From positions 3,472,001 to 3,536,000 of the forward strand of contig NZ_CP026167.1 of the NCBI RefSeq assembly GCF_002902985.1: DNA of 64,000 nucleotides. Reading direction: 5' to 3'. The stretch comes from Leclercia sp. LSNIH1 (GTDB lineage Bacteria > Pseudomonadota > Gammaproteobacteria > Enterobacterales > Enterobacteriaceae). A program made the translations under genes and the position numbers. Every line of letters starts with the position of its first letter. Positions within the stretch are counted from its first letter, which is position 1. A model generated the notes under the pieces. That model did not search any database. It worked only from the letters and a program-made list of their open reading frames with translations, and was not told where the DNA came from. Of the stretch, positions 1-64,000 are shown piece after piece.

Positions 1-842
1 CGGCAGTCACACGGCGAAACGGCAGCGTCTCGGTTATCGTCTCGCCCGGGTCACTGGATCAACAGGGCAATCTGCTGGCCGATGATCATCAGCGACTGGC
101 TGATTCAGGCGCAACATTTATGGCCGTTGACGTTGCAGCCAGTACGATTGAATCGTTAAAACCCCACTTTGCTGGCTTTGATACGGTGATCAACTGCATG
201 GGTTTTATCGCCGGTGCAGGCACCCAGATAAAAATTACCCGCGCGGTGCTGGAGGCGGGCGTGAGACGCTACTTCCCCTGGCAGTTTGGCGTTAATTACG
301 ATGTGGTCGGCAAAGGAAGCGGCCAACCCGTCTGGGACGAGCAGTATGAGGTCAGAACCCTGTTGCGGGAACAGCGCGCGACGGAGTGGGTGATTGTGTC
401 AACCGGTATGTTTACCAGCTTTCTCTTCGAACCGGCGTTTGATGTGGTGAATTTAGCCAACAGAACCCTTCATGCTCTCGGAGGATGGGACACCCAGGTC
501 ACCGTGACCTCACCCGCGGATATTGGCCGGCTGACCACGGCGATCTATTTGCAGCAGCCGCGTATCGTCAACGAGGTGGTCTTTGTCGCGGGGGAAACGA
601 CCTCCTATGGCAAACTGGCGGAAACGGTTGAACGCGTCACAAAACAGACCTTCGCGAAAAGCGTATTCACGCTGCCCGCCTTACAGGAAGAACTGCGTTT
701 ACAGCCGGATGATCCGATGCTGCGCTATCGCGTCGCCTTTGCCCGGGGAGAGGGAGTGTGGTGGCCGATGAGAGAAACCTGGAATGCGCGGAACAATCTG
801 CCCACGCAGGATATTGCCTCCTGGCTCAAAACGGCCATTTAA
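1..842 (+). CDS. NmrA/isoflavone-reductase-like NAD(P)-binding protein (5' partial)
   Basis: The reading frame is open from the first bases of the window, so the N-terminus, with the usual GxxGxxG dinucleotide-binding loop, lies upstream and is not visible. The visible part, about 280 codons, contains a DTVINCMGF strand, a YFPWQFGVNYD segment and a WVIVSTGMFTSFLFEP segment. These are typical of atypical short-chain reductases of the NmrA/isoflavone reductase group, which bind NAD(P)H and act as reductases or redox sensors in the cytosol. An internal ATG at 120 could be mistaken for the start, but the same frame runs through upstream. The substrate cannot be told. It converges on the AraC-type gene 16 bp away. 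Confidence 0.75.
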   Translation, partial: AVTRRNGSVSVIVSPGSLDQQGNLLADDHQRLADSGATFMAVDVAASTIESLKPHFAGFDTVINCMGFIAGAGTQIKITRAVLEAGVRRYFPWQFGVNYDVVGKGSGQPVWDEQYEVRTLLREQRATEWVIVSTGMFTSFLFEPAFDVVNLANRTLHALGGWDTQVTVTSPADIGRLTTAIYLQQPRIVNEVVFVAGETTSYGKLAETVERVTKQTFAKSVFTLPALQEELRLQPDDPMLRYRVAFARGEGVWWPMRETWNARNNLPTQDIASWLKTAI

Positions 843-858
843 CGTTTGTCTTCCGGCC

Positions 859-1737
859 TCAGGCGCTGGCTTTAGCCAGCCGCCTGTCACGCCCCGGCGG
901 CACGCCATACATCCGGGCATATTCCCGGGTGAACTGCGACACGCTGGCATAGCCTACCCTGTAGGCCGCCTGGGCAATGGCAGTTCCTTCTGTCAGCATC
1001 AGCCGACGGGCGTGGATCAGGCGCAGCTGTTTCTGAAACTGTAACGGCGAGGTGGTGGTGATAGCCCGGAAATGTTGATGGAACACGGAAACGCTCATTC
1101 CCGCCACGCCGGCAAGCTCTTCAACGCTTATCGTGCGGGTAAAATCCTTACGCAAAACCGCGACCGCGCGGCTGATGCGTGCGGAATAGCTCTCTGCTGC
1201 GCCAAGGGCACGGATAGCCGCCCCGTGTACGCTGCGAAGTAGCCAGTAATGCAGCTCTCTGCGTAATCCCTCACCCAGGACCGCCAGCGCAGGCGGGTCG
1301 TCAAACAGTCTTGCCAGCCGGTAAGCGGCATCCGCCACCCCGGCATTCATTGGTTCAATGCCGACGTAAGGCCCGTCACCCTGCCCTGCGGGTGCCAGCG
1401 CCTGAAGCTCACGCAGGATGGCAGTATCCAGCTCGAGCACCAGGGAATAGTAGGGATGGCGAAGGCTGGCCTGGGTAATCTGGCTGATCGTCGGCACATC
1501 CGCAGCAATCACCATCGCCTCGCCCGGGCCATAGTCAAAACGTTCAGTACCGGTCGTGACGCATTTGCGTCCCTGCAACAGCATCGCAATCAGCGGTTTG
1601 TTGATGGCCGCCTGCAAATCGCCGGGATGCAAAGCCCGGACAATCGTCAACCCCGGAACCGGCGTAGCAGCAACCCCGCTACGGTCAGCGTGCGTATCAG
1701 CATAGCGGCGGCAAAGCTCGAACAGTGCAGCAGGCAT
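859..1737 (-). CDS. AraC-family transcriptional regulator
   Basis: A 292-residue protein with an N-terminal AraC_N-type ligand domain (about residues 15-170; it contains PLIAMLLQGRK and a YGPGEAMVIAADVP stretch). The C-terminal double helix-turn-helix starts at RTISVEELAGVAGMS and includes the second-helix signature AAYRVGYASVSQFTREYARM. I place the start at 1737 because AAAGGA sits just upstream. An ATG 57 bp further upstream is in frame but has no ribosome site. The gene is divergent from the short-chain dehydrogenase at 1896, which is the likely target. This arrangement is common for AraC-regulated oxidoreductases. The ligand is unknown. Confidence 0.88.
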   Translation of the reverse strand: MPAALFELCRRYADTHADRSGVAATPVPGLTIVRALHPGDLQAAINKPLIAMLLQGRKCVTTGTERFDYGPGEAMVIAADVPTISQITQASLRHPYYSLVLELDTAILRELQALAPAGQGDGPYVGIEPMNAGVADAAYRLARLFDDPPALAVLGEGLRRELHYWLLRSVHGAAIRALGAAESYSARISRAVAVLRKDFTRTISVEELAGVAGMSVSVFHQHFRAITTTSPLQFQKQLRLIHARRLMLTEGTAIAQAAYRVGYASVSQFTREYARMYGVPPGRDRRLAKASA

Positions 1738-1895
1738 AGGATCCTTTCGGGCAAGTTTTTTAACGATAGTATGTGATAACTGGCGACAGAACACCCCCCT
1801 GGAAGAGAAATGGGCAAAACTTCACAAGGATCGGGCAATGGCCACAGAGGGGCTTCTCCTACTGTAGTGATACCACTCAACAGACAGGAGCTGTC

Positions 1896-2651
1896 ATGAA
1901 TAAAATCGCACTTATCACCGGCGCCAACCGTGGCCTCGGCCGTCGTACCGCCCTCGCCATTGCACAACAGGGGGGTGATGTCATTGTCGCTTACAGAGGA
2001 AACACCGAGCAGGCTGAAGCGGTTGTCGCGGAGATCCGCGCGCTGGGACGCAAAGCGATTGCCCTCCAGCTTGATATGGCGCAGACGGCAAGTTTCCCGC
2101 GCTTTGCTGAAACATTGCGCACGCAGCTTGCTGAAGTCTGGGCGCGCGACACCTTCGATCATCTGATTAACAACGCCGGTCACGGTGAGTTTGCTACCCT
2201 GGCCGATACCACCGAAGCGCAGTTCGACGGGTTGTTCGACGTTCACGTCAAAGGGGTGTTTTTCCTGGTGCAGGCGCTGCTGCCGATGCTGGCCGACGGC
2301 GGGCGGATCGTTAACTTTTCGTCCGGTTTGACCCGGGTTTCCTACCCGGGATTCTCGGCCTACGCCGCGGCAAAAGCGGCGGTTGAGATGCTGGGCGTGT
2401 ATATGGCCCGCGAGCTGGGCGGGCGCGGTATCACCGTCAATACCGTCGCGCCAGGGGCCATTGAGACCGATTTCGGCGGCGGCCTGGTGCGCGACAACGC
2501 CGATGTTAACGCACAGTTTGCCGCCATGACCGCGCTCGGGCGTGTCGGCGTTCCCGATGATATCGGACCGATGGTCGCCAGCCTGCTGCGTGACGACAAC
2601 CGGTGGGTGACCGCCCAGCGTATCGAGGTGTCGGGCGGACAGACCATCTGA
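1896..2651 (+). CDS. Short-chain dehydrogenase/reductase (SDR)
   Basis: 251 residues with the classical SDR layout. The TGANRGLG nucleotide-binding loop is at residues 8-15, followed by an NNAGH motif, a catalytic Ser region (NFSSG) and the YAAAK catalytic Tyr-Lys pair. It ends in the usual VSGGQTI tail. It should be a cytosolic NAD(P)-dependent oxidoreductase; the substrate is not evident. The start at ATG 1896 is chosen because CAGGAG lies 5 bp upstream, and it matches the family N-terminus. Divergent from the AraC gene, with about 160 bp between them to hold both promoters. Confidence 0.88.
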   Translation: MNKIALITGANRGLGRRTALAIAQQGGDVIVAYRGNTEQAEAVVAEIRALGRKAIALQLDMAQTASFPRFAETLRTQLAEVWARDTFDHLINNAGHGEFATLADTTEAQFDGLFDVHVKGVFFLVQALLPMLADGGRIVNFSSGLTRVSYPGFSAYAAAKAAVEMLGVYMARELGGRGITVNTVAPGAIETDFGGGLVRDNADVNAQFAAMTALGRVGVPDDIGPMVASLLRDDNRWVTAQRIEVSGGQTI

Positions 2652-2680
2652 TCCCCACGCCATAAGAACCGGGTCTGGCC

Positions 2681-3274
2681 TCAGCGCGGAAGTAACGGCG
2701 CCAGGGCCAGCCTCGCCAGGCGCACGGTCTCCTGCAGACGCGCCAGACTATCCCCTGCCCGTGCTTTCGCCGACAGTCCCGCCATCAATGTGCTGATAAA
2801 GTCGGTCAGCCGAACGGCTTCGTGCGGATAGTATTGGGCAATATAGGCCCGGATAGTCTCTTCCGCGGCAGTGTGCAATTCGCTTGCCGCCTCGCGCGCA
2901 GGCCGATCGTTGCAGTGGATCCCTTCCAGCACCAGGCACCCGGCCGCCGCCGGATCGTTCACATAGCGTTTTGCCGCGTCGTGCAGAACATCCATCAGGC
3001 ACTGCACCACCGGGCGGTCGTGACGCAGGAGTTCAGTAAAGGGGATCGCGCCAGTATGGCTATACCGCTCCAGCACCCGGGTGTAAAGCCCCAACTTGCT
3101 GCCAAAAGCGGCATAGAAGCTGGGGGGATTAATGCCGAACGCCTTCGTCAGATCGGCCACACTCACCGCGTCATAACCCTGCGAGTGAAAGAGGTGTTGG
3201 GCAGTTTCAATGGCCTGCTCAGGATCGAACCGGCGAGGTCGTCCTGGGGTACGGCTCTTTTTTGTAGTGATCAC
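2681..3274 (-). CDS. bdcR: TetR-family repressor BdcR
   Basis: 197 residues. The N-terminus (VITTKKSRTPGRPRRF) and the helix-turn-helix (VSVADLTKAFGINPPSFYAAFGSK) match what I recall of E. coli BdcR (YjgJ), the TetR-type repressor of bdcA. I choose a GTG start at 3274 because AAGGAG lies 7 bp upstream and it matches the E. coli N-terminus; the upstream ATG at 3310 has no ribosome site. The C-terminal ligand domain has the LEGIHCNDRPAREAA segment. It is divergent from bdcA. A perfect 16-bp palindrome overlaps its own start codon, so autorepression is likely. Confidence 0.88.
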   Translation of the reverse strand: MITTKKSRTPGRPRRFDPEQAIETAQHLFHSQGYDAVSVADLTKAFGINPPSFYAAFGSKLGLYTRVLERYSHTGAIPFTELLRHDRPVVQCLMDVLHDAAKRYVNDPAAAGCLVLEGIHCNDRPAREAASELHTAAEETIRAYIAQYYPHEAVRLTDFISTLMAGLSAKARAGDSLARLQETVRLARLALAPLLPR

Positions 3275-3278
3275 TACA
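3263..3278. promoter_or_regulatory. Palindromic operator over the bdcR start codon
   Basis: TGTAGTGATCACTACA is a perfect 16-bp inverted repeat that overlaps the GTG start of bdcR. Together with the related site at 3311-3330 it is the best candidate BdcR operator. Binding here would block bdcR translation initiation and transcription elongation. TetR-type assignment is inference from position and symmetry. Confidence 0.65.
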
Positions 3279-3310
3279 TTACTCCTTGACGGCACACGTA
3301 GCCGACGCAT

Positions 3311-3330
3311 ATTGTAATGACCACTACAAT
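3311..3330. promoter_or_regulatory. Second candidate BdcR operator
   Basis: ATTGTAATGACCACTACAAT is an imperfect 20-bp inverted repeat. Its core TGTA-TG-C-C-TACA is shared with the perfect palindrome 33 bp upstream. It lies 17 bp before the bdcA start codon, close to where the bdcA transcript should begin. Confidence 0.6.
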
Positions 3331-3347
3331 ATCATAAGGAACGTTTT

Positions 3348-4061
3348 ATGGCTGCACTGCAAAAGAGATCGGTACTGGTTTTAGGCGCAAGTCGTGGCAT
3401 TGGCGCGGCTATCGTCAGGCGCTTTGCCTCCGAGGGCGCATCGGTGGTGTTCAGCTATGCGGGATCGCCAGACGCCGCCGCGCAGCTGGCCGCTGAAACC
3501 GGAAGCGTGGCGGTACAGACCGACAGCGCCGACCGGGATGCGGTGATAAAACTCGTGCGTGACAGCGGGCCGCTGGATGTTCTGGTCGTCAACTCAGGCA
3601 TTGCGCTCTTTGGCGATGCGCTGGAGCAGGATAGCGACGCCGTCGATCGCCTCTTCCGGATCAACATTCATGCGCCTTACCATGCCGCGGTTGAGGCGGC
3701 CCGGCAAATGCCGGACGGCGGACGCATTATTGTCATCGGTTCTGTGAATGGCGATCGTATGCCCATTCCGGGGATGGCCTCGTATGCGGTCAGCAAATCG
3801 GCACTGCAAGGACTGGCGCGCGGCCTGGCGCGTGACTTTGGCTCACGCGGGATCACGGTTAACGTCGTGCAGCCCGGCCCCATCGATACCGATGCGAATC
3901 CAGAGAATGGCCCCATGAAGGAGCTGATGCACAGCTTTATGGCAATTAAACGACACGGGCGTCCTGAGGAAGTGGCGGGCATGGTCGCCTGGCTGGCGAG
4001 CCCGGAGGCGTCATTCATTACTGGCGCCATGCACACCATCGATGGCGCGTTTGGCGCATAA
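3348..4061 (+). CDS. bdcA: c-di-GMP-binding biofilm dispersal SDR protein BdcA
   Basis: 237 residues that follow E. coli BdcA (YjgI) along the length: the GASRGIGAAIVRRF cofactor loop, the RLFRINIHAPYHAAVEAARQMP block, IGSVNGDRMP, the YAVSK catalytic pair and the VQPGPIDTDANPENGPM block. In E. coli BdcA is reported to bind cyclic-di-GMP and promote biofilm dispersal; it also keeps an SDR fold. AAGGAA precedes the ATG. It is divergent from its repressor gene bdcR, with two inverted repeats between them. That a c-di-GMP-linked gene lies 30 kb from the polysaccharide locus is noted without claiming a link. Confidence 0.92.
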   Translation: MAALQKRSVLVLGASRGIGAAIVRRFASEGASVVFSYAGSPDAAAQLAAETGSVAVQTDSADRDAVIKLVRDSGPLDVLVVNSGIALFGDALEQDSDAVDRLFRINIHAPYHAAVEAARQMPDGGRIIVIGSVNGDRMPIPGMASYAVSKSALQGLARGLARDFGSRGITVNVVQPGPIDTDANPENGPMKELMHSFMAIKRHGRPEEVAGMVAWLASPEASFITGAMHTIDGAFGA

Positions 4062-4140
4062 TCCTTCAGAGGGAGGGGTCAGCGAGGCGCTTGACGAAGC
4101 GCTCGGAATAATGTTTGCCGGCGGTAATACGCAGGATAAA

Positions 4141-4632
4141 TCAAAGCATCATCATCATTTCATGCCATGCCATCCCGCCGTGATCGGACTCCGACGGCCT
4201 GATATAGCGGTAGCCAAAATGGGCGTACAGATCGACATGGCGATCTTTACACATCAGGTGAATGGTCTTTTTATGCATCGCCTTCATGCGTGACACGAAT
4301 TCACGCATCAGCAATGACGAATAGCCTTGTCCCTGGAAATCCGGATGAACCACCACGGACATGATTACTGCGTTTGGGGCATCCGGATCGTGGCCCACCA
4401 GTTCTTTAAACGCTTCGTCGGACATCACCACGTCCCATGCACAGCCCGCATTAATGAATCCAATGACTTCGCCCTCCAGCGTTATGCACAGAAAGCCTTC
4501 CGGGTAGCGATTAATGCGGGTTGCAATTTTTTCGCGCGTTGCCGCTTCATCCCCTTCATAGGACATCCTTTCAATCTCATGGCAACGATCAATGTCAGCT
4601 GCGGTTGCCTGGCGGAATACCGGGGTAGTCAT
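4141..4632 (-). CDS. GNAT-family N-acetyltransferase
   Basis: 163 residues with a GNAT fold. The acceptor region contains EIERMSYEGDEAATREK, and the acetyl-CoA motif VVVHPDFQGQGYSSLLMREF has the Q/RxxGxG/A loop. The C-terminal FGYRYIRPSESDHGGMAWHEM block resembles arylalkylamine (serotonin-type) acetyltransferases. The acceptor is probably a small amine but is not certain. It ends in a run of methionines (HEMMMML). It is divergent from the LysR gene at 4750, its likely regulator. Confidence 0.85.
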   Translation of the reverse strand: MTTPVFRQATAADIDRCHEIERMSYEGDEAATREKIATRINRYPEGFLCITLEGEVIGFINAGCAWDVVMSDEAFKELVGHDPDAPNAVIMSVVVHPDFQGQGYSSLLMREFVSRMKAMHKKTIHLMCKDRHVDLYAHFGYRYIRPSESDHGGMAWHEMMMML

Positions 4633-4693
4633 ATTTTTGCCTCTTCGTCATGTTGTGGGCGACAGAATACCTTGTTCCCGGCATGTTTGTGCT

Positions 4694-4726
4694 GCATGTT
4701 ATGCAATAATAAACTGCATAATATGC
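4694..4726. promoter_or_regulatory. Paired GCAT dyads between GNAT and LysR genes
   Basis: Two short dyads, GCATGTTATGC (4694-4704) and the perfect palindrome GCATAATATGC (4716-4726), are spaced 22 bp centre to centre, or two helical turns. Their inner arms also form TTATGCA-N9-TGCATAA. This is a typical layout for a LysR tetramer site in a divergent promoter region. Assignment is inference. Confidence 0.5.
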
Positions 4727-4749
4727 ACTTAACCGGATTCCGGGAAAAT

Positions 4750-5667
4750 ATGTATTCACCCCTACGTAAGCTCGATATGAATCTACTGCTGGTTTTCGAT
4801 TCACTCTACCGGCACGGTAGCGTCACGGCTGCCGCCAATGAGCAAGCGCTTAGCCCTTCGGCGCTGAGCCATGCCCTGAACCGCCTGCGGGTCGCGCTTG
4901 CAGATCCGCTGTTCGTGCGTACCGGCGGTCGGATGGTGCCCACGGCCAAAGCGGAAAGCATCGCGGCGAAGATTTCGGGGGCGTTAGGCAGCCTCTCTTC
5001 CTGCCTGCTCGAGTCTGGGGATTTCGAAGCGGAAAAAAGCCGGGAGACATTCACCTTTGCCGTAACGGACTACACCGCCGCGGTGATCCTGCCCGCGCTG
5101 GTGGCACGGGTCAATCAGCTGGCGCCAGGCATCACCCTTAAGCTTGTCTATTCGCGGGATTTTAATGCCGATGACGATCTGCTGTCGGGTAAGGTCGATT
5201 TTGCCCTGGGGTTCGAAGAGGAGCAAAAGCCCTCCCGACGCGGCATCGAATCCATGACCTGTTTTACCGATGACTATGTCGTTGCCGTGCGCCGTGGTCA
5301 TCCGCATATCCAGGATTTGCTGACGCAGGAAGGTTACCTGAGTGCCGGGCATGTGGTGGTGCGCCCGTGGCTGGAAAGCCGCGGGATGATCGATCGTTAT
5401 CTGGAAAGCCAGCAGGTACGTCGCCGGATCGTCGTGGAACTTCCCAGTCTGATGATCGCCCCTCTGATTGTTTCCCAGTCCGATCTGGCGATCACGCTGC
5501 CCAAAAGAGGAATAGCGTCGATCTTTGATATGAAAAACCTGATGGTTTTTGCTCCCCCTTTCCCGACACCGCAGTACATCCTGAAGGCCTATTACAGCCC
5601 TACGCTGGGTAACTCACCCGGACATGTGTGGATGAGGGAGCAAATTCTGGCGATATGCGATCGGTAA
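4750..5667 (+). CDS. LysR-family transcriptional regulator
   Basis: 305 residues. The N-terminal winged HTH is at residues 9-68 (DMNLLLVFDSLYRHGSVTAAA, then SPSALSHALNRLR and DPLFVRTGGRMVPT). A periplasmic-binding-protein-like effector domain follows. The frame is open further upstream, but the LysR domain begins only at this ATG, so the longer frame is rejected. Divergent from the acetyltransferase gene; the dyads at 4694-4726 are the likely operator. The NodD/SyrM-like HTH does not reveal the inducer. Confidence 0.88.
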   Translation: MYSPLRKLDMNLLLVFDSLYRHGSVTAAANEQALSPSALSHALNRLRVALADPLFVRTGGRMVPTAKAESIAAKISGALGSLSSCLLESGDFEAEKSRETFTFAVTDYTAAVILPALVARVNQLAPGITLKLVYSRDFNADDDLLSGKVDFALGFEEEQKPSRRGIESMTCFTDDYVVAVRRGHPHIQDLLTQEGYLSAGHVVVRPWLESRGMIDRYLESQQVRRRIVVELPSLMIAPLIVSQSDLAITLPKRGIASIFDMKNLMVFAPPFPTPQYILKAYYSPTLGNSPGHVWMREQILAICDR

Positions 5668-5684
5668 GATCCGGTGTATGCAGC

Positions 5685-6104
5685 CTAATCCGCCGACTTC
5701 ACGATATAGGTCACCACGCCAAAGATATCGAGCGACTCTTCGCTGCTCACGAGGATGGGCGAATAAGCGCTGTTCATCGGGTTAAGCTGTACCCGGGGCC
5801 GGAGCTGCAGGCGTTTTACCGTAAATTCCCCCTCCACCGCGGCGATAACAATATCCCCGTGCTGCGCCGTTCTGGCGCTGTCGACAATCAGCAGATCGCC
5901 GTCGCCGATCCCGGCGTCAATCATCGAATCCCCGGCCGCCTTCACAAAGTAGGTCGAGTTGGGATGCTGAATAAGTAATTTGTTTAAATCGATACGCTGT
6001 TCAACATAGTCCTGGGCCGGACTGGGAAAACCGCACTGCACCACATCGCTGAAAAGGGGGAGCGCAATCACCTCGCGCAGCGCTGAAAGTTGGTAAAACT
6101 CCAT
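5685..6104 (-). CDS. umuD: Stand-alone UmuD-like S24 autoprotease
   Basis: 139 residues, the same length as E. coli UmuD and in register with it. The self-cleavage bond is Cys24-Gly25 (VVQCGF), the catalytic serine is Ser60 (AAGDSMID) and the lysine is Lys97 (FTVKRL). In UmuD these support RecA-stimulated cleavage to UmuD', the partner of UmuC in polymerase V. The start at 6104 is chosen because the domain begins there (MEFYQL); an in-frame ATG 54 bp upstream would put the LexA box next to coding sequence. No umuC follows: the next 17 bp reach the convergent LysR gene. It is therefore an orphan. It may serve a umuC elsewhere or act as a regulator. Confidence 0.88.
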
Positions 6105-6119
6105 GATTCGTTCCTCGAA

Positions 6120-6139
6120 TACTGTTTTTATATACAGTA
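6120..6139. promoter_or_regulatory. LexA (SOS) box of umuD
   Basis: TACTGTTTTTATATACAGTA matches the LexA consensus TACTG(TA)5CAGTA at both half-sites, 15 bp upstream of the umuD start codon. Strong SOS control is expected. Confidence 0.93.
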
Positions 6140-6356
6140 GTCGTGGCGCGAAGCGCAATCAAGTCGCAGGCCGACAACGGCGGTTTATTACTTAACCGCT
6201 TCGCTTACAAGTGATTATTGCAATTAGAAATATTTGTTTTGTAAATGTTTTCTGGCCTGGAGGTCTTCAAACAGGCTGATGAAGGATACAGAGGGTGCGG
6301 GCACGCTCCCGCTCCTCTGCCATCAGTTCGGTGATATCGCCAGGCCGCCCGCGCAT

Positions 6357-6389
6357 TGCCCGGCGGCGCTTCGCTTGCACGGGCCTACA
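6357..6389. repeat. REP element
   Basis: A single enteric REP unit of the form GCCCGGCGGCGCTTCGC...GGGCCTACA, able to fold into a GC-rich hairpin. It overlaps the stop codon of the DapA-family gene (6385-6387), which is unusual because REP units normally lie wholly between genes. The stretch 6140-6356 beside it is non-coding as far as I can see. On the minus strand it has a short frame (DITELMAEERERART) that may be a gene remnant. Confidence 0.8.
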
Positions 6390-7269
6390 AAACCCGCTCT
6401 GCCACCTCCTGCAACGCATCCCGCTCCGCCCCCGCCAGCGTCTGCAACGGAAAAGGCAAACACGGCGCCGCAGCCCTTCCCCGCAGCTCCGCCACCGTCG
6501 CGATCACCCGCAAACTCCCGTATCGACGGAAAAATCTCCATAACGGCTCCAGCACGCCGTTAAGCCGCCGGGTCTCCTCCACATCCCCCCGCAGCGCCGC
6601 CTGCGTCAACCGCAGGCAATAATCCGGGAAAAGTCCGGCCAGCACCGAGTACCAGACGTCGCACCCTGCCAGCAGACCGGCAGCCGACTGCGCATCACCG
6701 CTGATGCCAATCGTCACCCCCGCCGCCACCTGGCTTTTCAGCTTCGCCACACGGGCTAAGGCGTCAGCCGGATCGGCAGGCAGATCGCCGAGCTTGATGG
6801 AACCCATGTTGGGTAAAAACGACAGCGCCTCCAGCAGTTCATCATTAAATTCAAAGCCGCTGGTCGCCGGGTTGTCGTAGATACAGAGCGGAACGGAAAT
6901 TTCACCGCAGAGGCGCTCGTACAGACGGAACACTTCCTCCGCCGTCAGTTTCTGGTAACAGAGCGGGGCCAGCAGCAGACCGCTCACCCCGGCCTTTTGC
7001 GCATCCTCTGCCAGTCTCACGATCTCTTCTGCGTTGACGCTGCCGATACTGGTCATCACCGGCACGCCCGCGGCGGCACTCACCGCCAGCCTTGTGGCGG
7101 CGAAACGCTGCTCCCGGGTTAAGTAGGCGTAACTCCCCGTGGAGCCCAGCGCGCCGATGGAATTTACCCCCGCTGCCGCCAGCGCCTCAATCAGCGCAAC
7201 AAAGGCGTTTTCATCAATCTCCCCCTTTACCAACGGCGTGAGAGGAAATGCGCTCAGACCTGTAAACAT
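6385..7269 (-). CDS. DapA-family aldolase/lyase (dihydrodipicolinate synthase-like)
   Basis: 294 residues, the standard length for the DapA/NAL (beta/alpha)8 barrel family. The GSTGSYAYLTREQR segment corresponds to the GTTGE substrate loop. The LCIYDNPATS strand carries the conserved Tyr, and the SIKLGDLPAD strand carries the Schiff-base Lys. Such enzymes condense or cleave pyruvate with aldehydes; the exact reaction is not predictable. It is unlikely to be the biosynthetic DapA, because the GTTGE glutamate is replaced by Ser-Tyr. A decayed transporter fragment precedes it on the same strand, so this may be the remnant of a sugar-acid operon. A REP unit overlaps its stop. Confidence 0.8.
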   Translation of the reverse strand: MFTGLSAFPLTPLVKGEIDENAFVALIEALAAAGVNSIGALGSTGSYAYLTREQRFAATRLAVSAAAGVPVMTSIGSVNAEEIVRLAEDAQKAGVSGLLLAPLCYQKLTAEEVFRLYERLCGEISVPLCIYDNPATSGFEFNDELLEALSFLPNMGSIKLGDLPADPADALARVAKLKSQVAAGVTIGISGDAQSAAGLLAGCDVWYSVLAGLFPDYCLRLTQAALRGDVEETRRLNGVLEPLWRFFRRYGSLRVIATVAELRGRAAAPCLPFPLQTLAGAERDALQEVAERVL

Positions 7270-7287
7270 CCTGAATCCCTTATAAAA

Positions 7288-7525
7288 TTAGCGGCCAAAT
7301 TTTCGTGATCCCACGACATAAAGAATCACGTCAAAGATGATAAATACCATTAACGGGCTCACCCTCTCATGCAGCAGCGTGGCGGGAGCCCCAGCCCGAA
7401 AAGCCTGTCCCATGCAATGATGCAGGCATTGTCAGCAGAGCGGCAACCACCATGAAAGGTAGTGCGATAATCAGCGCCCGGCTGATCACCTGCCAGCCAC
7501 CCGATTTACGGGCCATCGCGGCCAT
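7288..7525 (-). pseudogene. Remnant of a membrane transporter gene
   Basis: On the minus strand two hydrophobic fragments lie in different frames. MAAMARKSGGWQVISRALII... (from 7525) runs into a stop after about 50 residues. A second piece, LMVFIIFDVILYVVGSRKFGR, ends in TAA at 7288-7290. They look like the joined ends of an integral membrane transporter whose middle is deleted and frame-shifted. The second piece ends 18 bp before the start of the DapA-family gene, the usual place for a substrate permease. Family not identified. Confidence 0.45.
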
Positions 7526-7584
7526 TGAGCCTGAGCAGAGCCGCTAAGACTTATCTTAAATTCCCTCAGAAAGGGAATTATTTT

Positions 7585-7803
7585 ATGAATCTGCAAACAC
7601 CCTTTACCACCCGGAAATTATTCGTCAGATATATAAGGAATGCTAACTTATTTATTAGCGAGGATATATTCCCTGGAGCCGGTGAAAAAATAAAATTTGT
7701 TAGCCATGAGCAAGGAAAAAACGCATCGGGAGGCTTATTGACGTTTGTTCCGTTCTGTCTAGATTTATTTGTGCACGCATTTGAGGAAGTTGGTTTTCCT
7801 TAA
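7585..7803 (+). CDS. Small hypothetical protein in AT-rich DNA
   Basis: A 72-residue frame (MNLQTPFTTRKLFVRYIRNANLFISEDIF...) in a stretch clearly more AT-rich than its neighbours. It is preceded by AAGGGAA 7 bp before the ATG. The frame also extends upstream to an ATG at 7525, which lacks a ribosome site. No recognised domain. The base composition suggests foreign origin. It may not be a real gene. It ends 32 bp before the stress-protein gene at 7836. Confidence 0.4.
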   Translation: MNLQTPFTTRKLFVRYIRNANLFISEDIFPGAGEKIKFVSHEQGKNASGGLLTFVPFCLDLFVHAFEEVGFP

Positions 7804-7835
7804 AAGTATTCTCAACGAAAAACTGGAGACAAGTT

Positions 7836-8018
7836 ATGGCTAATCATCGAGGCGGTTCCGGCAATTTCGCAGAAGACCGGGAGCGTGCATCCCAGGCGGG
7901 CCGTAAAGGCGGACAGAGTAGCGGCGGTAACTTTAAGAACGACCCGCAGCGGGCATCCGAAGCGGGAAAAAAAGGCGGACAAAATAGTCGCGGTGGCGGA
8001 CGCAAACCCGCAGCGTAA
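7836..8018 (+). CDS. ymdF: YmdF/YciG-type KGG stress-induced protein
   Basis: 60 residues, almost all hydrophilic, with two KGG (con-10-like) repeats: ERASQAGRKGGQSSGGNF and QRASEAGKKGGQNSRGGG. The N-terminus MANHRGGSGNFAEDRERAS is what I recall for E. coli YmdF; the paralogue YciG differs slightly, so the symbol is by closest resemblance. These small disordered proteins are RpoS-linked general stress proteins; YciG is reported to affect motility. GGAG lies about 8 bp upstream. Confidence 0.85.
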   Translation: MANHRGGSGNFAEDRERASQAGRKGGQSSGGNFKNDPQRASEAGKKGGQNSRGGGRKPAA

Positions 8019-8139
8019 TCCGCTGCGATATATCTTCCGCTAACGGCGATATGTCAGACAATATATTCATGGACGTACCGAGCGGCAATTTTGCCACACC
8101 ATGCAAACGCAGCCCGATATATTATAAGGAGGTTAGAGT

Positions 8140-8358
8140 ATGCATTTGAGACGAAGAGTTCGTAACGCACGCAATAATCATCGCACCCGTGATGATGTTG
8201 GCTGGATAATTCCGGAGGATGCAGAGTGTACGCGTTCGCCGGATAGCGGCGGCCCGGCGCTCAATATCATCAAGCGTGATGACGCTGACCGTGAAGTGAG
8301 GCTCAGTCAGCGTCAGTCGTACCTGGTCAACGCCATGGCGCACCGCGATCTGAAGTAA
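8140..8358 (+). CDS. Small basic hypothetical protein with perfect Shine-Dalgarno
   Basis: 72 residues, with a strongly Arg/Asn-rich start (MHLRRRVRNARNNHRTRDD), a WIIPEDAE segment and no membrane or known domain. It is chosen over the equally long frame on the other strand because TAAGGAGGT, a full anti-16S match, lies 6 bp upstream of the ATG. A rho-independent terminator follows at 8400. It may be co-transcribed with the YmdF/YciG-like stress gene 120 bp upstream. Function unknown. Confidence 0.65.
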   Translation: MHLRRRVRNARNNHRTRDDVGWIIPEDAECTRSPDSGGPALNIIKRDDADREVRLSQRQSYLVNAMAHRDLK

Positions 8359-8399
8359 TCAGCTGTTAAGTGATGCAAATTTGTTGTGTTTATTTTTTT

Positions 8400-8426
8400 G
8401 CCCGGCCTTCCCCGCCGGGCTTTTTT
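8400..8426 (+). terminator. Rho-independent terminator
   Basis: GCCCGGC - 7-nt loop - GCCGGGC followed by TTTTTT. It ends the small-gene group on the plus strand, 10 bp before the converging MFS gene. Confidence 0.85.
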
Positions 8427-8435
8427 ATGCCGCCC

Positions 8436-9704
8436 CTAGCGACGCAACGGCAATCCGGCGCTCTCTTTCGCCCGTAACACCGTCAGGAAGGTGATCAGGG
8501 CGGCCATCATGACAAACAGCGCGGGGGCGAGCGGATTGCCACTCTTCAGAACCAGCCAGGCCGAGAACCACGGCGTGATACCGCCAAAGAACGCCACCGC
8601 CACGTTATAGGCGATAGCGATACCGCCAAAGCGAATCCGGGTAGGAAACAGCTCCGCGATAGCCGCGCAGCAGGCCCCGTCAAAGGCGGCAATGCAGATC
8701 CCCAGCAACAGCATCGCCAGTAGCGCGGAGACGACATCGCCCTGCGCCATCAATCCCATGGCAGGCCAGCTCAGGAGGATAAACCCCATGCAGCCCGCCA
8801 GCATCAGCGGCCTGCGGCCAAACCTGTCCGACAGATACCCCATAAAGGGCACCATCACCGCCACAGCTAACAGCCCGAGCGTGGTAATAAGGTATGCCTG
8901 CTGCGTCGGAAAGCGCAGCGCCGTCGTCAGGTAGCCGGGAATAAAGGCCTGTAGCATCCAGTGCCCCACCGCCTTGATGACCACAAAACCGATGCAGAAG
9001 CCCAGCGCGCGCCGCTCGGTGGTGACCGCCACCTGCAGCGGGGCGGCCTCGGTTTTATGGCTTTGCTTCAGCGCCAGGAATTCGGGAGAGTCTTCAAGAT
9101 GGGTGCGCAGGTAGAGGCCAATCCAGCCCAGCGGCCCGGCGAGCAGGAAGGGAATGCGCCAGCCCCACGCATTCATCGCCGCCTCTCCCAGCACCGTGGT
9201 GAGCAGCACCACCAGGCCAGAGGCGGCAACAAAGGCCAGAAAGCCGAAGTTATCGATCCAGCTGGTAAAGTAGCCCCGGCGGCGGGCGGGAGCATATTCC
9301 GCCAGAAAGGTGGTGGCTCCTGCGCTTTCGCCCCCGGCGGCAAATCCCTGAACCAGACGCACCAGCACCAGCAGCACCGTGGCGAGAAGCCCCACCTGCG
9401 AATAAGTGGGCAGCAGTCCGATCAGAAAGGTGGCGCCCGAGGTCAGCATGATCACCGACGCCAGCACCCTCCGGCGTCCGATGCGGTCCCCGAGGGAGCC
9501 AAACCACAGCCCGCCCAGCGGACGCATCACAAACCCGGCGCCAAAGACCGCGAACGACGACAGCAGCGCCAACGCCGGATCGTCAGCCTGGAAAAAGTGC
9601 AGGCCAATAAACGCGGCCAGCGTGCCGTAAAGCCCAAAATCGAACCATTCAACAAAATGGCCGACACCGGTGGCAAACAGCACTTTGCGCAGCTTACGGG
9701 ACAC
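8436..9704 (-). CDS. MFS transporter, metabolite:H+ symporter (ProP/ShiA-like) family
   Basis: 422 residues, twelve predicted membrane segments. The first segment has the GHFVEWFDFGLYG signature of the metabolite:H+ symporter group. The loop 2-3 motif is GSLGDRIGRRRVL, with a second copy GYLSDRFGRRPLM in the C-half. These inner-membrane symporters import osmolytes or organic acids with protons; substrate unknown. The start is GTG at 9704, and its AAGGGG ribosome site overlaps the TAA stop of cybB upstream, so it is probably translated with cybB. E. coli has no such gene after cybB as far as I recall. Confidence 0.85.
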   Translation of the reverse strand: MSRKLRKVLFATGVGHFVEWFDFGLYGTLAAFIGLHFFQADDPALALLSSFAVFGAGFVMRPLGGLWFGSLGDRIGRRRVLASVIMLTSGATFLIGLLPTYSQVGLLATVLLVLVRLVQGFAAGGESAGATTFLAEYAPARRRGYFTSWIDNFGFLAFVAASGLVVLLTTVLGEAAMNAWGWRIPFLLAGPLGWIGLYLRTHLEDSPEFLALKQSHKTEAAPLQVAVTTERRALGFCIGFVVIKAVGHWMLQAFIPGYLTTALRFPTQQAYLITTLGLLAVAVMVPFMGYLSDRFGRRPLMLAGCMGFILLSWPAMGLMAQGDVVSALLAMLLLGICIAAFDGACCAAIAELFPTRIRFGGIAIAYNVAVAFFGGITPWFSAWLVLKSGNPLAPALFVMMAALITFLTVLRAKESAGLPLRR

Positions 9705-9713
9705 AGGATCCCC

Positions 9714-10241
9714 TTAGCGTTTTTTCGGCATCATGCGCAGGAGGGTATTGTCTTTCCAGTAGTAGTGGTGAAGCAGCGCGGCAAAGGCGTGGATCCCGAT
9801 AACGAAATAGCCCAGCTTCGCCAGGGTGACGTGCCACGCTTTCAGCGTGTCCACGAGATCAAAATTGGACTCGGCGGCGTGCGGCATCCCCAGCCCGAAC
9901 GCAAACCAGGTATTGCCCCGGTTATACATCATCACCAGCCCAATCAGCGGCAGCGCAATAAACAGCAGATAGATGGCGAGGTGCCCCAGATGCGATAAGC
10001 CGATATACATCGGTTTTGGCTTAGGCACAATCGGCGGCGCGGGATACTTAAGACGCACCAGCAGACGCGCGACCATCAGCACCAGTACAGAGATGCCGCA
10101 TGAAACGTGGACCATATTGATCAGTGGGCGGTCGCTGCGGGGGAACCAGCCGCGAAACTCCATGGCACAGTAGGCCACGATCACCAGCAGAAAAACCAGC
10201 CAGTGGATCGTGATTTGCAGGCCGGTGTATTTATTGCGCAT
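9714..10241 (-). CDS. cybB: Cytochrome b561 CybB
   Basis: 175 residues matching E. coli CybB: the LQITIHWLVFLLVIVAYCAMEFRGWFPRSDRPLINMVHVSCG start region, four membrane helices with haem-ligand histidines, and the C-terminal LHHYYWKDNTLLRMMPKKR tail. It is a di-haem b-type cytochrome of the inner membrane. E. coli CybB is described as a superoxide:ubiquinone oxidoreductase. The window keeps the E. coli neighbourhood (gapC-aldA-ydcF-hrpA-azoR on the other side). The MFS gene follows 9 bp downstream. Confidence 0.95.
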   Translation of the reverse strand: MRNKYTGLQITIHWLVFLLVIVAYCAMEFRGWFPRSDRPLINMVHVSCGISVLVLMVARLLVRLKYPAPPIVPKPKPMYIGLSHLGHLAIYLLFIALPLIGLVMMYNRGNTWFAFGLGMPHAAESNFDLVDTLKAWHVTLAKLGYFVIGIHAFAALLHHYYWKDNTLLRMMPKKR

Positions 10242-10425
10242 AGTCTTTCCTGAACAGAAGGCTAAAAAACGTAAAATAACCCAGCTTCAGTTAAAAATTC
10301 ATTATTTATTCTCCCGCACTTTTCAAAAACTTCCGTGCAGATGAGCCATCTTCAATTGCCTCGCTGGGCTTCATGGTCTAATCCTGGATGAGTTCAACGT
10401 CCCGTACATCACACAGGAGAAGATC

Positions 10426-11427
10426 ATGAGTAAGATTGGCATTAACGGTTTTGGTCGTATTGGCCGACTGGTTCTCCGTCGGTTGCTGGAAACGCAGGAC
10501 AGTAATAGCGTGGTGGCGATTAACGATTTGACGTCGCCAAAAGTGCTGGCCTACCTGTTAAAACATGACTCTAACTATGGCCCCTTCCCCTGGAGCGTCG
10601 ACTTCACTGAAGACGCGCTGATCGTCGACGGGAAATCCATTTCGGTTTACGCCGAGAAAGAGGCGAAAAACATCCCGTGGCGATCTGCGGGCGTGGATCT
10701 GGTAGTGGAGTGCACCGGGTTCTACACCTCGCAGGAGAAATCCCAGGCCCATCTGGACGCGGGCGCCAAAAAAGTGCTGATCTCCGCCCCGGCCGGCGAG
10801 ATGAAAACCATCGTCTTTAACGTTAACGACGACACCATCGAGGCCAGTGACACCATTATCTCTGTCGCCTCCTGCACCACCAACTGCCTGGCCCCGCTGG
10901 CGAAAGTGCTGCACGACGCCTTTGGCATCAAGGCGGGCACCATGACCACCATCCACGCCTATACCGGCACCCAGGCGCTGGTGGATGGGCCGCGCGGCAA
11001 GGATCTTCGCGCCTCCCGCGCCGCGGCGGAAAACATCATTCCGCACACCACCGGCGCGGCGAAGGCCATTGGGCTGGTGATCCCCGCCCTGAGCGGCAAG
11101 CTGAAAGGCCACGCCCAGCGCGTGCCGGTTAAAACCGGCTCCGTCACCGAGCTGGTCTCTATTCTGGATAAAAAAGTGAGCGTGGATGAGATCCATCAGG
11201 CGCTGAAAAAGGCCACTGAGGGCAACGAATCCTTCGGTTATACCGACGAAGAGATTGTCTCGTCCGATGTGATCGGCAGCCACTTTGGGTCGATATTCGA
11301 TGCCACCCAGACCGAGGTCACCGAGGCGGGCGATGTCCAGCTGGTGAAAACCGTCGCCTGGTACGACAACGAATATGGTTTTGTCACCCAGCTGGTGCGG
11401 ACCCTGGATAAGTTCGCGGCGCTGTAA
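10426..11427 (+). CDS. gapC: Glyceraldehyde-3-phosphate dehydrogenase GapC, intact
   Basis: 333 residues with the full GAPDH architecture: an INGFGRIGR Rossmann start, a catalytic Cys in [12 protein letters not shown], the [27 protein letters not shown] block, and a [16 protein letters not shown] end. It converts glyceraldehyde-3-phosphate to 1,3-bisphosphoglycerate with NAD. Position between cybB and aldA marks it as gapC, the second GAPDH gene, not gapA. In E. coli K-12 gapC is broken; here it is open from start to stop with all active-site residues. ACAGGAGAAG precedes the ATG. Confidence 0.93.
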
Positions 11428-11433
11428 TCACCC

Positions 11434-11456
11434 TGCGGACAGCCAGGCTGTCCGCA
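11434..11456 (+). terminator. Strong hairpin after gapC
   Basis: An 11-bp perfect inverted repeat, TGCGGACAGCC/GGCTGTCCGCA, with a 1-nt centre begins 7 bp after the gapC stop. There is no T-tract, so it may be an mRNA-stabilising stem rather than an intrinsic terminator. Confidence 0.45.
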
Positions 11457-11530
11457 ACCTGTGAAACTGTTCAGGTTTTCATTCCGTTAACCCTGCTATA
11501 ACAAACGCTTTCCAGAGAGGGAGCGTTAAC

Positions 11531-12457
11531 ATGGAAGCACTCAGCCGCGAAACACTCGAACAGAATATGGCCCACGCTGTTAGCAGTTCGGCCACCTTTA
11601 CCATCTGGCCCGATAATGAAGCCCCGGGCGCGCAGACCAGCGACGCCGTCTTTACCCCGGAACCCCACCACACCGGTACCTCCCACTTTGATCGCGCCGT
11701 CACCGGCATCCGCGCCCCGGAGATAACCGTCTATACCCCGAGCAAACCTAACGGGGTGGGTATCCTGGTGACGCCGGGCGGGTCATACCGCCGCGTGGTG
11801 CTGGATAAAGAGGGCAGCGCGCTGGCCTCCTTCTTTAACGCCCGCGGCTACACCCTGTTTGTGATGACCTACCGCATGCCGGGGGATGGTCATGAAGAGG
11901 GGGCCGACGCGCCGCTGGCCGACATCCAGCGCGCCATGCGGGTGATCCGCGCCAGTGCCGGGGAGTGGCAGCTGGATCCGGCGCGGATTGGAGTGCTGGG
12001 CTTCTCGGCGGGCGGTCACGTGGCGGCGAGCCTCGGTACCCGCCATGACGAAACGGTATACGCCCCGCTCGACGCCGCCGACGCGCTATCCGCCCGTCCG
12101 GCTTTTATGGCGCTGGTCTATCCGGTGATCACCATGCAGGGCGAACACTACCACCCGGGCTCGCGCCTTGAGCTGATGGGTGACAACCCTGGCGAAGAGC
12201 TGATCCGCCGCTATTCGCTGGAAGCGCGCGTCACCCGCGATGCCCCGCCGACCTTCCTGCTGCATGCCGCCGACGACCCGGCGGTGAAGGCCGAGAACAG
12301 CCTGGCGATGTTTACCGCCCTGCGCCGCGTTGGGGTGCCGGTTGAGATGCATCTGTTCGAGCGCGGGAAACATGGATTCGGCATCCGCGATGCCCAGGGG
12401 CTGCCGGTGGCCCTCTGGCCGGAGCTGATGATGAACTGGATTGCGACGAAGGTGTAA
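11531..12457 (+). CDS. Alpha/beta hydrolase (acetyl-xylan-esterase/BD-FAE-like)
   Basis: 308 residues without a signal peptide. ILVTPGGSYRRVVLDKEG is the oxyanion-hole strand of the family. The nucleophile elbow is GFSAGGH, an Asp follows in LLHAADDPAVKAENS, and the His is in ERGKHGFGIRD. This is a cytosolic Ser-Asp-His esterase of the acetyl-ester type, active on an unknown ester. The family is often found next to sugar-use genes, but here the neighbours are gapC and aldA. GAGAGGGAG precedes the ATG. Confidence 0.83.
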   Translation: MEALSRETLEQNMAHAVSSSATFTIWPDNEAPGAQTSDAVFTPEPHHTGTSHFDRAVTGIRAPEITVYTPSKPNGVGILVTPGGSYRRVVLDKEGSALASFFNARGYTLFVMTYRMPGDGHEEGADAPLADIQRAMRVIRASAGEWQLDPARIGVLGFSAGGHVAASLGTRHDETVYAPLDAADALSARPAFMALVYPVITMQGEHYHPGSRLELMGDNPGEELIRRYSLEARVTRDAPPTFLLHAADDPAVKAENSLAMFTALRRVGVPVEMHLFERGKHGFGIRDAQGLPVALWPELMMNWIATKV

Positions 12458-12478
12458 GCGGAAGGGTGCAGTCTGGAT

Positions 12479-12584
12479 GCCGGGTGGCGCTGCGCTTACC
12501 CGGCCTACAAAACCGGCAAACGGCATCGGACACGTAGGCCGGGTAAGGCGAAGCCGCCACCCGGCAAGCCTCGCGCCACCCGGC
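12479..12584. repeat. REP cluster (BIME)
   Basis: Two facing REP units, GCCGGGTGGCGCTGCGC...CCCGGCCTACAAA and GTAGGCCGGGTAAGGCG...CACCCGGC, followed by a partial third. They lie between converging genes (hydrolase and aldA). Confidence 0.85.
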
Positions 12585-12591
12585 GTCTCTA

Positions 12592-14031
12592 TCACGACTG
12601 CAAATAGACCACCTGGGTCTGCAAATACTCGTGCAGACCGTGTTTGCCATCCGCTCCACCGATCCCCGATTTACGCCATCCCGCGTGGAAGCCCTGCATC
12701 GCTTCAAAGTTCTCGCGGTTGATGTAGGTTTCACCGAACTTCAGCCCTTTAATGGCCTTCATCGCCACGTTCAGATCCCGGGTATAAATCGAGGATGTCA
12801 GACCATAATCGCTGTCGTTGGCCATCTTCAGCGCCTCCTCCAGGGTGTCAAATACCACCACCGGCAGCACCGGTCCGAAGGTCTCTTCGTGCATGATGCT
12901 CATCTCCTGACGCACGTCCAGCAGCAGCGTTGGCGGATAGAAGTAGCCCTTCCCTTCCACCGCTTTGCCGCCCAGCACCACTTTCGCCCCCTGCTCTACC
13001 GCCAGCGCCACCTTCTGCTCAACACGCGCCAGCGCCGCGGCGTTGATCAGCGGGCCCATGGCGATGTCGTTACGCTCGGCCGGGTTGCCAAACTGCACCG
13101 CTTTCATCGCTTCGCCCAGACGGTTTGCAAAGCGGTCGTAGATGCCCTTCTGCACATAGACGCGCTCGGCGCAGTTACAGACCTGCCCGGTGTTGATCAC
13201 CCGCGAGTCAACAATCGCCTTCACCGCCAGCTCCAGATCTGCGTCGTCCATCACGATAGCCGGGGCTTTACCGCCCAGCTCGAGGCACACTTTGGTGATG
13301 TTCTTCGCGGCGGCGGCTATGATCTTCTCGCCTGCGGCCACGCTGCCGGTCATGCTGACCATCGCCACTTTCGGGTTGCCCGCCAGCTCCTGGCCCACGG
13401 TTTCCCCGCGTCCCAGCACCAGGTTAAAAACCCCTTTCGGCAGGCCGATCTCGTCGACGATTTTGGCGAAGGCGATGGCGTTGTTCGGAGTAAATTCGCT
13501 CGGCTTAATGACGATGGTGTTGCCGGTCACCAGCGCAGGTGCCAGCTTGCGGGCGATCAGGAAGAACGGGAAGTTCCACGGCAGAATACCGGTGGTGACG
13601 CCCAGGGCGCGTTTGAACAGCAGAATGTTTTCGCCCGGACGATCGCTCTGGATAATTTCGCCCTCGTAGCGGCGGGCCCACTCCGCCATGTAGTCGAGAT
13701 AGTCGGCGGTGAAGGAGACCTCAACCTCCGCGAGCTGCTGGATCTTGCCGCCTTCGGCAACGATCAGGGCGCTGATCTCGCTGGCGCGCTCACGAATGCC
13801 TGCCGCGATTTTACGCAGCCAGCCTGCGCGCTGGATGGCAGGCAGTGCCTCCCAGGCCTCCTGGGCGCGTTCGGCTGCGTCAATCGCCTTGCGGGCATCT
13901 TCGGCACTGCCGTCGGGAATACGGGAAATGACCTCTTCGGTGGCCGGATTGATGACATCAATCCAGGCATCACCCTGCCAGGCTACAAACTGTCCATCGA
14001 TATACATAGGATGTTGTACGGGTACTGTCAT
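12592..14031 (-). CDS. aldA: Lactaldehyde/glycolaldehyde dehydrogenase AldA
   Basis: 479 residues, the E. coli AldA length, with a matching N-terminus (MTVPVQHPMYIDGQF). Aldehyde-dehydrogenase motifs are complete: the PWNFPFFLIARKLAPAL region, the VCLELGGKAP catalytic Glu and the NTGQVCNCAERVYV catalytic Cys. It oxidises L-lactaldehyde (fucose/rhamnose breakdown) and glycolaldehyde with NAD. In E. coli the gene is CRP-dependent, and a strong CRP-like site lies about 95 bp upstream here. The order gapC-aldA-ydcF is as in E. coli. Confidence 0.96.
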   Translation of the reverse strand: MTVPVQHPMYIDGQFVAWQGDAWIDVINPATEEVISRIPDGSAEDARKAIDAAERAQEAWEALPAIQRAGWLRKIAAGIRERASEISALIVAEGGKIQQLAEVEVSFTADYLDYMAEWARRYEGEIIQSDRPGENILLFKRALGVTTGILPWNFPFFLIARKLAPALVTGNTIVIKPSEFTPNNAIAFAKIVDEIGLPKGVFNLVLGRGETVGQELAGNPKVAMVSMTGSVAAGEKIIAAAAKNITKVCLELGGKAPAIVMDDADLELAVKAIVDSRVINTGQVCNCAERVYVQKGIYDRFANRLGEAMKAVQFGNPAERNDIAMGPLINAAALARVEQKVALAVEQGAKVVLGGKAVEGKGYFYPPTLLLDVRQEMSIMHEETFGPVLPVVVFDTLEEALKMANDSDYGLTSSIYTRDLNVAMKAIKGLKFGETYINRENFEAMQGFHAGWRKSGIGGADGKHGLHEYLQTQVVYLQS

Positions 14032-14125
14032 GACTCGCTCCTGTAATTACACTGTTTTTAACAAGTAAAATTATTGTTAAAAACTACAGTTCCCGATCCT
14101 CAATCCCAGCGTATCGCGCTGTTTT

Positions 14126-14141
14126 TGTGAGATATCTCATA
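14126..14141. promoter_or_regulatory. Candidate CRP site upstream of aldA
   Basis: TGTGAGATATCTCATA fits the CRP consensus TGTGA-N6-TCACA, with one mismatch, inside a 12-bp palindrome. It lies 95 bp upstream of the aldA start, in agreement with known cAMP-CRP activation of E. coli aldA. Confidence 0.7.
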
Positions 14142-14230
14142 AAAGAAACGGGTCAGCAGGAGGAAAACATTACATTCCGGCAACAGAGAGTTGCCCGTTT
14201 GCGTCAAACTCATCGCAAACGGGCAACGCG

Positions 14231-15034
14231 TTACAGCAGCGCGCGGCTGGCCAGCGCTTCGGTGAGCACCTCATCATGACGCAGGATCTGCCAGGCGGCC
14301 TCTACCTCGGCAGGAATATCCACATGCACGATAAAATCGCGGCCAAGCGGACCGTAGCCATTGATGTCATCCCGCAGGCGCGGGAGCTCGCCCAGCACCA
14401 GCGACAGATAGCGCTCGACGGGCCACAGCCCCTCGCCGCCGCCGCGGAACACCAGGCCCTCATCACTGTTTTGCAGTTGCGGCACAATGCCGGGATGGCT
14501 GGTCCACGACGGGGCATCTGGCTTATCGCGCCAGACGCGGGCAAAGGTCGCCATGGTCCGCCGCTGCATGGTCGGGTCCTGCACCACAATCCCGCGCGTC
14601 ACCCTTAGCTGATGATGGAGGAACGTCGCGGCGCTGAAGCGGGCATTTTCACCGCAGTTGGTGGATTGATCTTCAACCAGCAACCGCTCCGGCGGAATAT
14701 GCCAGAACTCCCGGGCAATCTCCGCCAGAATGGTGGCCTCGGCTTTGCCGGTAGTGCGCACCTTGTTATAACGCGGATGCTGCGCGATGGCGGCATATAA
14801 GAAGGTGGTGGAATGGCCTATCCCGCCGCTGATCAGCAGCGGCACGGCAAGCTCCGATGCCAGACGGCAGGCTGCGTCGATGGAGGGGATCACCGCATTA
14901 CCGGCCAGCACCACCAGATCCGGCTGTAGCGCGGGCGGATTGTAAGGCAGATTGTCTTCAGCGAGCCAGGCGCCGACTGTATTGACCGCAGACAGGGTTT
15001 TATCCGGCAGAGACGGGAAGATTGTGAGACTCAT
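14231..15034 (-). CDS. ydcF: YdcF, DUF218-family protein
   Basis: 267 residues matching E. coli YdcF. The [17 protein letters not shown] and [22 protein letters not shown] segments are followed by [15 protein letters not shown] and [16 protein letters not shown]218 proteins have a Rossmann-like fold; E. coli YdcF is reported to bind S-adenosylmethionine, and its role is unknown. It sits between aldA and the next transporter as in the E. coli order, about 200 bp from aldA, so it has its own promoter. GGAGG precedes the ATG. Confidence 0.95.
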
Positions 15035-15362
15035 CGTTACCTCCTTCCAGCAAGTAAGTTCAGGGTAACGCGCGGGCCGTCGGTTAACAGAGGATCCCTC
15101 TGAAAGCGAAATCGGCAGTTACCTTATAAGAATAGTCATTAAACTGAAATAACCAGAAACGTCCAAAAATCAGGCGGTTGCACCTGCATTATATGCTGTA
15201 ACTTAGGCCATTAAAAAAATTAAGCGCCAGAAATATCGCCATTAAAAGCAGTGATTGCTGCTTATTTCAGCGTGATCTGACCAGTTTTCACCTCGTCCTG
15301 CTTGCCAAAAGTAACAGCTCTCCCTAAGTTGCTTAACAATTCGACAACCTTTTTTCCTTTCT

Positions 15363-15394
15363 GGGTTGCACCCGAAGCGCGCCGGGTGTCACCC
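15363..15394. promoter_or_regulatory. Tandem GGGT-N3-ACCC dyads upstream of the MFS gene
   Basis: GGGTTGCACCC (15363-15373) and GGGTGTCACCC (15384-15394) are two 11-bp dyads 21 bp apart centre to centre, ending 30 bp before the start codon. This looks like a regulator site. The rest of 15035-15362, AT-rich in its middle, shows no gene. Confidence 0.45.
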
Positions 15395-15424
15395 GCTTCA
15401 TCATCCACTGGGCGGGATCACGGT

Positions 15425-16747
15425 ATGACACAACAACACGAAAGCAGTACCGCAGTTTTACGCAAAAATAAAAAGGTGCTGGTCGCCAGCCTCACCGGCA
15501 GCGCCATTGAATGGTTTGACTATTTTCTTTACGGCACAGCCGCGGCGCTGGTGTTCAACAAGATCTTCTTCCCGATGGTCGACCCGGTCATCGGCCTGAT
15601 TTTGTCCTATCTCTCGTTCTCGTTAACTTTCTTTATCCGCCCCATCGGGGGGGTGATATTCGCCCACATCGGGGATCGTATCGGGCGCAAAAAAACGCTG
15701 GTGTTAACCCTATCGTTGATGGGGGGTGCAACCGTGATGATTGGGCTGTTACCTACCTATGAGCAGATTGGCCTCTGGGCCCCGGCCCTGCTGATCCTGA
15801 TGCGCATTATTCAGGGAATGGGAATTGGCGGCGAATGGGGCGGTGCTCTGCTGCTGGCTTATGAGTACGCGCCGGAGAAGCGTAAAGGTTTCTTCGGCAG
15901 TATTCCACAGGCGGGGGTGACCATCGGCATGCTGATGGCGACCTTTATCGTCTCGCTGATGACGCTGTTCAGCGAAGAGGATTTCCTCTCCTGGGGCTGG
16001 CGTATTCCGTTCCTGCTGAGTTCGGTGCTGGTGCTGCTCGGCCTGTGGATCCGTAAGGATATCGACGAAACGCCGGAGTTTAAAAAGGTGAAATCCTCCG
16101 GCAAGGTGGCCAAAGCCCCGCTGCGCGATACGCTGAAATACCACTGGCGCGAAGTGCTGATCGCCGCCGGGCTAAAAGTGGTTGAGACCGCGCCCTTCTA
16201 CATCTTCTCCACCTTTGTGGTCAGCTACGCCACCACCACGCTCAGCTATCAAAAATCGCAGGCGCTGGAGGCCGTGACCCTCGGGGCGCTGGTCGCCACC
16301 ATCATGATCCCGCTGATGGGGCTGCTGTCGGATAAGGTCGGTCGCCAGCGAATGTATGCCGTCAGCGTCTTTGTCCTCGGCCTGTTTATCGTGCCGTGGT
16401 TTATGCTGCTCAACACCGGCACCACGTGGGGCATCGTGCTGGCTACCGTCATCGCTTTCGGCGTGCTGTGGGCGCCGGTCACCGCGGTACTCGGCACCCT
16501 CTGTTCAGAAATTTTCACCGCCAACGTCCGCTACACCGGCATCACCCTCGGCTATCAGCTGGGCGCAGCCCTGGCGGGCGGCACCGCGCCGCTGATTGCC
16601 ACCGGCCTGCTGGCGAAATATAACGGCGACTGGGTGCCGGTGGCCTGGTATCTGGCGGTCACAGTGACCATCTCCCTGATTGCGATCTTCTGTGCCAGCC
16701 GGGTTAAACGCGCCCCGGTCATCAACGCACAAACCCACGAACTCTGA
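15425..16747 (+). CDS. MFS transporter, metabolite:H+ symporter family
   Basis: 440 residues, twelve predicted membrane helices. The family signature SAIEWFDYFLYGTAAAL is in helix 1, GDRIGRKKTL and GLLSDKVGRQRM are in the two cytosolic loops, and the helix 4-5 region has the GMGIGGEWGGALLLAYEYAP motif. It probably imports an organic acid or osmolyte with protons; the substrate is not evident. It is a distant paralogue of the gene at 8436. I start at ATG 15425, where the conserved domain begins; the frame extends upstream to 15302 through non-conserved sequence. The ribosome site is weak (GGGA). Confidence 0.85.
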   Translation: MTQQHESSTAVLRKNKKVLVASLTGSAIEWFDYFLYGTAAALVFNKIFFPMVDPVIGLILSYLSFSLTFFIRPIGGVIFAHIGDRIGRKKTLVLTLSLMGGATVMIGLLPTYEQIGLWAPALLILMRIIQGMGIGGEWGGALLLAYEYAPEKRKGFFGSIPQAGVTIGMLMATFIVSLMTLFSEEDFLSWGWRIPFLLSSVLVLLGLWIRKDIDETPEFKKVKSSGKVAKAPLRDTLKYHWREVLIAAGLKVVETAPFYIFSTFVVSYATTTLSYQKSQALEAVTLGALVATIMIPLMGLLSDKVGRQRMYAVSVFVLGLFIVPWFMLLNTGTTWGIVLATVIAFGVLWAPVTAVLGTLCSEIFTANVRYTGITLGYQLGAALAGGTAPLIATGLLAKYNGDWVPVAWYLAVTVTISLIAIFCASRVKRAPVINAQTHEL

Positions 16748-16899
16748 TCCCCAGGCGGCCAGCACTTGCTGGCCGCTGTCATACTTACCGCTCACATTTG
16801 ATTAACCCGCTATTATCATATTCACTTGAAACAGACTTTGCGTCAGACGTAGAATCATTAGCCCACTAACTATCATCAATGCGACAGGTAATAAACGCT

Positions 16900-18552
16900 A
16901 TGCGACTGCCCCAACGCGACCCTTATGCTCCTCGCGAGTGGCAGCCTCACGAAAAGCCAATGCTGTTAGGCTCCCCCTCCACCCCGATCCACAGCACGCC
17001 CAAACGGGTGGCCTACGGTGTGGTGGGACTGCTGGTATGCCTTACCGGCGCGCTGGGCAATGCCATGGTTTCGGCCAACCTGCAAAATCTGCAGGGCACC
17101 TTTGCCGCCTGGTCCACCGAGATCGCCTGGCTGCCCGCGGTGTACGTGATGACTAACGTGTCGATAAACCTGCTGCTGGTGAAGTTTCGCCAGCAGTTCG
17201 GCCTGCGCGCCTTTACCGAAGGGTTCCTGGTGCTCTATGTGCTGGTGACCTTCTTTCACCTCTTCGTCAACGATCTCAGCTCGGCCCTGATGGTGCGCGC
17301 CGCCCACGGCATGGTGGCCGCGGCGCTCAGCTCGCTTGGGATCTACTATCAGATCCAGGCCTGGCCGGCGAAACATCGCCTGAAGGCCCTGACCATTGGT
17401 ATCACCGGTTCCTCGCTGGCGATCCCCATTGCGCGGCTCTTTTCCACCGAGCTGCTGCAGCTGGACGAGTGGCGCGGGCTCTATCTCTTTGAGCTGGGTC
17501 TGGCGCTGATCTCGCTGGGCTGCGTCATCGCCCTCAAGCTCCCCCCTGGCGACCGGCGCAAGGTGTTCGAGAAGAAAGATTTCATCACCTTTATCCTGCT
17601 GGCTCCGGGGATGGCGCTGCTCTGCGCGGTGCTCTCCCTTGGGCGGCTGGAGTGGTGGTTTGAAACGCCGTGGATCGGCTGGGCGCTGGCAGGTTCGCTG
17701 GTGCTGATTGTCTCGGCGGTGGTCTTCGAACATAACCGCAGCAACCCACTGCTGAATACCCGCTGGCTCTCCAGCGGCAGCATTCTGCGCCTGGGGCTGA
17801 TTATGCTGCTGATCCGCATCGTGCTGGCGGAGCAGAATACCGGGGTGATTGGCTGGTTGCAGTATGTCGGGTTGCAGAACGAGCAGATGACCCACCTGGC
17901 CTGGGCGATTTTTGCCGGCATCCTCTGCGGCATCGCCGCAAGCTGCCTGACCATCAAACCGACAAAGCTCGCCTGGCCGATTGTCACCTCGCTGGTGCTG
18001 ATGATTATCGCCTCGCTGCTCGACAGCCAGTCCACCAGTCTTACCCGTCCGGACCAGCTGATGCTGAGCCAGTTCGTGCTGGGTTTCGGCAGTGCATTCT
18101 TCCTGGCCCCGGCGATGCTGGCCGGGATTGGCGGGGTGATTGCCGATCCGCGCAACCTGGTCAGTTTTTCGGTGCTGTTCGGCATGAGCCAGAACATTGG
18201 CGGCCTGTTGGGTTCCGCCATTCTCGGCACCTTCCAGACCTGGCGTGAGAAGTACCACTCCAGCCTGCTGGCGGAACAGCTCACCAGCCTTAATCCGCTG
18301 GTGAACGAGCGCCTGCAGATCTACAGCCAGATGTACCGGAGCCTGATTGGCGACAGCGCCCTACTGAGCACCCAGTCGGCGTTGCAACTACAGAACGCCA
18401 GCACGCTGCAGGCAAATATTCTCGCTTACAACGATACTTATCTTCTGACGGCTGGCATTGCCAGCGCCACGCTGGTGTGGATCCTGTGGCGTTTGCTGCG
18501 GCTTCGTATCACGGCCCGTCTGGCGCTGAGAAAGGCCACCGGCAGTAAATAA
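16900..18552 (+). CDS. DHA2-type MFS efflux pump
   Basis: 550 residues with about 14 predicted membrane segments, the layout of the EmrB/DHA2 drug:H+ antiporters. The LLVCLTGALGNAMVSANLQNLQGTF first helix and WLPAVYVMTNVSINLL second helix are DHA2-like. The C-half has the GMSQNIGGLLGSAILGTFQTWRE segment typical of pumps that pair with a HlyD adaptor. It is first gene of a three-gene export operon (pump, adaptor, outer-membrane factor) for unknown compounds. I use ATG 16900; an ATG 21 bp upstream is also in frame. Confidence 0.87.
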   Translation: MRLPQRDPYAPREWQPHEKPMLLGSPSTPIHSTPKRVAYGVVGLLVCLTGALGNAMVSANLQNLQGTFAAWSTEIAWLPAVYVMTNVSINLLLVKFRQQFGLRAFTEGFLVLYVLVTFFHLFVNDLSSALMVRAAHGMVAAALSSLGIYYQIQAWPAKHRLKALTIGITGSSLAIPIARLFSTELLQLDEWRGLYLFELGLALISLGCVIALKLPPGDRRKVFEKKDFITFILLAPGMALLCAVLSLGRLEWWFETPWIGWALAGSLVLIVSAVVFEHNRSNPLLNTRWLSSGSILRLGLIMLLIRIVLAEQNTGVIGWLQYVGLQNEQMTHLAWAIFAGILCGIAASCLTIKPTKLAWPIVTSLVLMIIASLLDSQSTSLTRPDQLMLSQFVLGFGSAFFLAPAMLAGIGGVIADPRNLVSFSVLFGMSQNIGGLLGSAILGTFQTWREKYHSSLLAEQLTSLNPLVNERLQIYSQMYRSLIGDSALLSTQSALQLQNASTLQANILAYNDTYLLTAGIASATLVWILWRLLRLRITARLALRKATGSK

Positions 18553-18595
18553 TGGTTTATACAATAATGATGATTGTGCGTTCCCAGGAGTGGTT

Positions 18596-19675
18596 ATGAG
18601 TCAGCAGGATGCCGCTAAAGAGCAGGCCAGTACCCGTAATAATCTGCGCGTGGTGTCAGTGTTCGCCGCTGCCGCCATCGGCATCGTTGGCGTGTTGGTG
18701 ATCCTCTACGCCTGGCAGTTACCGCCGTTTACCCGCCATACCCAGTTTACCGATAACGCCTACGTGCGCGGCCAGACCACCTTTATCAGCCCGCAGGTGA
18801 ACGGCTACATCACCGAGGTCAGGGTGCAGGATTTTGAGCGCGTCAGGAAGGGCGACCTGCTGCTGCAGATTGACGATCGTATCTACCGCCAGCGGGTACA
18901 CCAGGCTGAAGCCCAGCTGGCGATGAAAATAGCCGCGCTGAACAATAACCTGCAACAGCGCAAAAGCGCCGAGGCGGTGATCCAGCGTAACGAAGCGGCG
19001 CTGAAAAACGCCCGGGCCCAGAGCCAGAAGACCCAGGCCGACTTGAAGCGGGTGAAGGACTTAACCGCCGACGGCTCGCTCTCCATTCGTGAGCGGGATG
19101 CGGCGCTGGCGAGTGCCGCCCAGGGCAGCGCCGACATCGACCAGGCGAAGGCCACGCTGGAGATGTCGCGCCAGGATCTGCAAACCGCCATCGTTAACCG
19201 CGCCGCGCTGGAGGCCGACGTCGAAAACGCGAAGGCGGCCCTCGAGCTGGCGCAGATCGACCTGCAAAATACCCGTATCGTGGCGCCGCGCGACGGCCAG
19301 CTCGGGCAAATTGCGGTGCGTTTAGGCGCCTATGTGACCGCCGGAACCCACCTCACTACCCTGGTGCCGCCGCAGCACTGGGTGATCGCCAATATCAAAG
19401 AGACCCAGCTGGCAAACCTGCGCGTCGGCCAGCCGGTGAAATTCACCGTCGATGCCCTGAACGACAAAGCCTATGAAGGCCGGGTGCAGAGCATCTCCCC
19501 CGCCACCGGGGTGGAGTTCAGCGCCATTACGCCGGATAACGCCACCGGGAACTTCGTCAAGATTGCCCAGCGTATTCCGGTGCGTATTGAAGTATTAGGC
19601 AAGCCGGAGGAGTCGGCCCTGCTGCGTCCTGGCATGTCGGTGCAGGTGACCATTGATACCCGGGAGGCAGAATGA
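18596..19675 (+). CDS. HlyD/EmrA-family membrane fusion protein
   Basis: 359 residues. One N-terminal membrane anchor (about residues 22-43, VFAAAAIGIVGVLVILYAW) is followed by a barrel-lipoyl segment (VNGYITEVRVQDFERVRKGDLLLQID), a long coiled-coil hairpin (about residues 95-215, rich in Ala/Gln/Lys) and the second lipoyl half (IVAPRDGQLGQIAVRLG). It bridges the DHA2 pump and the outer-membrane channel. ATG 18596 is chosen because AGGAG lies 5 bp before it; an in-frame GTG at 18590 is possible. The next gene overlaps by 4 bp. Confidence 0.9.
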   Translation: MSQQDAAKEQASTRNNLRVVSVFAAAAIGIVGVLVILYAWQLPPFTRHTQFTDNAYVRGQTTFISPQVNGYITEVRVQDFERVRKGDLLLQIDDRIYRQRVHQAEAQLAMKIAALNNNLQQRKSAEAVIQRNEAALKNARAQSQKTQADLKRVKDLTADGSLSIRERDAALASAAQGSADIDQAKATLEMSRQDLQTAIVNRAALEADVENAKAALELAQIDLQNTRIVAPRDGQLGQIAVRLGAYVTAGTHLTTLVPPQHWVIANIKETQLANLRVGQPVKFTVDALNDKAYEGRVQSISPATGVEFSAITPDNATGNFVKIAQRIPVRIEVLGKPEESALLRPGMSVQVTIDTREAE

Positions 19676-21051
19676 TCCGCCGCCCGCTAACCGCCCTGCT
19701 GATTGCCGCCGCCCTGAGCGCCTGCCAGTCGGTGGATGTTGAGCCAGCGAAGCCGACGCTACAGATCCCCGCCCAGTGGCGCGCCAGCACCGGCCCTGCC
19801 AGCCCGGCTGAGCAGATGTGGTGGCGCAATTTTCACGACAATCATCTCAACGCTTACGTTGACCAGGCCCTGCGTAACAACAGTGACGTGCTGATTGCCC
19901 GGGAGCGAATCAACGAGTACCAGGCGCGGGTCTACGCCAGCGAGGGTAACCTGTTTCCGACCCTGGATGCCGATCTCAATGCGGGTCGCGCCCGTTCTCA
20001 GTCGGCGGCAACCGGTCTGCCAACCTATGGGGCGCTCTACAAAGGCAGCCTGACTGCCAGCTACGACGTAGACATCTGGGGGGCGAACCGCCGCACCACC
20101 GATGCCGCCCGGGCGAGCCTCGAGGCGCAAAAGGCGGCCGCCGCCGCGGCCGATCTGACGGTGGCCTCCTCGGTGGCCTCGGGGTACGTCACCCTGCTGG
20201 CGCTGGACGAGCAGCTTAAGGTCACGCAGTCGACCCTCAAAGCGCGGGAAGAGGCCTTTAACCTGGCACAGCGGCAGTATCAGACCGGCTACAGTTCGCG
20301 CCTGGAGCTGATGCAGTCCGACTCCGAGTTGCGCTCGACGCGGGCGCAGATCCCGCAGGTGCAGAACCAGATTGCCCGTCAGGAGAATGCGCTCAGCCTG
20401 CTGCTGGGGGGTAATCCGGGGAGTATCGCCCGCAGTGACGATTTCGATGCTCTGACGCCGCTGCGTATCCCGTCGCAACTGCCCTCAACGCTGCTTAATC
20501 GCCGCCCGGATATTGTGCAGGCGGAACGCCAGCTCATTGCCGCCGATGCCTCGCTTGCGGCTTCGCGCGCCAGTCTGCTGCCATCGATCAACCTGACCGC
20601 GAGCGGATCGATCCAGGATCGCACCCTGCCCGGTCTGCTGGACAACCCGCTGGAGCTGTGGAGCATCGGCGGCAGTATTCTGGCCCCGCTGCTGAACCGT
20701 CAGGCGCTGAACGCCCAGGTGGATATCGGCCAGTCGCAGCGCAACCAGGCGCTTTACAGCTATGAAAAAACCGTGCGCAATGCCTTCAAAGAGGTGAACG
20801 ATAGCCTGGATGCCATCGCCCGCTATGGCGAGCAGTTGACCGAGCTGGTGGCGCAGCAGGCGGTCGCCCAGGAGACGCTGCGCATCGCCCAGAATCGCTA
20901 CCGCAACGGCTATTCATCCTATCTGGACGTGCTCGACGCCCAGCGCACGCTGTTCTCGGTGCAGACCAGCGTGGTGCAGGCGAAAAATAACCTGCTGCTG
21001 GCGCAGATCGATCTGTATAAGGCGCTGGGCGGCGGCTGGTCGGCATCGTAA
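19672..21051 (+). CDS. Outer-membrane efflux lipoprotein (NodT/OprM type)
   Basis: 459 residues. The signal peptide with lipobox ALSAC (Cys18) predicts acylation and outer-membrane anchoring. Two repeated OEP domains follow, each with the coiled-coil signature (SYDVDIWGANRR, RQYQTGYSSRLELMQSDSELRS and RNGYSSYLDVLDAQRTLFS), as in TolC-like channels of the NodT group. It starts inside the adaptor stop (ATGA overlap), so the pump, adaptor and channel are a translationally coupled tripartite system. A REP pair follows. Confidence 0.92.
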   Translation: MIRRPLTALLIAAALSACQSVDVEPAKPTLQIPAQWRASTGPASPAEQMWWRNFHDNHLNAYVDQALRNNSDVLIARERINEYQARVYASEGNLFPTLDADLNAGRARSQSAATGLPTYGALYKGSLTASYDVDIWGANRRTTDAARASLEAQKAAAAAADLTVASSVASGYVTLLALDEQLKVTQSTLKAREEAFNLAQRQYQTGYSSRLELMQSDSELRSTRAQIPQVQNQIARQENALSLLLGGNPGSIARSDDFDALTPLRIPSQLPSTLLNRRPDIVQAERQLIAADASLAASRASLLPSINLTASGSIQDRTLPGLLDNPLELWSIGGSILAPLLNRQALNAQVDIGQSQRNQALYSYEKTVRNAFKEVNDSLDAIARYGEQLTELVAQQAVAQETLRIAQNRYRNGYSSYLDVLDAQRTLFSVQTSVVQAKNNLLLAQIDLYKALGGGWSAS

Positions 21052-21052
21052 A

Positions 21053-21122
21053 CGCCGGGCGGCGCTACGCTTGCCCGGCCTACAGGTTTCATAGGCCCGT
21101 GCAAGCGTAGCGCCGCCGGGCA
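21053..21122. repeat. REP pair (BIME)
   Basis: Two oppositely oriented REP units, GCCGGGCGGCGCTACGC...CCTACA and GGCCCGTGCAAGCGTAGCG..CCGGGC, lie between the efflux operon and the methyltransferase gene. Confidence 0.87.
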
Positions 21123-21146
21123 ATATACGTACTAAGGGGTCAATCT

Positions 21147-21806
21147 ATGCAACAACAGTGGTCTGCCGTAGATAATTACATGATTTCCGAGCTTATTCCT
21201 CAGGATGAGGTGCTGCAAAAGGTCCTTGATAATAACCAGCGCGCCGGGTTACCAGCCCACGACGTCGCCGCCAATCAGGGGCAGTTACTGGCGCTGTTTG
21301 TCCGCATGACCCAGGCGAGGCGCATTCTGGAGATTGGCACCCTCGGGGCTTACAGCAGTATCTGGATGGCGCGCGCCCTGCCCGCGGATGGCAAGCTGAT
21401 CACGCTGGAGGCCGACCCGGTTCACGCTCAGGTCGCCCGGCAGAACATTCATCTGGCGGGACTGGAGCAGCGTATTGAGCTGATCGAAGGTCCGGCCCTG
21501 CTCTCCCTTGAGCGCTTCGATGCGATCCCGCCTTTTGATCTGATCTTTATCGATGCCGATAAACCGAATAACCCGGGCTATCTGGAGTGGGCGCTGCACT
21601 ACTCCCGGCCGGGGACGGTGATCATCGGCGATAACGTGGTGCGGGATGGAGAAGTGGTTAACGGCCAGAGCGACGACGCCCGGGTACACGGGGTGCGGCG
21701 GTTTATTGAGATGATCGGCGATAATCCGCGCCTGACCGCCACCGCGTTACAGACGGTGGGTGTGAAAGGATGGGATGGGTTTACGCTGGCGATGGTGAAC
21801 GGTTAA
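21147..21806 (+). CDS. SAM-dependent O-methyltransferase (class I, YrrM/COMT-like)
   Basis: 219 residues. The SAM-binding motif is RILEIGTLGAYSSIWMARAL, followed by the acidic LITLEADPVHAQVARQNI, FDLIFIDADKPNN (metal and catalysis) and GTVIIGDNVVRDGEV. This set marks the cation-dependent catechol/caffeoyl-CoA O-methyltransferase family. The acceptor is unknown, most likely a small phenolic compound. It is bracketed by REP elements and has its own promoter region. AAGGGG precedes the ATG. Confidence 0.85.
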   Translation: MQQQWSAVDNYMISELIPQDEVLQKVLDNNQRAGLPAHDVAANQGQLLALFVRMTQARRILEIGTLGAYSSIWMARALPADGKLITLEADPVHAQVARQNIHLAGLEQRIELIEGPALLSLERFDAIPPFDLIFIDADKPNNPGYLEWALHYSRPGTVIIGDNVVRDGEVVNGQSDDARVHGVRRFIEMIGDNPRLTATALQTVGVKGWDGFTLAMVNG

Positions 21807-21811
21807 AGAAA

Positions 21812-21895
21812 TGCCCGGTGGCGCTACGCTTACCGGGCCTACAACAACTTCATGGCAGGATTGTAGGCCGGGCAAGCGCATGCGCCGCCCGGCGA
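21812..21895. repeat. REP pair (BIME)
   Basis: Two inverted REP units (GCCCGGTGGCGCTACGC... and GTAGGCCGGGCAAGCGC...) between the converging methyltransferase and hrpA genes. Confidence 0.87.
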
Positions 21896-21897
21896 TG

Positions 21898-25800
<3,903 letters not shown>

Positions 25801-25855
25801 AGCGTTAACGGGCAGTGCACTGCCGGATAAAATCTCTTTGTAATGATTGCTATAG

Positions 25856-26608
<753 letters not shown>

Positions 26609-26627
26609 GATCCAACGCTGAAATCTC

Positions 26628-26665
26628 GCCGGGGAGTGGTGCACGCATCACTCCCCGGCGCTTTT
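26628..26665 (+). terminator. Rho-independent terminator of azoR
   Basis: GCCGGGGAGTG and CACTCCCCGGC form an 11-bp stem with a 10-nt loop, followed by GCTTTT. It overlaps the last bases of the converging MFS gene. Confidence 0.85.
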
Positions 26666-27917
26666 ATGTCTCCTGCAAACGAGCCAGCATCCGTGCCCGG
26701 CTGAGATAAATAATCGCGCACAGCAGCAGGCTGAGCAAGGCCGTGCAGATAAAGACCCCCGCCCCGGTCATGGCGAGCATCACCCCGCCGATTAACGGCC
26801 CGACCGCAACCCCCAGCGTCGATAACGTTGAGGCCCCCAGATAGGCACCCCGGTGCTCCGCCGGCGCGAGCTGATCGAGCAAAATATTCAGGTTTGGCAT
26901 CAGAATCGCCTCCCCCATACTGAAGACGGCGGTAAAGGTCAGCCAGATCCACACCTCCGTTGAACGGGTGGCAAAAAAACAGAGCTGCGATAAGGCGAAA
27001 ATGACGCCGCCCAGAAGTATCCGTTTCGGCAGGTTAATCTGCGCCATAAACCGCACAATCAGGCTCTGAAACACCAGCACGGTGCAGGCATTGGTGACCA
27101 GGATCAGGGTGATGAGCTTCACCGCCCCGTTGCCATCCAGTAGCATCAGATACTGCGGCAGGACGGCTTCATAATGGATAAAAACGATACTGCACAAGAT
27201 GCTACACAGCAGCGCCGCAACATAGATTCGGTCTTTGGCGATAATCCCCATCATCTGATGCAGCCTGATGGCCGGCGCGCTGCCAGACTGTGGCTCACCC
27301 ACCAGTTTCCCCGCCGGGATAAACAGCAGTACATAGACGAAAAATGGCAGATAGGTTAAGCCCGTGATCAGGAATGTCCCCTTCTGGGATGTCAGGCCAA
27401 AGACCAGCCCCACCAGCGGGCCAAACACCGCCGCGACGTTGATCAGGTAGTAACGCATTTGCAGGGCCAGCGCCCGGCGACGGCGATCGCCCAGCAGATC
27501 GCTCATCAGCGCGCGCACCGGGGGATCGACCCAGGCAAAACAGACCCCGATGATCATCAGGCCGGTGATAAACAGCCCCATCCCGCTCGCCTGCGCCAGC
27601 GTGATATAGCCCACGGCGGAGAACCCGCACCCCAACAGAAGGATCACCCGCCGCCCCATGCGGTCCGAAATCTGCCCGCCGTACATGCCGAGCACCACCG
27701 AGATCAGGGCGCTGCTGGTCATCGCCACGCCAATGGCGATGGGAGACATATGGTAATTCTGGGTCATGATGACGGCGATAAAGGGCCATGCCATAAAATA
27801 GCTAAACCGTATAACGAAGGTAAAAAAGAGCAGCGCGTGTACGGTTGCAGGAAATGTTTTTAGCGTCTGAAAAAGCCCCGGTGCCGCGCAGATTTCAGCG
27901 GCGGGTTTGGTTGTCAT
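26664..27917 (-). CDS. MFS transporter (drug-resistance-like)
   Basis: 417 residues, twelve predicted membrane helices. FSYFMAWPFIAVIMTQNYHMSPIAIGVAM forms helix 1, and the loop motif GGQISDRMGRRVILLLG has the usual GxxxDRxGRR. VRALMSDLLGDRRRRALALQMRYYLINVAAVFGPLVG resembles the MdtH/YebQ-like group of DHA1 exporters. Efflux of an unknown compound is plausible. It is divergent from the XRE-cupin gene at 28157, which is the probable local regulator. No strong SD is seen at the start. Confidence 0.83.
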   Translation of the reverse strand: MTTKPAAEICAAPGLFQTLKTFPATVHALLFFTFVIRFSYFMAWPFIAVIMTQNYHMSPIAIGVAMTSSALISVVLGMYGGQISDRMGRRVILLLGCGFSAVGYITLAQASGMGLFITGLMIIGVCFAWVDPPVRALMSDLLGDRRRRALALQMRYYLINVAAVFGPLVGLVFGLTSQKGTFLITGLTYLPFFVYVLLFIPAGKLVGEPQSGSAPAIRLHQMMGIIAKDRIYVAALLCSILCSIVFIHYEAVLPQYLMLLDGNGAVKLITLILVTNACTVLVFQSLIVRFMAQINLPKRILLGGVIFALSQLCFFATRSTEVWIWLTFTAVFSMGEAILMPNLNILLDQLAPAEHRGAYLGASTLSTLGVAVGPLIGGVMLAMTGAGVFICTALLSLLLCAIIYLSRARMLARLQET

Positions 27918-28088
27918 AGGTTGTCCTGTTGGTTATTTTTAATTGTTCTGTTGGCCACGAAATATAGCTGGCTAACTAGTAATAAATTCAATTACCCGCA
28001 GGCGCAATAAAAAATTTAACAAAAATTTAATAGGTTTTTTGATCTTGAAATTGTGAATTTTTCTTTTGCAGGATTTTTTCAGTGGTGC

Positions 28089-28129
28089 TTGACTCGCGTT
28101 CAGCGTGAAGTATTATCTCTCATTAGAGA
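28089..28129 (+). promoter_or_regulatory. Promoter and operator of the XRE-cupin gene
   Basis: TTGACT and TATTAT are spaced by 16 bp (28089-28094, 28111-28116). TCTCT-CATT-AGAGA (28116-28129) is an inverted repeat that overlaps the -10 end and the start point, a normal position for self-repression. The region 27918-28088 is AT-rich and holds no gene that I can see. Confidence 0.6.
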
Positions 28130-28156
28130 ATTTTGTCTCACATACGGGAAGCCAGT

Positions 28157-28720
28157 ATGAACAATCAGGACTACAGGGAAAAGCTGGCGGCACGTCTGGC
28201 CGCGCTACGCCTACAGCATAACCGTTCGCTGGAGGACCTCTCTGCGGCGTCGGGGATAAGCAGAGCCTCACTGTCACGCATTGAACGGGGTGAAGTCAGC
28301 CCCACCGCGGAAGTGCTCAACCAGCTCTGTAGCGTATACGGTATGACCATGTCCCGGCTGATCAGCGAGGTTGAGCAGGTCGCCGATAACCTGTTCCGGG
28401 CCGGGGAGCAGAGCCTGTGGCATGATGAGCTCAGCGGGTTTGAGCGACGCCTGTTAATACCGCCGTCTAACGCCTTCCGCTGCGAAATGATTGACGGGAA
28501 ATTACGTCCGGGTGCTTATATTGAATATCTTCAGCCGCCGGTTCAGGGGCTGGAGCAATATATCTGGTTACATGCAGGGGAGTTGATTATTACCATGAAT
28601 GCGGAAACATGGCATCTGAAAAAAGGTGACAGTTTACGTTTTCATTTATCGGGAACCTCATCATTCAGGGCACATGAAACTCTCGGCGCCCACTATATTC
28701 TGGTGGTATGTAAATCATGA
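28157..28720 (+). CDS. XRE-family regulator with C-terminal cupin domain
   Basis: 187 residues. The helix-turn-helix is at residues 9-63 (LAALRLQHNRSLEDLSAASGISRASLSRIERGEVSPTAEVLNQLC), followed by a cupin domain at about residues 100-185 with the HAGELIITMNAETWHLKKGDSLRFH barrel. This is the common HTH-cupin regulator family, in which the cupin binds an effector. I use ATG 28157, which the HTH fits; the frame extends 24 bp upstream. The acetyltransferase gene overlaps by 4 bp, so they form one operon; the divergent MFS gene may be the third member of the regulon. Confidence 0.87.
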   Translation: MNNQDYREKLAARLAALRLQHNRSLEDLSAASGISRASLSRIERGEVSPTAEVLNQLCSVYGMTMSRLISEVEQVADNLFRAGEQSLWHDELSGFERRLLIPPSNAFRCEMIDGKLRPGAYIEYLQPPVQGLEQYIWLHAGELIITMNAETWHLKKGDSLRFHLSGTSSFRAHETLGAHYILVVCKS

Positions 28721-29271
28721 TTGAATATAAACGTCTTACTGCTGACGAGGCACGTCAACGCTTCTCAGAATTAGGTGATGTTTTGCAGGCGTGCGTAAAA
28801 GATGGCGCGAGTGTCGGTTTTATCGATCCCACCGACCGTCCTGCCATCGATCGTTTCTGGCAGGAAAACATAGATAGCCTTGCGCGCCGCGATTGCGATC
28901 TTTTCATCGCCCTGGATAACGGCACGGCAGCCGGTACCGTCATGGTTAACTATTGCGCCACGCCTAATGGCCGCCACCGGGCAGAAATTACCAAGCTGCT
29001 GGTTCACCCTCAAGCACGTCGCCAGGGAATTGCAAGCGCGCTGATGATGCAGGCAGAACAGTTGGCCTGGGAAAAGGGACTCGTTTTGCTGGTGCTGGAT
29101 ACACGCAGTGGTGACGTGGCCAGCGACCTCTACCGCTCGCTTGGCTGGCAGACCGCGGGGTCGATTCCGTTTTATGCGCAGTCGGTTGAAAACACCCTGG
29201 ATTCGACCACATACATGTACAAAGTTAACGAAAACACCAAAGCCGCTATCGCCAGCCCGGCGATCGCGTAA
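28717..29271 (+). CDS. GNAT-family N-acetyltransferase
   Basis: 184 residues, GNAT fold. The EITKLLVHPQARRQGIASALMMQAEQLAWEKG block is the acetyl-CoA pyrophosphate motif (RRQGIA), preceded by AAGTVMVNYC and followed by LVLDTRSGDVASDLYRSLGWQTAGSIP. The acceptor is unknown; small-molecule detoxification would suit the linked exporter and regulator. It starts inside the regulator stop codon. An alanine-rich C-terminal tail follows the GNAT core. A terminator lies 8 bp downstream. Confidence 0.87.
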   Translation: MIEYKRLTADEARQRFSELGDVLQACVKDGASVGFIDPTDRPAIDRFWQENIDSLARRDCDLFIALDNGTAAGTVMVNYCATPNGRHRAEITKLLVHPQARRQGIASALMMQAEQLAWEKGLVLLVLDTRSGDVASDLYRSLGWQTAGSIPFYAQSVENTLDSTTYMYKVNENTKAAIASPAIA

Positions 29272-29278
29272 GTTTGCC

Positions 29279-29304
29279 CCTCTCACCGCCCGGTGGGAGG
29301 TTTT
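29279..29304 (+). terminator. Rho-independent terminator
   Basis: CCTCTCACC and GGTGGGAGG pair (one G-U) around a 4-nt loop, followed by TTTTGCTTTT. Ends the XRE-cupin/GNAT operon. Confidence 0.8.
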
Positions 29305-29316
29305 GCTTTTCAGCCC

Positions 29317-29736
29317 TCACCACCCTTTTTCCAGCACCGCAATATTCTTTCCGTCCCGGCGTTCGAGGTCAAAACTGTCTACCGACAGCAGGATCAGTCT
29401 GAGCCCCCGGCCACTTTCTGCGAGCAGCGTGTCGTCATCAAACGCCTCATCACGCGCCGCAGCCAGGCGTTCAGCGGGAAAAGGCGTCCCTGCATCGGTA
29501 AAGCGCAGGGTCACGCCAGCGTCGGCGGCGATAAACGTCACGTTAAAAAGCTGGCGTTGATCTTCGTGCAGCGCATAGCGGATGATATTGGTCGCCGTCT
29601 CGCAGGCGGCGAGATCCAGCGCAAAGCGCCAGGTTTCGTCCACGGGCAGCGAGGCCATCTGCTGCGCCAGCCACTCCGCCAGCGGCGAGAGCGAGCTTAA
29701 CGCGGCCGGAAGCGCAATCTCGTGAGCCACGGCCAT
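29317..29736 (-). CDS. RsbW/SpoIIAB-like anti-sigma-type serine kinase
   Basis: 139 residues, a minimal GHKL ATPase fold. The N-box is LDLAACETATNIIRYAL (Glu and Asn for Mg-ATP), G1 is RFTDAGTPF, and G2 is ESGRGLRLI. In partner-switching systems such kinases phosphorylate a STAS protein and bind a sigma factor or other target. It is last gene of the leftward operon, 1 bp after the STAS gene and downstream of the REC-PP2C phosphatase: the three together are a complete module. No sigma factor is encoded next to it, so the output is probably a protein other than a sigma factor or an unlinked one. Confidence 0.87.
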   Translation of the reverse strand: MAVAHEIALPAALSSLSPLAEWLAQQMASLPVDETWRFALDLAACETATNIIRYALHEDQRQLFNVTFIAADAGVTLRFTDAGTPFPAERLAAARDEAFDDDTLLAESGRGLRLILLSVDSFDLERRDGKNIAVLEKGW

Positions 29737-29737
29737 A

Positions 29738-30076
29738 TTATTGATTCAGCTGCGCCAGCGCTGCGGCGCGGTCCGGGCAGATGCGGAAAATGCGATCCAT
29801 CCGGGTCAGGCTAAACATGTTGCGGATGCCGGGGTTCAGCGCGCAGAGCACCATATCGCCTTTACCGTTCATCATTTTCAGCAGGGAAACCAGGGTTCCC
29901 AGACCGCTACTGTCGATAAAATCGATTTTGCTGAAGTCGACGATCAGGGCTTTGCGATCTTCACCGATCTCGCGGGTAATCGCCTCCTTAAACGCCCCCG
30001 CCACCGAGGCATCCAGCCGACGCACCGCCGGGGTCATAATGTTCACATCGGGCTGCCGCTCTGTATCAATATTCAT
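29738..30076 (-). CDS. STAS-domain anti-sigma factor antagonist-like protein
   Basis: 112 residues, a single STAS domain. The phosphorylation loop is VDFSKIDFIDSSGLGTLVSLL, with Ser56/Ser57 in DSSG as in SpoIIAA and RsbV. Such proteins swap partners by binding the kinase when unphosphorylated. ATG overlaps the stop of the upstream phosphatase gene by 4 bp, and the kinase gene follows after 1 bp, so the stoichiometry of all three is coupled. The downstream target cannot be named. Confidence 0.9.
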   Translation of the reverse strand: MNIDTERQPDVNIMTPAVRRLDASVAGAFKEAITREIGEDRKALIVDFSKIDFIDSSGLGTLVSLLKMMNGKGDMVLCALNPGIRNMFSLTRMDRIFRICPDRAAALAQLNQ

Positions 30077-31278
30077 TGCTCTTCTCCTTTACGCTCAATC
30101 ACTAAGAGTGAAACATCATCGGCCATCGTTGGCTGCTCCTGGTTTTCCCCGCTGCGCCAGTGAATAAGGTGCCGGGCAAACTGCGCCAGGAGATCGTTCA
30201 GTCCGAGGGCGGCCCCGTGCCGCAGCGCCTCCTGCAGCCGCTGCGGGCCAAACTGTTCCCCGGCGAGGTTTTCACATTCGGTAATGCCGTCGCTGAACAG
30301 GCAGAGCCGCTCGCCAGCCGCCAGCGTGAAGTCGACATCCGTCCAGCTGAGATCCGGCATCAGTCCCACCGGTGCTCCGCCGCTGCCAACGGCTCTGACC
30401 TCACCGTCCGGGCTGACGATAAAGGGGGTCGGGTGACCGGCCTGGCACAGTTTCCCCTCGCCGGTGTCAAGATCGATGACGCCGTAAATCATGGTGAAAT
30501 AGCTGACTATCTCTACCTCATCGCTGCAAAAACGGCCGTTGAGGATGCGCACCACCTCGGCGGGGGACGCCACCTCGTCGTCGGCAGTAAAGAGAAAGCG
30601 CTCTACCGCCCTGCCGTGCAAAAACTGGCGGGCCACCGCAAGGGACATCATTGCCGCCCCCACGCCGTGGCCGGAGACGTCCACGCAGTAAAAGCCCAGA
30701 TGGTTATCCAGCGGGAAGACGTTAAAGATATCCCCGGAAACCCAGGCCGAGGGCAGAAAGAGCCAGTCGGAAAAGTAGTCCCGGTAGCGCTGCTGGTGCG
30801 CGGGCAGCACCGACTGCTGGATACGCGCCGCCACCTCGAGATCTTGTTCAATCTGGCGTAGGGCCTCACTAAGGCGGGCGTTGCGGGCGGCGAGGGTCGC
30901 CTCCAGGGAGAGAATACGCGCCCCCGCATGCAGCCGCGCCCGCAGTTCGCTCTGCTCGACAGGCTTGCTGAGAAAGTCATCCGCGCCGGCGTCAAAACCC
31001 AGCGTCAGATCGTCTGGATTTTCACGGGCGGTAAGCAGAATGACATAGATATAGTGACCAATCTGGCGGCTGCGGATCTCCCGGCACAGCGTCAGGCCGT
31101 CCATCTCCGGCATTTCCCAGTCGCTGATGACCAGGCTGACCGGCTGGCTTTCGAGGATCTGCAGCGCGGCGAGGCCGTTTTCCGCCTCGCTGACCTTATA
31201 GCCCCACTGCGCCAGCATCCCGCTCAACAGCCGCCGATAGAGCCGTGAATCTTCCACAATCAGTACATGCTGCGTCAC
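30073..31278 (-). CDS. Response regulator with PP2C (SpoIIE/RsbU-like) phosphatase
   Basis: 401 residues. The REC domain is at residues 1-125, with phospho-acceptor Asp53 (VISDWEMPEMDG), the Glu-Asp pair at 9-10 and Lys in FLSKP. A helical linker (LEATLAARNARLSEALRQIEQDL) leads to a PP2C/SpoIIE domain with metal Asp residues in VSGDIFNVF, DVSGHGVGAAMM and MADDVSLLV. Phosphorylation of REC should switch the phosphatase, which would strip the STAS protein. Architecture as in HsbR of Pseudomonas and SypE-type biofilm regulators. The hybrid kinase at 40201 is a natural candidate phosphate donor. Confidence 0.92.
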   Translation of the reverse strand: MTQHVLIVEDSRLYRRLLSGMLAQWGYKVSEAENGLAALQILESQPVSLVISDWEMPEMDGLTLCREIRSRQIGHYIYVILLTARENPDDLTLGFDAGADDFLSKPVEQSELRARLHAGARILSLEATLAARNARLSEALRQIEQDLEVAARIQQSVLPAHQQRYRDYFSDWLFLPSAWVSGDIFNVFPLDNHLGFYCVDVSGHGVGAAMMSLAVARQFLHGRAVERFLFTADDEVASPAEVVRILNGRFCSDEVEIVSYFTMIYGVIDLDTGEGKLCQAGHPTPFIVSPDGEVRAVGSGGAPVGLMPDLSWTDVDFTLAAGERLCLFSDGITECENLAGEQFGPQRLQEALRHGAALGLNDLLAQFARHLIHWRSGENQEQPTMADDVSLLVIERKGEEQ

Positions 31279-31289
31279 TCTCTCGCCCC

Positions 31290-32189
31290 CTAAAGCGGTA
31301 AGAACCAGATAAGGCTAACCGTTCCTTCACGAAACTTTCCGTTGCCGCTCTGGTGGCCGGGATAACGGGTGCCGGAATAGTTGGCATACTGAACGGAGAA
31401 TGAGCCTGGCGTATAGCCCGCATAGCCGAAGCTGTAGCTGTAATCGCCGTTCCAGGGCTGCTGCTGGCTGCTGTCCGGGAACCAGAACGCCGTGGCGCGC
31501 ACAAAGAAATGTTGTTTGAAGGTGTAACCGCATCCGCCCAGCATCACGTTTTTGTTTTTGCGGATATCGTTGCTCTCCAGATCGTAGTAGCGCGGCACCC
31601 AGCTGTAGCCCACCTGGCAGATAATGGCGTCTCCTTTGTTGATCAACAGCGTATTCTCCACCGGTTTCGGCAGCGAGAATTTGTAGGCCAGGGTTACCGC
31701 CCCTTGCTCGAAGTAAGTGTGACGACCGCTGCCCGAGGTCCAGAAGCGGTTATCCCCGTAGTTGCTGTACACCAGGCTAAGGGTATTCGCGTGCCAGTCG
31801 TCGTAGCCAAAGCTGTAGCGGAAGTCAGCGGTGTAGCGGCTGGTGTCGGTGACCGGTAGACGCGACGTGACGTTGGCAAACCAGTAGCTGTAGGGGGAAT
31901 ATTGCAGGCTCAGGTTCAGCGTCTGGTTATATTTTCGCTTCTGCTCAGCGCTGTCTGAGCTGTTGGGGATAGTCATCCACTGCTCTTTCAGGCCCGAGCT
32001 AAAGCTCAGCGCGCCGGAAAAAACATCCTCATTGCCAGAGAAAAGCCGCCCCCAGCGGCTGGTAAATACCCCCGCCTGCACCGGCTCGCCGTTGTTGTCG
32101 CGCAGTGTCCCGGCATCCTCCTTCGGCGCCGCCTCTGCGCCGGTGGCAATGCACAAGAGTGCGCAGGCCAGCAAATATCTCTCCCGCAT
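31290..32189 (-). CDS. Secreted outer-membrane beta-barrel protein
   Basis: 299 residues. A Sec signal peptide (about residues 1-20, ending GAEA-AP) is followed by many alternating aromatic/polar strands typical of an outer-membrane barrel: YSSPYSYWFANVT-like, RYSFGYDDWHANTLSLVYSNY and YSFGYAGYTPGSFSVQYANYSG. It has Gly- and Tyr-rich strands that resemble the YaiO-type barrel group. Two Cys may form a disulfide. It could be the export channel or surface anchor of the polymer made by the divergent operon. Start 32189 is chosen by its GGAAGGGGAG site and signal peptide; the frame is open 87 bp further. Confidence 0.8.
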   Translation of the reverse strand: MRERYLLACALLCIATGAEAAPKEDAGTLRDNNGEPVQAGVFTSRWGRLFSGNEDVFSGALSFSSGLKEQWMTIPNSSDSAEQKRKYNQTLNLSLQYSPYSYWFANVTSRLPVTDTSRYTADFRYSFGYDDWHANTLSLVYSNYGDNRFWTSGSGRHTYFEQGAVTLAYKFSLPKPVENTLLINKGDAIICQVGYSWVPRYYDLESNDIRKNKNVMLGGCGYTFKQHFFVRATAFWFPDSSQQQPWNGDYSYSFGYAGYTPGSFSVQYANYSGTRYPGHQSGNGKFREGTVSLIWFLPL

Positions 32190-32199
32190 CTCCCCTTCC

Positions 32200-33417
32200 T
32201 TAGTTAGGTATCCAGCGTGCGGCGACGTTATATTTCGCCAGTAGCCACAGCACACCAAGCGCCGCTGCATGTACAACGGTGTTCACTATCCACTCCTGAC
32301 GCCACAGATCGAAGGTCACAAACTGGCTTACCGCGAGCACGACGTAGACGTGCAAAATAAAGGTATAAAGCGAGCGCTGGCCGAGCGGGATAAGAAACCA
32401 GCCCGCCAGCCGGTGAAGAGGTTGCCAGCACCAGGTCAGGAGGAGATAGACCGTTACCATCAGGCAGATATCGTTCAGCACCCTCACCGGGCCCAGACCG
32501 TTTTTTGCCGCCCAGGTATGGTAAAAAGCGTTAAAGTCCGCCGCGGGGAGGGTATGCATCAGGAGCGCGGGCGGCATAAAGGGGTTGGTATGATTCTGGG
32601 CGACAAAGCCGAGGACCAGCGCAACCACCACCAGCGCCGCGACCACCACTTTGCCGGCGGGAGTGCGAGCGAAAGAGAGCAACTCCTCTTTATACCAGCC
32701 GCAACTCATCCCCAGCACAAAAATAAACTGCCACGCCAGCAGCGGAAAGGCGAACTCAAACTGCGACGGGGTTATCCGTACCGGCCAGCGCTGCCAGCAG
32801 CAGTAAACCAGCAGCGAAAGGCCCAGTAGCCAGTACACCTTATCCCTTTGCAACATACCTAAAAACAGGGGGCTTAACAGCAGGAGAAAGATATAGAGCC
32901 CTAAAATTTGCGTCTGGTGAGGGCCAATTTGCAGATAGAGAACAATGTTAAACCAGGTCTCTTTTATCTGCGGCGTCACCGGATAAAGGGACCAGGTAGT
33001 GCCCGAAAAACGGTCGGTAAAATGGATCACTTCAAAAACGTTTATAAAAGGCAAATACCCCAGCAACAGAAAAGATAAAATGATAATAATATTTACCCGA
33101 TATATTTTCCACGCTCTGAGGTAAAGCCCCCAGGAAATAGTGAGCAAGACAGCTTTTTGTAATCTGGCACGATTTAACATCCCCAGCATAAATCCGGAAA
33201 GAATGACAAATCCTTCCGCACCGGTCGTCAGACCAAAACGCTCCCAGGTAAATATATTAAATATCGACATCACTTCTGTATGCGCCACCACCATCATTAC
33301 CAGCGCAATTCCGCGCATAAAATCAATACGCAGATCGCGATTCCCGGCAAGAGAATAACGCCATGCCCTTGATTTTATGTTTTTTTCTTGCGGTATTGCA
33401 GGCGCAATCTGGCTCAT
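32200..33417 (-). CDS. OpgC-like membrane acyltransferase
   Basis: 405 residues with about ten predicted membrane helices. It has the acyltransferase-3/OpgC features LRIDFMRGIALVMMVVAHTE and FGLTTGAEGFVILSGFMLGML near the N-terminus. OpgC of E. coli transfers succinyl groups to osmoregulated periplasmic glucans. By family and by position as first gene of the leftward operon, facing the glycosyltransferase operon, it probably adds an acyl substituent to the polymer made there. It is not opgC itself: no opgGH genes are near. The next gene starts 10 bp downstream. Confidence 0.85.
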   Translation of the reverse strand: MSQIAPAIPQEKNIKSRAWRYSLAGNRDLRIDFMRGIALVMMVVAHTEVMSIFNIFTWERFGLTTGAEGFVILSGFMLGMLNRARLQKAVLLTISWGLYLRAWKIYRVNIIIILSFLLLGYLPFINVFEVIHFTDRFSGTTWSLYPVTPQIKETWFNIVLYLQIGPHQTQILGLYIFLLLLSPLFLGMLQRDKVYWLLGLSLLVYCCWQRWPVRITPSQFEFAFPLLAWQFIFVLGMSCGWYKEELLSFARTPAGKVVVAALVVVALVLGFVAQNHTNPFMPPALLMHTLPAADFNAFYHTWAAKNGLGPVRVLNDICLMVTVYLLLTWCWQPLHRLAGWFLIPLGQRSLYTFILHVYVVLAVSQFVTFDLWRQEWIVNTVVHAAALGVLWLLAKYNVAARWIPN

Positions 33418-33701
33418 AGGGAGTCCTGTTAATGATCCTGAAAAAGCATCGTGCTAATAATTTAGATAGCGTAAATGTCTTCATCTGGCAATTATTGCGG
33501 TACACAGGGAAAAACCTTATTAATAATTAACTTTTATTTAAGCACCCCTAAACTGTTGCAATTTAACCTGCTGGAATATTTTTATCCGCGTTCTACACTT
33601 ACCTTAAATTATGTTTTTGTGAGCGTTATTTCCGTGGCGTTCTCCCTGTCGGTAACAGGCTTTTAATTTATTGTCATCGTGGAATCAGGATATCCTTCGC
33701 T
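33418..33701. promoter_or_regulatory. Divergent control region of the polysaccharide locus
   Basis: 284 bp without a credible gene, AT-rich, between the OpgC-like and GT2 genes. A CTACACTT box (33593-33600) is the classic RpoS-type -10 element, oriented toward the GT2 gene about 100 bp away. No clear -35 box, which suits RpoS. A 63-codon frame at 33475 has no ribosome site and is not called. Confidence 0.5.
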
Positions 33702-35516
33702 ATGGATTTTTATTTTTCCCGTTTTGAACATCGTCGTCCGCCTGAACCGCTTAAAACGCCGCGCTGGGTCATGATGACCTGGCAGGTATTAGCGGTGGCC
33801 GCACTTATTCTTGGCGCCAACTATATTTACTGGCGCTGGACGGCCTCATTAAATACCGACGCGCTCTGGTACGCCATTCCGCTGGTGCTGGCGGAAACCC
33901 TGGCCTGGATCGGCACGGTGCTGTTCACCATTAACTTGTGGAAGGAAGAGGATCCGCCGCAAACGCCCCCGCCGTCTGAGATCAACGACTGCCTGCGGCC
34001 GGAAGATGCCGAGGAGACCAGGCCGATAAAGGTCGATCTCATTATCGCCACCTACTACGAAGATGTGGAGCTGGTGCGGCTCTCCATCCGCGACGCCATG
34101 AAAATGGCCTACCCTGTCCCGCTGGATTACAAGGTACATGTGCTGGATGATGGCCGGCGTCCGGAGATGAAAGCCGTATGCGAAGAGGAAGGCGCTAACT
34201 ACATTACCCGCCAGACCAATATCGGCTTTAAGGCGGGCAACCTGCGTAACGGACTTGAGCAGACCGACGGCGATTTCCTGATCATCTGCGATGCCGATAC
34301 CCGCGTTTTCCCCACGCTGCTCAGCCATACGCTGGGTTATTTCCGCGATCCGGACGTCGCCTGGGTGCAGACGCCCCAGTGGTTCTTTGACCTGCCGGAA
34401 GGGGAGAATCTGGCGGACTGGCTCGGGCGCAGGGCGGGTAAAGCGGGATACAGCCTGGGCTGGCTCGCCCAGAAATTTATCGGCCCGGTGACCCTTGGCC
34501 GGGATCCCTTTTTCAACGATCCGCGCATGTTCTACGACGTGATTTTACGCCGCCGCAACTGGGCTAATGCCGCCTTCTGCTGCGGCGCGGCCTCGGTGCA
34601 TCGACGCGAGGCGGTGATGCAGGCGGCGCTGCGCAGCTACGTCTGGACCGTCGAAGAGGAGATCGACCGCCATACCCGGGACATACGCGATCCGGCGATG
34701 CGCGAAACCCTGCAGGAGGCCATGCGTCCCCATGTAGCCTTCGATACGGAGCTGACCCCATATAAATTCCACGTTTCCGAGGATATTTACACCTCTATCC
34801 TGCTGCACGGCGATGCCGCGCGCCGCTGGCGCTCGGTCATGCACCCGCGCATTGAATCCAAGATGCTCTCCCCGCAGGATATGCTGACCTGGATGATCCA
34901 GCGTTTTAAATATGCCGCCGGCTCGCTGGATATTCTGTTTCACGACAATATCTTCAGCCGCCGCCGCTTTAAGCTCTCCCTGCCGCAAACGCTGATGTAT
35001 GCCACCACCTTCTGGTCCTACATGGCCTGCGTATGGAATACCATTTTCCTGATCTCGCCGATTATCTATCTCTTTACCGGTATTCCCCCGGTATCGGCCT
35101 GGTCTGAGCCCTTTTATCTCCACTTTTTGCCCTTTTTCATCGTCTCCGAGCTGGCGTTTATGTTCGGCACCTGGGGCATATCAGCCTGGGATGGCAGGGC
35201 ATCGTATCTCTCGTTTTTCTCCATGAATCTGCGGGCGCTCGATACGGTGCTGCGCGGCGAGCAGATAAAATTTCACGTCACCCCCAAAGAGCGGCAGACA
35301 GGGCGTTTTCTCTACCTGGTGAAGCCGCAGATCGCTATCGTCGTGCTCACCCTGGCGGGCCTCATCTGGGGCGGAATACAGGTAGCCCGTGGCCAGGTTG
35401 ACGACCCTTCCGGCTACGTCATCAATATTTTCTGGGGTGCGGTGAATATTGCCGCCATGCTGCCGCTGATTCTGGCCGCCGTCTGGACCCCGGCCGAAGA
35501 GGAGGCGAGCCAATGA
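33702..35516 (+). CDS. BcsA-like family 2 processive glycosyltransferase, no PilZ domain
   Basis: 604 residues. Two N-terminal membrane helices (about residues 26-46 and 55-77) precede a cytosolic GT2 domain. Catalytic signatures are DDGRR (Asp149-150), DADTRVF (197-199), VSED (TED equivalent, 359-361) and QRFKY (400-404) in place of the usual Q(Q/R)xRW. Four or more membrane helices follow (about 430-590). There is no C-terminal PilZ domain, unlike E. coli BcsA of about 870 residues, so direct c-di-GMP activation is not expected. No bcsB, bcsC or bcsZ nearby. It probably polymerises a nucleotide sugar across the inner membrane. The next gene overlaps by 4 bp. Confidence 0.9.
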   Translation: MDFYFSRFEHRRPPEPLKTPRWVMMTWQVLAVAALILGANYIYWRWTASLNTDALWYAIPLVLAETLAWIGTVLFTINLWKEEDPPQTPPPSEINDCLRPEDAEETRPIKVDLIIATYYEDVELVRLSIRDAMKMAYPVPLDYKVHVLDDGRRPEMKAVCEEEGANYITRQTNIGFKAGNLRNGLEQTDGDFLIICDADTRVFPTLLSHTLGYFRDPDVAWVQTPQWFFDLPEGENLADWLGRRAGKAGYSLGWLAQKFIGPVTLGRDPFFNDPRMFYDVILRRRNWANAAFCCGAASVHRREAVMQAALRSYVWTVEEEIDRHTRDIRDPAMRETLQEAMRPHVAFDTELTPYKFHVSEDIYTSILLHGDAARRWRSVMHPRIESKMLSPQDMLTWMIQRFKYAAGSLDILFHDNIFSRRRFKLSLPQTLMYATTFWSYMACVWNTIFLISPIIYLFTGIPPVSAWSEPFYLHFLPFFIVSELAFMFGTWGISAWDGRASYLSFFSMNLRALDTVLRGEQIKFHVTPKERQTGRFLYLVKPQIAIVVLTLAGLIWGGIQVARGQVDDPSGYVINIFWGAVNIAAMLPLILAAVWTPAEEEASQ

Positions 35517-36844
35517 GAAAACGCGATGCGCTGCTGTCGGCCCGCAGCTACCTCACTATTCTGATCGGTTTCCTGCTGGGCTTCGCCATCGTCGTCTGGG
35601 TGGAGAAACAGATGCCTTCGCGCGTGGAGAGCAGCGCGGGCATGACCCTGAGTAAAGATTTCCCACCCCTGCCCGCCACGCGTGAACTCACCTTCGATGA
35701 GGCGATCTGGGCCCGGGTAGCCTGGCAATATTATGTCAACAATACCCAGCCGAACGGCCTGGCCAACGCCCACGATGGCGAGCCCTGGTTCAGCCTGTGG
35801 AGCATCGGCAGCTATCTTTTTGCCGTGGCGGCGGCAAAACAGCTCAATATCCTGACCACCGGCGAGTTTGATGAACGCATCACCGCGGCGCTGTTTACGC
35901 TGGGGCAGCTCCCGCTAAATCCCGAAGGGCTACCCGCCGCTTATTATCATGCGGACACGCTGCAAATGCTGGGCAAGCCAGACTCTTCCGCTATCGGCAT
36001 GGGCCGCCTGCTCAATGCCCTGCAAACCCTGCTGTGGCGCTATCCCCAGCACGCCGCCGCCGTGCGCGACCTCTTTAACCAGTGGAAGGTCGGAGCCCTG
36101 ATCGCCAGTAATCCCGCGACCCAGGCCGCAGCGCCGCTCCACCACTGGGCACTGGCGGCGGACGAGCCCAGAAACAGCTTCGGTTATCGTCTGTATGCCA
36201 GCCATACGCTTCGGCTGATCGACAGCGCGGCGGGGCTGGCGGTGACCAACCCGCCGGAGGGGCAGCAGATGATCGATATCGACGGCATTATGGTGCCCGA
36301 CGAGGGGCTACGTACCCCCTGGGGCCGACAGCCATCGCTTATCAGCCTCCCCTACCTGTTAACCGGCCTTGAGCTGGGCTTCGACGCCCAGAGCGCGGAG
36401 ATCGCCTGGCGCATTATGCAGATCCAGCAGCGCCGTCACGGGCTGCGCGTGAGCAAGCCGCCCATCAGCACCGACTACGCTGAGCCCGCGCCGGACTACG
36501 TAAACGATCTGCCCGATCGCCAGCCGCTGCAAACCAGCGCCCTGCGCGATGCCACCCCGGAACAGACCGCGATCACCTCCACCCGCTCCGCCTTCGCCTG
36601 GTACGCTCTGTTCCGCAACGGCTGGAGCGAAGCGCTGCGCCAGCAGGTTCAGACGCTGCAGGTGCCCGGCAAGGGGTGGCAGCGCGGACTTAACCTGAAC
36701 AGCAGCGTGAATGACGTGATTGACGCTGATACCAACGCCATCGTGCTCGAAAGCCTGGCCTATATTGCCCACGGCCAGATGCTCTGTCTGGCCTGTCTGA
36801 GCCTGACGACTTCCCCTACTTCTTCAGCAGGAGCTACGCCATGA
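35513..36844 (+). CDS. DUF3131-family envelope protein 1, N-terminally anchored
   Basis: 443 residues. One N-terminal membrane anchor (about residues 13-32, SYLTILIGFLLGFAIVVWV), the rest periplasmic. The family motif is AWQYYVNNTQPNGLANA. It is paralogous to the two following proteins, but the central block differs and it is the most divergent of the three. An unusual tail (LCLACLSLTTSPTSSAGATP) follows the last helix. DUF3131 function is not known to me; helical-repeat content suggests an alpha/alpha barrel like many glycan-acting proteins (inference). Starts within the GT2 stop (ATGA). Confidence 0.8.
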   Translation: MRKRDALLSARSYLTILIGFLLGFAIVVWVEKQMPSRVESSAGMTLSKDFPPLPATRELTFDEAIWARVAWQYYVNNTQPNGLANAHDGEPWFSLWSIGSYLFAVAAAKQLNILTTGEFDERITAALFTLGQLPLNPEGLPAAYYHADTLQMLGKPDSSAIGMGRLLNALQTLLWRYPQHAAAVRDLFNQWKVGALIASNPATQAAAPLHHWALAADEPRNSFGYRLYASHTLRLIDSAAGLAVTNPPEGQQMIDIDGIMVPDEGLRTPWGRQPSLISLPYLLTGLELGFDAQSAEIAWRIMQIQQRRHGLRVSKPPISTDYAEPAPDYVNDLPDRQPLQTSALRDATPEQTAITSTRSAFAWYALFRNGWSEALRQQVQTLQVPGKGWQRGLNLNSSVNDVIDADTNAIVLESLAYIAHGQMLCLACLSLTTSPTSSAGATP

Positions 36845-38388
36845 AGCTGAAATTTCTCCTCTTTTTTCCTCTTCTGGCCGGGCTTATGGCGTGCTGGCTC
36901 ACGCTTTCCGCTGCACAGGCCGCCAGCGGGCTGCCGGCCTCGGAGTACGAACCGCGCAGCGGCGAGCTAACTCCCAGGGAGATGGCTATCGCCAAAAACG
37001 CCTGGCAATATTTTGTCGCCAACTTCCAGCCCACCACCGGGCTGGTCAATGCGGTAAATAAATACCCCTCCACCACTATGTGGGACAGCGCCTCCTATAT
37101 GGCCGCCATGACGGCGGCGCGGGAGCTGGGGATCATTGATAAAGCCGAGTTTGACCGCCGGATGCTGAAATTGCTCGCCACCCTGAACAAGCTGGATCTT
37201 TTCCGCAACGAGCTGCCCAACAAGGCCTACAACACCATTACCGGCCAGAAGGTGAACTACCAGAATAAACCGGGGGAGATTGGCTTCTCGGCGCTGGATA
37301 TCGGCAGGATGCTGATCTGGCTAAAAGTGATCAAAGAGCGTTACCCGGAGTATGCCAACAGCATCGATAACGTGGTGCTGGGGTGGGACTTCAGCCACGT
37401 TATCGATCCTTGCGGCATGATGTACGGCGCCTACCTGGAGAACGGCCAGCCGAAATATGTGCAGGAAGGACGGCTGGGCTATGAAGAGTATGGCGCGGCA
37501 GGTTTCCAGCTCTGGGGGTTTAGCACCTGTCAGGCCAGCCGCCCGCAGCCTTACGAGCTGGCGGAGATCTACTGCGTGCTGGTGCCCTACGACTCGCGCG
37601 ATCCGCGTCAAACCAGCCAGCATAACTACGTGGTGACCGAATCCTACGTGCTGTACGGCATGGAGTTTGGGTATGACAATCCGCTGGACCGGAATAACAG
37701 CCCGCGCGACTACTCCCATCCGTGGATGAAAAACTTTGCCGACCGGGTCTATCAGGCTCAGGAGAACCGCTACGCGATTACCGGGATACTGTCCGCCCGC
37801 TCCGAGCACCAGCTGGATAAGTCGCCCTACTTTGTGTATGACACCGTCTTTAGCGACGGCTTTAACTGGAACACCATCACCGACAAAGGCCAGTATGTCC
37901 CCAACACCGCCGCCGTATCCCTGAAGGCGGCGCTGGGGATGTGGGTACTCTGGAACTCGCCCTACACCGACCGCCTGCTGGACACCATTGAAAACGCCAA
38001 CGAAGAGGGCAAAGGCTACTACGAGGGGCTTTACGAAAACGGCGACGGCCCGATTAAAGAGTTCACCGCCAATAACAACGGCATCATGCTGGAGGCGCTG
38101 CTGTTCAAGAAAGAGGGCAAGCTGCTGCGGTTTAATACCGACAACCCGAAAAACCGCGATTTCGCCCCTTCGCTCTGGGACAAAAAGCTGGTGGATCTTT
38201 TCGAGCCCAATAATACCCCGCGCAACCGCCCCTTCCTGAGCAGCACCCCGGCGGTTAAGAGCTGGTGTGAACAGACCGGGACCACCCAGCGCACGAAACC
38301 CGCCTGCCAGGCCTGCCAGTGCGCCGCCTGTAGTGCAGACGAGCCTGTCAAACTGCCGCCGGTGACCGCGCAATGCTTAAAACCGTAG
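36841..38388 (+). CDS. DUF3131-family envelope protein 2, secreted, cysteine-rich tail
   Basis: 515 residues. A cleavable Sec signal peptide (MKLKFLLFFPLLAGLMACW...ASA, about 27 residues; an internal Cys at 18 might make it a lipoprotein but the context is weak). The DUF3131 motif is AKNAWQYFVANFQPTTGLVNA, followed by TTMWDSASYMAAM. It ends in a Cys cluster (WCEQ...ACQACQCAACSAD...QC) not seen in the paralogues, which could bind metal or form disulfides. It overlaps gene 1 by 4 bp and gene 3 by 16 bp. Function unknown; a scaffold, hydrolase or polymer-binding role would fit. Confidence 0.82.
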   Translation: MKLKFLLFFPLLAGLMACWLTLSAAQAASGLPASEYEPRSGELTPREMAIAKNAWQYFVANFQPTTGLVNAVNKYPSTTMWDSASYMAAMTAARELGIIDKAEFDRRMLKLLATLNKLDLFRNELPNKAYNTITGQKVNYQNKPGEIGFSALDIGRMLIWLKVIKERYPEYANSIDNVVLGWDFSHVIDPCGMMYGAYLENGQPKYVQEGRLGYEEYGAAGFQLWGFSTCQASRPQPYELAEIYCVLVPYDSRDPRQTSQHNYVVTESYVLYGMEFGYDNPLDRNNSPRDYSHPWMKNFADRVYQAQENRYAITGILSARSEHQLDKSPYFVYDTVFSDGFNWNTITDKGQYVPNTAAVSLKAALGMWVLWNSPYTDRLLDTIENANEEGKGYYEGLYENGDGPIKEFTANNNGIMLEALLFKKEGKLLRFNTDNPKNRDFAPSLWDKKLVDLFEPNNTPRNRPFLSSTPAVKSWCEQTGTTQRTKPACQACQCAACSADEPVKLPPVTAQCLKP

Positions 38389-39767
38389 CCCGCTGGCTGG
38401 CGGTCGCCCTCCTCCTGCTGCTTATTGCCCTCGCCCTCTTCAGCCGGGAGGGCGCAGGGTGGCGCTGGCTGACGAAGGGCGGCTGGCACACCACCGCGCG
38501 CATCGACAGCCTGACGCCGCAGGAGCAGGCGTGGGCCCGCATCGCCTGGCGCTATTTCGAAAATAACACCCAGCCGCAGACCGGGCTGGTGAACGGCAGC
38601 GACAAACAGCCGCGGGTCACCCTCTGGCAAATGGGCGACACCCTCATCGCCCTGCTCGCCGCCCGGGATCTGGGGCTGGTGCAGGAGCCTGAGTTTGACG
38701 CCCGCCTGACGCGCCTGCTCGGCACGCTTAACCGGCTGACCCTGACCGAAACCCGCACCCCGGGCAGGCTTTACTCCAGCCGGACGGCGACCCCCATCGA
38801 CTTTACCGGTAAACCGGCAAAGAGCGGCTGGTCGGCAAAGGATATGGCCCGACTGATGCTGGCCCTGCGGCTTACTGCCGAACGCGCCCCCCAGTATCGC
38901 GAGTATCTGGATAAGATCATTCTGCGCTGGAACTTCTGCCGGGTGATGGATAACGAGGGGGAACTGTGGTCCGCCTCCGTTCAGAACGGCCAGCCGGTGC
39001 TGCGCGAGGAGCTGCGTCTGGGTGAGAGTGAGTACGCCGCCAGCGCGTTTCGCCTGTGGGGATTCCCGGCAGGAAAGGCGTTCACTCCCCCTTCGCGTAA
39101 TGTGATCCTCTTTCAGCGCAGCCTCGCCGTAGATGCCCGGGATCCGCGCACCACCTGGCAACCCTCGCTGCTGACCACCCTCCCCGCGATGCTGCCGGGA
39201 GTGGAGTTCGGCTGGCAGCCGCCCGGCGTACCGTCCGATGTGCAAAAAGCGCTGCGCACCCGGGCAGAAGGGATATGGCTCTCTCAGAAATCGCGCTGGG
39301 AGCAGGACAAAGTGCTCACCGCGCGGGCCGATTTTTATCTCTCCCAGGCGCCCTGGCACGTTGAGGACACCGTTTGGGGAAACGGCTATGCCTGGAACAC
39401 CCTGGGGGACGACGGCAAATACTACCCCCGGCTGGCGCAGGTCTCTACCAAAGCGGTCTTCCTGCTCTGGGCGCTGTGGGAAAACGACTATACCGATGCT
39501 CTGATGGCGGTCACCCGCCATCTCAACAACCCGCAGCAGGGCTGGTTTGAGGGACGTGTTGAGGCGACCGGCGATATCAACCCGACCCTGACCCTCTCCA
39601 CCAACGCCATGGTGCTGGAAGCCCTCTATTACAAACACAACGCCGGGCCGCTGTTTGAAAACGGCCTTACGGATGAGAACAGCTATTTCTCCCGCCGCAC
39701 GACGGATGAATTTAACCCGCCCGGCCTCTGTCTGCCCGGCGAACGGGCCACGAGGGGTGCACCATGA
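38373..39767 (+). CDS. DUF3131-family envelope protein 3, N-terminally anchored
   Basis: 464 residues. An N-terminal hydrophobic anchor (residues 8-22, RWLAVALLLLLIALAL). The family motif is AWRYFENNTQPQTGLVNGSDK with VTLWQMGDTLIALLAARDLG. Clearly closer to protein 2 than to protein 1: shared blocks are RWNFCRVMDNEGELW and SEYAASAFRLWGFP. Starts 16 bp inside gene 2. Three consecutive paralogues suggest gene duplication followed by specialisation of location (anchored, secreted, anchored). Function unknown. Confidence 0.82.
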   Translation: MLKTVARWLAVALLLLLIALALFSREGAGWRWLTKGGWHTTARIDSLTPQEQAWARIAWRYFENNTQPQTGLVNGSDKQPRVTLWQMGDTLIALLAARDLGLVQEPEFDARLTRLLGTLNRLTLTETRTPGRLYSSRTATPIDFTGKPAKSGWSAKDMARLMLALRLTAERAPQYREYLDKIILRWNFCRVMDNEGELWSASVQNGQPVLREELRLGESEYAASAFRLWGFPAGKAFTPPSRNVILFQRSLAVDARDPRTTWQPSLLTTLPAMLPGVEFGWQPPGVPSDVQKALRTRAEGIWLSQKSRWEQDKVLTARADFYLSQAPWHVEDTVWGNGYAWNTLGDDGKYYPRLAQVSTKAVFLLWALWENDYTDALMAVTRHLNNPQQGWFEGRVEATGDINPTLTLSTNAMVLEALYYKHNAGPLFENGLTDENSYFSRRTTDEFNPPGLCLPGERATRGAP

Positions 39768-40198
39768 AGTTTTATCGCGATCTCTTTGAGGCAAGCCTGA
39801 ATCGCGTCTTGCCGGAGAACGACAAAAAGCGCTTTTTTGAGGCCTTCCGGGAGACATTTATCCATATGTCTCCTGAAACGGAGCAGCACTTCGCCCGGCA
39901 TCCGGAGGCGGAGGGCCAGCAGATGCTCTTTAAGAGCTTTTTCGCCATGCTGGCCGTCGATGGTGCGCTCTTCGTGCCGGACTTTCTGGAGCGGCTGGCG
40001 CGAGAGCAGAGCCATGAAGGGCTGCGCCTGCCGCCGCGGTTTTTCGCCCTCTGGCGGGAAGCGATGCTCAGAACCGTTCGCGCCTGCGATCCCCTCTGCG
40101 ACGAGGAGATCCTCACCGCCTGGGCGATGGCGATCGCGCCCGGGCTGGAGTACCTGCGTCGCCAGGCGGAGCTGCACTATCAGGCGGGAGGCGAATAA
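39764..40198 (+). CDS. Globin-like protein
   Basis: 144 residues, all-helical. I propose a globin fold. The segment [20 protein letters not shown] matches globin helices B-C-D, and [23 protein letters not shown] matches the E-F region of flavohaemoglobins. His84 falls at the proximal haem-ligand position, 10 residues before Phe94. [16 protein letters not shown] fits helix H. It could sense oxygen, NO or redox state for the kinase encoded 2 bp downstream, but haem binding is inference. No other domain is attached, so it would have to act through contact. If not a globin, its function is unknown. Confidence 0.6.
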
Positions 40199-40200
40199 CC

Positions 40201-42873
40201 ATGCAAGAGCGATCCTGTTTCGATCTTAACGCGCTGCCCATGGGGGTAATGATCTACGATCCGGCGGAGCGCCTGCTGGCCTGGAACGACCCGGTGACGC
40301 GCTTTTACCCGGTCATCACCCCCTGGCTGGCCGTCGGCGCCACCCTGGAGAGCCTGGCGGAAAAATTTATCGATGCGGGCTATAACATCGATCCTGGCCG
40401 CCGCCAGACCCTGCGCGAAGCGATTATCCGCAACTGCCGTCAGCCGAGTCATCGCGAAGTGCGGCAGTCGGGTCAGCGGCGGCTCTACGTCCAGCATCAG
40501 CGGCTGGCGGACGGCGGCATTATCAGCCTGCATACGGACATCACCGAGCTGGATGAGGCCCAGCGCTCGCGCCACCAGCTGCACGACGATTTTTTACTTA
40601 CCGCGGAGTCGATCCAGATCGGCATCTGGGACTGGCAGGTCTCCCACGACAGCCTGCAGGTGAACGATACCCTGCTGGCGATGGTGGGCGAGTCGCGCAC
40701 GCAGTTGCTCTATCCGCTGCGCTTTTTGCTTAACCTGGTGCACGAGGAGGATCGCGCCACCCTGCGCCAGGCGATGATCGCCTCTCGCCAGGCGCATATG
40801 CCGGTATTCGAATGCGAAATTCGCGTCCAGCACGCCGCCCGGGGCTGGCGCTGGATGTTGATTTCGGGCCAGGTGGTGACTCTCAACATGCAGCAGCAGG
40901 CCGAGCGGGTGATCGGCACCCTGCAGGATATTACCCGTCGTAAAGAGGCGGAACTGCTGGCCATAGAGGCGGCGAAGGTGGCCCGGGAGGCTAACGAGGC
41001 GAAGAGCGCCTTCCTCGCCAACATGAGCCACGAAATTTGCACCCCGATGAACGGCATTCTGGGCATGACCCAGCTCTGTCTGGACACCCCTCTTAACCCG
41101 GAGCAGCGGGAGTATCTTTCGCTGGTCATGAGTTCGGCCCAGTCGCTACTGCATATTATCAATGACATTCTCGACTTCTCCCGCATCGAGTCGGGCAAGA
41201 TGTCGGTGGATGTGGAGCCGCTGGAGATCCGCCCCTTTATTCAGTCGCTGATCCGCCCCCACATGCCCGCCGCCAGCGAAAAAGGCATTGAGCTGCTGGT
41301 GGATATTGCCCCCGAGCTGCCGGAGGTGCTGGTAGCGGACGGTCCCCGGCTGCGCCAGATCCTTACCAACCTGCTGGGCAACGCCCTTAAGTTTACCCAC
41401 CAGGGTGAAGTGCTGCTGGCGATAGCGCCCGCTGACGATGAAGGTCGGTGGCGTTGTCGCATCCGCGACAGCGGCATCGGCATTCCGACGGATAAGCAAA
41501 AAGCGATCTTCGAGGCCTTCAGCCAGGCCGACAGCTCCACCACCCGCCGTTACGGCGGCACCGGACTGGGGCTGACCATCTCGGCCCGGCTGGTGAGCCT
41601 GATGGGTGGGGAGCTGACGGTTGAGAGCCAGCCCGGCGTGGGGAGCGAATTTGCTTTCACCCTGCCGCTGGAGAGCCAGCAGGCCGCCGCGCCTGTGGGG
41701 CGCTTCAATGGCGAACGGGTGCTGGTGGTGGATGACAACAGCACCAACCTGCGCCTGCTTGATACCATGCTTCACCAGATGGGGCTGGCGCCAACCTGCG
41801 TTAATAACGCCGCCGAGGCGCTGCGGCGCGCAGCCGAAGAGAGGCGCTGGGCGCTGATCCTGCTGGACGCGCAAATGCCGGATATGGACGGCGTTTCGCT
41901 GGCGCTCGAACTCTCCGTGCTGCCCCAGACCGAACAAAGCCATATCATTATGCTCAGCTCCATGAGCCGCCATTTTGACGCCAACATGCTTAAGCGCATC
42001 GGCATTGCCCACTATCTGCATAAGCCCATTGCCCAGCGCGAGCTGCATCAGGTGATTGCCAGCGTGCTTGAACCTGCCCCAGTCCTGACCCCGGCCCCCG
42101 TAGCGGCGCCCGCCGTGCCGCAGGCCGGGCTGCGCATTCTGCTGGCCGAGGATAATCTGGTGAACCAGAAAGTCGCCCGGCGCCTGCTGGAGCGGCTCGG
42201 CCACCGGTGCGAAGTGGTCAATAACGGGCGCGAGGCGCTGGAGCGCTGGCGGGAACACGCCTGGGACATTCTGCTGATCGACCTGCAAATGCCGGAGATG
42301 GACGGCGAAACCGCTATCCGCCTGCTGCGGGAAGAGACGCAGGACAGGGGGGGCGCCCACCAGCCCGCCATCGCCATGACCGCCCACGCCATGCAGGGAG
42401 ATAAAGAACGCTGCCTGGCGATGGGGTTCGACGGCTATATTGCCAAGCCGGTGAGCCAGGAGGCGTTGCAGCAAGAGATTGCGCGCGTCGGCCCGGAGAG
42501 TCATAACCCGCAGAGTGATAAAGGGCTGCCGGACGAAGCCCGGCTATTAAAACAGTGCGCGGACGATCCCGCTCTGGTACAGGAGCTGCTGGATCTGTTC
42601 GGCGAGGGGCTCGACGAGGCGGTAGCAACAATAGCCCGGGCGATCGACAGTGACGACCGCGAGGCTCTGGGCCGGGCGGCGCACCGGCTTCGCGGCGAAG
42701 CCGCCACCCTCGGCTTTACCGGACTGGCAGAGCGGCTCCAGCAGTTAGAGAGCCAGGCGACAACGCTGGACCCGGCCGGGCTTAAGGCGCTGCGCGGCGA
42801 GCTCTTAAACGAGGCCGGACGCGGTGCCGCCTGGCTGCACCACCGGGCGCAGGAGATAAATCATGATCCCTAA
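40201..42873 (+). CDS. Hybrid sensor histidine kinase (PAS-PAS-HK-REC-REC-Hpt)
   Basis: 890 residues, no membrane helix, so cytosolic. Two PAS domains (about residues 5-120 and 130-245) precede the HisKA domain, with phospho-acceptor His277 in [13 protein letters not shown]. The residue after Ile is Cys280 where nearly all family members have Arg. The HATPase has [10 protein letters not shown]1 RDSGIGIP and G2 GGTGLGL. Two receiver domains follow, with Asp556 and Asp694, and an Hpt domain with His828 ([14 protein letters not shown]). A full His-Asp-His-Asp relay is therefore encoded. It sits 2 bp after the globin-like gene and overlaps the GH2 gene by 11 bp. The REC-PP2C protein of the divergent operon is a likely target. 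Confidence 0.9.
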
Positions 42874-45061
42874 ACTTATTCTGCCGCTGGTCGTCTGGCT
42901 TCCGCTGGCGCAAGCGGCGCCTGTGCCGGTCACCTGGTCGCTGGCCGGGCAGTGGCGCGTGCATGATGCCAACGACAATACTTTTAACGGGGCCAGCGCC
43001 CCTGACAGCGGCTGGCGCACGCTCCGGGTGCCCGCCAACTGGTACAGCGCCGGATACGATCATCAGGGCGCGCTCTGGTACCGTCACGAATTTACCCTGC
43101 CGGAGCGCGCGCCGGATACCATGGCTACCCTGGTGTTTGACGGCGTGGATTATTTCGCCGACGTGACGCTCAACGGCAAGGCGCTTGCCCGCCACGAAGG
43201 CTATTTCCAGCGCTTCCCGGTGGATATAAGCGACGCCCTGCGCCGCCATAACCGGCTCGCCGTTCGGGTGGAGAGCCCGTTCGAAGATCCGAAAACCATC
43301 TGGCCGCTGCACAAAACCCTGGTCAAAGGGGTGCTTAACCAGCACGACACCCGCCCCGGCGGCGCCTGGTCCGAGCACGGTCAGGATGCCAACTCCGGCG
43401 GCATCTGGGCGCCGGTGAAGCTGCACCTGAGCCGCGGCGTGACGATTGACGAGGTGATCCTGCGCCCGGACTGGCGCGAGGGGCTGCAAAACCCCATCTT
43501 GCGCGCCGAGATTCGCTACCGGGCGCTGGCGGATGGGCACGCCACCCTGCGCCTCTCCGCCGCGCCGGACAATTTCAGCGGCCCGGACTTTCAGCAGGAC
43601 TTCCCGGTCACGCTCAACAGCACCGCCGGCACCCTGAACGTCTCGCTACCAATGCGCTCCGCCAGGCTCTGGTGGCCGGTGGGCGTCGGCAAGCCGAACC
43701 TCTACCGGGTGCGGGCCTCGCTGCGGGATGAGCAGGGGCTGATGGATACCGCCCTCACCCGAACCGGGTTACGCAAGCTGGAGGAGCAGCCGGACAATAA
43801 AGGCTGGCTCATCAACGACCGTCGGCTGTTCATCAAGGGCAGTAACTATATTGGCTCCCCCTGGCTCGGCACCATGACGCGGGCAAAATACCGCCGGGAT
43901 TTCGAACTGGTGGAGGCGATGAACGCCAACGCCATTCGCGTCCACGGGCATGTGGCAGGCCGCGCGCTCTATGATGTAGCGGATGAGATGGGGCTGATGA
44001 TCTGGCAGGATGTGCCCCTGCAGTGGGGCTATGATGACAGCGTCGCCTTTGCCGATAATGCGGTTCGCCAGACCCGTCAGATGGTTGAGCAGTTCGGTAA
44101 CTCGCCGGCCATCATCGTCTGGGGCGGGCACAACGAGCCGCCCTGGAACTCACCGTGGATGGAAAAACGCTTCCCGGACTGGAACAAAAGCTTAAACCAG
44201 TCCCTGACGAAACGGGTGGGCGACACGCTCGCGGAAGATAGCTCCCGCATCGTGCACCGTTTTTCCGCCGTGGAGGAGCACTACTGGGCGGGCTGGTACT
44301 TCGGCACGATACGCGATCTGCTGGCGCCCGCCAAAACCGGGATTATCACCGAGTTTGGCGCCCAGGCGCTGCCGAGGCTCTCCACCCTGAAAACCTTCAT
44401 CCCTGAGAGCCTTATGTGGCCGAAGAGTACGGCGGCGGACGATCCCGGCTGGACGCACTGGAAGTACCATAACTTCCAGCCCTTCCAGACCTTTAAATTC
44501 GCCAATATTCCCCGGGGCAATACTATCCAGGAGATGATTGCCAATACCCAGGCGTATCAGGCGCAGCTGGTGGCGACGGCGGCGGAGAGCTATCGCCGAC
44601 AGCGCTATCAGCCGGTGACGGCCCTCTTCCACTTTATGTTTGTCGAAACCTGGCCCTCGATTAACTGGGGGGTGGTGGATTACCTGCGCAAACCGAAGGC
44701 GGGTTACTACGCCCTGAAGCGCGCCTACCAACCGATCCTCCCCTCCATCGAACCCGTTACAGATGTCTGGCGTCAGGGACGCGAGGCGACGGTCCGCCTT
44801 TGGGCGATCAACGATACCTGGTCAGCCTGCGAGGATTGCCGCCTGACGTGGCAGGTGAAGCAGAGCGGAAAACGGCTTGCTGAAGGCGAGACGATCATGA
44901 CCCTGCCGCCCGACTCGGGGACCAGGGTAAAGGAGATTACCGTCACGCCGACCAGCGTTGAACGAGTGACCATTGAGTATCGCATTGAGAATAACGCGCG
45001 AGAAACGGTGGGCAAAAACCGGCGTGAAGAGTCTGTCGAGGCGTCGCCCGCCGGGAAGTAA
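42863..45061 (+). CDS. Secreted GH2-family glycoside hydrolase
   Basis: 732 residues. Signal peptide of about 18 residues ([18 protein letters not shown]). N-terminal jelly-roll and immunoglobulin-like GH2 domains are followed by the TIM barrel. The acid/base Glu425 is in [10 protein letters not shown] and the nucleophile Glu497 is in ITEFGAQA, as in beta-mannosidase and exo-glucosaminidase type GH2. It would act in the periplasm or outside, probably on the polymer made by this operon. BcsZ (GH8) plays a comparable role in cellulose operons. The linkage specificity cannot be read from sequence. Starts 11 bp inside the kinase gene. A hairpin follows. Confidence 0.87.
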
Positions 45062-45078
45062 AGCATAAATTTCCTGAT

Positions 45079-45100
45079 AACCCTCTCCTCTGAGAGGGTT
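45079..45100 (+). terminator. Hairpin ending the polysaccharide operon
   Basis: AACCCTCTC - CTCT - GAGAGGGTT, a 9-bp perfect stem 17 bp after the GH2 stop. The T-tract is short, so termination may be partial. The stretch 45101-45250 shows no gene. Confidence 0.55.
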
Positions 45101-45250
45101 TACCTTCTGATATACCCTGCAATTTTACGAGACGCCTCGTAGCGTCAGCACGCGTTTCAGCACACTCTCGCCATGCTCCTTACAATGCCGACCAGTGCCA
45201 GCGCGCATTTCAGTTCACGCGTTCCCTGGCAGCAAAATAATTCTGGATCT

Positions 45251-45282
45251 GTACTATGTACACCTTAAGGTGTACATAGTAC
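45251..45282. promoter_or_regulatory. 32-bp perfect palindrome, toxin-antitoxin operator
   Basis: The half-site GTACTATGTACACCTT is followed directly by its exact reverse complement. It lies 19 bp before the toxin start. An HTH antitoxin dimer (or two) should bind here and repress the operon. Confidence 0.85.
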
Positions 45283-45301
45283 CTTACATGGAGAGAGAAT
45301 C

Positions 45302-45634
45302 GTGTGCCATGCGATAAAATTTATCGAGACGTCACTGTTTACGCGGCAAATCAAACAGATCGCGACTGATGATGAACTCCTGACGTTACAAAGAGAGCTC
45401 ATTGCCTTTCCGGACAAAGGTGATGTTATTCAGAATACCGGCGGGCTGCGAAAAGTCAGGATGGCCACGGGTAGCCAGGGTAAAAGCAGCAGCGCCAGGG
45501 TAATTTACCTTCTGGCAACACGGGAGATTATCTGGCTGGTGCTCGCTTATCCGAAAAGCGCCAAAGAGAATCTCACTGATGCGGAAAAGGTTGAACTAAA
45601 AAAACTGACAACCTTACTGAAAAACGAGGTGTGA
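45302..45634 (+). CDS. HigB2/RelE-type toxin
   Basis: 110 residues. The FPDKGDVIQNTGGLRKVRMA and ARVIYLLATREIIWLVLAYPKS blocks match the HigB2-type RelE mRNA interferase family, which cleaves mRNA at the ribosome. GTG 45302 is the only start that fits, with GGAGAGAG upstream. The antitoxin gene follows 1 bp downstream (toxin first, as in higBA). The family usually inhibits growth under stress. Likely on an accessory segment inserted between the polysaccharide locus and paaY. Confidence 0.85.
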   Translation: MCHAIKFIETSLFTRQIKQIATDDELLTLQRELIAFPDKGDVIQNTGGLRKVRMATGSQGKSSSARVIYLLATREIIWLVLAYPKSAKENLTDAEKVELKKLTTLLKNEV

Positions 45635-45635
45635 A

Positions 45636-45920
45636 ATGCATTTTTTTGACGAACTCAAAACGTCCCTGGAAGAGGCGGTTGACATCAAAAACGGGACCAA
45701 AGCCCCTTCCCGAGTTACCCGCTATGAGATTGCCGATGTCAAAGCGATCAGAGAGCAGCTCAACGTCTCCCAGGCAGAAATGGCAAAAGCGCTGGGCACC
45801 AGCGTGGATACCATCAAAAGCTGGGAATCCAGAAGACGTAACCCCACCGGCCTGGCAGCAAAAGTGCTGGCCACGATTAAGGCGAACCCGGCATTCTTTT
45901 ACGAACTGGCTGCGCATTAA
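45636..45920 (+). CDS. HigA2/XRE-type antitoxin
   Basis: 94 residues. An N-terminal extension of about 45 residues likely contacts the toxin; it is followed by an HTH (VKAIREQLNVSQAEMAKALGTSVDTIKSWESRRRNPTG), as in HigA2. It neutralises the toxin and binds the operator palindrome at 45251-45282. Translated directly after the toxin stop. A terminator ends the operon. Confidence 0.87.
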   Translation: MHFFDELKTSLEEAVDIKNGTKAPSRVTRYEIADVKAIREQLNVSQAEMAKALGTSVDTIKSWESRRRNPTGLAAKVLATIKANPAFFYELAAH

Positions 45921-45973
45921 TAGGTCGTATTGGGGATGCCAACAGCGACAGGTAAAATAAAAACGCAGAAACA

Positions 45974-46004
45974 AAGCCCCAGCGACAGCGTGCCGGGGCT
46001 TTTA
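45974..46004 (+). terminator. Terminator after the toxin-antitoxin pair
   Basis: AAAGCCCC and GGGGCTTTT pair around a 14-nt loop. The A and T tracts on both sides allow bidirectional use; converging paaY ends 77 bp away. Confidence 0.75.
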
Positions 46005-46081
46005 GGGTGCCACTAAATTAATCCTTAACATCCTTCAATCTACACAAAGATGGCCTCACGCAGGATTAAGGGGTTTGCCGC

Positions 46082-46678
46082 TCAGCGGGCCGACTTGGGC
46101 CGCAGATTCTCGTCAAACACCAGCCGCTTGCGATCCGGTTCCACCTCGTGTAACGGCTCCACCTGATGCATCGTCTGTTTGCAGCGCTCCACCAGCGTCT
46201 GGTACTCGCGGGTGCCCTGCTTTTTCCACGCCATCTCCTGCTCGCTCAACACGCGGATCGCTTTCGCCGGGCTGCCGATAATCAGATGGTCGGCAGGCAT
46301 TTCCGCTTTCGCTTTCACAAATGCCGCCGCGCCGACGATGCTGTTCTCGCCGATCACGGCGCCATCCATGATCACCGCATTCATCCCCACCAGCGCATTG
46401 CGGCGGATCACGCAGCCGTGCAGAATGGCGCCGTGCCCGATGTGTCCCTCTTCTTCCACCACCGTGTCCTGCTCGGGGAAGCCGTGCATGATGCAGTTAT
46501 CCTGAATATTGGCCCCGTCTTTCACCACGATACGGCCAAAATCCCCACGCAGGCTGGCGTTGGGGCCCACATAGACGCCCTTACCGAGGATCACGTCGCC
46601 AATCAGGACCGCTGTCGGGTGGACATAACTCTCCTCAGGAATAACCGGTGTCAGACCATCAATTTGATATACAGGCAC
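46082..46678 (-). CDS. paaY: Phenylacetate-pathway thioesterase PaaY
   Basis: 198 residues. A left-handed beta-helix of hexapeptide repeats ([38 protein letters not shown]...), carbonic-anhydrase-like, with C-terminal helices. Colinear with E. coli PaaY. It hydrolyses shunt-product CoA thioesters of the phenylacetate pathway and thereby lowers inhibition of PaaX effector turnover. Starts 10 bp after paaX, with which it forms the regulatory operon. Confidence 0.95.
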
Positions 46679-46688
46679 ATAACCTCCG

Positions 46689-47615
46689 TTACGCGGGCGT
46701 CAGGCCGCCGAAGCGCTGCCAGTAGGAGGAGCCCGGCGACGGCAGTTCGCCGACCGAGGTCTCCCCTTTCTCACTGACAAACGCCAGCGCACCCGGCGCG
46801 ACGCGCTGATAAATGTTAATGCACAGCTGGCGGGCCGTCTGGCCTGCCCAGTGCGACGGGAGTAACTCTTCCGGCAGGAGCGGATCCTTAAGCACCACCC
46901 GGCGATAAAAATGGATCAGCAAGAGCTGGATATGGAAACAGCGCGCCGGCGTCAGCTCCTCCGGCGTGGCCTCCCGCAGCAGGGGCAGCAGGGGCCGGAA
47001 CGAGTCGATAAAGGTTTCATACATCAGGTTCTGCTCGCTGAGCTGCCAGCACTCCTCCACCCGGGCGCGCAGCGCGGCGCGGGAGAGCGCCAGCGGCGAA
47101 TGCGCCTCAAAGCAGATGACGTTTTCCGCCACGCCCGCTTCATGCAACAGGGTCTGTACGTCTGCCAGCTGTTGCGACGGCGAGGCCATCAGGCTCGGCG
47201 CCAGGGTGCCGAAGCCCTGCCAGATCAGCTGCTTTTTCACATCCGCCAGCGTGGTTTTGTCCATCCCTTCAGAGAGCAGCAGCAGCCATTTGCCGTCCCA
47301 GGCCGGTAGCTCTGCGCGATAAATTTTGGTTTCGGCCCGGCGGGTTAAACGCAATCCTTTGTCGCTCAGGCGGTAGAAGCTGCGTCTGCCGATGCGAACC
47401 ACATCCAGCCAGCCCTCTTTATTAAGACGGAACAGCGCGGTACGCACGAAGCGCTCGCCGAATCCCATCCCCTCCAGCAGGGCCGCCAGGCTTCCCAGCC
47501 AGACTTCACCGCCGCGATGGGACAGGGCATCACCGTACAGGGAGGAGATCAGCGAGGTGCCGCTGACGGGAACGGAGCTGACAGCGTGCTGGATAAAGGC
47601 GTCGAGTTTACTCAT
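46689..47615 (-). CDS. paaX: Phenylacetate-pathway repressor PaaX
   Basis: 308 residues. Winged HTH of the GntR-like PaaX family in the N-third ([56 protein letters not shown]), followed by the PaaX C domain. Represses the paaA-K and paaZ promoters and is released by phenylacetyl-CoA. I use ATG 47615 because E. coli PaaX starts MSKLD; ATG 47624 is 9 bp upstream and equally possible. The C-terminal tail is shorter than in E. coli (about 316). A PaaX-like site lies 30 bp upstream. Confidence 0.95.
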
Positions 47616-47643
47616 GTGATTCATTCTGTTGTGATTATTTTCG

Positions 47644-47658
47644 CGGATGAATCATAGC
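47644..47658 (-). promoter_or_regulatory. Candidate PaaX site upstream of paaX
   Basis: On the minus strand GCTATGATTCATCCGCG carries the TGATTC core of the PaaX consensus. It lies about 30 bp before paaX, so autoregulation is likely. Confidence 0.5.
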
Positions 47659-47665
47659 ATAGCGC

Positions 47666-47701
47666 TAAAAGCGCGACCCTCCCTAATACGCAGAGGGTCG
47701 C
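47666..47701 (-). terminator. Terminator of the paaA-K operon
   Basis: On the minus strand GCGACCCTC and GAGGGTCGC pair around a 11-nt loop and are followed by GCTTTT. It separates paaK from the paaX operon by 9 bp after the paaK stop. Confidence 0.75.
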
Positions 47702-47709
47702 GGACGGCC

Positions 47710-49074
47710 TTAGCTGTTGGCTGCGGCCTTACGCAGATCGAAGACGCGGCAGGCTTTGCCTTCGGAACGCGGAATGCTACCGCAGTTGACGATCGTCACG
47801 TCGGTAGAGATCCCCACCATCGACTTAATGCGGTGGCGCAGCTGGTGGCAGACGTTGCAGCGCTGTTCGTGGGTCAGCGACAGGCTACTCTCTTTCAGCT
47901 CCACCTTCACCGAAAGTGAATCAAGATGGCCCCGACGGTTCACCTCCAGCTGGTAGTGCGGCGACAGGTGCTCAAACTTGACGATCTCCTCTTCCAGCTG
48001 GGACGGGAAGACGTTGACGCCGCGGATAATCAGCATATCGTCGCTGCGGCCGCTGATCCTGTCCATGCGGCGCATGGTGCGGGCGGTGCCCGGCAGCAGG
48101 CGGGTCAGGTCGCGGGTGCGGTAGCGGATCACCGGCAGCGCCTCTTTGGTGAGGGTGGTGAAGAGCAGTTCCCCCTGCTCACCATCGGCCAGCGGCGTGC
48201 CGTCGTTCGGGTTGACGATCTCCGGGTAGAAGTGATCTTCCCAGATGGTCGGTCCGTCGGCGGTTTCGATGCACTCCATCGCCACCCCCGGCCCCATCAC
48301 TTCGGAGAGCCCATAGATATCCAGAGCGGTAATACCGAGGCGTTTTTCAATTTCCCGGCGCATCGCCAGGGTCCAGGGCTCAGCGCCAAAAACGCCCACG
48401 CGCAGGGAGCACTGGCTGGCATCACCCCCCATCTGGCGCTCAAGCTCTTCGATCAGGTTGAGGCAGTAAGAAGGCGTCACCATGATCATGTCTGGCTGAA
48501 AATCGCGGATCAGCTGGGCCTGTTTTTCGGTCTGGCCGCCGGACATCGGGATCACCGTGGCGCCTAAACGCTCGGCGCCGTAGTGGGCGCCCAGCCCGCC
48601 AGTGAACAGGCCATAGCCGTAGGCGACATGAATTTTGTCCTTCGCGCTGCCCCCCGCGGCGCGCAGCGAGCGGGCCACGATGTTGGCCCAGTTATCAATG
48701 TCGTTCTGCGTGTAGCCGACCACGGTGGGTTTACCGGTGGTGCCCGAAGAGGCGTGAATACGCACCACCTGTTCCATCGGCACCGCAAAGGTATCAAACG
48801 GATAGTTGTCACGCAGATCCTGCTTGGTGGTGCACGGGAACTTGCGGATATCCGCTAACTCTTTGAAATCGTCAGGATGCACGCCCGCCGCATCAAACTT
48901 GCGTTTGTACATGGGGACGTTGTTATAAGCGTGTTCTAACGTCCACTTCATACGCTCGGTTTGCAGGGCCTGCAGCTCATCAAGGGAGGCGGTTTCGATG
49001 GGGTCAAGATGCGTTGCCGTCGTGGTTGCAGTTGACGTTGCGGTTGTCGCTGTATTTATCATTGTCGTAGTCAT
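47710..49074 (-). CDS. paaK: Phenylacetate-CoA ligase PaaK
   Basis: 454 residues. ANL-superfamily ligase. The P-loop is HASSGTTGKPTVVGYTQND, and downstream motifs include YGYGLFTGGLGAHYG, YGLSEVMGPGVAMEC and YRTRDLTRLLPGT. It makes phenylacetyl-CoA from phenylacetate, CoA and ATP, the first step and the source of the PaaX inducer. It is about 17 residues longer than E. coli PaaK at the N-terminus because of a Thr/Ala-rich stretch (MTTTMINTATTATSTATTTATH); the core starts at LDPIETAS. A start at the internal ATG (residue 5) is also possible. Confidence 0.95.
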   Translation of the reverse strand: MTTTMINTATTATSTATTTATHLDPIETASLDELQALQTERMKWTLEHAYNNVPMYKRKFDAAGVHPDDFKELADIRKFPCTTKQDLRDNYPFDTFAVPMEQVVRIHASSGTTGKPTVVGYTQNDIDNWANIVARSLRAAGGSAKDKIHVAYGYGLFTGGLGAHYGAERLGATVIPMSGGQTEKQAQLIRDFQPDMIMVTPSYCLNLIEELERQMGGDASQCSLRVGVFGAEPWTLAMRREIEKRLGITALDIYGLSEVMGPGVAMECIETADGPTIWEDHFYPEIVNPNDGTPLADGEQGELLFTTLTKEALPVIRYRTRDLTRLLPGTARTMRRMDRISGRSDDMLIIRGVNVFPSQLEEEIVKFEHLSPHYQLEVNRRGHLDSLSVKVELKESSLSLTHEQRCNVCHQLRHRIKSMVGISTDVTIVNCGSIPRSEGKACRVFDLRKAAANS

Positions 49075-49101
49075 CGTAGGGTACTCGCTTTTTATAATTG
49101 T

Positions 49102-50307
49102 TCAGACACGCTCAAGGATCATGGCAATGCCCTGACCGACACCAATGCACATCGTACAGAGCGCATAGCGCCCTTTACGACGATGCAGCTCGTTGCTGGC
49201 GGCCAGCGCCAGGCGGGCCCCGCTCATACCCAGCGGATGGCCTAAGGCAATTGCCCCGCCGTTGGGGTTAACGTGCGGCGCATCATCCGGCAGCCCCAGC
49301 TCACGCAGCACCCCCAGCGCCTGGGAGGCGAAGGCTTCGTTCAGCTCGATAACGTCCATGTCGTTGATGCTCAGCCCGGCGCGCTCCAGCACCCGACGGG
49401 TGGCAGGCACCGGGCCCAGCCCCATCAGACGCGGCTCAACGCCAGCGGTCGCCATCGCCACGATGCGGGTACGCGGGATCAGGCCCTGGGCTGCCGCCAT
49501 CTTCTCGCTGGCGACAATCAGCGCCGCAGCGCCATCGTTCACGCCGGAAGCGTTACCGGCGGTAACCACACCGCCCGCCCGGAAAGGGGCTTTCAGCCCG
49601 GCCAGCATTTCGAGGGTGGTGTCCGGGCGCAGATGCTCGTCATGCACCACTTCGGTGACCGCCCCTTTTTTGCCTTTAATGACGACCGGCACGATCTCCT
49701 GCGCCAGAATACCGTTAGCCTGGGCCTGAGCGGTACGCTGCTGGCTGCGCAGGGCGAAGGCGTCCTGATCCTCACGGGAAATCTTTAACAATTCCGCTAC
49801 ATTCTCTGCCGTTTCCGGCATGCTGTCAGAACCAAATTGCTGCGCCATGAGCGGGTTCACAAAACGCCAGCCGATAGTGGTATCGAAAATTTCATTCTGC
49901 CGCTGGAAGGCGCTGGTCGCTTTGCCCATCACGAAAGGCGCGCGGGACATCGACTCCACACCCCCGGCAATCATCAGGTCGCCATCACCGGCGCGAATCG
50001 CGCGGGCAGCAAAGCCCAGCGCATCCAGACCGGAGCCGCAAAGGCGGTTCAGGGTAGTGCCGGAGACGGTCTGCGGCAGCCCGGCTAACAGCAGGGACAT
50101 TCGCGCCACGTTACGGTTGTCTTCCCCCGCCTGGTTCGCGCAGCCAAAGATCACATCGTCGATGCGCTCCGCATCCAGACCCGGGTTACGCGCCAGCAGT
50201 TCGCGCAGCGGGATGGCGCCCAGGTCGTCCGCGCGCACACCGGACAGCGCACCGGCATAGCGACCGATTGGGGTTCTGATCCCGTCACAGATAAAGGCGT
50301 CACGCAT
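49102..50307 (-). CDS. paaJ: 3-oxoadipyl-CoA/3-oxo-5,6-dehydrosuberyl-CoA thiolase PaaJ
   Basis: 401 residues, thiolase family. Nucleophile Cys in [16 protein letters not shown], then [19 protein letters not shown] (His) and [14 protein letters not shown] (second Cys). It performs two thiolytic steps to release acetyl-CoA and succinyl-CoA. ATG 50307 shares its A with the paaI stop (TGATG); another ATG lies 3 bp upstream. Last-but-one gene of the operon. Confidence 0.96.
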
Positions 50308-50729
50308 CATGCTTCTCCTGTCACAGTGCCGCCGATGCGGTGGGATTTCCCACGGAACAGGGCAACCGTTTTCTGTTGTTGATTAACGATTTCAATGTCG
50401 TATACGCCGGTCTGTTTCCCCTGATGGCGCACCTGCGCCGTGGCGGTGAGCTTATCGTGGGCAAACGCCGGACGGACAAAATCGATGGTGCAACCCGAGG
50501 CCACCGCCGCCAGCCCCTGGCTGTTGCAGGCGTAGGCGAAAGCGGTATCGGCGAGGGTAAACAGCTGTCCGCCGTGACAGCTCTTGTGGCCGTTGAGCAT
50601 CTGCGGCGTGACAGTCATGGTCAGTACTGCCATGCCCTCATCCATCTCAATAATGTCGATGCCATAAGCCTGGGCGCAGGCATCGTTTTCATACATGGCG
50701 CGGGCGTTGCGCCAGGCGTTATGACTCAT
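50307..50729 (-). CDS. paaI: Hotdog-fold thioesterase PaaI
   Basis: 140 residues, as in E. coli. Hotdog signature [27 protein letters not shown], with the catalytic Asp in LADTAFA. Hydrolyses phenylacetyl-CoA-derived thioesters to free CoA from dead-end products. Starts 11 bp inside paaH and ends at the paaJ start. Confidence 0.96.
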
Positions 50730-52143
50730 AGCTACTCTCCAGAAGCGCGCGCTGGCGCAGCAGGGATGAAGGACGGTAACGCTCTTCGCCGTAATGGCGT
50801 TGCAGGTTTTCCAGCAGGCACAGCAGACGCTGCCAGCCAAGCTGTTCTCCCCAGGCCAGCGGGCCGCGCGGGTAGTTCACCCCGAGGCGCATGGCGGTAT
50901 CGATATCCTCTTCACTGGCGACCCCTTTTTGCAGGGCGTCGAGGGCTTCGTTGACAATCATCGCCACCGTGCGCCAGATGAGCAGGCCGGGATAATCCGC
51001 CACCTGCAGCACGCGCTTGCCCTGCTGTTGGAAGTAGCGCACCGCTTTCCGTGTCGCGGCTGGCGGGTTGCTGGCCGCGACGGCAATCACCGCCACGTCG
51101 CTCTCCTGTCTGTCGAACACCACCACCGGCTGTGCGTAGCGGTTCGCCAGCGCCTGGGCGGTCTCACCCCGGGTTTCGATCAGCAGTACGCCGTCAATTT
51201 CAGTGACACCGTCACTTTTTTTCTGCTGATGCGTGACACTGTAACTATCGTTCACCTCTGCCAGCCAGCTCACCGCTGGCTTTTCGTTACGCCAGTTGTA
51301 AACGCCCTGCCCGCTCTTCTTGCCGAGACGCCCACCCAGCACCAGCTCCTGCTGCACCAGTGACGGCAGGAAACGTCGCTCCTGCCAGAAGGCGTTAAAT
51401 ACTGAGCAGGTCACGGCGAAGTTGACGTCCTGGCCGATCATATCGGTCAGCTCCAGCGGCCCCATCGGGAAGCCTGCGCCTTCGCGCAGCGCCGCGTCGA
51501 TGACTTCCGGGGCGGCAACCTGCTCTTCCAGCGCCCGCCAGGCTTCGGCATAGTACGGACGCGCCACGCGGTTAACGATAAAGCCCGGCGTTGACTGGCA
51601 GCGCACCGGCTGTTTGCCCCAGCGCGTCGCCAGTTCGCTCAGCTGTTCGACCACTTCCCCGGAGGTCGCCAGGCCGCTTACCACTTCCACCAGCTTCATC
51701 ACCGGGGCCGGGTTAAAGAAGTGCAGCCCCGCCACGCGCTCAGGATGGCGCAGGTCGGCGGCAATGGCGGTAATAGAAATTGAGGATGTGTTGCTGGTTA
51801 AAAGCGTGTTAGCCGGGCAGATCTCCGCCAACTGGGCGAAGAGCGCCTTTTTAACGGCCATCTGCTCAGAGGCGGCTTCAATCACCAGATCAGCCTTCGC
51901 CAGCGCGTGGATGTCGGTAACGGGCACCAGGCGCTGGAGCGTCTGTTCGGCGTCATGCGGGGCGAGCTTGCCGCGCGCCACGCGGGATTCGAGACGGCTG
52001 CGAATGGCGTCAATGGCGCGGGAGATGGCCTCTGCGTTGATGTCATAGATCAGCACCGGGTGGCCGTTGCTCGCCGCCACTTCGGCGATCCCGGCTCCCA
52101 TGATGCCGCTGCCAATCACCGCCACGGTATGAATTGTCGTCAT
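50719..52143 (-). CDS. paaH: 3-hydroxyadipyl-CoA dehydrogenase PaaH
   Basis: 474 residues. NAD-binding VIGSGIMGAGIAEVAASNGHPV, a GLHFFNPAPVMKLVEVVSG catalytic block, then duplicated 3HCDH C-domains. Oxidises 3-hydroxyadipyl-CoA to the 3-oxo form. ATG 52143 matches E. coli (MxxIxxVAVIGSG); the frame extends 141 bp upstream over the end of paaG without support. Only 1 bp follows paaG. Confidence 0.96.
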   Translation of the reverse strand: MTTIHTVAVIGSGIMGAGIAEVAASNGHPVLIYDINAEAISRAIDAIRSRLESRVARGKLAPHDAEQTLQRLVPVTDIHALAKADLVIEAASEQMAVKKALFAQLAEICPANTLLTSNTSSISITAIAADLRHPERVAGLHFFNPAPVMKLVEVVSGLATSGEVVEQLSELATRWGKQPVRCQSTPGFIVNRVARPYYAEAWRALEEQVAAPEVIDAALREGAGFPMGPLELTDMIGQDVNFAVTCSVFNAFWQERRFLPSLVQQELVLGGRLGKKSGQGVYNWRNEKPAVSWLAEVNDSYSVTHQQKKSDGVTEIDGVLLIETRGETAQALANRYAQPVVVFDRQESDVAVIAVAASNPPAATRKAVRYFQQQGKRVLQVADYPGLLIWRTVAMIVNEALDALQKGVASEEDIDTAMRLGVNYPRGPLAWGEQLGWQRLLCLLENLQRHYGEERYRPSSLLRQRALLESSYES

Positions 52144-52144
52144 C

Positions 52145-52930
52145 TTATTTCCCCGTAAACTGCGGCGCGCGTTTGTTGAGGAAGGCGCTGACCCCTTCCC
52201 GGTAGTCGGCGCTGCGCCCGGCCAGGCGCTGATAGTCGCGCTCCAGATCCAGCTGCGCGTCCAGGGTATTGGTTTCGGCGGCATTGATCGCCCGCTTGAT
52301 CAGCCCCAGGCCAAAGGTCGGCTGGGTGGCGAGATGCACGGCCAGCTGACGGGCGGTGTCGGTCAGTTCGGCATCATCCACGACCTGCCAGATCATCCCC
52401 CAGGCGTGTGCCTGCTCAGCGCTGATCTTCTCCCCCAGCAGGGCCAGGCCCATCGCCCGGGCGCGCCCGGTCAGACGCGGCAGCAGCCAGGTACCGCCGG
52501 AATCCGGCACCAGACCGAGCTTGCTGAAGGCCATCACAAAGTTCACCGAACGGGCGGCGATAACGATGTCGCAGCCCAGCGCCAGGGTCGCCCCCGCTCC
52601 GGCGGCCACGCCGTTCACCGCGCAGATCACCGGCTTGGGCAGTTTTGCCAGACGGCGTACCAGCGGGTTGTAAAATTTCTCCACCGACATGCCGAGATCC
52701 GGCGCCGGGCTGTTCGGGTCGACGTTACGGTCGTTAAGATCCTGCCCGGCACAAAAACCGCGTCCGGCACCGGTCACCAGCAGACAACGCACGCTCTCGT
52801 CGCGCTCGGCCTGGGTCAGGCACGCCGCCAGCTGCTGGTGCATCTCCTCATTGAAGCTGTTGAGCCGCTCCGGGCGGTTCAGGGTTAGGGTCATGACCCC
52901 CTGCTCAACGTGACTCAGAATAAAATCCAT
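52145..52930 (-). CDS. paaG: Ring 1,2-epoxyphenylacetyl-CoA isomerase PaaG
   Basis: 261 residues, crotonase fold. Oxyanion-hole segments AGRGFCAGQDLNDRNVDP and NGVAAGAGATLALGCDIVIA, then SKLGLVPDSGGTWLLPRL. It turns the epoxide into the oxepin form and also shifts a double bond later in the pathway. C-terminus RAPQFTGK. Follows paaF by 2 bp. Confidence 0.96.
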   Translation of the reverse strand: MDFILSHVEQGVMTLTLNRPERLNSFNEEMHQQLAACLTQAERDESVRCLLVTGAGRGFCAGQDLNDRNVDPNSPAPDLGMSVEKFYNPLVRRLAKLPKPVICAVNGVAAGAGATLALGCDIVIAARSVNFVMAFSKLGLVPDSGGTWLLPRLTGRARAMGLALLGEKISAEQAHAWGMIWQVVDDAELTDTARQLAVHLATQPTFGLGLIKRAINAAETNTLDAQLDLERDYQRLAGRSADYREGVSAFLNKRAPQFTGK

Positions 52931-52932
52931 GG

Positions 52933-53700
52933 TTAGCGTCCTTTAAATTCAGGGGTGCGTTTTTGCAGGAAGGCGTCGATCCCTTCCCGGCGATCCTCGG
53001 TGGCCGCCAGCAGGGTGAAGAGCTGACGCTCCTGGGCCAGCCCGGCGGTGAGGGCCACCTCCTGAGACTGGCGTAACGCCTGCTTCGCCGCCTGCAACGC
53101 CAGCGGAGAGTGACGCGCCATCAGTGCCGCCTGCTTGAGAGCATATTCGAGGGTCAGGTCTTCGGGATGTACATCGCTTACCACCCCGGCCGCCAGCGCC
53201 TGACGGGCGGTGATACTTTCCCCGGTCAGCACCATTTTGCTGGCAAGGGATTTGCCGACGCTGCGGATCAGCCGTTGCGTGCCGCCCGCGCCCGGCATAA
53301 TGCCTAAGGTGATTTCCGGCAGGCCGAAGCGGGCGTTTTCCCCGGCAATCGCCACATCGCAGAGCAGCGCCAGCTCGCACCCTGCGCCCAGGGCGTAGCC
53401 ATTGACGGCGGCAATCAGCGGCTTACTGAAGGCGTTGATGCGCGCCCACAGCTGCGGGCGAATGTCGTTGAGGGTGGCGGCCAGATCTTTTTCCGCCATC
53501 TCGTTCAGATCGGCTCCGGCGGCAAAGAAGCGTTCGTTGCCGGTAATCACGCACACCGAAATCTCGCTGTCTACGGCGGCAGCTTCCAGGGCGGTTGCCA
53601 GTTCGCTCAGCAGGCCATTGTTCAGGGCGTTACGCGCCGTCGGGCGGTTAAGGGTCAGGAGCAATACCCGACCGTGACGGGTGACAATCAGGTCGCTCAT
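52933..53700 (-). CDS. paaF: 2,3-dehydroadipyl-CoA hydratase PaaF
   Basis: 255 residues, crotonase fold. [19 protein letters not shown] and [45 protein letters not shown] with the two catalytic Glu residues of hydratases. Adds water to 2,3-dehydroadipyl-CoA. It overlaps paaE by 4 bp. Confidence 0.96.
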
Positions 53701-54767
53701 GCCATCCCCTTCGCATCAAAGTCCACCACCACGTCGCCGGTCAGCGGCAGGGCCTGGCAGCTCAGCACGTAGCCTGCCGCCAGTTCATCCGGCTCCAGAC
53801 TGTAGTTGGTCACCATATCCACCTTGCCGCGCACCACTTTGCATTTGCAGGTGGCGCAGACCCCGCCTTTACAGGCGTAAGGCAGGTCCGCCCCCTGGCG
53901 CAGCGCGGCATCCAGAATGCTTTCGTCTTCGGCGGTGAGGGTGATCTCGCGGTCGCGCCCGTCCTGGCGCACCGTCACCTTTTGCCCCCCGGTCTGTACC
54001 GAATGGGTGCGTTTAATGGTTGTGCCCGGCGTGTTGAAGCGCTCAAGATGCAGCGATTTCTCCGGCATCCCCAGCGCCTTAAGGGTCTGTTCCGCCTGGT
54101 CCATCATCGCCGCCGGGCCGCAGATAAAGGCTTCATCAAACTGGCTGAAGTCAATTAAGTGCTTCGCCAGCGCCTGCAGTTTTTCGCCGTCGATGCGCCC
54201 GTACAGCAGCTCGCTGTCCAGGGTCTCCTGGCTGAAGATGTTGACCACCTGCAGGCGGGTCGGATAGCTGTCTTTCAGATCGGCCAGCGCCTGGCGGAAC
54301 ATCATGCTCTGGCTGCTGCGGTTGCCGTAGATGAGGGTGAACTGGCTTTTCGGTTCGGTTTTCAGAGTGCTGGAGATGATCGCCAGCATCGGGGTGATGC
54401 CGGAACCGGCGGCAATCGCCAGGTAGCAGCCTTCCCGCTCTGCCAGCGGCTGATAGCCAAAATGCCCCTGCGGCACCATCACTTCGAGCGCCATCCCCTG
54501 CTTGATCTCATCCCGGGCATAGCGCGAGAAGCGCCCGCCGTCGATGGCTTTTACCGCCACGCTGATTTCGCCCGGCTGAACGCTGCGGCAGATGGAGTAG
54601 CAGCGGCGCAGCTCTTCGCCCGCTAAATGGGCTTTCAGGGTCAGATGCTGGCCCGGACGGAAGCGATACGCTTCCTGCAAAGGCTGGGGAACCGCGAAGG
54701 TAATGGTCACCGCATCGCGGGTTTCGGGTTCCACTTTTGCCACCGTTAAGGAATGAAACGTTGTCAT
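53697..54767 (-). CDS. paaE: Ring 1,2-phenylacetyl-CoA epoxidase reductase PaaE
   Basis: 356 residues. FAD domain ([26 protein letters not shown]), NADPH domain ([19 protein letters not shown]) and C-terminal plant-type 2Fe-2S ferredoxin with [16 protein letters not shown]. It passes electrons from NADPH to the PaaABCD oxygenase. ATG 54767 matches E. coli; the frame reaches 54857 through the end of paaD and is not used. Confidence 0.96.
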
Positions 54768-54774
54768 GGCGACC

Positions 54775-55272
54775 TCAGATACATTTGAAATAGTCGAAGG
54801 GTTCGCGGCAGCTGTCGCAGCGCCAGAGCGCTTTGCAGGCCGTGGAACCAAATTCACTGATCAGCGTGGTGCGGGTACTGGCGCAGCGCGGACAGGTCAC
54901 TTCAGCCGGCAGATGCGCATGGCAGCTGTGCCCGGCCGGTGGGCTGATGCCGTACTGGCGCAGACGCTCCCGGGCGTCCGGGGTCATCCAGTCGGTGGTC
55001 CACGCCGGGTCGAGCTGAAGGGTGATCTGCACCGGTCCGTAGCCGTGGGCGGTCAGGGTGTCGCGGATCGCCCCCATCAGATGATCGGTGGCCGGACAGC
55101 CGGAATAGGTCGGCGTAAAACCGATGGCCCAGCCCTCATCCTGCGGCGTCACGCTGCGCACCATCCCTAAGTCGGTGATGGTCAGTACCGGGATCTCCGG
55201 GTCCGGGATCTGGCTTAACAGAGACCAGATCTGCGGGACGGCGGCGGGGGTGAGTTGGACGGCGTGTTGCAT
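54775..55272 (-). CDS. paaD: Phenylacetyl-CoA epoxidase accessory protein PaaD
   Basis: 165 residues, MIP18/SufT-like domain (DPEIPVLTITDLGMVRSV with YSGCPATDHLMGAI) followed by a C-terminal zinc-ribbon-type motif (CPRCASTRTTLISEFGSTACKALWRCDSCREPFDYFKC). Needed for maturation of the epoxidase, presumably in metal or Fe-S assembly. ATG 55272 fits the E. coli start. Confidence 0.95.
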   Translation of the reverse strand: MQHAVQLTPAAVPQIWSLLSQIPDPEIPVLTITDLGMVRSVTPQDEGWAIGFTPTYSGCPATDHLMGAIRDTLTAHGYGPVQITLQLDPAWTTDWMTPDARERLRQYGISPPAGHSCHAHLPAEVTCPRCASTRTTLISEFGSTACKALWRCDSCREPFDYFKCI

Positions 55273-55286
55273 GGCGCTCTCCTGGA

Positions 55287-56033
55287 TTACCACTGCTGGC
55301 CGGGATAGACGCGCTGCAGATATTGCATCTCTGCCAGCATCGGACCCAGATGTTCGGTGTGCAGCCCTTTACGGCCACCGGTGCGGTAGGCGGACTCGCC
55401 CGGCACGCTCAGCGTCGCCTCGTTCAGCCCAGAGAAGACTTCCGCTTCCCACGCGTCGCGCAGGCTGCGCGGATCGACGGCGATACCTTCGGCAGCCAAC
55501 GTCAGGTCAATCTCGTCCGCCTCGAACAGCTCGGCGGTGAAACGCCACAGGTCATTGACCGCCTGCTGCATTTTTTGCGCAGAGATCTCCGTGCCGTTGC
55601 CCAGGCGTTCCAGCCAGCCGCGGCTGAAGCGCAGGTGGTAGCGGGCTTCTTTGATGGATTTCGCGGCGATGGCGGCAAGCTGCTTGTCACGGCTCTGGGT
55701 CAGACGGGTAAAGAGCGCCACGTGCCAGGCGTCGATAAAGTACTGACGGGCGATGGTGTCGGCGAAGTTGCCGTTGGGCTGCTCCACGAGTAGCAGGTTG
55801 CTGAACTGGCGCTCGTCGCGCTGGAAGGCCAGCGTGTCTTCGTCGCCCTCGCCTTCCAGCTCGGCGGCGTAGGTTAAGAAGTTGCGCGCCTGGCCCAGCA
55901 GGTCGAGGCCGATATTGGCCAGCGCGAGGTCAATCTCCAGCTCCGGGGCGTGACCACACCACGCTCCCAGACGCTGGGAGAGCACCAGCCCGTTATCACC
56001 CAGGCGCAGAGCATATTGCGTTAACGTTTTCAT
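55287..56033 (-). CDS. paaC: Phenylacetyl-CoA epoxidase structural subunit PaaC
   Basis: 248 residues, ferritin-like helical protein. LDLALANIGLDLLGQARNFLTYAAELEGEGDEDTLAFQRD and IKEARYHLRFSRGWLERLG fit PaaC. It pairs with PaaA in the epoxidase core without a functional di-iron site. Start 56033 (MKTLTQYAL) by homology. Confidence 0.95.
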   Translation of the reverse strand: MKTLTQYALRLGDNGLVLSQRLGAWCGHAPELEIDLALANIGLDLLGQARNFLTYAAELEGEGDEDTLAFQRDERQFSNLLLVEQPNGNFADTIARQYFIDAWHVALFTRLTQSRDKQLAAIAAKSIKEARYHLRFSRGWLERLGNGTEISAQKMQQAVNDLWRFTAELFEADEIDLTLAAEGIAVDPRSLRDAWEAEVFSGLNEATLSVPGESAYRTGGRKGLHTEHLGPMLAEMQYLQRVYPGQQW

Positions 56034-56041
56034 CCGTGGCC

Positions 56042-56329
56042 TCACATGTGCTCGATGCCATCAGGGATGGTGTAGAAGGTCGGATGGCGGTAGACCTTGC
56101 TCTCCGCCGGGTCGAAAAACTCACCGCGCTCTTCTGGCTGGGAGGCGACGATTTCGCTCGCCTTCACCACCCAGATGGAACAGCCTTCATTACGGCGGGT
56201 GTAGGCGTCGCGCGCGTTTTCCAGCGCCATACGGTCATCGGCGGCATGCAGGCTGCCCACGTGACGGTGGGATAATCCCTGCTTGCTGCGGACAAAGACT
56301 TCGTACAACGGCCAGTATGTTTTGCTCAT
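56042..56329 (-). CDS. paaB: Phenylacetyl-CoA epoxidase subunit PaaB
   Basis: 95 residues, PaaB family: YWPLYEVFVRSKQGLSHRHVGSLHAADDRMALENARDAYTRR. A small subunit that bridges PaaAC heterodimers. The longer frame to 56401 runs antisense-free into paaA sequence and lacks support. Confidence 0.95.
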   Translation of the reverse strand: MSKTYWPLYEVFVRSKQGLSHRHVGSLHAADDRMALENARDAYTRRNEGCSIWVVKASEIVASQPEERGEFFDPAESKVYRHPTFYTIPDGIEHM

Positions 56330-56340
56330 CTTGATTCCCC

Positions 56341-57270
56341 TTATGCGACCTTGCGGGCGTGTTGTTTTTCGGCGTGCGCCAGTGCGGCTTCGCGCACCCA
56401 CGTTCCCTCTTCCCAGGCTTTACGCTTGGCGGCCAGACGTTCGTGATTGCAGACGCCGCGCCCGTTAATCACCTCGTCAAACTCCTGCCAGTCGATCTCG
56501 CCAAAACGGTAGTGACCGCTTTCGGCATCGAACTGTAGATCCGCATCCGGCACAGTCATGCCGAGCATTTCCACCTGCGGCACGGTGTTGTCGACAAAGC
56601 GCTGACGCAGCTCGTCATTGCCAAAACGTTTGATCTTCCAGGCCAGGCTGCGGGCGCTGTTCGGTGAGTTGTCGTCGTTCGGGCCAAACATCATCAGCGC
56701 TGGCCACCAGAAGCGGTTGATGGCGTCCTGCAACATCTGGCGCTGGGCTTCGCTACCTTGGGCCAGGGCCATGCAGGCCTCAAAGCCCTGACGCTGGTGG
56801 AAGCTCTCTTCTTTACAGATTTTCACCATCGCCCGGGCATAGGGGCCGTAGGAGGTCCGGCACAGCGCCACCTGGTTAACGATGGCCGCGCCATCCACCA
56901 GCCAGCCGATCACGCCGATATCCGCCCAGCTCAGGGTCGGGTAGTTGAAGATGGAGGAGTATTTCATCTTGCCGTCGAGCATCTTCTGGTAGATATCTTC
57001 CCGGGCGCAGCCCAGCGTTTCCGCCGCGCTGTAGAGGTAGAGCCCGTGCCCCGCCTCGTCCTGCACTTTCGCCAGCAGGATGGCCTTACGGCGCAGCGTC
57101 GGGGCGCGGGTGATCCAGTTCCCTTCCGGCAGCATGCCGACAATTTCGGAGTGCGCATGCTGACCAATCTGGCGGATCAGCGTTTTACGGTACGCGTCAG
57201 GCATCCAGTCCTGCGGCTCGATGGCCGTCTCTTGCGCGATGCGCTGCTCAAAGCGTTGTTCTTCCGTCAC
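56341..57270 (-). CDS. paaA: Phenylacetyl-CoA epoxidase catalytic subunit PaaA
   Basis: 309 residues, ferritin-like di-iron oxygenase. Metal-ligand segments include [23 protein letters not shown] (ExxH) and [19 protein letters not shown] (ExxH). With PaaBCE it makes the 1,2-epoxide of phenylacetyl-CoA with O2. First gene of the eleven-gene operon; its promoter is in the 280-bp divergent region with paaZ. Confidence 0.97.
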
Positions 57271-57552
57271 GTCATCACCCTTTTGATTCGTTTAACTGCC
57301 AAACATCATTCAATGATGAATCACTTTGTTTTATAAAAGTTACACAAAGGTTAATGAATAACCCAAGAATCGTTTATTCGTTTTGTGATGAGGCTCGCAA
57401 GAGATTTCCACACCCCAGATACGACGCGGCTTCCGGGAGTTAAGAAGATTAAGCGAGATCACAATGTTAATAAAACATTAACAAGTCACTTGCTTTTTAT
57501 GATTCACAAACGAACTATTTATAGTGAAATCACGAACCATCTGGAGAGAAAG
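57271..57552. promoter_or_regulatory. paaA-paaZ divergent control region with PaaX-type sites
   Basis: Three TGATTC cores fit the PaaX motif WWTRTGATTCGYGWT: at 57284-57289 (+) in the paaA leader, 57318-57323 (-), and 57500-57505 (+) before paaZ. An AATGTT-aataa-AACATT inverted repeat (57463-57479) lies between. The paaZ promoter part is AT-rich around 57490-57540. Activation by CRP and IHF is known in E. coli, but I do not see unambiguous sites. Confidence 0.65.
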
Positions 57553-59598
57553 ATGCAGCAGTTAGCCAGCTTCTTGTCCGGTACCTGGCAGTCAGGCCGG
57601 GGCCGTGAGCGCACCATTCAACACGCCATCAGCGGTGAATCCCTCTGGTCCGTTACCAGCGAAGGGCTGGATATGGCCGCCGCACGTCGCTACGCCATTG
57701 AGAAAGGCGGCGAAGCGCTTCATGCCATGACCTTTATCGAACGTGCCGCCATGCTGAAAGCGGTGGCGAAACATCTGCTGAGCCAGAAAGAGACCTTTTA
57801 TGCGCTGTCGGCACAGACCGGGGCGACCCGCGCCGACAGCTGGGTGGATATCGAGGGCGGGATCGGCACCCTCTTTACCTTCGCCAGCCTGGGCAGCCGC
57901 GAACTGCCGGACGATACCCTGTGGCCGGAAGATGAGCTGATCCCGCTTTCAAAAGAGGGCGGATTTGCCGCGCGCCACGTGCTGACCTCGAAGTCCGGCG
58001 TGGCCGTCCACATCAATGCGTTCAACTTCCCCTGCTGGGGAATGCTGGAAAAGCTGGCCCCGACCTGGCTGGCGGGGATGCCTGCCATTATTAAACCGGC
58101 CACCGCCACCGCCCAGGTGACCCAGGCGATGGTGAAAGCGATCGTCGACAGCGGCCTGGTGCCGGAGGGCGCCATCAGCCTGATCTGCGGCGGCGCGGGG
58201 GATCTGCTCGACCAGCTCGACAGCCAGGACGTGGTGACCTTTACCGGCTCCGCCGACACTGGCCAGAAGCTGCGCGTCCATCCGAACATCGTGGCAAAAT
58301 CGATTCCCTTCACCATGGAAGCGGACTCCCTGAACTGCTGCGTGCTGGGGGATGACGTCACCCCGGAGCAGCCGGAGTTTGCCCTTTTCATTCGCGAAGT
58401 GGTGCGGGAGATGACCGCGAAAGCCGGGCAGAAATGTACCGCGATCCGCCGCATCATCGTTCCGCAGGCGCAGGTGGAGGCTGTCAGCCAGGCGCTGATC
58501 GCCCGGCTGGAAAAAGTGGCTGTCGGCGACCCGGCTCAGGAAGGGATCAAAATGGGCTCACTGGTCAACGCCGAGCAGCGCGCTGACGTGCAGGAGAAAG
58601 TGGATACTTTAGTCACGGCGGGCTGCCAGATTCGTCTGGGCGGGAAAGCCGACCTGAACGCTGCCGGGGCCTTCTTCCCGCCGACGCTGCTGTTCTGCCC
58701 GCAGCCGGATGAAACCCCTGCCGTCCATGCCACCGAAGCCTTTGGCCCGGTCGCCACTCTGATGCCGTATCAGGATCGCGAGCACGCCATGGCCCTTGCC
58801 CGCGCCGGGGAAGGCAGTCTCGCCGGGACGCTGGTCACCGCCGATCTGCGCCTTGCGCGTCAGTTTATCGCCGGCGCCGCCCGCGCCCACGGCCGTATCC
58901 AGATCCTCAACGAAGAGTCGGCCAAAGAGTCCACCGGCCACGGCTCCCCGCTGCCGCAGCTGGTGCACGGCGGCCCGGGCCGCGCCGGGGGTGGTGAGGA
59001 GCTGGGCGGCCTGCGGGCGGTAAAACACTACCTGCAACGCACCGCCATCCAGGGCAGCCCGAGCATGCTGGCCGCCATCAGCCAGCAGTGGGTACGCGGC
59101 GCGCAGGTGCAGGAGGATCGCGTTCATCCGTTCCGCAAATACTTCGAGGAGTTACAGCCGGGCGACAGCCTCCTGACCCCGCGCCGTACCCTGACCGAAA
59201 CCGACATCGTTAACTTTGCCTGCCTGAGCGGGGATCATTTCTACGCCCATATGGACAAGATCGGCGCGGCGGAGTCGATTTTCGGCGAACGCGTGGTGCA
59301 CGGCTACTTCCTGATCTCCGCTGCGGCGGGTCTGTTCGTCGATGCGGGCGTCGGGCCGGTGATTGCCAACTACGGTATGGAGAACCTGCGCTTTATTGAG
59401 CCGGTGAAGCCGGGCGACACCATCCAGGTGCGTCTGACCTGTAAGCGCAAGACGCTGAAGAAACAGCGCACGGCGGACGAGAAACCGACCGGCGTGGTGG
59501 AATGGGCGGTTGAGATTTTCAACCAGCACCAGCAGCCGGTGGCGCTCTACTCGATCCTGACCCTCGTCTCCCGTCAGCGCGGAGATTTTGACGCCTGA
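57553..59598 (+). CDS. paaZ: Oxepin-CoA hydrolase/3-oxo-5,6-dehydrosuberyl-CoA semialdehyde dehydrogenase PaaZ
   Basis: 681 residues. Aldehyde dehydrogenase domain ([23 protein letters not shown], catalytic Cys in [11 protein letters not shown]) fused to a C-terminal MaoC hotdog hydratase ([33 protein letters not shown]). It opens the oxepin ring and oxidises the aldehyde. ATG 57553 gives the E. coli length; GGAGAG lies 8 bp upstream. The open frame from 57385 is 5' leader. Divergent from paaA. Confidence 0.96.
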
Positions 59599-59609
59599 TC
59601 CTCCTCCAT

Positions 59610-59640
59610 CCGGGTAACGTCGCGCACGTTACCCGGCTTC
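59610..59640 (+). terminator. Terminator-like hairpin after paaZ
   Basis: CCGGGTAACGT - CGCGC - ACGTTACCCGG, an 11-bp perfect stem 11 bp after the paaZ stop, followed by a poor T-tract (CTTCT). Confidence 0.65.
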
Positions 59641-59774
59641 TGGCACATCTGACAAAACATCTGGCAAATGCAGGCAAACGGTACTTAACGCGTTATTGCT
59701 ATGTTGGCAATGAATAAACCGCGCGCAGAACAGCGGTCCCGAGTGGATAACAACACATACAACAGAGGTTAATC

Positions 59775-62042
59775 ATGGGAAGCTCCTCCATTTTTTCTCC
59801 ACGTAAAACGGTGCTGGCGTTGGCCGTTGCCTGTCTCTTTTCCGGCCAGGTGCTGGCGCACGGTGGTGCAGCACATATGGTCGAAATGGATAAAACCCTG
59901 ACCGAATTTGGCGCTGATGTGAAATGGGACGACTATGCCCAGATGTTCACCATCAGCAAAGATGGGGCCTTTATCAAAGTGAAGCCGGGTGCCACAACCG
60001 CTATGGTCAACGGTAAACCGCTCACCCTGCAGGCGCCGGTGGTCATGAAAGACAATAAGGCCTGGATCGCCGATACCTTTGTTAACGATGTGTTCCAGTC
60101 CGGCCTTGACCAGACCTTCCAGGTCGAGAAGACCCCGCACCCGCTGAACGCCCTCTCCGCGGATGAGATCAAAGAGGCCGTCGGGATTGTGAAAGCCTCG
60201 CCGGACTTTAAACCGAATACCCGCTTCACGCAGATCGCGCTGGCCGAGCCGGACAAAGCCAAAGTGTGGGATTTCGTGCTGAACGGCACGGCGGTAGATG
60301 CGCCGCGTCAGGCCAATATCACCCTGCTGGACGGCAAATTTATCGTTGAAGCGCTAGTGGATCTGCAGGAGAAGAAAATCCTGCACTGGGAGCCGATCAA
60401 AGACGCCCACGGCATGGTGCTGCTGGATGACTTTATGGCGGTGCAGAAGATCGTCACCGGCAGCCCGGAGTATGCCGAGGCGCTGAAAAAACGCGGCATC
60501 AACGACCCGTCAAAGGTGATGACCACCCCGCTGACCGTCGGCTACTTTGACGGTAAGGATGGTCTGAAGCAGGAAGATCGCCTGCTGAAGGTGGTGAGCT
60601 ACCTGGATACCGGCGACGGCAACTACTGGGCGCACCCGATTGAGAACCTGGTGGCGGTGGTCGATCTGATCGAGAAGAAGATCGTCAAAATTGAAGAAGG
60701 CGCTGTCGTACCGGTGCCGATGCAGTCCCGCCCCTATGATGGCCGCGACCGCGAACCGGTGGTGCACAAACCGCTGGAGATTGTGGAGCCGGAAGGCAAG
60801 AACTACACCATTACCGGCAATATGATCCACTGGCAGAACTGGGATTTCCACCTGAGCCTCGACTCCCGCGTCGGGCCGATCATCTCCACCGTCACCTTTA
60901 ACGACAACGGCAAAAAACGCCAGGTGATGTACGAGGGATCGCTGGGCGGGATGATTGTCCCTTACGGCGACCCGGACGTGGGCTGGTATTTCAAAGCCTA
61001 TCTGGACTCCGGCGACTACGGCATGGGCACCCTCACCTCGCCGCTGGTGCGCGGTAAAGATGTGCCCTCCAACGCCGTGCTGCTGAATCAGACCATCCCG
61101 GATTACACCGGTGCGCCGATGGAAATCCCGCGGGCGATGGCGGTTTTTGAACGCTACGCCGGGCCGGAATATAAGCACCAGGAGATGAATCAGCCGAACG
61201 TCAGCACCGAACGCCGCGAGCTGGTGGTACGCTGGATTAGCACCGTGGGCAACTACGACTACATCTTCGACTGGATCTTCCATGAAAACGGCACTATCGG
61301 CATCGATGCCGGGGCGACCGGTATCGAAGCGGTAAAAGGGGTGATGGCGAAAACCATGCATGACCCGAGCGCCAAAGAGGATACGAAGTACGGCACTCTG
61401 ATTGACCACAACATTGTCGGCACCACCCACCAGCACATCTACAACTTCCGTCTGGATCTGGATGTGGATGGCACCAGCAACAGCCTGGTGGCGATGGATC
61501 CGGAGGTGAAGCCGAACACCGCAGGCGGCCCGCGCACCAGTACCATGCAGGTTAACCAGTACAACATCGACAGCGAGCAGCAGGCGGCACAGAAATTTGA
61601 CCCGGGCACCATTCGTCTACTGAGCAACACCAGCAAAGAGAACCGCATGGGTAATCCGGTCTCTTACCAGATCATCCCTTATGCGGGCGGTACGCACCCG
61701 GTGGCAACCGGCGCGAAATTCGCCCCGGATGAGTGGATCTATCATCGCCTCAGCTTTATGGATAAACAGCTGTGGGTGACCCGCTATCATCCGAACGAGA
61801 TGTACCCGGAGGGCAAATTCCCGAACCGCTCCTCCCATGACCAGGGGCTGGGCCAGTTCAGTAAAGATAACGAGTCGCTGAATAACCAGGATAACGTGGT
61901 GTGGATCACCACCGGTACCACCCACGTGGCCCGCGCCGAAGAGTGGCCGATCATGCCAACCGAGTGGGTGCATGCCCTGCTCAAACCGTGGAACTTCTTT
62001 GACGAGACGCCGTCGCTCGGCAAGAAGAAAGAGGGGCAGTGA
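59775..62042 (+). CDS. tynA: Primary amine oxidase (copper, topaquinone) TynA
   Basis: 755 residues. A signal peptide of about 28 residues (VLALAVACLFSGQVLA) sends it to the periplasm. Tyr494, in VGNYDYIFDW, is the residue that becomes topaquinone. Copper ligands include the THQHIYNF pair and a later His near HVARAEEWP. It oxidises phenylethylamine and tyramine to aldehydes, H2O2 and ammonia. Its product, phenylacetaldehyde, feeds the paa pathway after oxidation by FeaB, but feaB is not seen here (E. coli has feaR-feaB-tynA-paaZ). Own promoter; AGAGG precedes ATG. Confidence 0.96.
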   Translation: MGSSSIFSPRKTVLALAVACLFSGQVLAHGGAAHMVEMDKTLTEFGADVKWDDYAQMFTISKDGAFIKVKPGATTAMVNGKPLTLQAPVVMKDNKAWIADTFVNDVFQSGLDQTFQVEKTPHPLNALSADEIKEAVGIVKASPDFKPNTRFTQIALAEPDKAKVWDFVLNGTAVDAPRQANITLLDGKFIVEALVDLQEKKILHWEPIKDAHGMVLLDDFMAVQKIVTGSPEYAEALKKRGINDPSKVMTTPLTVGYFDGKDGLKQEDRLLKVVSYLDTGDGNYWAHPIENLVAVVDLIEKKIVKIEEGAVVPVPMQSRPYDGRDREPVVHKPLEIVEPEGKNYTITGNMIHWQNWDFHLSLDSRVGPIISTVTFNDNGKKRQVMYEGSLGGMIVPYGDPDVGWYFKAYLDSGDYGMGTLTSPLVRGKDVPSNAVLLNQTIPDYTGAPMEIPRAMAVFERYAGPEYKHQEMNQPNVSTERRELVVRWISTVGNYDYIFDWIFHENGTIGIDAGATGIEAVKGVMAKTMHDPSAKEDTKYGTLIDHNIVGTTHQHIYNFRLDLDVDGTSNSLVAMDPEVKPNTAGGPRTSTMQVNQYNIDSEQQAAQKFDPGTIRLLSNTSKENRMGNPVSYQIIPYAGGTHPVATGAKFAPDEWIYHRLSFMDKQLWVTRYHPNEMYPEGKFPNRSSHDQGLGQFSKDNESLNNQDNVVWITTGTTHVARAEEWPIMPTEWVHALLKPWNFFDETPSLGKKKEGQ

Positions 62043-62048
62043 TAAACA

Positions 62049-62072
62049 GCCGGGCATATTGCCCGGCTTTTT
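62049..62072 (+). terminator. Rho-independent terminator of tynA
   Basis: GCCGGGC - ATATT - GCCCGGC followed by TTTTTC, 7 bp after the stop codon. Confidence 0.87.
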
Positions 62073-62091
62073 CTTGTCGGTGCGGTTTGAT

Positions 62092-62194
62092 GTCGGGTGG
62101 CGGCTGCGCCTTACCCGACCTACGGGACCGTAGGCCCGTGCAAGCGCAGCGCCGCCGGGCATTGTCGGGTGGCGCTGCGCTTATCCGACCTACA
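62092..62194. repeat. REP cluster of three units
   Basis: Three REP-like units (GTCGGGTGGCGGCTGCGCC.., GGCCCGTGCAAGCGCAGCG.., GTCGGGTGGCGCTGCGC..) between tynA and the alkylsulfatase gene. Confidence 0.82.
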
Positions 62195-62220
62195 CCGCCA
62201 TTTAATTTCGCTTAAGTCGT

Positions 62221-62307
62221 TTATTTGCTGAACAGCTTCCCTTGCTTATAGTTAATCATACCCATGCCGTCCGGGTTGCCTTTCTTAAACCGTTTTTTTA
62301 TGGACAT
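62221..62307 (-). CDS. Possible 28-residue small protein or gene remnant
   Basis: On the minus strand MSIKKRFKKGNPDGMG... ends FSK-TAA at 62221. It is Lys-rich, and GGGAG lies about 11 bp upstream. It might be a real micro-protein or the end of a lost gene; the 316 bp between tynA and the alkylsulfatase otherwise hold only the terminator and REP units. Low confidence. Confidence 0.22.
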   Translation of the reverse strand: MSIKKRFKKGNPDGMGMINYKQGKLFSK

Positions 62308-62358
62308 CACACGAAGTTCTCCCTTACGTCGTTGTATGAACATTGAGAGGTTTTTAGG

Positions 62359-64000
62359 ATGAGATTCAACTTGATAGCAAGAAGCCTTGCGCTTGCAGGC
62401 GTTCTTATCTCTGCCGGCACTCCTGCATTTGCCGCAGAAGCGCCAAAAGAGGCTGCCGCCGCCACTCAGCAAGCCAATAATGCCCTCTTCAGCCAGCTGC
62501 CCTTCTCCGACAATGCCGATTTCACCGATGCCCATAAAGGCTTTATCGCTGCACTTCCGACCGAGGTGATCAAAGGCGAACAGGGCAATGTGGTCTGGGA
62601 TCCCCAGCAGTACGCCTTTATTAAAGAGGGGGACAAAGCGCCGGATACCGTCAACCCAAGCTTATGGCGTCAGGCGCAGCTGATTAATATCAGCGGTCTG
62701 TTTGAGGTCACGGATGGGGTCTATCAGATCCGAAACCTTGACCTGTCAAACATGACCATTATCGAAGGGGCGACCGGTATCACCGTGGTCGACCCGCTGG
62801 TCTCTGCTGAAACGGCAAAAGTCGGGATGGATCTCTATTACAAAAACCGCGGGCAGAAACCGGTGGTAGCGGTGATCTACACCCACAGCCACGTTGACCA
62901 CTACGGCGGCGTGCGCGGCGTGGTGGATGAGGCCGATGTCAAAGCCGGGAAAGTCAAAATCTACGCCCCGGCCGGCTTTATGGAAGCCGCCGTGGCAGAA
63001 AACATTATGGCCGGGAACGTCATGAGCCGCCGCGCCAGCTATATGTATGGCAACCTGCTGAAGCCGGATCCTAAAGGTCAGGTGGGCGCGGGGCTTGGCA
63101 CCACGACCTCCGCCGGGACCGTAACCCTGCTTGCGCCGACCAATATCATCGAAAAAGATGGACAGAAAGAGACCATCGACGGCCTGACCTATGACTTTAT
63201 GCTGGCGCCGGGCTCAGAAGCGCCGTCCGAAATGCTCTGGTACATCGAAGAGAAAAAACTGATCGAATCCGCCGAGGATGTCACCCACACCCTGCATAAC
63301 ACCTACTCCCTGCGCGGGGCGAAGATCCGCGAGCCGCTGCCGTGGTCAAAATATATCAACGAAGCCATTGTGCGCTGGGGTGATAAAGCCGAAGTGCTGA
63401 TGGCTCAGCACCACTGGCCAACCTGGGGCAATGAAAACGTCAATAAATTGCTGAAAAGCCAGCGAGACCTGTATCGCTACATCAACGACCAGACCCTGCG
63501 CATGGCGAACCAGGGCATGACCCGGGATGAAATTGCGGCAAACTTCAGACTGCCGGATTCGCTGGCGCACACCTGGGCTAACCGGGGCTACTACGGGTCG
63601 GTAAGTCACGACGTGAAAGCCACCTACGTGCTCTATCTCGGCTGGTTCGACGGCAACCCGGCGACACTGGATGAGCTGCCGCCGGAAGAGGCTGCGAAGA
63701 AATATGTAGACTACATGGGCGGCGCAGACGCCATTCTGCAGAAGGCCAAAACCGACTTCGACCAGGGTAACTATCGCTGGGTGGCGCAGGTGGTGAGCAA
63801 GGTGGTCTTTGCCGATCCGAACAACCAGGCGGCCCGTAACCTGGAGGCGGACGCGCTTGAGCAGTTAGGCTATCAGGCGGAATCGGGCCCGTGGCGTAAC
63901 TTCTACCTCACCGGCGCGCAGGAGCTGCGTAACGGCGTGGTGAAAGGGCCGACCCCGAACACCGCCAGCCCGGATACGGTGCGGGCGATGACCCCGGAGA
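62359..64000 (+). CDS. Alkyl/aryl-sulfatase, metallo-beta-lactamase fold (3' partial)
   Basis: 547 codons are visible; the gene runs off the window. Signal peptide of about 25 residues (LALAGVLISAGTPAFA). The zinc motif YTHSHVDHYGGVRG is the THxHxDH signature of SdsA1/YjcS-type alkylsulfatases. The domain order is metallo-beta-lactamase, then dimerisation domain (HTWANRGYYGSVSHD, YLGWFDGNPATL), with the C-terminal sterol-carrier-like domain cut. It cleaves primary or secondary alkyl sulfates such as SDS in the periplasm. Family members are about 660 residues, so roughly 110 are missing. GAGAGG lies 8 bp before the ATG. Confidence 0.9.
   Translation, partial: MRFNLIARSLALAGVLISAGTPAFAAEAPKEAAAATQQANNALFSQLPFSDNADFTDAHKGFIAALPTEVIKGEQGNVVWDPQQYAFIKEGDKAPDTVNPSLWRQAQLINISGLFEVTDGVYQIRNLDLSNMTIIEGATGITVVDPLVSAETAKVGMDLYYKNRGQKPVVAVIYTHSHVDHYGGVRGVVDEADVKAGKVKIYAPAGFMEAAVAENIMAGNVMSRRASYMYGNLLKPDPKGQVGAGLGTTTSAGTVTLLAPTNIIEKDGQKETIDGLTYDFMLAPGSEAPSEMLWYIEEKKLIESAEDVTHTLHNTYSLRGAKIREPLPWSKYINEAIVRWGDKAEVLMAQHHWPTWGNENVNKLLKSQRDLYRYINDQTLRMANQGMTRDEIAANFRLPDSLAHTWANRGYYGSVSHDVKATYVLYLGWFDGNPATLDELPPEEAAKKYVDYMGGADAILQKAKTDFDQGNYRWVAQVVSKVVFADPNNQAARNLEADALEQLGYQAESGPWRNFYLTGAQELRNGVVKGPTPNTASPDTVRAMTPE

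Follow-up and report, generated by a model that had tools for sequence, protein, structure and literature searches.

The 64,000-nucleotide stretch of Leclercia sp. LSNIH1 DNA analyzed here (the window; contig NZ_CP026167.1, positions 3,472,001 to 3,536,000) carries two divergent operons in which a processive glycosyltransferase is encoded beside a phosphorelay and a partner switch. The locus raises the question of what polymer it would make and how synthesis would be turned on and off. With modest confidence, we favor the reading that it is a self-contained, synthase-dependent β-glucan system under its own switch; export of the product as a long polymer is uncertain.

Organization of the cassette

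The 15.7 kb stretch consists of two divergent operons with a gap of 284 bp between them. The leftward operon encodes, in order, an acyltransferase of OpgC type, a secreted-type protein of 299 aa, a receiver-PP2C protein, a STAS protein, and an RsbW-type kinase. The rightward operon encodes a GT2 synthase, three DUF3131 proteins (D1, D2, and D3), a protein of 144 aa, a hybrid kinase that combines PAS domains with two receivers and an Hpt domain, and a GH2 protein. The features, in window coordinates, are as follows.

29317..29736, minus strand: RsbW-like serine kinase (HATPase_c_2), 139 aa; PF13581, E 1.5e-15
29738..30076, minus strand: STAS-only protein (anti-anti-sigma type), 112 aa; PF01740, E 3.1e-18
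30073..31278, minus strand: response regulator fused to a PP2C (SpoIIE) phosphatase (RR-PP2C), 401 aa; PF00072 and PF07228
31290..32189, minus strand: secreted-type protein, probable small outer-membrane barrel, 299 aa; strand-rich low-confidence model, conserved position
32200..33417, minus strand: OpgC-type membrane acyltransferase, 405 aa; PF10129, E 3.7e-51
33571..33601, plus strand: sigma-S-like promoter; CTGGAA, 17 nt, TACACT inside TCTACACTTA (33592-33601)
33702..35516, plus strand: GT2 processive synthase, CelA-like, 604 aa; PF00535 and PF13641
35513..36844, plus strand: DUF3131 protein D1, 443 aa, hydrophobic N-terminus; PF11329, E 3.4e-64
36841..38388, plus strand: DUF3131 protein D2, 515 aa, secreted-type N-terminus, Cys-rich tail; modeled fold like GH189
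38373..39767, plus strand: DUF3131 protein D3, 464 aa, hydrophobic N-terminus; PF11329, E 2.3e-96
39764..40198, plus strand: globin-fold protein, probably haem-less, 144 aa; match to 1tu9, E 6.7e-6
40201..42873, plus strand: hybrid histidine kinase, PAS-PAS-HisKA-HATPase-REC-REC-Hpt, 890 aa; domain matches
42863..45061, plus strand: secreted-type GH2 glycosidase, 732 aa; Pfam GH2 domains

Every gene named in an earlier note on this DNA was found in its place, and Pfam recognized 10 of the 12 cassette genes, the best E-values ranging from 1e-12 to 1e-128. The earlier note stated that nearly all genes overlap or touch. Of the six junctions in the rightward operon, five show overlaps of 4 to 16 bases. 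On the left, the most likely start of the barrel gene is 32189, with a signal-peptide-like start giving 299 aa, rather than the TTG at 32276, and the gene therefore does not overlap the acyltransferase gene; the barrel copy on the Salmonella plasmid described below is likewise annotated with 299 aa. Chance clustering of the genes was rejected because the Pfam matches are strong and gene order is kept in relatives; cassette genes also recur together in distant loci and in L106-L110 (below).

Conservation and distribution

A scan of genome contigs for D2 gave 31 loci. Two of these, from a Rickettsiaceae MAG (L032) and a Bathyarchaeota (L034), had distant DUF3131 likeness only and were set apart; the remaining 29 were all from Enterobacterales. 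Conservation of the gene set in relatives had been set beforehand as one test that might refute the proposal, and the set proved to be conserved: all 12 genes were present in 15 of the 29 loci (among them L029, in fragments), and all but the globin gene in a further nine (Pantoea, Erwinia, Mixta, and Siccibacter). Three loci were cut by contig ends (L011, L015, and L016), and two were rearranged (L025 of Budvicia and L026 of Yersinia nurmii). Gene content, kept order, and the invariant residues described below thus support the proposal of one conserved polysaccharide unit that has a phosphorelay and a partner switch of its own.

Within flanks of at most 10 kb from D2, paaXY was found at one of the 29 loci (L029, Leclercia) and the left-hand MFS/GNAT neighbor genes at none; because the flanking genes are not shared, the cassette sits in different genomic places. 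A RelE-family toxin and HTH antitoxin pair (45302-45634 and 45636-45920) lies between the cassette and paaY.

Three DUF3131 genes were present in 18 of 246 sampled Enterobacteriaceae genomes, own genome included (about 7%), and six further genomes of the family had one weak partial DUF3131 match each, five of these in synthase-length ORFs. No megablast match to 33702-40195 was found among 5,426 E. coli genomes. One other genome of the same genus (G819) has a decayed cassette, and two have none. In the decayed copy (L111; G819:C1:2319827-2330714), the leftward operon was unmatched, GT2 was shortened at its start, and GH2 was split with a gap. All 12 genes are carried by a conjugative IncF plasmid of Salmonella enterica serovar Rubislaw, at 64-94% protein identity for the 11 measured, and Pantoea plasmids bear copies of DUF3131 and GT2. 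The cassette is found scattered among bacteria associated with the gut or with plants, in some cases on plasmids. From the differing sites, patchy presence, and plasmid copies, we conclude that the cassette is accessory and probably movable.

Of 398 phylum genomes, 15 had a GT2 orthologue (E≤1e-60), as did 10 of 295 genomes from the order, each count including the own genome. The 14 non-own phylum genomes supplied 13 distant loci for profile searches, the last genome (G324) offering 3.2 kb with GT2 and DUF3131. DUF3131 was detected in 12 of the 13, STAS in 10 (with none in the other three), PP2C in six, and RsbW in five, several of the contigs being short. In the order outside the family, all five loci L106-L110 encode the barrel protein, PP2C, STAS, RsbW, and GT2 together with three or more DUF3131 proteins, and a Rhodobacteraceae plasmid has the row PP2C-STAS-RsbW-kinase-DUF3131-acyltransferase-GT2-DUF3131. 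In L088 (6080-10796), the GT2 orthologue adjoins a TPR protein with a sub-cut-off PgaA-barrel match, with no DUF3131 in the stretch examined. L088 and the three loci without STAS count against the reading that we favor.

The GT2 synthase resembles cellulose synthases

The catalytic acids of processive GT2 enzymes are found in DDG, DxD, and ED motifs, and the corresponding D149-D150-G151, D197-A-D199, and E360-D361 of the cassette GT2 are invariant (n = 28 sequences). QxxRW is the acceptor motif of the BcsA cellulose synthase; at this position, the cassette GT2 has QRFKY, also invariant among the 28 sequences. Among NCBIfam and PDB sequences, a comparison set without a mannan synthase, GT2 was closest to cellulose synthases. 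An ordinary cellulose synthase was nonetheless ruled out by the score against TIGR03030, the BcsA equivalog model (196.3 bits, below the cut-off of 699.1); the genome has its own BcsA-type gene, far from the cassette. The Pfam scan found no PilZ domain in GT2. By analogy with its family, GT2 would polymerize NDP-glucose through the inner membrane.

The modeled fold of DUF3131 protein D2 resembles β-1,2-glucan enzymes

DUF3131 had no match in the rest of the Leclercia genome. The model of D2 shares the (α/α)6 fold of the GH189/SGL clan, with β-1,2-glucan enzymes nearest and BcsZ also among the fold matches. Likeness to GH189 in sequence is confined to the N-terminal part of D2 (E 8.9e-5; hhalign 95.6% over residues 48-164). 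Profile alignment of the catalytic half did not recover the catalytic residues. Matched by eye, D2 E215/E216 and E322 stand in the same order as the GH189 acid/base E1356 and nucleophile E1442, a match unrecovered by profiles that also includes E275; N411/N412 aligned to H1536/H1537 in one profile alignment, at a non-significant score, and not in a second. With small profiles, D3 matched the synthases at 19% probability only. PF11329 also matched weakly in five ORFs of 2,855-2,888 aa, one of which aligns over 1096 aa to the solved NdvB.

Eight D2 glutamates (E209, E215, E216, E275, E322, E395, E399, and E418) are invariant in 29 of 29 sequences, and E275 and E418 are kept in all 87 DUF3131 paralogue sequences; in a wider alignment of 40 D2 sequences, E215/E216 are at least 90% conserved but not invariant. 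In D1, Arg replaces D2 E215 in 27 of 29 and Thr, Ser, or Ala replaces E322 in 26 of 29, while in D3 the E215 position is Ser in 28 of 29 and the E322 position is Asp in 25 of 29. These substitutions in D1 and D3, together with the catalytic half that profiles left unaligned to GH189, would fit DUF3131 proteins being non-enzymatic, chain-binding guides for export in the periplasm. We consider such a role unlikely, given the eight invariant glutamates of D2 and the two kept in all paralogues. Rather, the modeled fold suggests that DUF3131 proteins are periplasmic glucan-active proteins that would contact the growing chain as it enters the periplasm. D2 would be a GH189/β-1,2-glucanase-like enzyme, cutting the chain or joining it anew and perhaps cyclizing it, with D3 an altered paralogue and D1 a probably non-catalytic one.

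After its barrel, D2 has a Cys-rich tail (residues ~475-515), for which the majority consensus reads CxxCxCxxC. Other lineages have long DUF3131 proteins (several of P0031-P0066), which at ~850-900 aa are almost double the usual length.

Acyltransferase, barrel, GH2, and the nature of the product

The acyltransferase scored 174.6 bits against PF10129 (gathering cut-off 21.4), making it OpgC-type; it would decorate the product. The barrel protein belongs to no Pfam or NCBIfam family. Its model is strand-rich but weak (pLDDT 63), and Foldseek returned nothing at E≤1e-3, the best, non-significant matches including NanC and Tsx. The outer-membrane barrel that had been proposed is therefore plausible from its strand-rich model and conserved position, but the weak model and the lack of a significant Foldseek match leave the assignment provisional. 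Such a small barrel would let the product out, and GH2 would trim it.

The OpgC-type acyltransferase and the GH189 likeness of D2, along with NanC and Tsx among the non-significant barrel matches, would also suit an osmoregulated periplasmic-type product, possibly a cyclic glucan or oligosaccharide, with the barrel releasing short chains. We regard this as improbable, as GT2 resembles the synthases of secreted polymers and, in L088, GT2 lies beside the TPR protein with the sub-cut-off PgaA-barrel match.

The closest solved relatives of GH2 are named beta-mannosidase (PDB 5n6u, E 1.9e-39), and GH2 also matches Mannosidase_ig. In a Budvicia-type variant (L025 and L097), genes for an α-glucan/glycogen phosphorylase, a sugar-1-phosphate nucleotidylyltransferase, and a receiver-GGDEF protein lie in the same run. 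The nucleotidylyltransferase of related loci scored best, far below the cut-off, with mannose-1-P guanylyltransferase. A GH9 gene is present in L106, and L084 has a GH16 gene whose best NCBIfam model is the β-glucanase BglS (189 bits versus a cut-off of 300). Glycogen phosphorylase yields Glc-1-P.

The two mannosidase matches of GH2 and the sub-cut-off guanylyltransferase match would agree with a mannan or glucomannan, GH2 being a true β-mannosidase and GT2 a CslA-like synthase. This alternative appears distinctly unlikely to us: the phosphorylase of the variant locus would yield Glc-1-P, GH9 and GH16 genes accompany related loci, the DUF3131 fold is nearest β-1,2-glucan enzymes, and GT2 is nearest cellulose synthases in the NCBIfam and PDB set, which held no mannan synthase.

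A complete partner switch beside the synthase

The full partner-switching set reported earlier was confirmed: PP2C, STAS with a phospho-Ser site, and the HATPase kinase RsbW are all present with intact motifs. Invariant residues are H277, D556, D694, and H828 in the hybrid kinase (n = 28 sequences) and, with n = 27 sequences each, D55-S56-S57 in STAS; E46, N50, D81, G83, G109, and G111 in RsbW; and D53, K105, D183, D200, D387, and D388 in RR-PP2C. RR-PP2C is the single match to PF07228 in the Leclercia genome. Judged by these families, the hybrid kinase would signal through Hpt to RR-PP2C, which would remove phosphate from STAS; free STAS would turn synthesis on, and RsbW would re-phosphorylate STAS to turn it off.

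No sigma factor family was found among the 12 cassette genes, and the most likely target of STAS would be the synthase complex itself. In five loci (L090-L094), STAS is kept beside GT2, directly in four and one gene away in L090, which favors, without proving, action of STAS at the synthase. Neither PP2C nor RsbW was found on the contigs of these loci; this absence is weak because the contigs are short (4.6-18 kb, with only 1.8-4.4 kb upstream of STAS) and the genes could lie just beyond. PP2C matches occur on other contigs in all six genomes of the L090-L094 family, and short RsbW-type ORFs (176-180 aa) lie elsewhere in three of the six (G348, G324, and G409). In G296, G406, and G492 (the last 67% complete), PF13581 was found only in ORFs of at least 366 aa. 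The STAS sites of L090-L094 read VDSTG, MDASG, MDASG, ANSSG, and ANSSG, and the two loci in which the phosphosite is Ala belong to G406 and G492.

The switch might instead work through a sigma factor, RsbW or RR-PP2C holding σS and free σS transcribing the GT2 operon. The motif KCTAYACT, which we take to be the σS -10 form, is unique on both strands of the window; it occurs at 33592, with CTGGAA 17 nt upstream, within the σS-like extended -10 TCTACACTTA ~110 nt before GT2. Among 14 close loci, 13 have it at a distance of 108-117 nt ahead of GT2 (missing in L004), these loci being related and the counts thus not independent, and arose on that strand in 79 of 5000 shuffles of the window's intergenic gap. 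A simple scan of 33300-33800 found no σ70 promoter. RR-PP2C also matches the NCBIfam model RssB_Pseudo, at 138.9 bits, below the cut-off of 700. PMC6482189 describes the partner switches HsbR-HsbA (Pseudomonas aeruginosa) and CrsR-CrsA (Shewanella) as acting on RpoS and FlgM. Of the remaining 13 loci (Pantoea, Erwinia, Siccibacter, Mixta, and Chimaeribacter), however, eight have the motif on the other strand and five lack it; the cassette has no sigma gene, and in L090-L094 STAS stays with GT2 with no RsbW on the short contigs. We therefore judge control through σS to be a possible but less probable route than direct action of STAS.

A more specific version of direct action is a split cyclic-glucan-type synthase, in which the CelA-like GT2 would pass its chain to stand-alone GH189-like transglycosylases (the DUF3131 proteins) that cyclize or re-join it, and direct binding of unphosphorylated STAS would activate the synthase post-translationally, replacing c-di-GMP; such control would be new for a processive glycan synthase. 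We offer this version tentatively and think it rather unlikely.

Comparison with known systems

In the cyclic β-1,2-glucan synthase NdvB/ChvB, GT84 and GH94 domains flank GH189, the cyclization domain to which the D2 fold is closest. NdvB/ChvB is a single multidomain protein of ~2,800 aa, whereas the cassette has separate genes with a CelA-like GT2 and three DUF3131 proteins, and Pfam found no GH94-type gene in it. With the bcs locus, the cassette shares a CelA-type GT2 and a periplasmic (α/α)6-type partner, but Pfam found no PilZ, BcsB, or BcsC, and QRFKY replaces QxxRW.

In the Vibrio fischeri syp locus, as set out in PMC8256260, unphosphorylated SypA is the active form and SypE is a dual kinase/phosphatase. 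By this description, rather than by sequence, syp is likewise a polysaccharide locus with a phosphorylation-switched STAS protein, but SypE is one protein and the cassette kinase and phosphatase are two. HsbR-HsbA and CrsR-CrsA, as described in PMC6482189, similarly pair a response regulator with a STAS-type antagonist; the cassette trio differs in being tied to a synthase.

The locus had been called undescribed. Its gene list (cellulose synthase, three DUF3131, OpgC, hybrid kinase, and anti-sigma factor with antagonist) already has a name, Klebsiella pneumoniae accessory block 3b, matched here by gene list alone; the pertinent part of PMC12974863 associates that list with population structure and gives no mechanism or function. 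The literature searched, mostly outside subscription journals, yielded no description of a product, DUF3131 function, or switch for the cassette, and no match for DUF3131 with exopolysaccharide, for OpgC with cellulose synthase in Pantoea, or, judged by titles where matches arose, for a locus joining a partner switch to a synthase. The parts are of known kinds; new here are the way they are combined and the likeness of DUF3131 to GH189.

If our reading is correct, about 7% of sampled family genomes hold a polymer system without a known product, as do Pantoea and Salmonella plasmids and, by its gene list, the Klebsiella block tied to population structure. DUF3131 would gain a function, the β-1,2-glucan enzyme clan would extend to polymer-secretion loci, and the cassette would serve as a test of whether a STAS protein gates a glycan synthase directly.

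The globin-fold protein

The 144 aa protein had no Pfam match. Its earlier description as globin-like holds for the fold, by its sequence match to the solved globin-fold protein 1tu9 (E 6.7e-6). Sensing by a haem globin is not supported: haem or oxygen/NO sensing was rejected as the default because there is no conserved proximal His, and the protein is probably haem-less, judging from its sequence. At the position aligned to the 1tu9 His, presumably the proximal one, 16 of 17 sequences have Gln, and the His two residues beyond this position is present in 2 of the 17.
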